From Notolepis coatsorum (Eukaryota > Chordata > Actinopteri > Aulopiformes > Paralepididae): a stretch of DNA of 64,000 nucleotides. Under the pieces are notes generated by a model, which saw only the letters and a program-made list of their open reading frames with translations, did not search any database and was not told where the DNA came from. The stretch covers positions 95,250,048 to 95,314,047 of the forward strand of contig OZ020599.1 in assembly GCA_963971535.1 (NCBI GenBank), given 5' to 3'. This document shows positions 1 through 64,000 of the stretch, one piece after another. The number at the start of each line of letters is the position of its first letter. Positions within the stretch are counted from its first letter, which is position 1. A program made the position numbers and the translations under genes.

Positions 1-682
1 ATACGGTATTGTCTCAGTCACGAGCATGATTACTGACTATTTGAAAGGTAATTCAGACGTCCTTTACTCTTATCGTTTTTTTCTTTATTCTTTATCTCTT
101 GCCTTTTTATCATCTGACACTCGAACTATGCATTGAACTGCGCGGAGATTGTTACGTATATTTGTTATCTTTATCCGGCTCTGACCGGGCGAAATGAATA
201 TCACAATTTTCACTCAAGCGGACTGTGTGTGCTTATGAACCATTCAACCAAGGGGGGTGACCCCCTTGCAGCGAGCTGTCTGCGGGTGGCAGATCAAGAC
301 TCTCCTAACGCTGCGGATGCTTCATGCTTTTAACTGTCTTTCTTGTCACAGCAGTACACATGGCCACCACCGACGCTGCGTTACCTCAACGATGGCAGCA
401 CGGTAATGCTCTGGGTTTATTACAACAGTGGTATTATTTCGACATGTGTTATGAGTACTTCACTTTACTCAGGTTCAGCTCGGACGAACTATGTTTCATG
501 TGCTTTTATCGTCTGCATAATGTTCTATGCCAGGGGTGGCCAACCAGTCAGAGACTAAGAGCCACAAAAATTACTGTGGTACCACAAAGAGCCACACCAT
601 ATACCAGCGTTTCTCAACCTTTTTTTCCAGTCACGGCACCCTTCATGTCACCTACTGGCTATGAAGATACGGGCCAGTGAAC
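1..682. other. No gene seen; degraded repeat DNA
   Basis: No convincing coding or RNA feature. The open frames here are short, lack recognisable domains and show no splice context. The stretch at about 530-640 reads like the end of a dispersed hAT-type nonautonomous repeat common in fishes (weak, from recognition only). L1 coding similarity starts near 683. Confidence 0.5.
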
Positions 683-1448
683 AATTTGCAGATATCCCTG
701 CCATTAAGAACCAACAGGGGGAGATAACCACCAACCCCAACAAAATCAACAATACATTTCGCTCGTTTTATTCCAACCTGTACGAGTCAGAAGTGGTCTA
801 TGATCACACCAAGCTGGAGGACTATCTTAGTCAAATTAACTTACCACAAATCTCATAGGATGACGCTAAACGGTTAGCTGAACCTATCACACTAGAGGAG
901 CTCGTGGAAGCAATTGCTGATATGCAGCGGGGCAAGGCTCCTGGTTGGGACGGCATTCCACCGGAACTCTATACTGCGTTCTGGGATGTACTCAATCCCT
1001 TATTACTTTCAATGATTTTACACTCAGTTGAAGAGGGCAGTTTTTCCAGGGATGTCAATATGGCACTTATATCTGTTCTACTCAAGAAAGATAAGGATCC
1101 CACCGAATGTGGCAGCTATAGACCCTTAAGTCTCCTTGGAGCCGATCTCAAGCTATATGCTAAGGTGCTAGCCATCCAACTTCAAAAGCATATGACATCT
1201 CTGGTTAACCCCGATCAGACTGGCTTTATAAGAGGCCGGCTGGTCACGGATAATATCAGACGGTTACTGCATGTGATTGATGCCAGCAAGGATGTCGCAA
1301 CCCCTACGGCTGTCATGTCCTTAGACGCGATGAAGGCCTTTGACAGATTGGAGTGGTCATATTTGTGGGCAGTCCTTAGAAGGATGGGATTGGGTGAGGG
1401 GTTCATTCACATGATCAAAGTTCTCTACACAGGTCCTTCGTCATGATC
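683..1448 (+). pseudogene. L1-clade LINE ORF2 relic, N-terminal reverse-transcriptase part
   Basis: The translation follows the linker and first RT blocks of L1-type ORF2. It has the segment [13 protein letters not shown] (about 934-972), a block with SYRPLSLL and LKLYAKVLA (about 1110-1170), DQTGFIRGR (about 1213-1240) and the palm motif A as [12 protein letters not shown] (about 1321-1356). ORF2 normally encodes the endonuclease and RT for target-primed reverse transcription. Here it is dead: there is a stop at 856-858, the endonuclease domain is absent upstream, and a 0.94 kb DNA element interrupts it at 1449. The RT reading continues after 2390, so the two halves are one copy. Confidence 0.85.
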
Positions 1449-2389
1449 TTAACTCTTTCAGTGCCACTCACGAGATTTCTCTGGTTTTTTTATAGGTGGT
1501 TGCATGCCACTCACGAGATTTCTCGGAATAATTTTTTTTTTTTTTTTTTTGCGATCTGAAAAATTATTGCATCACCCGAGCCTACCCGAGTATAGCCGAG
1601 CTGCGCCGGTGATCACTGTGGAAAAAAGCGCCCCCTGTCGTCTCCCAGATGACATAAGTGATTTTGGAATGGACTCAATGAAAATGAATGGGGAAAAAAA
1701 TCCGGTACTCCACATTTTCCAGTTCACTGATCCAGCCGGGGTTACCACAGTTCATTCTGGAGCCTCAGATCCCCGCGGATCATGGAGATCTACTGTGTCG
1801 CGTTGGATCCATACATGTATCGATTTTTTCGAATGGTGATCAGGAATTGGAATATACCAGTTGGATACCATCTGATGATCTGACTCTATGTTATCAGTGG
1901 TAGGATAATCGGAGTAAGTTTGATGAAGTTATAAGCTGTTTTGTGAAATGTCTTCTTTCGGTTTCACTGTAAAAGTCTGTGAGGAAATCAACGGAGCGAT
2001 TATCAGTGCGCGGCCGTAATGTGCTTGCGTGCACGTATAATATTGATCATCTAGCGTTTATTTGAAAACGATTCATAAAAAGGCAGACGAATATCAACGT
2101 TGTGGAATATTCCACTAAAAGACGATTTTCATAGAATGCTCCAGAATGAGCTGTTTTTTATATCAAAACGGGGGCTTTTCTAACTGCTCTGAAACGGAAA
2201 CGACGCGATAAAAAAACAATCTGTCTTCACAGCACTGACTGGAAAATAGTCTTTGATAATGCGATGGGCAGATTAGACACATAGCCATCATTTAAAACAT
2301 AGATTAGGCGATATTAGCGTTAACATTGGCGCCGATGGTGGCATTCAAGCGGTAAAACGGAAAACCAGGCGTGGCACTGAAAGAGTTAA
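1449..2389. mobile_element. TTAA-flanked nonautonomous DNA transposon inserted in the L1
   Basis: The insert is bounded by TTAA at 1449-1452 and TTAA at 2386-2389. Just inside are perfect 15-bp terminal inverted repeats, CTCTTTCAGTGCCAC (1453-1467) and its complement (2371-2385). Removing 1453-2385 plus one TTAA rejoins the L1 RT region, which marks this as a true insertion. TTAA duplication is typical of piggyBac-type and Kolobok-type elements. No transposase frame exists inside. A short segment (GCCACTCACGAGATTTCTC) is directly repeated near the left end (about 1463 and 1507). Confidence 0.85.
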
Positions 2390-4230
2390 CAGGGAACCTG
2401 CTCACCACTCTTCGCTGTCTCGCGCTCTTCTAGACAGGGTTGTCCTCTTAGTCCCGGACTCTTTGCTTTATCACTCGAACCTCTAGCTCAGTACATAAGA
2501 CAATCCCGGATTATATCTCCTGTATCAATTAAGGGCACACATCACCATATCAGCTTATACGCGGATGATGTACTCCTATTTATGCAGAACCCCGCCGTCT
2601 CTCTACCCCATCTTCTCCAAGTAATAGATGACTTTGGCAGTCTGTCTGGATTTAAGATCAACTGGCCAAAATCAGCCTTCCTTCCACTCAACGAGACTGC
2701 GAAGGCAACCGTCCTCCCAGCAAACATACTCATGGTAGAGCACTTTAAATGTCTTGGGATTGAAATATTCCCAACTATTAACCAGACAGTAAAGTATAAC
2801 TACTCCAGCTTGGGTGACAGGATTACGAATGATTTTAACAGGTGGTCCAAATTGAAAAACTCATTACAGGCCCATGCCTCAATAATCAAGATGAATGTTT
2901 TACCCAGAATAAATTTTATCAGCTTCATGCTACCGTTGTCTCCCCCTGTTGGTTACTGGCAAAAACTGCACTCTGCTGCATATAAATTCGTCTGCACAAC
3001 AAACGCCCACGCTTAAAGAGATCCACTGCACAGAGGAGTAAACTCGACAGGGGTTTAGCATTTCCAGACTTCAAGTATTATTTTCAAGCTTACTCTTTGA
3101 GACCCCTCATCACTTGGTTTGACGCTCAGGCAGCCGTGTCCTGGCGACCATTGGAGGAGAAGATGGTGTCCCCACATAGACTTCAAGATATCGTGTATAC
3201 CAACATTTCAATTAAGCAATGCAAGTTACGATTTGGCCCTCTGATCACACATGTGATCCAGATTTGGCGTGACACACAGAAAGCACGTACTAACCGCCAT
3301 AAATGGCACACGCATTCCCCCCTATTCAATAACAACTTACTCCTTATTGGGCAACGACCCGTTAGATACCCTAGATGGGAAGGGAAAGGCATCCATACAT
3401 TGGGGGATATCTTTGATGACTCTGGTCTCCGATCTTTCCAAGATCTATCCATCCGATATGATTTCCCTGGAAACTCCCTTTTCTTTTATTTACAAATGAG
3501 AGCAGCTCTGAAGGCTCATGGCGTTCCATGGGACACTCCACTAGAGCGACACCGGTTTCACAAATTCTTTTATGACAGGGAGACATCGAGAGGCTTCGTC
3601 TCTGACTTTTATCGGCACTTACTTATGTCCTCATATAAGGACCTACCCCTAGATACGATTTTGAGAAAGGATGTCCCTGAGTTGGATATAGATTTTGATT
3701 GCGACGCAGTCTGGGAAAATATTAGGCTATCATCACGCAACCCAGATCACCAACAGATTCATCTAAATTTTGTTCATAGGACTTATTTGACCCCCAGGCG
3801 ATTGAACCTAATGGGTCTCAGACCTGACTCTCGATGTACCTTGTGTCAAAACGGTGCCATTGGAACATATATGCATATGTACTGGGAGTGCCCTCCGGTT
3901 GAGATCTTCTGGGAATATGTTACCTCTCAGCTATCAGAGATTTTCTCTTTGACCATACCGACCTTGCCTTCTGTATTATTGTTAAATGATGTTTCTCAAT
4001 TGCCGACCCCTGTACATGTAAAGAGACTCATTTTGGCTGGCCTAACGGCTGCCAAAAAGTTGATTGCCTCACGCTGGATACAACCAGATAAGTTATGTCC
4101 GAAGGTATGGATTCTCACCTATCTTGATGTTATTTATTTGGAGATTTCCACTGCACGTGTCATAGGTGTTAATGAAGCCAATATCGCGGTCTGGTTGGCT
4201 GTGGTGGAAAAGCTAAAAGAACGCATATGA
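2390..4230 (+). pseudogene. L1-clade LINE ORF2 relic, RT catalytic core to C-terminus
   Basis: This continues the L1 copy interrupted at 1449. The catalytic box appears as YADDVLLF at about 2559-2582, followed by thumb-region sequence to 3013. A TAA stop and frame break at about 3014-3096 separate it from a 377-residue open frame (3097-4230). That frame carries the Cys/His knuckle of L1 ORF2 C-termini, here CX2CX9HX4C (about 3838-3894). The open C-terminal frame suggests moderate age, but the copy cannot encode a full ORF2. L1 (Tx1-like fish subgroup) is the likely clade; I could not test it. Confidence 0.85.
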
Positions 4231-4922
4231 CTTTGGAAATTGAGTACTGAATAAGGTATTATGTGAATGTCTCACGTTGGGGTCCTGGGGCGAGGGGTGG
4301 GGGTGGGGGGGGGGGGGGAACGAGCGAATATTCATGTATGTTGGTGTTTTTTGGTGTTTTTTTGTTTTATTTATTATTTTTCATTCTTTGGTGTCCTATG
4401 TATATATTTCTGACCCCCTTCTGGTCTGGGTCTGGTGGTCGTGGGCTCGGACTGGGGGGGGGCTGTGGTTCGCGGTCTCTGCGGGTCGAGGCACTAAAGA
4501 GGCGTGGTGCTTTGGCTCACGGGGGGGCCGGGCTGTGGGTCCTCCGGGGTTGTGGCTTGCGGCTGCCGGGCCTGGGGGTGGAGGGGGCTCGGGAAGCCCG
4601 TTTTATAGTAAATGTTTTATTTTCCTTATACTTTGTGACAACTTATTTTGACTGGTTATGTATGTAAATGTATAATCTGTCTAATTTATTGTCTAATCAT
4701 TGTTGTGTTAGTTTATGTTTTTGGATGTCTTTTATGTATTATTGTTATTATTGTGTTGTGAGTTGTGTTGTTTCATGTTTGAAAAAAGAAAAAAAGATTT
4801 GATCACAAAAAATATTGTAAGTCAGAAATTTAAGTATCTGTCTCATTTATGTGTATTTTGGAGATGTTATAATGCAGATTCTGTAAATCCTGTACGTTTT
4901 CAGGAGTTTACATTTACATTTT
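4231..4922 (+). other. Probable L1 3' UTR and G-rich tract, no gene
   Basis: The sequence follows the L1 stop. It has G-rich runs (about 4297-4318 and 4450-4580), which are common in L1 3' UTRs, then AT-rich sequence up to the L2 tail at 4923. Frames through the G-rich part translate to Gly/Trp-rich low complexity and are not credible proteins. Confidence 0.5.
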
Positions 4923-7130
4923 ACATTTAGTCATTTAGCTGATGCTTTTATCCAAAGCAACTTACAAGTTCTGTGCGACAAGACAGCAAGAAGGGTACAA
5001 CTCTATCAGCTGAGTAACAATGTTCATCAAAATGTTGCGTGTTACAGTGTAGGTTAGTTTATTAGGACAAGTGCATGACAGTAAGGTTAGTCAGGGTTAG
5101 ATTTTTTTTGTCCTAACTGGGATGGGTAGTTCATTCCACCATTGTGGGGCAAGGACTGAGAATAGGCGGCTTCTCTTTGATGACCCTCCGGGAGCTTGGA
5201 TAGGAGTAGGTCTGAGGCGGCCAGAAGATGCAGAGCGTAGGGGTCTTGAGGGTGTGTAGTTAGAGACCATTGACCGGAGGTAGGCGGGAGCGGTTCCCTT
5301 TGCCGCACGGTATGCTAGGTCGAGGGCCTTGAAGCGGATACGTGCAGCAATGGGGAGCCAGTGCAGGTCCCTAAGAAGTGGGGTGACATGGGCCGACTTC
5401 GGTAGGTTTGAGATCAGGCGGGCCGCTGCGTTTTGAATGAGTTGAAGAGGCTTGGTGGCAGTGGCCGGGAGGCCAGCTAGCAGTGCGTTGCAGTAGTCGA
5501 GGCGGGAGATGACTGTTGATTGGACGAGGAGTTGGGTGGCTTCTTTTGTCAGGAAGGGGCGTATCCTTCTGACGTTGCTCAGGAGAAATCTGCAGGTTCT
5601 GGTTGTCGCTGCGATGTGAGCAGAGAAGTTCAACTGGTCGTCGAGGACAACACCAAGGTTCTTGGCGGTCGGCGAGGCGGTCACAGCTGCATTCTCGACT
5701 GTGATGGAGAGGTCGGTCAGGGGGGAGGATTTGGCCGGCAGGTGGAGCAATTCTGTTTTGCTTAGGTTCAGTTTGAGGTGGTTGGTCGTCATCCAGACGG
5801 AGATGTCGGACAGACAGGCCGAGATCCGCTCAGAGACGTGGATATCTGAGGGAGGGAAGGAGAGGAAGAGTTGAGTATCATCGGCATAACAATGATATGA
5901 GAAGCCATGAGACATGATAATGTTACCCAGTGATTTAGTGTAGAGGGAGAAGAGAAGGGGTCCTAGGACCGAGCCCTGGGGGACACCCGTCCGGAGGGGG
6001 CGGGTGGCCGACAGAGTCCCTCTCCATGACACTTGGTAGGAGCGGTCGTTGAGGTATGATGTCAGCCATGTCAGCGCAGATCCAGCCACTCCCATTCCTG
6101 CGAGGGCCGCGAGGAGGATCTGATGGTTGACTGTGTCGAAGGCTGCAGATAGATCTAGGAGAATCAGGACAGAGGAGAGGCCTTTCGCTTTTGCTAAGTG
6201 AAGTGCCTCTGTGACCGCAATGAGGGCCATTTCTGTGGAGTGGCCAGTCCGGAAGCCAGACTGATTGGGGTCTAGGAGGTCATTCTGTAAGAGATAAGCA
6301 GTAAGTTGGTTGGATACAGCACGTTCAAGTGTTTTAGAAAGGAAGGAGAGAAGAGAGACAGGACGATAGTTGGCTATGACGGTGGGGTTCAGGGTTTTTT
6401 TTTTTATGAGGGGCGTGACTCTGGCTTGTTTTAGGGAGGTGGGGACCACCCCCGAGTTGAGTGAGGAGTTGATGGTTGCAGTTAGGAATGGGAGGATGTC
6501 CGGTGCTATGGTCTGGAGGAGTGGGGAGGGTAGCTGGTCCAGCTGGCATGTAGTCGGACGGTTCGACGTTACCAGTGTCAGGGTCTCGGCTTCTGTAATG
6601 GGAGAGAAAGATGACAGAGTGAAGGATGAGGTTCTCGATTCAGCGTTTGGAATGGGTGGGGGTTGGGAGAAGGAGCTGCGGATGTTCTCCACTTTTTCCT
6701 CAAAGAAGATTGCAATGTCTTCGGCAGAAAAAGATGAGGAAGGAGGGGGTGGGGGGGAGTGAGGAGGGAGGACATGGTAGCATGCAGTTTGCGAAGATTC
6801 TTGGCAGAGGCCTCGATCCTATGGTGAAAGAAAGAAACTTTGGCATTAGTAATGGTTTTGGAGAATGTTAACAAGAGGTTGTGATATGTGTCGATGTCAG
6901 CAGTGAGGCGTGACTTTCTATACTTCCTCTCAGCTGCTCTCAGGACCTGTCTTTGTTCTCTCACTGCATCCGTCAGCCATGGACTGGGTGGGGAACGGCG
7001 GGCAGGTTTCTCAACGAGGGGACAGAGCTTGTCGAAGGAGGTTGCAAGGGCTGAGAGGAGGGTGGAGGTTGCCATCTCTGTGGGGAGAGCAGAGAAGGTG
7101 TCACTCAAAGTTTCTTGATGTAGGGGAGCC
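4923..7130 (-). mobile_element. L2-clade LINE, 5' truncated, minus strand
   Basis: The 3' end (low coordinates) carries the conserved fish L2 tail, with repeated TTTACATTT units and the segment about CATTTAGCTGATGCTTTTAT. The same tail recurs at 15020, 19326 and 24860 in this window. Upstream on the minus strand lies a long RT frame (5097-6692). Before that is a second, overlapping frame (6578-7108) that reads as the linker between endonuclease and RT. The endonuclease domain itself is missing, so the copy is 5' truncated, as usual for LINEs. One frame shift near 6600-6690 separates the two open frames. Confidence 0.88.
5097..6692 (-). CDS. L2 LINE reverse transcriptase, long open frame
   Basis: A 531-residue open frame with the full set of RT landmarks: NYRPVSLLSFLSKTLER, then QSGFRTGHSTEMAL, palm motif A as DLSAAFDTVNHQIL, GVPQGSVLGPLLFSLY, and the catalytic YADDTQLFL. 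A C-terminal stretch ending in WWNELPIPVR is typical of L2/CR1-group ORF2. The product would copy element RNA at nicked chromosomal targets. The linker frame overlaps out of phase at its start (6578-6692), and no endonuclease is present, so the copy is not autonomous. The open frame over 1.6 kb implies a fairly recent insertion. Confidence 0.85.
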   Translation of the reverse strand: MENIRSSFSQPPPIPNAESRTSSFTLSSFSPITEAETLTLVTSNRPTTCQLDQLPSPLLQTIAPDILPFLTATINSSLNSGVVPTSLKQARVTPLIKKKTLNPTVIANYRPVSLLSFLSKTLERAVSNQLTAYLLQNDLLDPNQSGFRTGHSTEMALIAVTEALHLAKAKGLSSVLILLDLSAAFDTVNHQILLAALAGMGVAGSALTWLTSYLNDRSYQVSWRGTLSATRPLRTGVPQGSVLGPLLFSLYTKSLGNIIMSHGFSYHCYADDTQLFLSFPPSDIHVSERISACLSDISVWMTTNHLKLNLSKTELLHLPAKSSPLTDLSITVENAAVTASPTAKNLGVVLDDQLNFSAHIAATTRTCRFLLSNVRRIRPFLTKEATQLLVQSTVISRLDYCNALLAGLPATATKPLQLIQNAAARLISNLPKSAHVTPLLRDLHWLPIAARIRFKALDLAYRAAKGTAPAYLRSMVSNYTPSRPLRSASSGRLRPTPIQAPGGSSKRSRLFSVLAPQWWNELPIPVRTKKI

Positions 7131-8590
7131 CCAGTGTTTCCTCTTTATTATAATTTTCTGTCATTGCTGGGGTCAACTTGAGATGTTTGATCCTTTAATC
7201 TTTTTCCTTTGATCCCCGTTCTAAACACTCGCTCAGAGCTGCCTGGATCTCCCTGGCACAGCTGCCTATGTTGGAATTGCAATGACGATCGAATCCCACC
7301 AGGTGGCAGTATCGCCTACATTTTGAACTGGGGATATCAATGGTCTTCCAGTACTGAGTTTACCTCCGGCTGCTTCCGCCTCGGAGTGGATCAGGACATA
7401 TAATCGGGAGGAGATGTGGTGCCGCAGACATATTCTTTCCCGTATGGTAGCCATGCCCAATATACACAAGTAATTGCGATCGCAATGGGACGACTGGGAT
7501 TTATTCATTTTGGAGTACCTTCTCACTAAGGTAAGGTCTATCTTAGGTAACCTGCTGGTATTTTCTTAACCCAAAACATGCTTCTGTACCCGATCAGTGT
7601 CGTATTTTACCGGACCTAAAACATGCTTTTTGGTAACGATCCCAGTTTCGAGTTAAAGCCCCCCCCCCTTGATGATTTTGTGAAGACACATATGTATTTG
7701 GTATATACCTTTGATTTGGAAGTATTTGGAGTTTCAGGCGAGCAACCCGAACGATTTGGGCAGAATGCATATAACGCGTCATATCTCGCGATCTATGAAA
7801 AAAGACTGGATTATTTTGGAAAGGGGCAATGTTTAGCATGGAATGGCGCACAAACTACAGTATGTAGAAATGAACTGGTTAGTCAGTGTTGAACAATGAA
7901 CAATGCCTGTCAAATGAGCCATACTATTGTCTCCATAGCTATAATACAGAACACACGATGGGTCTGCAAACATCACTAAAATGGTCAATAACGCTGGCGC
8001 CATTGAGTAGAGATGGGAAAACAGCATGGCGGTCAATGAGTTAAAGTGCACCATATTAATGCATTAAAATGTTAAATGCATGCCCACCTTATTAAAGGGT
8101 TTGGAATCCCCCCACCACAGTTTCACAAAATAGGGGCCCCCAAAGAACATTTCGTAAAGGGCCCCCAAAAAGCTAGAAACGGCCCTGCATCTATTTAAAA
8201 AAACACTCACTTTAGACATTTTAAAACACACCATATTTATCTATTTATTACAAGAAGATTTGCACTGCATCCATACCTCATTTTGCATTTAGCATTTTTT
8301 TGCACTTTTGTACCTCATTGTCTGCATTTTTACTTCATTGTACTTTAGTTGTATATTGTATATTTGTATAGTGTTGGGACTTTATTCTTCTTTTTACCTT
8401 TTTACTGTATGAAGCACAATCTCAGGGGGCTCATACAGAACCGAGCATTTCACTGTAATGTACATGTACCTTATACGTGACAAAAACATGAACTTGAAAT
8501 AGCTGGAAATCTGTCGACAAGCGGTTCCAGGCTGCAGGAGCATAAATGCCAAGTCCAGTGTGAACCTTAAGCCAGTAAGAGGGTGTCATT
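7131..8590. other. No gene seen; mixed repeat DNA with a LINE-like 3' UTR
   Basis: No supported coding frame. About 8000-8045 ends in GGTCAATGAG directly before TTAA, which looks like one end of a TTAA-type transposon, but I could not find its partner. About 8090-8190 ends in GAAACGGCCCTG, which resembles a hAT terminus. About 8200-8500 is AT-rich with a terminal segment typical of fish LINE 3' UTRs. All of these are weak. Confidence 0.4.
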
Positions 8591-8591
8591 G

Positions 8592-8709
8592 AGCACAAAC
8601 AATACAAATGACTCAGGAGGTAGAGCGGTCATCTGATAATCTGAAGGTTCCCGGTTTGATTCTGGCTCCTCCTGGCAGCTTGTCAAACTGTCCTTGAGCA
8701 AGACACTAA
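8592..8709 (+). repeat. tRNA-derived SINE, 5' half
   Basis: The head has a pol III B-box-like GGTTTGATTCTGG (about 8651-8663), preceded by the tRNA-like ACTCAGGAGGTAGAGC. It continues with the common fish SINE body up to the CTTGAGCAAGACACTAAA segment. The rest of the same SINE resumes at 13935, so a 5.2 kb element has split it. Confidence 0.75.
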
Positions 8710-8711
8710 AA

Positions 8712-9002
8712 CGTTAGGTTATGACTATAACCAAGTTCTGTTAGTTAGGGGCGATGCTTGGCATCGCTACTGCACTATCTCGCGTACGTGCACGCGTACT
8801 GAATAAACCACAAATGTACCTCTAATACCAGTATTAGTCTGACCACACCCCTCATCAGCTTACCTTCATAAGGAGGTGTGTGGTCACCTGCTCTCCTCCT
8901 TCCCAAGCTTTCACCACAAGGTGAGGACAAGGGCTGCAGCGGCCGTCCGATGCCAAGCATCGCCCCTAACTAACAGAACTTGGTTATAGTCATAACCTAA
9001 CG
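8712..9002. repeat. 291-bp inverted-repeat MITE at the left edge of the composite element
   Basis: It begins CGTTAGGTTATGACTATAAC and ends with the inverted copy. Terminal inverted repeats run about 55 bp and contain a self-complementary GATGCTTGGCATC step. A related 292-bp element lies at 32888-33179 in a nol4l intron, with the same architecture and diverged sequence, so this is a family. Its body (about 8766-8930) is also found inverted at the right end of the composite element (about 13745-13905). Confidence 0.8.
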
Positions 9003-9529
9003 TTCTGTATCGTTAGTGGCTTAGCTTGGCATCGCTACTGCACAAGGGAGGCCAAGCGGAGCCACTTGGCTGACAAATACACCCCGCTGACAGCCCCCCA
9101 AAACCATCAGAACAGGGAGGGCCGAGCCCCCCCGACCCCCCCTAATGGAGGGTAGCCCCCCTATTAGGGACGTCACGGGAGGGCGACGGACCCGACCGTG
9201 CGAAGAGGCACTCAAGCAACTCAACGCACAGGGTGAGCAGACCGTGGCTTGACCCCACGACTACACACACGCACAACCCGCATGCCACCCGGGAACGAAC
9301 GGAGGAACAACCTCGTTACTGCCCCCAGAATCACGGGGTCAAGGGCAAACCCAACCCCGTGGCAAGGCCGTAGCAGCGGAGCACGAAGGAAGACCCAGAC
9401 CCACCAAAAGGACTGGACTCCCTAGAATGGGGGCCCGGAGAAGTCCATGATGCCAGCATCAAGACCCCACCAGGTGGGCACGTAGTGCCCCGCCCCCCAC
9501 ATCGCCAGCGTATTCGGACAAAGGCCCCT

Positions 9530-9635
9530 CAGTTACTGCACCTGGTATTCCCAGGCGGAACCAACCAGGCCAGAACCTGCCCAGCTTCCGAGATCGGACG
9601 AGATCGGGCGTGTTCAGGTCGGTATGGCCGTAAGC
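9530..9635 (-). pseudogene. 5S rRNA-derived segment 1 (deleted)
   Basis: Read on the minus strand, it starts GCTTACGGCCATACC and continues with CACGCCCGATCTCGTC and GATCTCGGAAGCT, then GCCTGG and the 3' stem CCTGGGAATACCAGGTGC. These match vertebrate 5S rRNA in order. About 14 nt are missing around the ACTTGGATGGGAGA part of the internal control region, so a functional 5S gene is unlikely. It lies inside the composite element. It is either a captured 5S pseudogene or the head of a SINE3-type (5S-derived) SINE. Confidence 0.85.
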
Positions 9636-10294
9636 CGAGCGGGCCCCGTCCCCCCAATAGTACACCGCCTGGCACACTGACCCTGCAGAATAGGCAGTCA
9701 GCATGGCCGTAAGCACACAAAAAAGGTCAACCAACGGAAGCAGGCAGCGCACCGGGGAAAAACCAGGCAACAGGCTGTTAACCCTAGCCTGGAGACTGCG
9801 GACGAGACAGGCGCCAGAGGGGACAGCTGAACACAGCCGCCCCGGCGGAAGGAGCGTAAGCTGGCGGTGTTGCATGACCAAGCCTCCATTTAACAACCCC
9901 CACCCAGAGGGGTCGAGGCAGAGAAGGCTGACACGATTGGCAGACGTCATGAACGTGCAGGGGCACCCTCAAACGGTGAACCCGGGAGTTGACACTGCTC
10001 CAACACACCAGGGAATCAACCACCTCGGTGTTACCCAATGCGGTGGTTGTTCCTATAACCCCTCAAGAAAAAACTCCAAAACACACCTGCGGGTATACAC
10101 CGGCTATACCGCAGTACAAGTGTTTCAGTTTCCAAAAAGGGTTAACCCAGGCCTACGGGTCGCAAACATCACTTCGGACCGGGCCTGGCGGTACGGGAAG
10201 CACAGGGTCACCAGAGGAGGTCAAAAAACCACCCCCACAGGCCCCTCTTCGCCATGCGTGAGAGAGGAGCGAAAAATAATGGAGAACCAGCCCC

Positions 10295-10408
10295 TAAGCA
10301 CACCGTACCTGGTATTCCCCGGCGGTCTCCCAACCAAGTACTAACCAGGACCAACCTGTGTAGCGGCCGAGATCCGACGAGATCGAGAGCGTACAGAATG
10401 GCATGGCA
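10295..10408 (-). pseudogene. 5S rRNA-derived segment 2 (diverged)
   Basis: On the minus strand it keeps CGATCTCGTCGGATCTCGG, then TCCTGGTTAGTACTTGG, TGGGAGACCGCC and GGGAATACCAGGTA, so the 5S internal promoter region that is deleted in the other copy is retained here. The 5' end is degraded. The two copies sit about 660 bp apart in the same orientation and with different lesions. They therefore look like independent captures or an old duplication. Confidence 0.8.
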
Positions 10409-11523
10409 TTTTTCACCCTGAAAAAAGCCCAAGTCCCTCAGGGTACCAGAACAGCAGATCTGCATCCCCGGCGGACAACGGGTTCAACTGATCTGGACCA
10501 GCGTGACCAGAACCAGTCCCGTGCCCTAACCACGCCGACATGCCTACTCCAGGAGAAGGGCAGATATGCGTGTTGATCTTAACATGAAAAGAAGGCGCCA
10601 CCCAGACGTTCGGACGAACCGCGCCTGGTGGCCCACCCCAAGGGCGTGAGACCCCACTACATATGTTCAGATCCATCCCGTCATCATCCCCCAGACATGA
10701 ACGAGAATCCGTCGACAACCCACCCAGGTCATGGGATGTGGTCGCCGGAAGAGGAAAAACCCCCATCTCAGTTGCTTTATAAAAACGCTGTTTCAACCAC
10801 AAGCAACCAAGGCGTGCCAGTCAATCGCCTGTTTACAGCGAGCTAGCACTATACGTGCGTCGGGACACACCCCCATCAATGAACAGGCTATTTAGACCTG
10901 TCATTGAATCCCCAAGGCGCCCAGGGGAACGACAAGAGGGGTGTGACACTCCCTAACTCCAACACTTCTGGAATAGAAAGAAGGAAGCATCAACAGTATG
11001 TATCCCAGTCTACACAGCCGGGGTAAAAAATGTTCACATTTTTACATCCCACCACCCTCCCATAGGAAAGAGACGGGGATCCCCAGAGAGACTTCCCACG
11101 CGAGCTGTACAGATTGAAAAGAATATATTGCACCTCGAGCCATGTAAAAAACTGGTTTTAGGGCCTCCGGGGAAGAGGCACTGAACCCATACACACTCAA
11201 TAAACGAATTGAATCGAATATACATACAATAGAAAAGGACCCTTCTAGAGGGTCCACTCACTTTGACAATCTGAGGAGGAAGGCTCTGTACTCTGATGGA
11301 GGCTTCCTCACATGGAAGAAGGAGTCCGAACTCACAGAAGGCCTGAATAGGCGCTTGGTGAGGAGGAGCCCTGACCACCCCCCCTGAAAACAGATCCATC
11401 ACATGGACCTGAACAGCACACGGAAGTCCTACCAACAGAGACGCGCACGGTGACGTACTCTATGGCGGGGGAATTCCTGCGGTGCACACGCCCAATATAC
11501 CAGGCCGTGGGACCAGGAACTCC

Positions 11524-11547
11524 CTCCCCCCCCCCCCCCCCCCCCCC
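11524..11547. repeat. Poly-C tract inside the composite element
   Basis: An uninterrupted or nearly uninterrupted C-run of about 22-24 bases. Its length in the assembly is uncertain, and no function is implied. Confidence 0.9.
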
Positions 11548-13934
11548 GTAACGTGCCGAACCGCCACGTGACGGGAACCTTGAAGGACAGGGGGTGTACC
11601 CCTGACCGACAGAACAATGGGGAGAGGAAAGGTTACCAGTTCACCCCTTTACGACCCCACACCCATGATACGACGTAACGACAAAAAGAGAATATGACAC
11701 AGTCATAGTCAGCTCTATGAAGCGTTTCACAGCTCCACACAGCGCATGAGCTAACCTGCTATCTGATTTTTACTAAGGAAAAACACAGAATAGAGAAGGC
11801 TCTAAGAACCCCGGTCCAACATACACATGTGCTTCTGTGGCCAGTACAACCCAGTTGTAGGTCACATGACACACACAACCCATCATCACCTACAAAAAAT
11901 GGCAAAAACACTCAACAGAGGAACGCCGTTTTTTTCACAATGAGAGAATACATCATTCTTGATTAGTATCGACCACAGGCCTTGCTAAGCACACATGACA
12001 GCAACCAAACCAATTTCCCTTTAGGAAATAAGTTTCTCCAGCAGATTTAGCACAACCTCAGCAATCAAGCTAAGAGTTACATCGTATCCCTACCACACAA
12101 AAGACACAATTAATGCACAACATGTCTGATAGGAGGTGATAAAGTCCCCAGGGAACCGGGGGGGAAAAACACAATCCTCCTATTTTACCCTCAATACGGC
12201 CAGTTAAAACAGGAAAACCTGTTAATGTGTGAACTCACTGTTCATTGTCATTACAGTCTGAGAAAGATTCTTTTACTCACTTGTCACCAAGCATAGCTTC
12301 ATAGGTTAGTTGCCTTAGTAGTGAGTACACGGTACACATAAACACCATGATGTTTCTCACACAACAACCAGATCAATACATCACGATCTGCACGGAGAAG
12401 CTAACTGCCAGTGACAAAAACAGCTCACACACAACCCGCAACGTATCCCAAATGCATTGCAACAACACACGTTTTGGGAAAAAACACCGTTATTCACAAT
12501 ACATTTAGCAAAGTAAAACCAGAAGACGTGTTATGAGGTCTGGCCAACCCCGTACCTACCCGGAACGCAGATCAGCGAAGTGCAGTCACAAGACACCGTA
12601 GAACACAGCCGTCCTGTGTTGTTCGATCCGGGCAGCGTCGCCGCTCCACCAGTCGCTACAGTCCTCTTTGTTGACGCAATCCCCGTCTAGGCTCAGGCAG
12701 GGTCGACGAACATCCCCTGTCAAGGATGACGTCGTGGTCAAGAGTGTAAAACATGTTAAAATCAAAGCACGTTCAACAGAATAGCATCAAGCTAACGGCT
12801 GCTCCAACCGTTCGGGTGCTATTGCTTCCGCTCGCGAGACGCCGATCTAACGACGCACGCGATCAGAAGCGAGCTCCCGGCGGCGCGCGAGAAGCTAAGC
12901 TACCCCGCGCCAGGCCACTGACCGGCTAACCGTAAGCTATGAACATGTAAACAATGACATAACACTCACCCAGACAGGCCGCCGTTCTGAACCCCTCCTC
13001 ACTTTTTAAGAGAAAAGAGAAAACAAGACGTCAACACCGCTTCACAACGGTGACATTACCACGTCCGGCGGAATCAGCACAGTACCAACTGGCCTGTATA
13101 GCTGACTTTGAACATGAATCTGCCGCTATCGCACATTACATGCACATATCCCCTCGTGAAGGAATACTCTCATTTGGATATGAAAGATGGGGTCTTAACA
13201 CGGTGACAGAGAGAATCCACTCGTCCAGAACACACAGGGATCACCAGTGTCAATGGTCGCGGCCCACTAGTTAAAACTATAATGGTCGCCAGACCAAGGC
13301 CTTCTGTCGCCTAGGCGGCTAAACAAAGGACCCTAGCCTGGGGCCGGTTTCCATAAACTTTGTCAAGTAGCCCCCATAGCACTAACAGACAAGTGGAGCC
13401 CGCCAGCAAACACTACTCACCCAACCTGGAACGCACCGCTCCTCACAACAGCGGCATGTCCGACAGTTCAGCTGTGGCCTGACAGGTTTCACCCCAACAA
13501 ACACAGCAAGGAACTGCAGTTGAGAAGCATGCAGCGGCGTGCTCCCAATACGAAAACCGGTGGAGGGTTTTTAGAATGATCATCATCTTCTAGACACTCC
13601 AGTACGAAGACAATATCGCCGTATTTTCTCGAAAATAGTGAGAGAGAAAATAAAGATATGATGTCAACGTATCCTTGTTTCCCAAGCTGTTCCTAATCCA
13701 ATTTCGTCCATCATGGTGTCAAGTGTGGGGATCTACCGAGGCACCTCTTCCTTGTGGTGAAAGCGAGAAGGAGGAGAGCAGGTGACCACACACCTGCTTA
13801 TGAAGGTAAGCTGATGAGGGGTGTGGTCAGACTAATACTGGTATTAGAGGTACATTTGTGGTTTATTCAGTACGCGTGCACGTACGCGAGATAGTGCAGT
13901 AGCGATGCCAAGCTAAGCCACTAACGATACAGAA

Positions 13935-14088
13935 CCCCTAACTGCTCCAGATGAGCAGGTTGGCACCTGGCACGGTTGCCTCCACCATTGTGTGAGTGTG
14001 TGTGAGTGAATGTGAGGCAAGAGTTGTAAAGCGCTTTGGATGAAAACGCTATATAAATGCAGACCATTTTTACCTTTTTCTGTGAGAT
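13935..14088 (+). repeat. tRNA-derived SINE, 3' half
   Basis: The SINE resumes with CCCCTAACTGCTCCAGATGA and ends with GTAAAGCGCTTTGGATGAAA followed by CTATATAAATGCAG, the 3' tail common to fish tRNA-SINEs. It completes the copy started at 8592. Confidence 0.75.
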
Positions 14089-14342
14089 ATACTCACAAAT
14101 CGAAGAGGGTTTAGATTATCTACATAAACAAAAGTGGACCCAGCACAGAACATGTCAGACACAACACTGGAGGAGGTGCCATCGAATTTAGCACATTGTG
14201 TCCTTTCAGAGAGGTGATTTTTAAGCCAACAGCAGCTCAGACAAACCAATATTGAGCAGCCGTAGCTTCATGCTAAGGTGGTCATTCACAAAGATCCCTA
14301 GTACAGTTTAACAGTGCTCAAGTGCTGAAGAAAGCACATAAG

Positions 14343-14795
14343 ATAATGAATGACTCCACACATGCATGTCCTTCATGTGTGTTTTGATCTGCTGCCATCA
14401 GGAAAGCGCTTTAGACAGCCTGCCTGTAAAATAAACAGAAGGAAGTTTGGTTTTGTTCCAGAGGCCATTCAACTGGTGAATGGCCACAGTACAAGGAATG
14501 GTCAGTTCACTAATATGCACCCTTCGACCCCTTGATTTGAACATTTGAACATTTTTGACGAAAGTGCACTTTATTTTGTACTAACCGAATTGATTTATTA
14601 GACTTGACAGATCAACAATATAAGGATCCTGTTCTAACAGTGTCATGTCTCTTGTGCTTTAATAGTGTCATGTATGTCTCCTGTCCCCTGCTCTGTCTTG
14701 GATGTGTATAAGTGCAGCTGTTTGCCGTATTCATGCCTTAAATTGCCCCTTGCGGGATTAATAAAGTTTTTTTAATTGAATTGAATTGAAGACCT
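14343..14795 (+). repeat. LINE 3' end with (TTGAA)n tail
   Basis: The translation near 14380-14520 has DLLPSGKRFRQPACK and FVPEAIQLVN, the C-terminal end of a CR1/L2-group ORF2. It is followed by a 3' UTR ending CCCCTTGCGGGATTAATAAAG and a (TTGAA)n tail. It is inserted in plus orientation within an older minus-strand LINE. Confidence 0.7.
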
Positions 14796-15644
14796 TGATA
14801 AAGCAAGGTCTTGATTGAAGGTTGATAAAACAATTATTTTGTGATCCAGCGGCTCAATTATATTGTTAACGACCTTTAAGGACACTGTGGTGGTACTGTG
14901 ATGCTTCCTGACGCTAGATTTATGTAATGAAAGGATAGTATTAGCGCTCAAGAACTGCTTCAGTTATCTTCCAATCTTTCAAGGACCTTTGACAAGACGG
15001 TTCAAGTTGGAAATAGGCCTATAATCATTTAGTGATTTACATTTAGTCATTTATCTGACGCTTAGTGATGTAGCCCCCCTCCCCCCCTTATAACAGAGGG
15101 AGAACCATGGGCATATTTTTTTGGATGGTATTTTCAGTTGAGAGTGAGGTTAAAGATACTCGATAAGGGTTTAGCAATACAATCAGTAGCACATTTTAAA
15201 AAGTATGGTTCCAGATCATCTGGGCTTGCAGGGTTTTTGGTGTCCACTGAAGAGAGCTCTGTGAACTTCCTCAACAAAGTGTCATAATCACGGTGAGAGC
15301 CTTCTTCACTCCTCCTCCTCCTCCCCCACATTCACGGCAGAAGCCTCCCTCACCTCACCCCTTCTCTTCTCACACCCTTATATGGGCAGCATCCGTTCCC
15401 CTGATTCACACGCTGCCAGCTCATCAATCAACACGGCTGTGACGGATCCCCTCATCAGCGAGAGGATACTTCAGCCCGCAGATCCTGTTCTACCCTCGTC
15501 GGAGTGTTAACCTAACTACCTGGGTACGACGACGAGCCCTAGCTTGCAACCCTGTCCTTGTTGTTTTACCTTGTTCTAATCCTTGTTCTCTATGTGCCCA
15601 GGACCACCGCTCCAGACTCAGTACACCTTCTACCTGGACGTCCC

Positions 15645-15945
15645 GTGCTGCACAAGGAGTGCTCCTGCTCTCGCCTATTACAACTTCACGTACCTGTTAC
15701 CCCGCGCTGCACAAGGAGTGCACCTGTTCTCACCTATTGTATATCCCCGTACCTGTCGCCCGTGCTGCACAAGGAGTGCACCAGCTCTCACCTATTGTAT
15801 ATCCCCGTACCTGTCGCCCCGTGCTGCACAAGGAGTGCACCAGCTCTCATCTATCGTACATCCCTGTACCTGTTGTCCCGTGCTGCACAAGGAGTGCTCC
15901 TGCCCTTGCCTTTACACATCCTTCTACCTATTGCACATTCCTGTA
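15645..15945. repeat. About 60-bp minisatellite, five copies
   Basis: The unit starts GTGCTGCACAAGGAGTGC and ends near CCCGTACCTGTCGCCC. Five imperfect copies stay open in several frames, which creates spurious Cys/Pro-rich frames of 105-136 residues. Confidence 0.85.
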
Positions 15946-16485
15946 TTTTCCTGTAAACTGTCTGCTTGGGGAATAATATTAAGACCACCCTAAAACGCTC
16001 CATTCTCTCTCCTCCTGTGTTCTGCTATTGGGCTCCGCCAAACCCCATCCTAACACAAAGAAGGGAATAAAATAAAAAGGATGACCATCAAAAATACAAG
16101 CATGTCTGGAGGATATTGTCTGGAGGCAATGTCTGGAGGCAATGACTGGTTAAACAGGGAACCGGACACAATGAAACATTCCAGCATAGCATAGAACGTG
16201 GTCTCCTTAACAACGCAATGAGGCAGTTCATTGGGAATATCAGTGGCTGAAATAGATTTGATAGCTTTCAAGAATTTCCTGGGATTATTCAAATTGTCAG
16301 TGGTTGCGGACAGATAACATTCAGACTTGGCTTGTGAAGTGAAGCAGTCGTGTACTTGCCTAAAACGGAGCCAATCAGCCTCAGTCCCTGTTTAGCCTTT
16401 GCCAAAGCTACATTTCTTGGAGTAACTTAGCCAGGTCAGGGGAAACCAAGCGATGCCTCGTCCCATATAGCTTAACTTAAGTTTA

Positions 16486-16905
16486 TTATTTGTCTTTATT
16501 GTTTACTGAACTCGGCAGAATCTGCACCTGGCTCGCTGATATCAAACTATCATTACACCTGAGTAAAACAGAGTCCATTCTCTTTGGATCAAATAGAGCA
16601 GGGCCAACGGCTTCTCTGTTACAGTGGGTGACAATATTCTCACAAGGAAAGATGAAATTACATACCTGGCTCCATCCTAGAGGTAAATCTATGTGACAAA
16701 ATGGCAACCAATGTAATAAAAAAAGTCAACCAACGAACAACTAACAGGAGCACTCATTCAAGAGTACTACGACTATGCTTGCACCTCATGGTACCAAAGC
16801 ACCTCAAAGGCACTAGAAACAAGACTACAAACATCACAAAACAAACTGGTCAGACTACTGCTTGACCTTACTCCTAAAACCCACTTCACCCCTGCCCATT
16901 TTATT
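16486..16905 (+). pseudogene. LINE RT fragment
   Basis: The translation contains WLADIKLSLHLSKTESILFG, the segment just downstream of the YADD box in CR1-group RTs. About 16760-16870 then reads as a thumb-like region (YYDYACTSWYQ, then KLVRLLLDL). Stops break it; it is a relic. Confidence 0.65.
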
Positions 16906-16912
16906 TAAAAAA

Positions 16913-17262
16913 AATTGTATTATCTTTTTCCCCCTCCTTCTTTTTCCGATTTTTCTCTCATCCCACTGTTAGTCGTTATGCCAATTCCCAACCCCCTTCC
17001 TAGTTGTTGCGCACTTTCCCCTACTGTTGGTCCGAGAGGCCGGAGACTGTCACATGCTTTCCTCCGACGCATGTGCAGCCAGCCTGGCCGCGCAGATTCT
17101 CACCGAGAGAGTGTAATGTGTGGAAGGTCACACTACCTCTCTCCAGATCCTACCCTTGCTGAGCAGGCGCCCCGACCGAACTGTAGGGGTCGCTGTCCAC
17201 AACGCCCAGGACCCACCCATGGCTCCCCTCCCCCTAACTCAGCCAAACGAGTTAGTATAGCG
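16913..17262 (-). repeat. Old relative of the 481-bp SINE
   Basis: It shares the segment around CTGTAGGGGTCGCTGTCCAC and the following ACAACGCCC block with the two young SINEs at 40522 and 63046, but it is strongly diverged and has no clear target-site duplication. Orientation is inferred from those copies. Confidence 0.6.
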
Positions 17263-18594
17263 ACCTCTCCTCTCACTACCTCTCACCTTACACAACTCCG
17301 ACCTCACCTCTGCTCCACTTACTCCTTACTAACCTAGTGCCTTTGTAGTGTGTGTGTCTGGGGTGTGTGCACGTGAGATGTGGGTGACCTAATGATGCGC
17401 AGGTGTGTTCTATCAGTACTAATCAGCTACCTAATTATCTCCCCTCCTTCACATATCCATGAGAGGGGGGGTCAGATCTGCCACAATATATATTTATTAT
17501 TATAATTAAAAGAAAATTGCATTCGGGGGGGTAGTCGACTACCAGTCGACTATCTGCAAATTTTGGCCAATCAAAGCCGACTATACAAATCCTTAGTCGG
17601 GGACAGGCCTACTATGTACCTATCCTACCTGTACACCCCCCCCCCCCTCCCCCCAGGCCCATGCTGCTATGACACTTGAATTTCCCCAAGGGGATTAATA
17701 AAGGAACACTTGACTTGATGAAAAACCTTGTTCAGAAAAGTGCTTCCCATCTTGCTTGGACTTGCATTTCTAATATCAGCAATTAGCCTAGCGATCACTA
17801 ACATAATTTGCAAAAGCACCAGTCTCAAAGTACTTGTTGGGGGCCCAATTCAATTAAGGACGATTCTCTCCAGGTATTTGGGGTCAGGGTGTGTGTGGGG
17901 CAGCCGATAATTAGGGTAAGACTTAGTGAGTCGCAGAGATCCTTTAGAAAGCATCAGATGTAGGCTTTAGCCCATCCCAGTTTAGGTCCCCTGTCAGAAT
18001 GATCTTGCTGCACTGCATAAATGCGACAGTTACATCAGCAATAGCTACAGGCAATTCTATGTGTCATCTTACTACGCGTCTATATTTAATCTGATAGCAA
18101 CAACGTGATCCCCACAGTGGCGTGGCGGCACACGTGTCTAAGTGGAAAATGTTGATGTCAACACAAACAAAATTAATGTCAACGATGGTCACTGGAATGT
18201 TTCCAATTTAGCTCCGGTCTGTGTGTGATGGTGGTACGGTACGTGCAGGTGTAGCGTGATCCCCCCACTTCACTCTGCTACACAGGCAGGGCCGCCTGGG
18301 AGAAATGCGAGGCCCTGTGCGAGATTTAAACGCGAGGCCCCCCCCCCCCCCCCCTAAAGGTAGAAAAAATTTATAAAAATTCATATAAAAATAGCTTTTA
18401 TTTTTATTTATTTTTCATACAGTCAACATATTCTTAAATAATAGCGCTGCCCGAGGCTGGGCATGATACAGTCAACATATAGCAAGAGAGAGAGAGAGCG
18501 AGAGATATACAATATACACTGCACAGACCCGGCAATGCCCCTGACCAGAGGAGAGAGAAATATAATATAGTTAGTAAAAGCACTATATAAGCTC

Positions 18595-18988
18595 AGAACA
18601 CAGCTCAGAACACAACACAGCTTAGAACACAGCTCAGAACACAGAACACATCTCAGAACACAGCACAGAACACAGCTCAGAACACAGAACACAGCTCAGA
18701 ACACATCTCAGAACACAGCTCAGAACACAGAACACATGCAGAACACAGCACAGAACACAGCTCAGCACACAGCTCAGAACACAGCTCAGAACACAGGACA
18801 CCTCAGAACACAGAACACATGCAGAACACAGCACAGAACACAGCTTAGCACACAGCTCAGAACACAGCTCAGAACACATCTCAGAACACAGCTCAGAACA
18901 CAGAACACATGCAGAACACAGCACAGAACACAGCTCAGCACACAGCTCAGAACACAGCTCAGAATACAGGACACCTCAGAACACAGCT
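18595..18988. repeat. CAGAACACAGCT-type minisatellite
   Basis: About 390 bp of 10-12 bp units of the type CAGAACACAGCT, with higher-order blocks that include ACACATG. The Cys/Leu-rich open frames on either strand are by-products of the repeat. Confidence 0.9.
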
Positions 18989-19076
18989 TCATCTAACGAG
19001 GCGTCGCAAGGTTTAACTGAGGCTAACGTTAACATGATGGCACACACACAGTGGCACACCCTCCACCAGAGCAAGG

Positions 19077-19080
<4 letters not shown>

Positions 19081-19118
<38 letters not shown>
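19081..19118. repeat. (AG)n microsatellite
   Basis: About 19 AG dinucleotides. Confidence 0.95.
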
Positions 19119-19120
<2 letters not shown>

Positions 19121-19149
19121 ATTGGAAAGAAAAAACCCAAAACCAGAGC

Positions 19150-19610
19150 AAATTGAAATGCTATTTGGCCCTAAACAGAGAGTACACAGTGGCAGCATAC
19201 CTGAGCACTGTGACTGACCCAATACTAAGAAGATCCTTGACTAGGTACAGACTCAGCGAGCACAGCCTATAGCCATCGAGAAAGGCTGCCATAGGCAGAC
19301 CTGGCTCCCAAGCGAAGACAGACTATGCATTTACATTTACATTTACATTTAGTCATTTAGCTGACGCTTTTATCCAAAGCGACTTACAAGTTCTGTACGA
19401 CAAGACAGCAAGAAGGGTACAGTTCTGCACCCACTGCACACAAGATGAGGTGGAAACCGAGCTCCACTTCTTAACAACCTGCCCACTATACCAATACATA
19501 TACTTCCCACAAATTGCAAACACCCAAAGAGACTTTGAAAATATGGACAATAACTCAAAACTCCCATACCTACTGGGAGAAATACAAGAATGTGAAATAA
19601 AGCCCATTTG
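19150..19610 (+). pseudogene. LINE C-terminal fragment split by an L2 tail
   Basis: The part after 19425 translates to a Cys/His knuckle region, CTHCTQDEVETELHFLTTCP, typical of LINE ORF2 C-termini. The matching upstream part (19150-19325) is separated from it by an inserted L2 tail (about 19326-19430). Confidence 0.6.
19326..19430 (+). repeat. L2 LINE 3' tail fragment
   Basis: (ATTTAC)n followed by ATTTAGTCATTTAGCTGACG and the CGACTTACAAGTTCTGTACG block, as in the L2 tail at 4923. Confidence 0.8.
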
Positions 19611-19615
19611 AATTT

Positions 19616-19618
<3 letters not shown>

Positions 19619-19709
<91 letters not shown>
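19619..19709. repeat. (AG)n microsatellite
   Basis: About 45 AG repeats at the 3' edge of the LINE fragment. Confidence 0.97.
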
Positions 19710-19713
<4 letters not shown>

Positions 19714-19860
19714 AGATCTCCATCTCAGAGAGAGAGATCTCAACTCACCCTAACGCAGATGAAAAGTACCAGTCCCATCCATGATATTGTCCCCCCGTTG
19801 GGATGAACATGGGAGTCCTAGTTTATCTGCCACACGTTAGCACTCGATAACGTAGCAATT

Positions 19861-19962
19861 AGCAATTAGCTAAAGGCAGGGACAGGTAACTAGCGTTAGC
19901 TAACGCTAGCTAGCTAGCGTTAGCTAACGCTAGTTACCTGTCCCTGCCTTTAGCTAATTGCT
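19861..19962. repeat. Perfect 102-bp palindrome
   Basis: Positions 19861-19911 and 19912-19962 are exact reverse complements with no spacer. The centre is a GCTAGC-rich core. It could extrude as a cruciform. It lies inside the hAT-like element. Confidence 0.95.
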
Positions 19963-20396
19963 ACTAGCCAACATAGCTATAGCCTGACTGAAGGTTCTAA
20001 CATGCAACAACTTTCATCTTCAGTCCATCGGCCGAACGTCCTCTTCGTCTTGGCATAACCTAATCATACTTGGTATTGATAACAAGCTTATGGCACACGG
20101 TGTTATTTCTTCTGCTGCGATGCTGCTTTTCAAAAGACATCCACTCGCTCCTGTGGATAGCGCTGAATAGACCCTGTACCTGGCTGTAGCCCCTTCCCTC
20201 GTGGATCCGGTCTTCTTCACATCTCTCTACCGACTACCAGACCGACGCCAACCAGCTCTCGGCTCCCCCTAGTGTTAGTCCTCCAACGATGCTTTGGACA
20301 AAAGTAATTGAATGAAACCAATAGTATATGCGAGGCCCCCCTTCCCGCGAGGCCCTGTGCGACCGCACTGCTCGCACACCCCCTGAGGCGGCCCTG

Positions 20397-21406
20397 CGTG
20401 CAGGGCCCAAATTCTTTACTTTGGCGCTTCACCCAAAAAGCAGTGCTGATTTATTATGTATAATTATTATGCATCTCACACACATCCAAAAACTCCAAAC
20501 TGTTTTGCACACATTAATTTACTTTGACAGAGAGTTCATATGTCCTCCAGTGATGTCCTGGGAGGACACAGAGTCCTTGTGTTGATTACGGCTTCATGGA
20601 ATGATGCAGAGGTAAACAATAGCTTTCCAGAGGAATATTTTCATCTACATCATTTCATTGAGCTGTAGTTAACTCAACATCATGTCCTTGCAGTGTGAAG
20701 ATTTTTTAATCAATATTAAATAAAGGTTGAATGAATAAAACATTGCTTAAATACTAAATAAAGCTAAAAGGGATGATGATCCTGCTAGCTAAGTTTGCCC
20801 TGGTAGCAGTCAGCTAATCATCGATTGCACATCTTGTATATGCAAAACCTTTCAAACTAAGGTGTTATACTGTGAATACTTGTACTTGTAAATGTTTGAA
20901 ATACAGTGAAGTAAAAGTATGAAGTATTTAAAAATGGAAATACTCAAGTACAGTACAAATAGCTCAAATCTGTTGGATTACTTTAGTACAGTAACCGTAC
21001 AGTAACATAGTTAACTTGGACCCCTGGTAGCTCCTAAGACCGATCTTCACTGCCGTGAAAACATTCAAACCTACTTTAGATATAAACTAACTTGAAATTA
21101 CCTGACAACAAGTTTCATGGGAGAGCGTGGTGGAGCCTGTACTGGTCAGGTCATTGCTCCAGTCCCTACTCAAGTGTTGCAATGGTTTTAGCCAGCGCCC
21201 CCCCCCCCCCCCACCCTACCTACTAACCCGTCGCCCCATGTCCAGCTGAACGTGTTTGGCCTTGAGACATGGTATTTGGCCAAGCCTGAACCCCCGAATT
21301 AGACCTGAACAACAAACAAGCTGGCGAGTGGCAAGTGCTGCAGTGGTAACTAAATAAACAGGGAACCTTATCTTTAATGTGGAAAAAAAAGAGCAAACAG
21401 TTTCTG

Positions 21407-21464
<58 letters not shown>

Positions 21465-21959
21465 AAGTTTACAAAAGATCATTCACATGGAGATCATTCT
21501 CATACTGTATCTTTTCATGGAGATATACGGCATCTTATTTGCTTAGACAGTATTAAATAATGTTCTCTTTGTTAAACACACGGTTTAGACGCCTGGCCCT
21601 CTGGAGAACCTGTGCTTGTCTGCTCCGCCCCCTGGTGGCTGCTTTGCTACCATCAGTTCAGCTTCTCTGTTCTACTGTTCTTTACCTCTGCTGCTCTCTT
21701 GTGGACTGAGGCTTGTAGTCCTGAGTTGATGGGACTATAATATACCATAGTTGGTTGTTGGGAAACAGCGTGGACCCAAATATATTCCCTGTTGCAATAT
21801 CTTCTAATCAATTGCTCATTCAATAGCTGTCTGTTCTAGACTGTTAAGTTTGTTTTTGTTGTCAAGTTAAAACTGTCTGTATAGGGCCAGTTTCAAAGAC
21901 ATGAATCATTAAGCCTATAGGCTAGAGAAAAAAACTAGATCTCCACGTTTAGTAGATTT
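20397..21959. other. No gene seen
   Basis: AT-rich unique-looking DNA. It has a C-run at about 21198-21212 and a (TG)n microsatellite at about 21413-21462. Frames are short and lack domains. Confidence 0.5.
21413..21462. repeat. (TG)n microsatellite
   Basis: About 25 TG dinucleotides. Confidence 0.95.
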
Positions 21960-23460
21960 TGATTTGATTTTATTTTATTAGGGATCCCCATCTTCCTGGG
22001 GTCCACACAAAAAAAAACACAAAAACAATCACTATTGCAAAAAACAAAATTATTAAAAGTCAGTACACACAATGCATAATGAACCTACTGTAACAATTAA
22101 TATAGCTAAAATTACATTAGTGTAAAACAAAAACAAAAAATTACTTTACAGTGTTAAAAACAATTTAAAAACAATTTAAGATTCTTTTTAAAAGTGAATC
22201 TACTGTAAATGCAGCAGAGGTTCCGAGGCAGGCCATTCCACAGAGTTAATGCTCTAAAAATAAAAGATCTCCCCAGAGCGCTGGTTCTAGGACCTGGCAA
22301 TTCAAGCTGCCCACTACTGGAACCTCTTGTGTAATGCTCGTGCACAGTATTACTAAAAACAAGCTGATTATGTATAAAAACAGGAGTCTTACTGCTCATG
22401 ACCAACTTGAACAGCACAAGTATATTAAAAGACAATCTATTTTCAACGTTAAGCCAAGAGAGGCGGGCATGCATACGGCTCACATTAGACCTTAGTGAGC
22501 AGCCCAGTACCAACCGTGCTGCCCTGTTCTGGACCACCTGGAGCTTCCTGAGGTCACCACTGGCAGCAGATGACCACATCGCAGAGCAATAGTCAAGATG
22601 ACATAAAACTAAACTTTGCACTATCTGACATAAAAGGGGACGGGCAACAAAAGAAGCACATTTCCTGGAAATACCAATTGCTCTTCCCATTTTTAAAACA
22701 ATATAATTAATATGCTGAGACCAAGACAGAGTGCAATCCAGCATCACTCCAAGGAGTTTAGTACTTTCAACTTGTTGAACTTAAATTAAGCTTTGGATTT
22801 GTAGATAACCTGTGCCTTGTTCCCAGCACAATACATTTAGTCTTGAGATATTAAGGACATGTCTATTACATACTACCCAGTCATGCACAACTTTAAGTTC
22901 TCTACTCAAAACTTCATTAAGTACATTGCATGATGGTGCCGCATAATACAATGTTGAATCATCTGCATAAAGAACTGTTGTAGCACATTTGGTAGCCCAA
23001 GATAAGTCATTCGTAAATACAGAGAAGAGCAAAGGTCCTAGGCAACCTCCTTGCGGCACGCCACACTCTAGACCTCTGCTACTGGACAGGCTGCCATTTA
23101 GATACACCTTCTGTGATCTAGAGGACAAATAACTTAGTATCCACTTTAAAGCAGAAGAGTTAAAACCATAACATTTAAGTTTATCAACCAGTAGAGAATG
23201 GTCCAGCACATCAAATGCAGCACTAAAATCTAACAGCACAGCTCCCACCAACATAGAGTTATCTATAGCTTTAAGCCAGTCATCAGTCATCTGTATCAAG
23301 GCAGTAGAAGTAGAGTGACCAGCTCTATAGGCATGTTGAGAATCTGTTGCAAGCTTGTTTGAAACAAAATACTCTTGAATTTGTGAATGCACCAACTTTT
23401 CCATGATTTTGCTCAAGACAGGTAAAATACTTATTATAGGTCTAGAATTTCCCTCATTAA
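21960..23460 (-). pseudogene. Rex1/CR1-group LINE, RT and 3' end, minus strand
   Basis: Two open frames carry RT blocks. The first (23416-22781) has KIMEKLVHSQIQEYF, HAYRAGHSTSTALI, palm motif A as LLDFSAAFDVLDHSLL, CGVPQGGCLGPLLFS and the catalytic VLYADDSTLYY. The second (22747-22154) continues with thumb and C-terminal sequence (ARLVLGCSLRSNV, then LTLWNGLPRN). A frame break at about 22750-22800 separates them. The 3' end near 21960 has ATTAGGGATCCCCATC. 5' truncated; Rex1 is my best guess, with L2/CR1 relatives possible. Confidence 0.8.
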
Positions 23461-23574
23461 AAGCAGCTTTGGTATCCTTATTTAAAGGAAAAACCTTAGC
23501 CTCTTAGCCTCGAGTCCAGGATTGGGTTTAATCCATGTCTATCACAATCTAATAAAAACAGGGGATGCCGTATA

Positions 23575-23930
23575 ATTTATTGTTGTTGCTGTACCCCACC
23601 CCCCCCACCCAACCTCCTCCAATGTACAGTTTCTACGTCAAATGTATATACTCCCTTTTCTTGACTCCTTCTGTATCACAAACAGTACTGTATTTGCAAA
23701 TCTGGTATGTCATAAATGTATCGATGTAGCAGTACTGACTATCTGTATGTCATGTATGTCATATATGTCTATATGAATTGAAAATGGGGGACCCTGATGG
23801 AAACAAGACAAACGTCTTTCTCAGGTCTGCATCCCCTTAACAATTGTATGTATTGAGCCGTACTGTATTGTACCCATTCTGCAATCTGTTAAATAAAGTT
23901 TTCATTCATTCATTCATTCATTCTATCATG
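23575..23930 (+). repeat. LINE family X 3' UTR with (ATTC)n tail
   Basis: The UTR includes GAAAATGGGGGACCCTGATG and TGTACCCATTCTGCAATCTG, followed by AATAAAG and (ATTC)n. The same UTR recurs at about 37340-37560, 49460-49605 (inverted), 49655-49745, 50690-50895 and 51110-51250 (inverted). It is a frequent family here; the copies at 36770 and 51110 also keep ORF C-terminal sequence. Confidence 0.8.
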
Positions 23931-24859
23931 TAATATATAGACCTGACCAGGTGTTTTGCAATTGATTGTATCACATCCCATACAGGCCTAATTTATAGGT
24001 AATTTTAATTGTATTTATTTTAGACTTTAAGATCATCCTTAAGGATCTGTTTCTGTATGAAAATATTATTGGTGATCTCCTACATCACCTCATTGCTGGA
24101 TTGGAGCTCTGGACCTTATCAAACTCTCTCTGGTGATTGGCTTTTACAAGGTTCCTAGAGTTTGCACTGAATTAGGAAAATCTGCTTTTAGCTTCTGTGC
24201 GCCAGAAACAACATGGAATGTTTCACAACGCACTTTAAAACTCAACACATTAGTTTCTATTAGTCAGTTTAAATCATTAAAATAGCAAACCACTTCACCA
24301 GTCTGCAGTTGTTTTGAATAATTTTACATTTTTAATTGATTCACTTTCTATTCTATATATTTTCTTCGTATTTATTATGTGTTGTATTTCTCTACATCAT
24401 TGTAAATGAGAGCTTGCTCTCAATAATCCTTCAAGATTAAATAGAGATTGAATGATTGCACCGCTGTCCGTCTACTAATGAAGTAGTACTATATTTGCAG
24501 GTCAACACAGTGTTCTACTTCTGTCTCTAGTGCTCTTCTTCTCCACCACGCCTGTTCCTCAGGTTGTTGATTAATATTCACATTAGATTCCTTCTCATGG
24601 TTGGTATCTTCCAGAGTTAGTAAATAAAGTATTTTTGCTTTCCTAGTCGATGGGAGATATATATAGTGTTACACTTACATGTGCACAGTTTATTATCCTA
24701 TTTTAATTTTAATTGTATAATTATATTCTATTGTGCTTCATTTAATTTATATTTAATTTTATTCCACCTTTTAATTTTTTTATTCTACCATAATTGTCTG
24801 TCCGTCAATGTCGCACCGAAAATAACCAAATCAAATTCCTATGTGAAAACAACTTTGAT
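23931..24859. other. No gene seen; AT-rich repeat remnants
   Basis: The segment near 24380-24460 (GAGAGCTTGCTCTCAATAAT, then AAATAGAGATTGAATG) looks like another LINE 3' end. No coding frame is supported. Confidence 0.4.
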
Positions 24860-24951
24860 GAACAGTTACTCAGCTGATAGAGTTGGGCCCTTCCTGATGA
24901 CTTGTCGTACAGAACTTGTAAGTCGCTTTGGATAAAAGTGTCAGCTAAATG
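24860..24951 (-). repeat. L2 LINE 3' tail fragment, interrupted
   Basis: An inverted L2 tail (AACTTGTAAGTCGCTTTGGA, then AAAAGTGTCAGCTAAATGAC). It serves as the target of the LINE inserted at 24952. Confidence 0.75.
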
Positions 24952-25685
24952 ACTACTCACACACATCAACAGATGCAGGAAAAATCAGGAAAACTGGAAG
25001 AAACTGCTGCTCTGCTCGGACTCAAAATAAACTCATCCAAAACCAAAGTAATGCGTATCAACAGCAAGAACAACACACCCATAACCATGGAACAAAACCC
25101 ATTAGAGGATGTAAACAGCTTCACTTACCTTGGAACCATAATTTCTGTGGAAGGGGGTACGGAAGATGATGTCCAAGCCAGGATTGGAAAGGCAAGGACA
25201 TCATTCAACATGCTAAGCTACAGATCTTCAACTCAAACGTAAAGACCACTCTACTATATGGCTCAGAATCCTGGAAAACCACCACCACTATACTCAACAA
25301 GCTACAGACCTTCACCAACCGGTGCCTCAGACGCCTCCTGGGAATATACTGGCCCAACACCATCTCTAACGCCAACCTGTGGGAACTCACCAAACAGGAC
25401 ACAATAGAAATTCAAATCCGGAGGAGGAAGTGGAAGTGAATAGGTCACACACTCAGAAGAAAGAAATCAATCACAAAGCGGGCACTGACATGGAACCCAC
25501 AGGGCAGGAGGAAGAGAGGCAGACCAAAAACCACCTGGAGAAGAACCACAGAACAGGAGATGAAGAAAGAAGGGCTGTCCTGGCAAGATCTGGAGCGGAG
25601 GGCACAAGACCGAATAGGATGGAGGAGCTTCGTCGATGGCCTATGTTCCTTTGGGAATTTAAAGGCCTAAGTAAGTAAGTAAGTA
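24952..25685 (+). pseudogene. 5'-truncated LINE C-terminal fragment with (AAGT)n tail and target-site duplication
   Basis: The translation contains LGLKINSSKTKVMRI and FTYLGTIISVEGG (post-YADD region). After frame breaks it has LQTFTNRCLRRLLGIYWPN, RRRKWKW and GRRKRGRPKTTWRRT, which is typical of RTE-like ORF2 C-termini. It ends in (AAGT)n. Both sides carry AAATGACTACT (24944-24954 and about 25686-25696), consistent with a target-site duplication inside an older L2 tail. The clade is a guess. Confidence 0.7.
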
Positions 25686-26374
25686 AATGACTACTTAGCA
25701 ACGAAAACCTTTCTGATTCTGAAAATAAAATAATGGAGTCCGGAGGCACCTGTTCAGTTTGATAGCTCATCGCACTGTTTTATTCAATTACTGACATCTC
25801 AGGAGAAGAGGAGAGCCTTGCAACTCCGCTGTTGGTAAACCACTGTTATGTTTTATTTTTAATTTTTTTTACCATAGCGTTGATGCAACACTGAAAAAGC
25901 GCTATTTCCAAACAAACACACAAGTCCCTCATCTGTGATATGTAAAGAAGGCGGAGAAATCCCCACCCGGACAGTTTTGCATGAAACATACAAATGAAAC
26001 AGATTCAGCCTTATTAAACATTTTGTCTTTTTGTTTCTTTCACATATATTAATAAATATTCATACCTATAAACACTCCAAAGAAAAAAGAAAGAAAAAGA
26101 AAATCTAAAATATTAAATCACAGGAAAAAGTTCCACTTTTAAATCACAATGATTAATGTACAAAACGATAAACATCTCATATAAATGTCATGTTTTTTGT
26201 GTTTTTTTCCAGTAGTTTGCGAAGAGATCAATGGACAAAAGACTAAACTCAGAGATTTAGCATTTCCTGAGGTTTATGGGTTCCCCTTTGAAGGCCAGGA
26301 GAGGGGAATGGCTTTTACGTTACCATGGAGATATGACAGTGGATCAAAGTGTAGCTTCCAGAGCACCCGTAAGG

Positions 26375-26530
26375 TTAACCCTTTCACTGCCACACGACAG
26401 AAGGTTAACCCTTTACTATCACACAACCGACGGTCGCCGGCTGTCGTGTGACAGTGAAAGGGTTAACCTTCTGTGAATTGTCGCGGTGAAAGGGTTAACC
26501 GTTTTGGTAGTGCGGCGGTGAAAGGGTTAA
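26375..26530. repeat. TTAA ladder 1: nested 30-58 bp TTAA-flanked terminal repeats
   Basis: TTAA occurs at 26375, 26405, 26463, 26495 and 26527. On the left each TTAA is followed by CCCTTTCACT-type sequence; on the right each is preceded by AGTGAAAGGG-type sequence. The whole is therefore a nested inverted repeat around 26435. It looks like termini of TTAA-targeting MITEs inserted into one another. Confidence 0.75.
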
Positions 26531-27962
26531 GGATCAAGAGTTTTTGTTTTTTTATACAACATAGCTTGGGAAATAAGAGATTCTGAGCACTTTTCTACTG
26601 TATGTTCCTGTAACATCATACAATCATATTCATATACCATTCTTGTTTTAACGACACAATGTTGGGTTTAAAATCACCACATTATCTATGATACATCTTT
26701 AATGGCCCACTTTGAGGTGTCACAAAGCTCCCTCTTACTCCAGATTCTTTAGTCGGATGCTCTAAGCCAACACCCATATATATATATATATATATATACG
26801 TATGCCAGCTGTACCCAGTTGCTACAAGGCCCACTTTGACCGTGTAACCAAAAGTCAAAAGTGGTCACATCTGCATTTTATGCCAATGCAACGAAAAAAA
26901 AAAAAAAAAAAAAAAAGCCTATAAGCCAATGTACACGGATCGGGGTGTATAGGTGAGGAAAAACAACAACAAAAATAATAACAATAATAACCTGAACGAA
27001 ACACAATAAAGTATTCTGAAAAACTGTACATGTAAACATCACACTTTCACTGAGTCCAAAAAACCAGAGGGGGGGGGGATACAAAGCTTCACACTGGTAC
27101 ACAGCACAGCCCCCGTGCACAGAGCTACCAGGTACACAGCACAGCCCCCGTGCACAGAGCTATCAGCTCTCTCAGTGCAGGAGAGGAGAACCAAATCAAA
27201 TTATATAAATAACAATAGAAGTAATACAACGCACCACCAAATGATAAGTTAAAACAGGCAAAGAGTTAAAACCACTTTTAGATAATTTTTTTTAAACAGT
27301 GCTGTATTCACGGAAAAATTAAGGGTTTTAAAACGTTTCTTTTTACCACTCTTTGTACAGTTAAACAGTACATATATCTGACCACTTTAGTAATCCACAA
27401 GCAACCAGGTTTTTTTGTTTTGTTTTTTTTCTGTTTTTTTTTATCAAACATCAATACATTACATTGTCCCGTCAATACAAAGAGAAAATCCATTGGCCAT
27501 TATAAAAAAAAAAAAAAAAAAAGTAAAAACTAAAATAAACAACAACAACACATCTACGAGTGGTTGTCTTCCATCACAGTAACTCCAGCGCACACCTAAA
27601 ATGTCACTCAGTGTAGATTTTTTTTTAAAGACGTATACAAATCGGCAAGCAAATGATTTGGGTGTTAACTTGAAAACGTGACTATAGGGTCGATCTGGCG
27701 ACATTTTGAGTAAGACATCATGTAACGTTTCATAATATGACGGTTATGGCCGCTGTAAACAAGGAGGGTTGACGTGGAGCAGTTGGGATAGATGAGGAAG
27801 ACGTGTGTAACAGGGACCTCGGTCCCAGGTGAGGAAGACGTGTAACAGGGACCTCGGTCCCAGGTACGTCCATCAACTCCCTGCAAAACCAAGATGGTTC
27901 CGATCCAAATGTCTTCACAGAACAAGAACTGAGCTCCAGTGGGATTTTCTAAATGAAAGCTT

Positions 27963-28098
27963 TTAACCCTTTCACCACCACACTACAGAAGGTTAACCCT
28001 TTCACCACCACACTACAGACGGTTAGTGAAAGGGGTAACCCTTTGTTGTGTGGCACTGAAAGGGTTAACCTTCTGTATTGTCGCAGTGAAAGGGTTAA
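27963..28098. repeat. TTAA ladder 2
   Basis: TTAA occurs at 27963, 27993, 28065 and 28095, spaced 30 bp within each arm. Left units read CCCTTTCACCACCACACTAC; right units are inverted. The central TTAA has decayed (GGTTAGTG at 28021). Confidence 0.75.
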
Positions 28099-28822
28099 CC
28101 ATTTTTATTTATTTTTTTGCAACGCCAAATTCGCTAAGAGTGCTTACACACACAGAACCGACTCCTCCAACGTGGTATCGAGCACACGCACGTTTTCAAC
28201 TGAAACGTATAACAGCCCAGCTGAGGTAAAGACACGCTTGTATATATCACTGAAGTACCATGTTACCTTAGTCCTGAGCTATAAAGTGCTTCCAAACTCG
28301 CAAAGGATAGTAGATTTACCATTTGAAATGCAATATAGTCCAATCACGACATGGCCATAGAATGGAAAAAAAGTGATTATTTTTGCACATGTAATGTCAA
28401 CCCTATATAGACTGGCCTGTGTGTAGTGAGATAATCTCTGAAAATGTATGAATGAAAACTGCATTAGTGCTTATACGCTGATCATTTTCTGATAAATAAC
28501 TGATAAATCTGATAGATTTATGATAAATATGGAAATATATCTCTTTAAATTTTGAGCACTCTGAAAAATTGATAAGGTGCAAGCCAGGCTGGCTGCTCGA
28601 AGAATCATTGTCTTTGTTTGGAATGTTTGAGATTACTGAGTTAATAATGTTGTACAAAATAGCTTTGAAAGGGTGACTCCGCTCAACACAGTCAGCAGAA
28701 ATGAATAACCTACTGTTGATGCCAGTGATAATAACATAAAGAGAAACAAAGAGAAAAATACATCTTAAAACGACACCGCCACATATGGCACACGTGCACG
28801 CACGCACGCACGCACTCACACA

Positions 28823-28983
<161 letters not shown>

Positions 28984-30578
28984 CTGCTTTGTGCTGGGAG
29001 CTCTGTTGTCTCACTGGTAAAAGTGTCACTTGTGAGAATGTGCTCTGGATCTGGCTGGGGTACAGCCTACTCTGTGTGTACCTCAAGATTCACACACATA
29101 CACGGGTACTAACACACCAGAGCAGAAAACATGTCAGAGCAAACTCTGAGACAGTTACTATCTTTCAAGATTGTCTTTTGCTTAATTTTTTTTTGTTTTT
29201 TGTTTAAATAGTGTGGTTTCTTTCCTTTTTTTTTTTTTTTTACCAGTATGTTTAAATGGGAAATGTAGAGAGGGAGACTGAGAGGAACGAGATGAGGTCA
29301 GTGGGGCTATAATGGATATAGAGGAGGGTTTTCTTCCTCCGAGGCAGTTCTAAAGCATCATCACATTGAGTATTACTGCTTACTGTACAGTAGAAACCCT
29401 GTGGACGGCGTGGGTCTCAGTTTGCACCGTTTCCTCAGCTACCACCTACAGCCAATGTGTTCACTAGACTGTCGATAATGACTACATGTGAGGACGGTTG
29501 ATGTGCCCATCTAATACACAGAAGGCCAATAAAACAATGGACCTATCTCAAACCGCACCCTCTTTTTTTCTCCTTTTCGATCCTCCAATTGCGACTGCCC
29601 GCTTCCCAAAGTTTTGTCGCAGAGGGAATCGACGGGTGCGATTGGAGACATCAAGAAAAGGGGGCATGGTTAAATTCCTGCATGAAATGACCCAGAATCA
29701 CTTACGTAAGAAAAAAACTAAAAACATTCAAACATTAAGTCTCGTATTTTCTTTCCAGGTCCCTTTTCTTGATAAATCACTCCTGAATGATTGGTTCCAA
29801 TCAATGAAAGTGCCTCAGTTATGAGGTCAGAGAGAGAGAATGATCAGTTGCGTTCGAATGGACGACTACAAATTGGCTACAATGCTGCGTGGGATATCAA
29901 TAATTTTTTTTTTTTTATCTCTTTTTTTTAACAGCATAACAGGAACAGGAAGAGATAGTGGTAAAAGTATACGTCCTTCTCCAGTATAAACGTTACAAAA
30001 AGGCTCAAGCCATCATCAGTCTATGAGGACGTTGGATTGACAAATGTGATGTTTCAGTTAAGCCACACCAGTTTCTGATTATCCTCAATATTGCACCTTT
30101 TTCCACTCTTTCGCATTGGCCGCGAGCAAAACCCTAACTGATACAAGTATCTCCTTTTTTCTTTTCCCTGACAAGTGTCTGTGACCTCGGTTTGCATACC
30201 CAGACTTCTCATCAAGAGCCTTTTCTTCTAAAACTCCCTTGTTTTCTTTTGAGTAGTGAGAAATTATATATATAAAAAAAAATAAGTATTCACAATGCAA
30301 CAGCTGAAAATAAAATCCTGCCGAGTCTCTTAGCAACCACCCACGCCTAAGAATTTGTAAAACAGTCCGATTGGCCGTATTCACACGGCGTCCCGATTTG
30401 CTCTTGCATCGTGCTCAGGTTAGGTCCCTTTCCACCCACGTACTGGGAACAGGGTAGAAAGGAACCCAACCTGAGCGTGACATAAGAGCAAAATGGCCTA
30501 CAGTGTAAATGGGGTCAATAAAGGGAGGTATAGCTGTGGCCACAAACTGGAATGCGACTTTAAAAATCATTATTTTCT

Positions 30579-30583
<5 letters not shown>

Positions 30584-30648
<65 letters not shown>
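30584..30648. repeat. (CT)n microsatellite
   Basis: About 32 CT repeats. Confidence 0.97.
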
Positions 30649-30650
<2 letters not shown>

Positions 30651-31450
30651 TTGTCTCTGCATTTTTACTTTTTAGCATAATGTAAGTCAGCGCATCCTAG
30701 CTATTTGAGGTCATCAGGTCAGTGGCAGGCAGCCACATCTGTAGCAGCGATTCATGTTAAGGAATTTCAGAAAACGACGTCCCAAATTGTCAATGGAAAT
30801 AAGTGAACACAGAGGGGACTTTTGGGGGTAATCTCGTTGGATCTCGAGTGTTGTAGACTAGACAGGACCCAGGTGATCCAATCATGTCACTGTGTCATAT
30901 ATTCTTCATTTGCTAATATAAATATTTTTTTCATTGAATCGCCTCAAAGTGACGTTAACGGAACGTAATGATGTCACTTCATTAACGAGTTGCTTCACAG
31001 GTGTGTTCACCTCCGGCAGAAATGTTTCCTCCTACAATTATGTGATAAACGCACTGTCAAATAATTATTTTTTGTCTACAGATCATAGCTTTTAGACCTG
31101 AGTGGAATGAAGGTTGAGGTGGCGTGAATGAGTTTGAGGGAGAGTGGCTTAGGAGAACAGGGCACTAAGGTCAAAGAGAATGCATAAAGAATGCATAAAG
31201 TTAAAAAAAAAATAACAATAATAATAATGTTCAGCCTGTGATATGCTCTGCTCCTTTTCAATTGTGCACTGCAGTTTCACTCTTTCACTCAAGTTTACAT
31301 CTTTGTATGGATTTCAAAGAAGTCCGCCCCAAACGCGTGTGTGTGACTGAGGATGATAGACGAGACAGGCTGGGAGAAGGTCTTGGCACGGTTTGGCCTC
31401 GTGTAGCCCAAGCATCGGCCCGGCTTGGCTCGGCCCGGTTCGGCCCGGAC

Positions 31451-43976
<12,526 letters not shown>

Positions 43977-44184
43977 CTGAGGAGAGACGGGGGGGGGGGG
44001 GGGGGGTAAAGGGACCGTTGAATAGGGAGAGGAGTGGTAGAGAAAGAGCACTTGGAGAGAGGGATTCATAGTCCAGTGGACTCGGGGCAAAAAGGAGCAG
44101 AGATAATGGGTGAAACTGAGAATTCACCTGGTTTCATTTATATGTATTTCCTACATATCTTAAAAGGTGCTGTAAGTGTTTTTT

Positions 44185-44365
44185 AAAGATTCATTTTTTA
44201 GTATTTATTGCTTTTCATGGTCAGACATGACTGACAGATGAGGAGAGGATGAACGGGAGAAGAGGCGGGGAAGACATGCGACAAATGTCACCGGGAGCGG
44301 GAAGCAAACCCGGGACGGCCGCGTAGGTGTGCGATGCACTAACGTGGTGCGCCACGAGGGTGCCC
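44185..44365 (-). repeat. tRNA-derived SINE (family B) with target-site duplication
   Basis: Flanked by CTGTAAGTGTTTTTT at 44170-44184 and 44366-44380. The body matches the copy at 40245, including GGTCAGACATGACTGACAGA and GGAAGCAAACCCGGGACGG. Confidence 0.88.
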
Positions 44366-44389
44366 CTGTAAGTGTTTTTTGTCCTTAAA

Positions 44390-44605
44390 ATATCTGTTTG
44401 GTCAGTAACAGAGTGCAGTAAGGAAATTTGGCTTGGCAAAGGGTTCTCTCTCCTGATTGGATGAAGTGGGAACAGGATACCAGAACATGTACTGTATTTT
44501 GTGTTTACTGCAGAGTGGAGGGACTGGGACATTGTACCAAGCACTCTACATCAGTGATGTCAGCTATTTCACACTTATTTTAACAAAGAAATACCACTTA
44601 CAGCT
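44390..44605. repeat. Family G foldback element, partial copy 2
   Basis: It shares CTCCTGATTGGATGAAGTGG, TTTACTGCAGAGTGGAGGGA and AAGAAATACCACTTACA with the right arm at 40050-40245. Confidence 0.65.
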
Positions 44606-45336
44606 CCTTTAAGAGAGAATAAAAAGAGAGTATTGTTGCGTTTTCTTCATACAGAACCATGTCCGTGTATGGTGCACATTACACACTACAGTTAATGAGC
44701 ATATTGTTGCTTTAACCCTTGAACTTGGGAGGCAGACGGGGGAGGAATGGGAATGACCTCCCTATTAAATAATGTGTGTCTTGGAGCAAATGCTATTTTT
44801 AATCCTTGCTGCGCTGAAACCCCAAAGATGCTCGTTGTAGCGTAACACAAACATGAGTGGACCGGAGGGGAGGGGGGTGGGGGCAGGAGGTTAGCTTGAA
44901 GAGAGAGGACAAGAGCATACTAAACATTCACACAAGCACATACATACATTACATACATACATACATACATGTACATAAAACATACACACACACAAATATA
45001 CTAATACTATTCAAAGCATATGCTTAGGTTTAGGGGGAGGGGGGGGTTGCAGGGGACATGTCCCCCTCAAGAGGTAAAAAACAAGGGGGTCAAAACATTT
45101 CTATATCCTTCTTACCTGTAACTATATAATAACCAACTATTTCAGACACCCCTACACAGGACCATACCATCTCAACCTTGCAGACGTACCTCTCATAAAA
45201 GTACACCAGAATGCAGGAAATTAAGTTTGACACTCAAAACTTCCTTGACACTCAAAATGATAAGTTTGACACTCAAAATGTCCTGGGGGAGGACCCCCGA
45301 GAGCCCCCACTTCAAGTGTCCCCTCCAATGTTGAAA

Positions 45337-45338
<2 letters not shown>

Positions 45339-45409
<71 letters not shown>
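45339..45409. repeat. (CA)n microsatellite
   Basis: About 35 CA repeats, preceded by three copies of TGACACTCAAAA (about 45228-45280). Confidence 0.95.
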
Positions 45410-45477
45410 AATGTACTAATACTATTCAAAGGTTATCCTAAGCTTTGGCTTCAAACTGTATATAGACCTTTTCAATC

Positions 45478-46401
45478 TTAACCCTTTCACTACCGCACTA
45501 CCGGCTGTAGTCAAGTCAAGTCAAGTCAAGAGTTTTATTTGTCACGGCATACGGATATACAATGAAATGCGGGTGGTCTTGCCCGCAACGATGTGCAATT
45601 GGTACAACATATAATAGAATCCAATACAAAAAATTTGTGCAATAAAATTGTGCAATAACAGGTAGCAGGTAACAATAAATGTTTGCAATAATGGGTAACA
45701 GTTAACAGTTAACAGTAGTAGTAATAGTAGTGCAATACACTGTTACTGTTGCTAATACTAAATTAAAGTGGCCTTTCCTTTTGGCAATAAGTGAGGGTGT
45801 GTGCGGCCTGAGTGTGTGCCCGCTCATGCTAAAGTGTTACAGTGGTACTCAATGTTCATTGTTCAGGACTCTGATGGCCTGGGGGACGATGCTGAGCCTA
45901 AGCCTCTCTGTCCTAGTAGCTGGGGTTCGCAGGAGTCTGCCTGACCTCAGCAGCTGGAACAGGCTGTTATTGGGGTGGTGAGGGTCTTTCATTATCCTGC
46001 AGGCTCTGGATTTGCACCTCTTGTTGTATAGAACCTGCAGGGGAGGTAGTGCAATACCCGTGGTACGCTCGGCTGAGCGCACCACTCTCTGTAGGGCCTT
46101 CTTGTCTTGTGCCGTGCTGTTTCCATACCAGGCAGTGATGTTTCCAGTCAAGATGCTCTCTACAGCTCCTGAGTAGAAGGACTGGAGTATCTTCCCCGAT
46201 ACTCTGAACTTCCTTAACTGTCTCAGGTGGTAGAGGCGCTGTTTCGTGGTAGCGTGGTAGCGTGGTAGTGAAAGGGTTAACCTTATGTAGTGTGGTTGTG
46301 AAAGGGTTTACCATTTGTCGTATGGTAGTGAAAGGGTTAACCTTCTGTATCGTCGCAGTGAAAGGGTTAACCCTTTTGTAGTGTGGTAGTGAAAGGGATA
46401 A
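45478..46401. mobile_element. TTAA ladder 4 enclosing a LINE 3' fragment
   Basis: Left end TTAA (45478) then CCCTTTCACTACCGCAC. Right end AGTGAAAGGG then TTAA at 46277, followed by further 30-bp units ending at TTAA 46337 and 46367, with decayed sites at 46307 and 46397. Between them is a minus-strand LINE fragment. Confidence 0.7.
45505..46250 (-). pseudogene. LINE ORF2 C-terminal fragment with (TCAAG)n tail
   Basis: The minus-strand translation at 46151-45849 has TAWYGNSTAQDKKALQRVV, YNKRCKSRACRIMKDPHHP and LLRSGRLLRTPATRTERL, a motif set of CR1/L2-group ORF2 ends. The 3' UTR runs to (CTTGA)n at about 45510-45530. The upstream continuation is in a second frame. Confidence 0.75.
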
Positions 46402-46499
46402 ATATTCAATATGGACTCACGTTTTATTTCCTGTTGTAGTGTTTGCTGATATCAATAGCTGACGGGATGTAAACTTGGGCCCAAACTGGTTCCCATAGC

Positions 46500-46620
46500 A
46501 ACAGAATTCCACTTAAAATGGGGGGGAACCCTTGCGAGCACAGGGAGAACATGCAAACTCCACACAGAAAGGCCTGGGAGATCCCCCACCTGGGTACCTG
46601 GCAACAAGGAAACCCAGCTG
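46500..46620. repeat. Dispersed repeat, left part, interrupted by the element at 46621
   Basis: GGGAGAACATGCAAACTCCA is a very common fish repeat. It resumes at 48188 with GGGAATCGAACCCTGGACC and GCGACAGTGTTAACCACTGT. Confidence 0.7.
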
Positions 46621-48187
46621 GGCCCTCATTCATCAACGTGACGTAGAAGATGTTCTATTTCCACACGTAAGCACAGAATTTAGAATCAGTGCACGCACAG
46701 AAATATTGGGATTCATCAACCGTGCGTACACAGGTCCTATGCTCCTCCGTGTTGATAAATACCACTTTGTTCTACCGTCAATGCTCGTGCATGATTATCC
46801 ATATATGGTCATGAAAGTGATGAAACACCCCCCATGGGATGTGAAATAATGGACTGACCCGAGCGGAACTCTGAGAAACTTCACGGAGATTGTTCACTGC
46901 TGTCGAACCAAGAAGACACAACGCGTGTTATGGGATAAATAAAAGGCGGACTTGTAAACGGTGATGTCAGATATCAACGGCTCCCTAAGACCATTGCTGC
47001 AATTCTGCCTGGACAGCTCAAAATACTAATAAAGACCGTTCGTTGACCACTGTTTGGCGTTGGTTGTGTGTCATTATAACCGTGCTGTAATATGAATGCC
47101 TTTATTAGTTGTGTTCGATTGGCTATATGATTTTTAGAGGCATCTATTTTGTTGTCGGTATTACCGACAACAAAATAGATGCCTCTAAAAATCATATACT
47201 ATTAGGTAGCCTATATGAATTACATATAATAGCAGCCATAGCCTACATTATGCAACAGTAACTTGCGCATACCAGTGTATGCGACGGACCAGTGTATACC
47301 TTATATCATATCATATTCATATAATAGTTTACTCTATCAGCATACCAGCATGTAATATGTTCTTTGTTAGAACTCAACTCGTTATTATTTTGCACATAGA
47401 TTGCAGAAATACGGGAACGTTTTGATTTACATTAAAAGGCTTTGACATTGTAAAACTAAATACGTGGAATTCTGTAAGCATAATACAAGTCATATCACCC
47501 ACACGATATGCTCTGTGTCCAGAGCATGTATGCTTTTCATTCATTTAAGACACATTATTGCAAGGGTTTTGTAATACACATACACCCTGGTGTCATTGCA
47601 ATGCGTTTTTTATTCTTTCTTATACAGTAAAAAGGGGGAAGAACACTATATCGTGGGTGTTCATATGACTTGTATTCTGCTTACAGCTTCGAAATTCCAC
47701 TTGTTTCGTTTAACGTAAAGCCTTTTAAATATAATCAAAACGTTCCTGTGTTTCTGCGGTCTGTGCGAAAAATAATAACGAGTTGAGCTACGCGGAGCGC
47801 AGTCAGTCAGTACACCCCGTATATTCCGATAACGCTATATAAACCATGCTGCATTCATTCTGAGAGAAAGATCTATTATTCCAAATGCTATTTATAGGGT
47901 TTTGACCATAATTACACTACTGTTGCTATTTTACAATGAACTATAATGAATTACGGTTCATACAGAACATGCCAGTGTTGAAACTAATGCACAGAAGCTC
48001 ATTTCCTTGTTGTAATAATATATTCTACCACTGGGCGTCAGCTAAGTGTGCTCCGAGCTGTGCGTAGACATAAGCACGAAGTGAAGTTCAAGTTGAAATT
48101 GATGAATCCCACTCTTTGCTTAGAAATGGTCGTACGCACAGGTTAAGCACAAATCTGTGCGTAAGACACGTTGATGAATGAGGGCCC
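46621..48187. mobile_element. 1.57 kb terminal-inverted-repeat element with internal foldback arms
   Basis: The ends are GGGCCCTCATTCATCAACGT and its inverse, about 21 bp. CTG may be the 3-bp duplication. Inside, about 47370-47515 and 47645-47795 are inverted copies of each other (both with AACTCGTTATTATTTT and AATACAAGTCATAT). It also carries a perfect palindrome at 47124-47198. No transposase frame; possibly Harbinger/ISL2EU-like, which is a guess. Confidence 0.75.
47124..47198. repeat. Perfect 37-bp-arm palindrome
   Basis: The arms are exact inverses around a single base at 47161. Confidence 0.93.
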
Positions 48188-48282
48188 TGGTCCCCAAGCG
48201 GGAATCGAACCCTGGACCTTCTCGCTGTGAGGCGACAGTGTTAACCACTGTGCCGCTATATAATAAAAAAAAAATTTAAATA

Positions 48283-48445
48283 GTGCATTTATATAGTGCT
48301 TTTATCCAAAGCGCTTCACAATTTTTGTTCCTCACATTCACATACACATTCACACTGCTCATCGGGATCGTGTCTTGCTCAAGGACACTTCAACACTGTG
48401 CTCGGGAGGAGTGGGAATCGAACCGCTCTACCTCCTGAGCCACTC
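48283..48445 (-). repeat. tRNA-derived SINE, minus strand
   Basis: Inverted tail TGCATTTATATAGTGCTTTT, the internal CTTGCTCAAGGACACTTCA, and the tRNA-like head GAATCGAACCGCTCTACCTC. Same type as the SINE split at 8709. Confidence 0.8.
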
Positions 48446-49150
48446 ATTTCTGTATGTACACTCGTCGTGACTGTAAATGAGGGAGACCTGAGTTGCCTTT
48501 CAAGTTTAAATAAAGGTTTGAAATTAAATTTAATTAAATTAAATATGCATCCCTCTGTAAGGATTCTGAGGAGGCCCCAAAGTTAGACACCAGTGAGCCA
48601 TATAGGAACACACAAGTTACACAACAAGTGAGGGTCTGACGGTAAGTAGGTAGATACAGTAGGTTAAGTGATATTAATTGTGGCTTTTCATTTGCTTAAA
48701 GAGAATGAATCATTGCCAGTGCTTAGTAAAACGACTCTAATTATGTAGAGCATCACACTTCTGACCATTTGACAGATAATTAAATAACAGTGAACCGCCC
48801 CTTTACATTGCACTGGACAACAGCGACGAACAGCACTCCGAACAGTTACTGAAGACCTCGACAGAGAAAATTTATTGACAAAGCTACTATATTAAGAGGC
48901 CCTTCTTTACGCGCCAGATTTATGTGGATAAAAATGACCTGTTAGTGTTCATTCTGAATCTGTATTGCAATTAATTTTAGCCTACTCACCTGAGGATACG
49001 ACTGGTTATTCCTCTAAATAATCCTTATTATTATGGAGGGGTCTCTCTAGTCTACATTATCAAAACGATGCGCGCGCTCCTTTTACTTCGGAAATACTCT
49101 CGTTTCTACCGGTGTTTTGATCCGTCACTCACGCGCAGGGGGCTCTGCTG
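48446..49150. other. No gene seen
   Basis: AT-rich intergenic DNA without supported features. Frames are short. Confidence 0.5.
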
Positions 49151-49230
49151 TCAGCGCGGTGGAGGGGCGGGGCTTGGTCTCTGCTGTCACTCAGCGCTGT
49201 GGAGGGGCGGGGCTTGGTCTCTGCTGTCAG
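49151..49230. promoter_or_regulatory. Tandem 40-bp duplication with GC boxes
   Basis: Two copies of TCAGCGC, then GTGGAGGGGCGGGGCTTGGT, then CTCTGCTGTCA, each with a GGGGCGGGGC GC box (about 49163-49172 and 49203-49212). It could be part of a promoter, but no transcript start can be tied to it. Confidence 0.35.
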
Positions 49231-49239
49231 CCTCCAGCG

Positions 49240-49420
49240 TGATTTTTTCCCGTAGCCTATGTTTGCGAAGACGCTCTCTGATTGGCTAGCCGCGTACAGC
49301 GAAGACCCTCTCTGATTGGTTTAGCGCCGAAGGGTCTCTTCCGCCTTGTACATAATTATATATTCTCTGCTTCAAAGTGGTTATGCTTTGGCCCTCTTTC
49401 GAAGTGGGTTATGCTTAGAG
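49240..49420. repeat. Partial family F foldback copy
   Basis: TTTTTTCCCGTAGCC and GAAGACGCTCTCTGATTGGC resemble the left end of the copy at 53685; CTCTTTCGAAGTGGGTTATG resembles its centre. Truncated and rearranged. Confidence 0.6.
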
Positions 49421-49458
49421 TTAGGGTTAGGGTTAGGGTTAGGGTTAGGGTTAGGGTT
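49421..49458 (+). repeat. Interstitial telomeric repeat (TTAGGG)6
   Basis: Just over six perfect tandem TTAGGG units, between a family F fragment and an inverted LINE X tail. Confidence 0.97.
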
Positions 49459-49459
49459 G

Positions 49460-49745
49460 ATTGATTGATTGATTGAAAACTTTATTAACAGATTGCAGAA
49501 TGGGTACAATACAGTACAGCTCAATACACACAATTGTTAAGGGAATGCAGACCAGAGAAAGACTTTCGTCTTGTTTACATCAGGGTCCCCCATTTTCAAT
49601 TCATCAGGTTAGGGTTAGGCCCGTCTCACTGAGGTTAAGGTTGGATTTATTAACAACGGAAAGTCTTTCTCTGGTCTGCATCTGTATTGTACCCATTCTG
49701 CAATATGTTAATAAAGTTTTCAATCAATCAATCAATCAATCAATC
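49460..49745. repeat. Two LINE family X 3' ends, inverted to each other
   Basis: The minus copy begins (TTGA)n then AAAACTTTATTAACAGATTG (49460-49605). A plus copy (about 49655-49745) ends AATAAAGTTTTCAATCAATC. Confidence 0.75.
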
Positions 49746-49829
49746 AAGCAATCAATCAATGGTGCGTTGTTTTCTGCTGTTTGAGCGAGAGCTCTTGAGA
49801 CAAGTTGTGCGCCCTCCCCTAATTAGAGG

Positions 49830-49874
49830 CACCTGTTATTCATTGATTGGTCGATAATTACACTCCTATAAAAT
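49830..49874 (+). promoter_or_regulatory. Putative core promoter of the ZP-N/proline-rich gene
   Basis: E-box CACCTG (49830-49835), an inverted CCAAT box ATTGG (about 49846-49850) and a TATA box TATAAAAT (49867-49874), with the start codon 72 nt after the TATA box. A TATA box plus an E-box is the layout of vertebrate zona pellucida genes that respond to the oocyte factor FIGLA. The link to FIGLA is inference. Confidence 0.5.
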
Positions 49875-49945
49875 TACCACCAACATGGATAGCAAGGAGA
49901 TTCGACTTTTGCGGCACACTTACGGCTGTGGTGGCGGGTGTCAAC

Positions 49946-50252
49946 ATGGCGTGGAAAGAGAAATGGGTGTATACAATGTTGCTATATTTAGGTCTTTTTG
50001 TCATTTTAAGACCACTTTGTCGTGGCGCAGAACTGACGAGGATAAAAGTGTCAAAGCCGTCCGTTGCCTTGAAGCTCAAATTTGGAGAAAACTCGACATT
50101 AATTAATGGTCAAGGTAACGGAACCAGTTCAAGTTATGTGCATCATGGAAAGCTCATACTTGGACGCAATTCTCGGCAAGGTGTATTCCTCAAAGAAAGG
50201 ACGTCTGCAAACAATTTATTGAATATGAATGCAGATTACCAATCGGACGTGG
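49946..50252 (+). CDS. ZP-N/proline-rich gene exon 1: signal peptide
   Basis: 102 codons plus one base. The signal peptide is followed by a mature N-terminus with two N-glycosylation sequons (NST and NGT). The donor G|GTATGT (50253) is strong. An upstream in-frame TTG at 49847 is not a credible start in an animal gene. Confidence 0.8.
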
Positions 50253-53200
50253 GTATGTATAACGTTGAACAAAGTAAACTAGCCTACACAATCATTATTC
50301 TATTTACTATTGCCATAATATAATGTAAAATATTATATTAATTGAGTCTTTGTTTGCTATAGTTACCGACTATGTATCCCATATAGCAACATTTATTTCT
50401 TCATATCACAGCCAGGCAAATTAACTTAACTTTTCATTTTACTTACTCAAAAGCATTTTATATGACCTAAACACAAAATCCGGGCTACTTATTTGTCAAA
50501 CACTAATCTGAAGTTGTTGAAATGGTCCGTCTTCTCTCAATTTCAATGGAGTCTGTTTACTGGGTGCATGCCATAATGATCAAATGCACTTAAATTAATA
50601 ACATGTCAACCCAGTAAACGGAAATACTGAAATTGAGAAGATCGACCATTCCAACAACTTCGGGGTAAGTTGAAATAAATTGAAATAAATGTATAGATGT
50701 AGCGGTACTGTCTATCTGTATGTCATGTATGTCATATATGTTATGATGAATTGAAAATGGGGGACCCTGATGTAAACAAGACGAAAGCCTTTCTCTGGTC
50801 TGCATCCCCTTAACAATTGTATGTATTGAGCTGTACTGTACTGTACCCATTCTGCAATCTGTTAATAAACTTTTCAATCAATCAATCAATCAATCAAGTG
50901 TTTGACAAATTATGTTTAGGTAAAATAAAATGCTTCAGAGTAAATGCAATTGCATGATACAGTACATTTTGCTGAGTAAATTTAACTCAAACTGAGTACA
51001 TCTTGAGTAACATTTTACTCACTTGGGCTCAAATGGACTCAGTTTGAGTAAAATTTACTCTGTGAAATGTACTGTGTTGCACGGTAGTTCTAAAGTAAAT
51101 GTCAGTCTATGTTACTTTGCCTGGCTATGATGTTTGATTGAACATTTTATTAACAGATTGCAGAATGGGTATACAGTACGGCTCAATACACACTTAAGGG
51201 GATGCAGACCAGAGATACTTTACATCAGGGTCCCCCATTTTCAATTCATAACATTTATGACATGCACGCAGGGGTGTAAAGTACTTGAGTAATTGTACTT
51301 TGTTACAATACTGAAGTACTGTTTTGGGGGATTTGTACTTTACTCAAGTATTATAGCTTTGTACTTGTACTTTTACTCAATTACATTTCAGAGAAAGAAA
51401 ACTACATACTTTTTACTCATTTAAAATGCAGACCTACAAATCTTGCAGGTCCAATTTTAATTAGTATATTTGTTTCTTTGGTCGAATTAACGTTATTAAT
51501 CCTGCAGCTGCGCTTTATTTAAAAACAGCCAATCAAATCTTTATCAATGGAAAATTAACCCGCCCATTGGTCCTTGTGGAAGACTAGAAAGCGGGGCTCT
51601 TTAATTAAACACCTGCTATCAGAAGAATAGACGGGTCAGAAAAAAAGTTTTAGTACTTGAGTAAAAGTCAAGTTTCTACTTTTAAATGTACTTAAGTGTT
51701 TTTAGCCAGATACTCTGAATTTTGCTTGAGTACGATTTTGAGACGGTACCCATACTTTCACTTAAGTATAATTTCTGGGTACTTTTTACACCCCTGCATA
51801 CATGATATACAGTATTACATCCAGACATTTATGACATACAAGATATACTAATTGAAATATACAGTACTGTTTATTCAGACCGTTAAGAGAATATATACAT
51901 TTGAGGGGGAAGAAACTGTACATTGGGGGGGGGGGGGGGGGGGCGTTTGGACATTACAGGGGCTAGTTTCGAATTGCAGCCTCCCGTAGGTGCTCTTTGA
52001 GAGCGGTTTTGAAGGTGGATAGGGATTCACATTATTTTACGGCTGTGGGTAGGGCGTACCACATTGTTGCATAATTGCGAAACGTGTTTGAGCCAAATCT
52101 GGGTTGAACATGATTTGTGGAACTCCCTCTGGTGTCGTGGTATCTACTTACCTTTGGGAAGTGTTTCGAAGCAATGTGAAGCAAGCATAAGTGTAGCGTA
52201 CATACAGCAGAGAACCAACAAAGTGTTTGTAATGTCTGAAGGTTGGGAGATGCCTAAGGCCAGGCCGGACACACACAGACACACTGAGACCAGTCCAGCA
52301 GTTGAGAAACTGTTGCAAATGGAACCAACGGTGGAATGTACTGGACACTCCATGAAGCTGAAAATCCATGATGCAGAGTCTGTTCCTGGATCTCTGTTCT
52401 TTGTGGATAGGGGTAAGTGTCAATTCACTCATGGATCTTTTGTAACTCAAGTAGGCCTACTTATAGAAATGATAGGCCCATCAGTGGTAGCCTATGGGTT
52501 ACCAGTAAATGTCTTCGCAATTGACAGCACTAACATTTGGCTAAATTGATCTTGCAGGAAGTCTCCTGTCTCCTCTGCCTCTGTCCAAATTGCCTCCAAG
52601 CTGTGGCTATACCATGAGGTCAACGTTGAAGGAGTTAGTCTTGGTTGCACCTTATGATGGCTGCTTTGTCACGCAAGAGGTGGGATATTTAATTGGTGAA
52701 GTGTGTTGTGGGAGGGGATGGTAAAACAGTTGACCCATGATGCAATCATTTTACTGGAATAACTTTCTGTCTCTTGCTTCAGGAGGAAAACTATGTTCTT
52801 CCTTTGCGTTGGTGTGGGTTACAAGTGAGGATGTCATGCCCTGTTATGAAGCCATCCTCACCAAACCCTCCCATGGTCACCTGCCACTCCGGGGGTATGG
52901 TGGTGAAATTGGAATGGGCCGTCTCCGTCGAGGACATTAAAATTAACCGTAAGCACAGCCATTCTCAAATGTAACTTTTAGTATCTCTGGATATTAAAGG
53001 GGGATGTCACCCATTTTAAGAAGTCACATTATTCCTGTACCCAGGACAGTTGAGTCAATATTTGTCTACATGCACTACTTTCTCCTGAAGCTGGAAATGG
53101 GAGATCCCCTAAAATTTGACATCACCTGAATGCAATATCTGGGGCAGCTCCATTGACTGTGAATGGGGCGCTGATGTTGCATGCCCATACGTTCATGTTT

Positions 53201-56200
53201 TCAGATTATGATGCATCCCCTGACTTAGGAAATGGACTTCTGTTGCTCTTTTGCAGTGAGCGGCCAGTGGGAGCCATTGATGACTGTCTCGTCCAAATGT
53301 GGCTTCAGTGTGGTTGTTCATCCAGAGGGTGTGGTTTTATCTGCTCGCTATGCACCCTGTGTGGAAATGAAGGTAAAGCACACTTGCATTGGCAAAAGTT
53401 GTTCTGCGCCATCCTTATGCTTGTGTTGTGCGGAAGAAATGTGCAATATGCTATTTTTGTGGACCCAGTTTTTGTACTACGTTCAAATGTTTCATAGTAT
53501 ACCTTTTTAAAAGAGACACTGTAATTTTATTATTCTTTCCTATGTAAAGTATAATCTAATCCATTGAAGAATGTATTTCCCACATTCACCAGCTGTGCTA
53601 CTACTGTATACTTAATGCTAAACTTGCCTTACATCCAGGAAGTCAGTTTTCAAAATGGCTCAGAGATGCTGCTGCCTTGACTGCGTTATTTTTTTTCGTA
53701 GCCGCATTTTGCAGAGACACTCTCTGATTGGCCACTGACTGACGCTCTTTGATTGGCCACTGACATGTGCGCCCAATCGCGTGACGAGCTGTGTCTTTGC
53801 CCATTTCCGGGTCTAACAGCCTGCAAACTACCTAACGCCTAGTTTATCACTGGTTAAGCTTAGGCGACTCTTTCGAAGTTGGTTACGGTTAGAGTTTGGT
53901 ATCGGGGCTGGTGTTCTATCGCCCTGCTCTAAGACAAACTCTAACCTTAACCAACTTCGAAAGAGTGCCTAAGCTTAACCGGTGTAGAAACGGGCGTCAC
54001 ACGATTGGGCGCACATGTCACATGAAGTGGCCAATCAGAGAGCGTCTCCGCAAAATGCGGCTACGAAAAAAATAAATAGCGCGCCTTGACTAACATAATC
54101 CATTGCACAAGATGTGCATCACCTTTATTCCTATAGCAACAAATTTGAAGATTCCCAGTGGTACAGTATGTACTGCTAGCGCTACACTTTGCTTGCTTCA
54201 TATCACAGCTGGGCAAATTAACACGCTGCACAACTTTGGGGTTAAGTGTTTGACAAATAAGTGGCCCAGATTTAATGTTTTGGTAATCTAAAATGCTTCA
54301 GAGTAGGTAAAACTAAATTACATGACATACCGTCTCCTGGGAGATCTAAAGTTAATTTCAGTCTGTTCATCTGCCCGGCTGTGATATGAAGGCAAGCCGT
54401 AGTGGTACATATACAATATACATGGAAGCCCACAAACATGCAATGATTTCTTCATATTAAAGTGTAGCAGAATATAAATGCTTCCGATAAGATCACAACT
54501 GCAATGTTTGTTAAAATATCGTTCAAGAGAATTGTTTACAATTGTCTTGTGAGGACCCAAGGAAGACTTTCAGTCATTAAATTGGACGCTAATAATAATA
54601 ATAAATCAAATTTATATAGTGCCTTTCATAGAACCCAAGGTCTCTTTACAATCGGGACAAAAAATAGGGCAAGGAAAGTAGGGGGGGAGGGGGAAGAGGG
54701 GATGAGGGAAAGTAGGGGATAATGGACCTAATTTAATCTAAAACTAACTGATGGGGAAAGCCTTGGTGAAGAGGTGTGTTTTTAGAGCGGATTTGAAGGT
54801 GTCCAGGGTTGGGGCGTTGCGGATTTCGGGGGGGAGAGAGTTCCAGAGGGTAGGGGACGCCACGCTGAAGGCTCTGTCCCCAAAAGTCCGTAACCTGGTG
54901 CGAGGGATTGAGAGGAGACCTAGATCAGAGGATCGTAGGTTCCGGGATGGAGTGTACTGGTGGAGGAGATCAGACGGGTACCGGGGGGCGAGGGCATGGA
55001 GGGATTTGTAGGTGAGGAGCAGGAGTTTGAAGGTGATGCGGAACCTGACTGGAAGCCAGTGGAGATGGATGAGGGTGGGGGTGATGTGCTGCCAGGGCTT
55101 GGTGTGAGTGAGAACCCTGGCAGCTGAGTTCTGGACATACTGGAGCCTGTCCAGGGCTTTGCTGGGTACCCCGAACAGGACTCCATTACAGTAGTCCAAC
55201 CGGGAGGTGACAAATGAGTGGATCAGGGTCTCCGCCACAGAGTCTGAGAGTGAGGGTCGGAGACGGGAGATGTTCCTGAGGTGGTAGAAGGCAGACTTGG
55301 TGACAGATTTGATGTGGGAGTGAAATGAAAGTGTGGAGTCAAGGGTGACGCCCAGGTTACGGACTTCGAGAGACTGGGAGATGGAACAGCCGTCAACGTG
55401 GAGGAGGAGATCTCCAACCTTCCCGAGCAGTGCCTTGGGGGCCACAACCATGAGCTCTGTCTTTTTGCTGTTTAGTTTAAGTAATTTGGTTGCCATCCAG
55501 GTTTTTATAGAGTGGAGGCAGTTGACTACAGACTGTGGGGGGAGCTGGGAGGATGGTGAGGTGCTGATGTAGAGCTGAGTATCATCAGCATAACAGTGGA
55601 AGTTGAGTCCGTGGTGACGTATAATCTGACCGAGGGGGAGCATGTAAATGGTGAATAGTAATGGGGATCCTAATAAAACAATGATGCTGATCAAGTCAAC
55701 AGTACGTCCCTGTGACCCCTGTTATTTTTTTGGTAAACTACTGGATCCAATAACTTGCTGTATGCAAGGTAAATGTGGCATATAACTGACATTCATTGTT
55801 TGATTTACACTAGTTGTAGGTAATGCATGCCAACGGTAAAGCAAATGAGAATTACACTAGTGTCTTTCTCTTTTTAATTGAGTAATTATTTGAATATTTA
55901 ACTGTTTTCCATTTAACCCTCTGAAACATTTCTATTTCAGGATGGGATGTTCACCATTGAGCTGACTGGAGAAGGGGAAATTCAAGTTTCTTGTCCATTA
56001 CAGCTGGTCCCTGACCTTGATGACCCACTTCATCCTAAACCCACCCAAAGCCCTACCAAGCAAATTGAAAAAGTGGTGTACCCTCATTATGTTCCCTTTA
56101 CCCTTGCTCCTCACCAACCCCAACAACCAGAGCTCAAGCCAGAGAGTGCATTTGGGACCAAGCCTACACCTGCTGTACAACACCCTTTCAACCCATTCTA

Positions 56201-59200
56201 TCCTCTATTCCCCCCAGAGAATCGTTTACCTGGTATACATCCTCCAGCTCCAGGGGACAGAGAAGGGCAACCAGTCTATCCTCGACCATCTAGGCCAGAT
56301 GCATCTCATGTTGAGAAGCCTACATATAACTCTGTCTTGCCTCCAGTTACCCAAGCTCCTAAGGGCCAAGTACACCAACCATTCTACCAGTACCCTTTCT
56401 ATCCTTATCCATTCTACACACCAGATGAGCCCAAAATGCCTAGAATACCCATCTCTGGCACACAGCTTCCAGCTACTGAAGCTCCTAGGGGCCAGGCACA
56501 TTACCCTCCCTATCCCAACTGGCCTCACAAACCAGAGCCTGTACCTAACCAACCTCAAAAGCCTTTCAACCCATTCTATCCTCTATTCCCCCCAGAGAAT
56601 CCTTTACCTGGTATACATGAAACTGGCCCTCAGAAACATGAACCACCTACAAAGACTCATCCAAATGCCAAAGGACAACCTTTCAACCCATTCTATCCTC
56701 TATTCCCCCCAGAGAATCCTTTGCCTGGTATACATGAAACTGGCCCTCACAAACCTGAACCACCTACAAAGACTCATCCAAATGCCAAAGGACAACCTTT
56801 CAACCCATTCTATCCTCTATTCCCCCCAGAGAATCCTTTACCTGGTATACATGAAACTGGCCCTCACAAACCAGAGCCTGTACCTAACCAACCTCAAAGG
56901 CCAGCCTCTGTCACACAGCTTCCAGCTACTGGTCAGGCACATTACCCTTACCCCCCCTATCCCAACTGGCCTCACAAACCAGAGCCTGTACCTAACCAAA
57001 CTCAAAAGCCTTTCAACCCATTCTATCCTCTATTCCCCCCAGAGAATCCTTTACCTGGTATACATGAAACTGGCCCTCAGAAACATGAACCACCTACAAA
57101 GACTCATCCAAATGCCAAAGGACAACCTTTCAACCCATTCTATCCTCTATTCCCCCCAGAGAATCCTTTGCCTGGTATACTTCCTCCAGCTCCAGGGGAC
57201 CCCAACACATTCTATCCTCGACCATCTAGGCCAGATGCATCTGCATCTCCTGTTGAGAAGCCTACATATACCTCTGTCTTGCCTCCAGTTACCCAAGCTC
57301 CTAAGGGCCAAGTACACCAACCATTCTACCAGTACCCGTTCTATCCTTATCCATTCTACACACCAGATGAGGTCAAAATGCCTAGAATACCGGTGACTGG
57401 CACACAGCTTCCAGCTACTGAAGCTCCTAGGGGCCAGGCACATTACCCTCCCTATCCCAACTGGCCTCACAAACCAGAGCCTGTACCAAACCAACCTCAA
57501 AAGCCTTTCAACCCATTCTATCCTCTATTCCCCCCAGAGAACCCTTTACCTGGTATACATGAAACTGGCCCTCAGAAACCTGAACCACCTACAAAGACTC
57601 ATCCAAATGCCAAAGGACAACCTTTCAACCCATTCTATCCTCTATTCCCCCCAGAGAATCCTTTACCTGGTATACATGAAACTGGCCCTCAGAAACCTGA
57701 ACCACCTACAAAGACTCATCCAAATGCCAAAGGACAACCTTTCAACCCATTCTATCCTCTATTCCCCCCAGAGAATCCTTTACCTGGTATACATGAAACT
57801 GGCCCTCGCAAACCAGAGCCTGTACCTAACCAACCTCAAAGGCCAGCCTCTGTCACACAACCTCCAGCTACTGAAGTGTCAAAGGGTCAAGTGCCCTTTT
57901 ACCCATATCCCTTCTCCCCTCAACAACCCCAGATTCCAAAGCCTGTAACAAACCCTCTTAACCCATCTGCAACAAAGCCAGGACCAACCACACAACCTCC
58001 AGCTACCGAAGCTCCATCTCATGCAGTGCATCCATATAATTTGCCTCGGAACCCTGCAGCAACCCTTCCTGACCCTGTTCCGGCCGTACATTGCTCCCAG
58101 TTTTGTCCATCTGGAGTTTCTAACTGCTGCCCATCCATTTCATTCCATCACCATCATATTGTCCCTGCAGGAATTAAGGGTGATGGCATGATTCCAATGT
58201 ACCCTGGATTTCCATTCCTTCCTGCATCGGAGTACTCCATATCTGGTTATGGAAAAGGGCTTCATCCAAATTCCAAAGGACAACCTTTCAACCCATTCTA
58301 TCCTCCATTCCCCCCAGAGAATCCTTTACCTGGTATACATGAAACTGGCCCTCGCAAACCAGAGCCTGTACCCAACCAACCTCAAAGGCCAGCCTCTGGC
58401 ACACAACTTCCAGCTACTGGTCAGGCACATTACCCTTATCCCCCCTATCCCAACTGGCCTCACAAACCAGAGCCTGTACCTAACCAACCTCAAAAGCCTT
58501 TCAACCCATTCTATCCTCTATTCCCCCAAGAGAATCCTTTACCTGGTATACATGAAACTGGCCCTCAGAAACCTGAACCACCTACAAAGCCTCAACCTTT
58601 CAACCCATTCTATCCTCTATTTCCCCCAGATAATCCTTTACCTGGTATACATGAAACTGGCCCTCACAAACCTGAGCCTGTACCTAACCAACCTCAAAGA
58701 CCAGCCTCTGTCACACAACCTCCAGCTACTGAAGTGCCTAAGGGTCAAGTGCCCTTTTACCCATATCCCAACTGGCCTCACAAACCAGAGCCTGTACCTA
58801 ACCAACCTCAAAAGCCTTTCAACCCATTCTATCCTCCATTCCCCCCAGAGAATCCTTTACCTGGTATACATGAAACTGGCCCTCGCAAACCAGAGCCTGT
58901 ACCCAACCAACCTCAAAGGCCAGCCTCTGGCACACAACTTCCAGCTACTGGTCAGGCACATTACCCTTATCCCCCCTATCCCAACTGGCCTCACAAACCA
59001 GAGCCTGTACCTAACCAACCTCAAAAGCCTTTCAACCCATTATATCCTCTATTCCCCCAAGAGAATCCTTTACCTGGTATACATGAAACTGGCCCTCAGA
59101 AACCTGAACCACCTACAAAGCCTCAACCTTTCAACCCATTCTATCCTCTATTTCCCCCAGAGAATCCTTTACCTGGTATACATGAAACTGGCCCTCACAA

Positions 59201-62200
59201 ACCTGAGCCTGTACCTAACCAACCTCAAAGACCAGCCTCTGTCACACAACCTCCAGCTACTGAAGTGCCTAAGGGTCAAGTGCCCTTTTACCCATATCCC
59301 AACTGGCCTCACAAACCAGAGCCTGTACCTAACCAACCTCAAAAGCCTTTCAACCCATTCTATCCTCTATTCCCCCAAGAGAATCCTTTACCTGGTATAC
59401 ATGAAACTGGCCCTCAGAAACCTGAACCACCTACAAAGCCTCAACCTTTCAACCCATTCTATCCTCTATTCCCCCCAGAGAACCCTTTACCTGGTATACA
59501 TGAAACTGGCCGTCAGAAACATGAACCACCTACAAAGACTCATCCAAATGCCAAAGGACAACCTTTCAACCCATTCTATCCTCTATTCCCCCCAGATAAT
59601 CCTTTGCCTGGTATACTTCCTCCAGCTCCAGGGGACCCCAACACATTCTATCCTCGACCATCTAGGCCAGATGCATCTCATGTTGAGAAGCCTACATATA
59701 CCTCTGTCTTGCCTCCAGTTACCCAAGCTCCTAAGGGCCAAGTACACCAACCATTCTACCAGTACCCTTTCTATCCTTATCCATTCTACACACCAGATGA
59801 GGTCAAAATGCCTAGAATACTGGTGACTGGCACACAGCTTCCAGCTACTGAAGCTCCTAAGGGCCAGGCACATTACCCTCCCTATCCCAACTGGCCTCAC
59901 AAACCAGAGCCTGTACCTAACCAACCTCAAAAGCCTTTCAACCCATTCTATCCTCTATTCCCCCAAGAGAATCCTTTACCTGGTATACATGAAACTGGCC
60001 CTCAGAAACCTGAACCACCTACAAAGCCTCAACCTTTCAACCCATTCTATCCTCTATTTCCCCCAGAGAATCCTTTACCTGGTATACATGAAACTGGCCC
60101 TCACAAACCTGAGCCTGTACCAAACCAACCTCAAAAGCCTTTCAACCCATTCTATCCTCTATTCCCCCCAGAGAATCCTTTACCTGGTATACATGAAACT
60201 GGCCCTCAGAAACCTGAACCACCTACAAAGACTCATCCAAATGCCAAAGGACAACCTTTCAACCCATTCTATCCTCTATTCCCCCCAGAGAATCCTTTAC
60301 CTGGTATACATGAAACTGGCCCTCACAAACCAGAGCCTGTACCCAACCAACCTCAAAGGCCAGCCTCTGGCACACAGCTTCCAGCTACTGGTCAGGCACA
60401 TTACCCTTACCCCCCCTATCCCAACTGGCCTCACAAACCAGAGCCTGTACCTAACCAACCTCAAAAGCCTTTCAACCCATTCTATCCTCTATTCCCCCCA
60501 GATAATCCTTTACCTGGTATACATGAAACTGGCCCTCAGAAACCTGAACCACCTACAAAGACTCATCCAAATGCCAAAGGACAACCTTTCAACCCATTCT
60601 ATCCTCTATTCCCCCCAGAGAATCCTTTACCTGGTATACATGCTCCCTCATCTATCTCGGATCCTCAACAATCTGAAGCAACCAAAGCACTTCCTCAACC
60701 AACTGAAGCAAGTACCACTTCAGAAGAGGGAACCGCTCCACCTGATTCCCAAAAGGGTTTTGGTGGGTACTGGAGTCACACTACATCTCCCTCACTTCCA
60801 TTTGGAAGCCAACCTGAAATGCAGCCATATTTCCAACCAGGTAGCTACCCTATTGCACCCCCTGCAAGTGACCCCAACAATCCAATGCATCCTTTTTTGT
60901 TTTACAATTTGCAATATCTCAAGTGGGCATATGAACAGCTGCCCAACAAAACCTCAAAACCTCAGGCTCCAGTGAGTGACCCAATGCTGCCCCATTATCA
61001 AGTCTCTGATTTTCAGCCCCTGATGCCACATGGCCAGGCATCCTCTGAACCTCCCATGCAGCCTTACTTCATGCCATATGTTCCACAACATCCAAAAGAC
61101 CCAAGGCAAAATGTACAACCGCCAGCCATGAACCCACAGTCTCTTGCCAAAAGGCTCAGTGAACCTGAACACCCAGTACATCAATATGAAGGCAAATTAT
61201 TTAATCCTCAATTGGTCCCTTATCACATACTCCGGGACCACATGCTTCAGGACTCTCACGTGCCTCCTTATAGCAAGCCACCAGGCAATATAGCTGACCA
61301 ACCTGTCAAACCCCAGCCACCTGTTGGTGACTCAAAGAAGCTCTCAAAAAACAAAAATGACTCTCCAATGAACCAATACCATCAGCCAAACGGTTATGTA
61401 TTGCTTCAACATGGCCCGCCGCTTAGCGAACCCAACAGGTCCCCTGAATATCTGTTGCCTGCCACAGACTCCAATGACTCTTCTGGACCTCTGCGTTCAA
61501 TGCCTGTTTATGACCCAAATATGTTCCTGGCCCTTGAACCTCCATGGCATGGCAGTGGTAAGCCCCAGAATCTCCAGGAACCACAAGGAAAACCCCAACC
61601 ACTTGAACATCTGGGCATGGGAACGTATGGTGATTTACCAGACGATGGTGCCTCTATTACAACTGAAGGTTATGGTTTGCCATCGTATTACCATGCTCCC
61701 TCTAGTCCTCATCACCTCTCCATGCCACAGAAGCCTTTCAGTCTGCCCCATACATCTTTAATGCCTGAATTCCCACAGTCGCTGAAGCCCGTCATGCAGT
61801 CGGGCTCTAGGTATAGGACTCCACCCCCTTATTCTGGCCTGCCATCAAAAGGACAAGACTCTGCAATTGATGACCAACCAGAGGGTAAGCACAGTATGTG
61901 GACAAACCTAAACTGATTTTTAAATGACAACTTTCAACTGATCTAACAGTTTGCCTTTTGCAGGGTACATGTACCAACCCATCCAGAGACACGGTGGACA
62001 AGACTCTGCAATTGATGACCAACCAGAGGGTAAGCACAGTATGTGGACAAACCTAAACTGATTTTTTAAATGACAACTTTCAACTGATCTAACAGTTTGC
62101 CTTTTGCAGGGTACATGTACCAACCCATCCAGAGACACGGTGGACAAGACTCTGCAATTGATGACCAACCAGAGGGTAAGCACAGTATGTGGACAAACCT

Positions 62201-62314
62201 AAACAGATTTTTTAAATGACAACTTTCAACTGATCTAACAGTTTGCCTTTTGCAGGTTACATGTACCAACCCATCCAGAGACACGGTGGTCATCGGAAGC
62301 TAAATGGATCTTGA
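49946..62314 (+). CDS. Secreted ZP-N-like protein with giant proline-rich repeat domain, unnamed
   Basis: Nine exons: 49946-50252, 52242-52412, 52558-52679, 52783-52948, 53257-53372, 55941-61884, 61964-62029, 62110-62175, 62256-62314. All have GT-AG borders and the sum is 7,017 nt (2,338 residues plus stop), with no frame break. The ATG is in good context (CAACATGG). Residues 1-27 form a signal peptide (VYTMLLYLGLFVILRPLC). Exons 2-4 and 4-6 encode two tandem domains with Cys spacing like ZP-N modules of egg-coat proteins (VEC, CGYT, YDGCFVTQE, SCP; then VTC, KCGF, APC, VSCP). The rest is a low-complexity Pro/Tyr/Phe/Asn repeat region. No ZP-C, furin site or transmembrane anchor was seen. An egg-envelope or other extracellular-matrix role is inferred. 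Exon 1-2 joining is the least certain. An AATAAA lies at 62335. Confidence 0.85.
50690..50895 (+). repeat. LINE family X 3' UTR in intron 1
   Basis: Conserved UTR end followed by TTTTCAATCAATCAATC. Confidence 0.75.
51110..52160 (-). repeat. LINE family X 3' end, minus strand, in intron 1
   Basis: The inverted UTR (51110-51260 and 51800-51950) and ORF C-terminal sequence (about 52160-51960) match the copy at 36770. A hAT-like MITE interrupts it, and a G-run sits at about 51927-51943. Confidence 0.75.
51269..51796. mobile_element. 528-bp hAT-like MITE inside the LINE X UTR
   Basis: The termini are inverted CAGGGGTGTAAAGTACTTGA and TACTTTTTACACCCCTG. Flanking 8-mers CATGCACG (51261) and CATACATG (51797) match at six positions, and both differences fit CpG/TpG decay. 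The type is widespread in fishes. Confidence 0.85.
52242..52412 (+). CDS. ZP-N/proline-rich gene exon 2
   Basis: Encodes WEMPKARPDTHRH, then the domain start EPTVECTGHSMKLKIHD and SLFFVDRG. The acceptor GTCTGAAG was chosen because it fits the phase of exon 1; an alternative AG lies at about 52207-52210. The donor is GTAAGT. A LINE relic ends about 80 nt upstream. Confidence 0.7.
52558..52679 (+). CDS. ZP-N/proline-rich gene exon 3
   Basis: Encodes SLLSPLPLSKLPPSCGYTM and VLVAPYDGCFVTQE, the middle of the first ZP-N-like domain. Acceptor CTTGCAG, donor GTGGGA, phase 1 in and 0 out. Confidence 0.85.
52783..52948 (+). CDS. ZP-N/proline-rich gene exon 4
   Basis: Encodes EENYVLPLRWCGLQVRMSCP (end of domain 1) and MVTCHSGGMVVKLEWAVSVE (start of domain 2). 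Good polypyrimidine tract, acceptor CTTCAG, donor GTAAGC. Confidence 0.88.
53257..53372 (+). CDS. ZP-N/proline-rich gene exon 5
   Basis: Encodes SGQWEPLMTVSSKCGFSVVV and SARYAPCVEMK, the middle of domain 2. Acceptor CTTTTGCAG, donor GTAAAG, phase 1 in and 0 out. Confidence 0.88.
53685..54078. mobile_element. Foldback transposon (family F), copy 2
   Basis: Inverted halves start TTTTTTTTCGTAGCCGCATT and share CTCTGATTGGCCACTGAC, GGTTAAGCTTAGGC and CTCTTTCGAAGTTGGTTA with copy 1 at 34697. It lies in intron 5. Confidence 0.88.
54590..55694 (-). pseudogene. L2-clade LINE, 5' truncated, in intron 5
   Basis: A 316-residue minus-strand frame (55694-54744) starts just before the catalytic FHCYADDTQLYIS and runs through VRNLGVTLDSTLSFHSHIK, LDYCNGVLFGVPSKA and LTHTKPWQHITPTLIHLHWL to FSVASPTLWNSLPPEIRNA. 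The 3' end has AATTTATATAGTGCCTTTCA and (AAT)n. The upstream RT half and the endonuclease are absent, so it is non-functional. Confidence 0.9.
55941..61884 (+). CDS. ZP-N/proline-rich gene exon 6: 5.9 kb repeat exon
   Basis: 1,981 codons in one open frame. It begins with DGMFTIELTGEGEIQVSCPL, which closes domain 2, then turns into 24 copies of PFNPFYPLFPPENPLPG, each followed by one of three linkers: IHETGPQKPEPPTKTHPNAK; HKPEPVPNQPQ plus a PYPNWPHKPEPV block; or ILPPAPGD leading to a longer block with QPFYQYPFYPYPFYTPDE. A Cys/His island interrupts the array at about 58080-58160. The last 420 codons are non-repetitive, rich in Pro, Ser and Gln, and end SAIDDQPEG. Confidence 0.93.
61964..62029 (+). 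CDS. ZP-N/proline-rich gene exon 7
   Basis: 66 nt, phase 1 at both ends. Encodes YMYQPIQRHGGQDSAIDDQP. First of two identical mini-exons. Confidence 0.85.
62110..62175 (+). CDS. ZP-N/proline-rich gene exon 8
   Basis: 66 nt with the same coding sequence as exon 7, 146 bp downstream. A tandem duplicate. Confidence 0.85.
62256..62314 (+). CDS. ZP-N/proline-rich gene exon 9 with stop
   Basis: Starts like exons 7 and 8 (YMYQPIQRHGG), then diverges to HRKLNGS and a TGA stop. The AATAAA at 62335-62340 gives a very short 3' UTR, as in many egg-coat genes. Confidence 0.85.
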
Positions 62315-62340
62315 CACTTTCTTTATATTTTGAGAATAAA

Positions 62341-62870
62341 ATGATCGAAATGTACTTAACTGTGGCCTGTTTTTTTTTTTTTACCCTTGTGTTTTGGTAA
62401 AAGTGAGTTAAACTCATCCGTTTCTGGAAGGAATGAGGGTTGGAGCAGAGTAGTATTGGAACATTAACAAAGGTACAGTGTCATAGAAGTGTCATGACAA
62501 ATTCTCAGTCAAAGTACGAGAAGCTGGCAAGTGGATCCAACTGTTCACTTCAAACCCAAAAGTCTTATCTAACAAACGCATTGGGGAAATGCTGTTGCAT
62601 TGAGTAACTTGTAATGTATCGCAGCTTGAGGTATAAATTAGTTTTAAAGATGTTATAAATGTATAGCGATCTCCAAGAGGCTGGTTGACTCCTCTCTAAT
62701 ATGTGCTTATTACAGGCGGGTGTGGCAAGGGTGTCTTGTATTGTTAGGTGTGGCAAGGGTGTCATTGGTGTATATAATTGACCACATCTGCAGTTGTACA
62801 GCCCTGGCCTTTTAATTTTTTGCTATATACACGGGTCCATTCCAAATTGAGGTGATAAAGGATCCTATAA
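62341..62870. other. Downstream flank, no gene seen
   Basis: AT-rich sequence after the poly(A) signal, with a T-run and a partial 17-bp duplication (GTGTGGCAAGGGTGTC twice, 62710-62765). Confidence 0.5.
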
Positions 62871-62873
62871 TTC

Positions 62874-63995
62874 TTGATTATACAAGGTCACCTTCTCTCT
62901 GAACGCCTCAATTTAATCAACTTATATGGACCAAATAATAACTTTTATAATTTATTTCTAAAAATCTCAACACTACCAGGCAAATGTATTATCGCTGGGG
63001 ACTTTAACTGCACCCTCAACCCAAAGGATGATAGATCTTTTAGAGGGGCGGCTAGGTGGTGTAGTGGGCAAGGCACTCGCCACCAGTGTGGAGACGCTAG
63101 GATTCGCGTGTTCGAATCCAGCTCTCCACATTGTTTTCAGTTTAGCTGGTCGTCCGCAGTAATACACATTGGCCGTATTACGGGGAGGGAAAACTGAAGG
63201 GTGGGGATCGAACGTTGTGAACAAGCGACTCCTACAGGTCGGTTGGTGCGCCTGCGCAGTAGAATCAGGAAGTGTCGGGGGCAGCGTGAGCCTCCCACAC
63301 GTTACTCCTCGACACTGAGAGATCGAGCTGCGCAGGTGAAAAGATGCGACTGCTGTTACCTCAAGTACCGGAGGGGACTTGTGCTATGTATGACTTAGTC
63401 CACATTGCAGCCGGCTTGTGGGAGGCAAGAAACAACGTTCGTGACAGGGGAGGGTTGAATTGGATGATACGAAATTGGGATGGGAGAAAATATAGAAAAA
63501 TGGGAGAACAAGTGGATCAAAAAAAAAGATAGATCTTTTAGAGTGGATAACACCCACACAAGATGCAGGAAAACATTACACTATTTTATGAAAGAGAATC
63601 CATCAAAGGGAGAATGTTCCTGCTACTCGAGTACATACAAAAGGTTACTCCATCAGCAGAACTATTATCTAACGTAGAGGATGTCAACACAACAGCATAG
63701 TCATATCAGACCACGCAGCTGTGTATGTGGAACCAAAGCTGATGCGCAAATCCCATAAATGGAGATTTCAAACAAAATTGAAAGATTTAACATTTTTGGG
63801 AGAACAAATTTATATATACTTCAAAATTAATACGACTCGAACGTCTGCCACAATTAGATGGGAAGCCTTCAAGGCTAGAGGTCAAATTATAAGCTATACA
63901 AGTAGAATGACAAGAGAGAGAATGGACATCTGGAATCCAAAATCTAAATGTTTGAGAACGAACGGTTTCAGAAAGGACAGAACGAACATGTAATT
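62874..63995 (+). pseudogene. L1-clade ORF2 endonuclease-region relic, split by a SINE
   Basis: Before the SINE the translation has LNLINLYGPN and KCIIAGDFNCTLNPKDDRS, the endonuclease catalytic block. After it come THTRCRKTLHYFMKE, SSTYKRLLHQQN and, from about 63705, an ISDHAAVYVEPK segment followed by KWRFQTKLK and ARGQIISYTSRMTRERMD. Frame shifts and stops show decay. The window ends inside it. Confidence 0.8.
63046..63527 (+). repeat. Young 482-bp tRNA-headed SINE (family A), copy 2
   Basis: Flanked by perfect 16-bp duplications GATAGATCTTTTAGAG (63030-63045 and 63528-63543). It starts GGGCGGCTAGGTGGTGTAGT, has the B-box TGTTCGAATCCAG and ends in an A-run. A 65-residue accidental frame in its tail is nearly identical to the one in copy 1, showing how little the copies have diverged. 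Confidence 0.93.
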
Positions 63996-64000
63996 TCAAA

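What the first reader, a model, noticed from the sequence alone, without database searches (positions are those of the whole stretch)
49946..62314. Unnamed secreted gene that joins two ZP-N-like domains to a giant proline-rich repeat domain
Seen: nine exons with consensus splice sites sum to an exact open frame of 2,338 codons, with a signal peptide, two Cys-patterned domains, a 1,981-codon repeat exon and a close poly(A) signal. Known: fish egg-coat proteins (choriogenins, ZP1/ZPB) often carry Pro/Gln-rich repeats before a ZP module, and ZP-N domains can occur without ZP-C. Inference: here the order is reversed (ZP-N first, repeats after) and there is no ZP-C, so this would be a different architecture. 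It might cross-link, thicken or glue an egg envelope or another matrix.
Basis: partly seen in the sequence, partly recalled or inferred. Interest (0 to 1): 0.88.

Follow-up and report, generated by a model that had tools for sequence, protein, structure and literature searches.

The report
Fish egg-coat relative lacking polymer module
This is a real, unnamed gene found in many teleost fishes that resembles the front half of an egg-coat protein (two ZP-N domains and a long proline-rich tail) but has no part for building egg-coat filaments, so it may be an accessory linker that surveys of fish egg-coat genes would miss.

Summary
Nine exons at 49946-62314 splice to 2,338 codons plus stop; orthologues confirm the exon 1/2 junction. 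Both Cys domains look like ZP-N: Pfam ZP1/ZP4 (domain 1) and, below cut-off, ZP2 (domain 2) models, and AlphaFold models of two orthologues whose best PDB matches are ZP2 ZP-N domains. Three searches gave 133 proteins; all named sources are teleosts and only two list ZP-module domains. The tail evolves fast, yet a Cys/His motif (73 of 85) and a C-terminal YVLLQHGPPG motif persist. A second intact copy lies on another contig (dN/dS 0.15).

Those two proteins (Umbra, Merluccius) carry the same N-terminal half followed by more ZP-N domains, a trefoil and the module's ZP-N. The window gene is best read as a module-less paralogue of a ZP1/ZP4-type protein. "Reversed order" fails: ZP-N before Pro-rich repeats is also the bird ZP1 order. 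A structural paper states that fish lack ZP1-N1 domains; these proteins suggest otherwise. An egg-envelope role (docking on ZP filaments, cross-linkable tail) is likeliest but untested. Ten searches of open-access papers found no description of this gene.

The parts
49830..49835 (+). E-box CACCTG upstream of the TATA box
   Evidence: a match only, no evidence of function
49867..49873 (+). TATA box (TATAAAA), 79 bp before the ATG
49946..50252 (+). exon 1: start codon, signal peptide (by eye), linker with HGKLILGRN and NADYQSD
   Evidence: linker positions conserved in orthologues
52242..52412 (+). exon 2: rest of linker, start of ZP-N domain 1
   Evidence: junction supported by orthologues
52558..52679 (+). 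exon 3: middle of ZP-N domain 1
52783..52948 (+). exon 4: end of ZP-N domain 1, start of ZP-N domain 2
53257..53372 (+). exon 5: middle of ZP-N domain 2
55941..61884 (+). exon 6: end of ZP-N domain 2 (to 55997) and nearly all of the Pro-rich tail
52319..52842 (+). ZP-N domain 1 (residues 129-220, over exons 2-4); Pfam PF22821, E 6.9e-8
52867..55997 (+). ZP-N domain 2 (residues 229-313, over exons 4-6); PF23738 below its cut-off; ZP2 ZP-N fold in orthologue models
56190..60638 (+). span of the 24 core repeats NPFYPxFPxxNPLPGI
58092..58169 (+). conserved Cys/His motif CSQFCPSGVSNCCPSISFHHHHIVPA (residue 1012 on)
   Evidence: motif in 73 of 85 sequences
61395..61421 (+). conserved C-terminal motif YVLLQHGPP (residues 2113-2121)
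61964..62029 (+). exon 7, a copy of a 22-aa unit shared with exons 8 and 9 (146-bp tandem array 61851-62289)
62110..62175 (+). exon 8, tandem copy of exon 7
62256..62314 (+). exon 9: last coding exon, stop at 62312-62314
62335..62340 (+). poly(A) signal AATAAA
49623..64000 (.). segment duplicated on another contig (G000:C30); the match runs on about 1.8 kb past the window's end

Best explanation
Shown here: a protein family of many teleosts made of a signal-like start, a linker, two free ZP-N domains and a long tail, rich in Pro, Gln, Tyr, Phe and Lys and modelled without structure, that holds two short conserved motifs. It matches, domain for domain, the N-terminal half of a larger fish ZP1/ZP4-type protein and lacks the trefoil and ZP module. 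Inferred: it is an accessory component of the egg envelope. It cannot build filaments itself; the ZP-N pair docks on ZP filaments or on ZP-N domains of other subunits, and the tail acts as a long flexible spacer tied into the matrix through Gln/Lys isopeptide bonds (as in choriogenin repeats at hardening), through Tyr, or through the Cys/His motif. Tail length drifts; the ZP-N pair and the two motifs are kept.
For: Gene model; 84 homologous teleost proteins at 40-74% identity; PF22821 in 13 of 13 and PF23738 in 12 of 13 members scanned at E <= 1; ZP2 ZP-N domains are the best PDB matches of two orthologue models; chicken ZP1 ZP-N1 is the top sequence-profile match in the PDB, though only at E 0.072, and aligns with TM 0.60 on the target. 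HMMs of orthologue domains 1 and 2 hit domains 1 and 2 of the full ZP relatives at 97-105 and 42-46 bits, against 2.6 or less for the module's ZP-N. Tail: Pro 26.6, Gln 7.5, Tyr 5.1, Lys 5.0%. Conserved motifs. dN/dS 0.15 between the two copies, on 12 differences. Published context: the authors of PMC9154058 knew of no non-reproductive protein with duplicated ZP-N domains (passages); ZP1-N1 cross-links chicken filaments and its P/Q region may act as a spring (PMC6626044); fish Pro-Gln-Xaa repeats are transglutaminase-linked at hardening (PMC10140178, passages).
Against: No expression or proteomic evidence places it in an egg coat. The Cys that cross-links chicken ZP1 lies three residues before C2; that place is Pro in 102 of 102 sequences matched by the pattern (of 132 tried), so the known disulphide cross-link does not apply; the extra Cys of the window's domain 1 is in 16 of the 102. 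No full oestrogen-response element within 2 kb upstream, only two half-sites. Domain 2 stays below Pfam's cut-off in the window protein. The medaka egg-coat inventory in PMC10140178 lists three chg and eight ovary zp genes, and this gene is not named there (passages only).
Confidence: 0.6

Rival explanations
1. A fertilisation protein: the ZP-N pair faces sperm or the micropyle, as ZP-N domains of ZP2 and mollusc VERL do, and the tail anchors it in the coat.
For: Closest folds are ZP2 ZP-N domains; ZP-N domains of ZP2 and VERL are cited as regulating sperm binding (PMC6626044).
Against: The ZP-N pair is fairly well conserved (54-74% identity between the window protein and the percomorph proteins) and dN/dS between the two copies is 0.15, not the rapid change expected of a sperm-facing domain; fish sperm enter by the micropyle (PMC6626044).
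Confidence: 0.15
2. A matrix protein of another tissue (skin, inner ear, liver plasma, hatching gland) that reuses free ZP-N domains.
For: No tissue evidence was obtained; automatic names such as adhesive plaque matrix protein-like and extensin-like probably reflect only composition.
Against: Authors of PMC9154058 knew of no non-reproductive protein with duplicated ZP-N domains; its closest full-length relatives are ZP1/ZP4-type.
Confidence: 0.17
3. A soluble regulator that caps or delays filament assembly, binding ZP-N edges while unable to polymerise.
For: Has ZP-N domains and no module found.
Against: A tail of 325 to 2,025 aa is not needed for a cap; free ZP-N domains are not known to me as caps (recalled).
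Confidence: 0.06
4. A mis-predicted or decaying fragment of a full ZP gene.
For: A full-length relative exists; repeats can keep frames open by chance.
Against: Orthologues without a listed module from osteoglossiforms to percomorphs, conserved C-terminal motif, second intact copy, dN/dS 0.15, no tblastn hit to a trefoil or ZP module in the window or the 30 kb beyond it.
Confidence: 0.02

Closest known systems
P0126 (Umbra pygmaea, 1,323 aa) and P0127 (Merluccius polli, 952 aa, annotated ZP4): ZP1/ZP4-type proteins
   Same: ZP-N 1 and 2 in the same order (97-105 and 42-46 bits), then Pro-rich repeats; P0126 also matches along the signal peptide and linker (26% over 353 aa to the window protein) with similar GR-L and VYGP stretches (by eye)
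   Different: They continue with further ZP-N-like domains (two in P0126, one in P0127, partly judged by eye), a trefoil (PF00088) and the module's ZP-N (PF23344); the window family stops. ZP-C was not recognised in either gene model: P0126 looks garbled there and P0127 ends
Bird ZP1
   Same: ZP-N1 first, P/Q-rich repeats after it (PMC6626044); domain 1 matches the ZP1/ZP4 Pfam model
   Different: One free ZP-N, then trefoil and ZP module; cross-linking Cys66, with no counterpart here
ZP2 N-terminal region (ZP-N1N2N3)
   Different: ZP2 has a ZP module and no such Pro-rich tail (recalled); identity 12-19% in the structural alignments
Choriogenin H/Hm (fish ZP1/ZPB)
   Same: Secreted, Pro- and Gln-rich repeats
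   Different: Pro-Gln-Xaa repeats precede a ZP domain (PMC10140178); the N-terminal ZP-N is said to be missing from fish ZP1 homologues (PMC6626044)

Membership tests
Free ZP-N domain | Ig-like ZP-N fold | tested here: met
Free ZP-N domain | Four Cys (C1-C4) per domain | tested here: met
   six of the eight Cys columns invariant and two nearly invariant in 60 sequences; window Cys 135, 175, 195, 219 and 234, 270, 290, 312
Free ZP-N domain | Sequence-profile match above Pfam cut-off | tested here: inconclusive
   Domain 1 33.3 bits, cut-off 28: met; domain 2 21 bits, cut-off 27: below. In domain 1 the cod (P0067), cyprinid and Arapaima proteins (P0119, P0120, P0121, P0124) also fall below
ZP1/ZP4 subunit | Trefoil domain | tested here: not met
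   No PF00088 in the first 420 residues or the exon-6 reading or in 5 long orthologues; no tblastn hit with P0126's C-terminal part in the window or 30 kb beyond (no positive control for sensitivity)
ZP1/ZP4 subunit | ZP module (ZP-N + ZP-C) | tested here: not met
ZP1 subunit | Cross-linking Cys three residues before C2 | tested here: not met
   Pro in 102 of 102 sequences matched by the pattern, of 132 tried; position by spacing, not by structure
Choriogenin | Pro-Gln-Xaa repeats before a ZP module | tested here: not met
   No ZP module; repeats are of another kind
Egg-coat component | Protein present in egg envelope; oocyte or liver expression | not testable with these tools
   No expression or proteomic data available

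The most novel reading that the evidence does not exclude
Fish did not lose the ZP1-type cross-linker domain: they carry it partly on a separate, module-less protein that cross-links the envelope in trans, with ZP-N docking and a drifting, enzymatically linkable tail in place of the disulphide cross-link of birds and mammals. A division of labour between filament builders and a detached linker would be a new mode of egg-coat assembly.
Probability: 0.35. Interest if true: 0.82.

Novelty: new variant of a known kind. Interest (0 to 1): 0.66.

Why it matters
Inventories of fish egg-coat genes go by the ZP domain (for example PMC12155184, which identified 25 genes, listing, all sharing it, passage), so a family without the module would escape them; its members carry uninformative names. 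[quoted passage not shown] this family and the two full-length relatives suggest that they are. It gives a testable gene in medaka, tilapia and cyprinids for asking what free ZP-N domains do without a polymerisation module and how fish envelopes harden.

Tried and rejected
Rejected: reversed order as the novelty (bird ZP1 and P0126/P0127 have the same order). Rejected: a disulphide cross-link at the place of chicken ZP1's. Considered: fission of one ZP1 gene into two neighbours; not supported, since tblastn found no trefoil or ZP module in the window or the 30 kb beyond (sensitivity not controlled) and in Umbra and in Merluccius the short and full forms sit on different contigs (P0076/P0126, P0096/P0127; lengths). 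Considered: that P0126 and P0127 are fused predictions of two adjacent genes; not excluded, though two distant species show the same layout. Considered: the second copy (C30) as an allele; flanks differ on both sides, so an inter-chromosomal duplication is likelier, but an assembly effect is not excluded. Results that did not help: coding versus intron divergence between copies is not significant (12/2384 against 27/3775, p 0.33); the single-sequence PDB search had 0 matches; the viral structure library, Rfam (0 matches) and tRNA scan (0); paper searches by LOC number and by spurious names gave 0, 0, 0 and 3 unrelated papers. The promoter reading is weak. The profile searches scored only the 7,995 candidates sharing most words, so no claim is made about gar, sharks or tetrapods.
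Full report
OBSERVATION. The nine-exon model is exact: 2,338 codons plus stop with gt/ag at every border. A TATA box lies 79 bp before the ATG and AATAAA starts 21 bp after the stop. Exon 6 is 5,944 nt; the tail is 26.6% Pro, 7.5% Gln, 5.1% Tyr, 5.1% Phe, 5.0% Lys, with 24 core repeats. Exons 7-9 come from a 146-bp tandem array. The signal peptide is by eye; both orthologue models put a helix at residues 8-23.

FAMILY. Three protein searches gave 133 proteins: 84, then 33 new, then 16 new. Every hit with a named source is, as I know the names, a teleost; some are unnamed environmental fragments. They reach from osteoglossiforms (Paramormyrops, Arapaima, Scleropages) through clupeiforms and cyprinids to percomorphs. 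Names are mostly spurious (piccolo-like, titin-like, extensin-like). In the first search all 84 list PF22821 or nothing as precomputed domain; among the later 49, two (P0126, P0127) list trefoil and ZP-N, and P0099 lists profilin. Many entries are partial, so missing domains in single entries prove little. The searches are word-based and length-limited; absence from gar, sharks or tetrapods is not shown. Two short motifs are kept inside the drifting tail: C-x2-4-C ... CC ... FHxH (typically CPQFCPSGFSNCCPQIAFHQHLHH) in 73 of 85 sequences, and sEPksYVLLqHGPPGrep in an alignment of 69 tails chosen for having the first motif (a simple pattern for the second found it in 39 of 85).

THE FULL-LENGTH RELATIVES. 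The last search found P0126 and P0127. Both carry the family's two ZP-N domains and Pro-rich repeats. P0126 then has two further ZP-N-like domains (the first by eye; the last a full-length PF22821 match), a trefoil and the module's ZP-N; P0127 has one further ZP-N-like domain (by eye), a trefoil and part of the module's ZP-N. ZP-C was not recognised: P0126 looks garbled there and P0127 stops. HMMs of the family's domains pick out the corresponding domains: domain 1 at 104.9 and 97.5 bits (next best 18.3), domain 2 at 46.4 and 41.7 (next best 31.0, a domain 1), the module's ZP-N at 2.6 and -0.5. In a tree of domains 1+2 (32 sequences; 30 module-less, 2 full; rooted by me on P0126) the module-less sequences part from the full ones (100), osteoglossiforms split first (99), and the window sequence is sister to percomorphs plus gadiforms (97-99); clupeiform, salmonid and cyprinid order is unresolved (48-49). 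Umbra and Merluccius each have both forms, on different contigs. The simplest reading is an old duplication followed by loss of everything after the repeats. That the two full forms are fused predictions is not excluded.

SECOND COPY. The own genome (3.42 Gb, unnamed) holds the gene twice. About 16 kb (window 49623 to 1.8 kb past its end) recurs on C30 between unrelated flanks; NOL4-family exons that lie upstream here were not found in the 48.9 kb upstream there. The copy is intact: 2,110 aa, 18 core repeats, 13 more residues in exon 2, one exon-7 unit fewer. Outside the repeats 8 synonymous and 4 non-synonymous differences give dN/dS 0.15, Fisher p 0.0013, on few sites; coding against intron divergence is not significant (0.50% against 0.72%, p 0.33). 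The retroelement fragment in intron 5 is missing from the copy.

FUNCTION. Shown: two ZP-N-like domains, a tail modelled as disordered, conserved motifs, no module found. Inferred: egg envelope. The inference rests on the statement that its authors knew of no non-reproductive protein with duplicated ZP-N domains (PMC9154058, passages), on relationship to a ZP1/ZP4-type protein, and on the analogy with P/Q-rich regions that may act as a spring or are transglutaminase substrates (PMC6626044; PMC10140178). The chicken ZP1 disulphide is unlikely to be the mechanism. I give 0.6 to an envelope accessory or linker.

NOVELTY. Ten paper searches (open-access PMC only, listings cut at 20 of 34 and 15 of 19) returned no description of this gene that I could see. 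Six papers were read in passages, one of them also in one section; the rest were seen as listings. [quoted passage not shown] PMC6262864 reports ZP2 missing from most Neopterygii except gar, which its authors lay to genome gaps. The kind (proteins with free ZP-N domains) is known; the variant (found widely in teleosts, module-less, repeat-tailed) appears new.

Noticed in passing
window 58092-58169: Conserved Cys/His motif (C-x3-C-x6-CC followed by a His cluster) inside the repeat tail, in 73 of 85 sequences; could bind metal or form disulphides. The window copy reads FHHHH where the C30 copy reads FHQHHHH.
   Followed up: partly
window 49623-64000 and G000:C30 about 41303.6-41317.1 kb (minus): Recent duplication of about 16 kb on another contig that carries this gene, with a different repeat number in each copy.
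   Followed up: yes
window 54594-55658: About 1.07 kb retroelement insertion (reverse transcriptase fragment, PF00078 E 1.4e-12, open frame 54744-55721 minus) in intron 5, absent from the C30 copy.
   Followed up: partly
window about 31200-44000, minus strand: Exons of a NOL4-family gene (PF23079, E 9.6e-36, at 35104-35268; the other pieces assigned by eye) upstream of the finding.
   Followed up: partly
window 61851-62289: 146-bp tandem array that multiplies a whole 66-nt coding exon with its intron, three copies here and two in the C30 copy: exon duplication in progress.
   Followed up: partly
proteins P0126 and P0127: Fish ZP1/ZP4-type proteins with at least three ZP-N-like domains before the module and Pro-rich repeats; they sit badly with the printed statement that fish lack ZP1-N1 domains and deserve their own study.
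   Followed up: partly
window 5097-6818 and 22154-23503, minus strand: Long reverse-transcriptase-like open frames of non-LTR retrotransposons (by eye from the ORF list).
   Followed up: no
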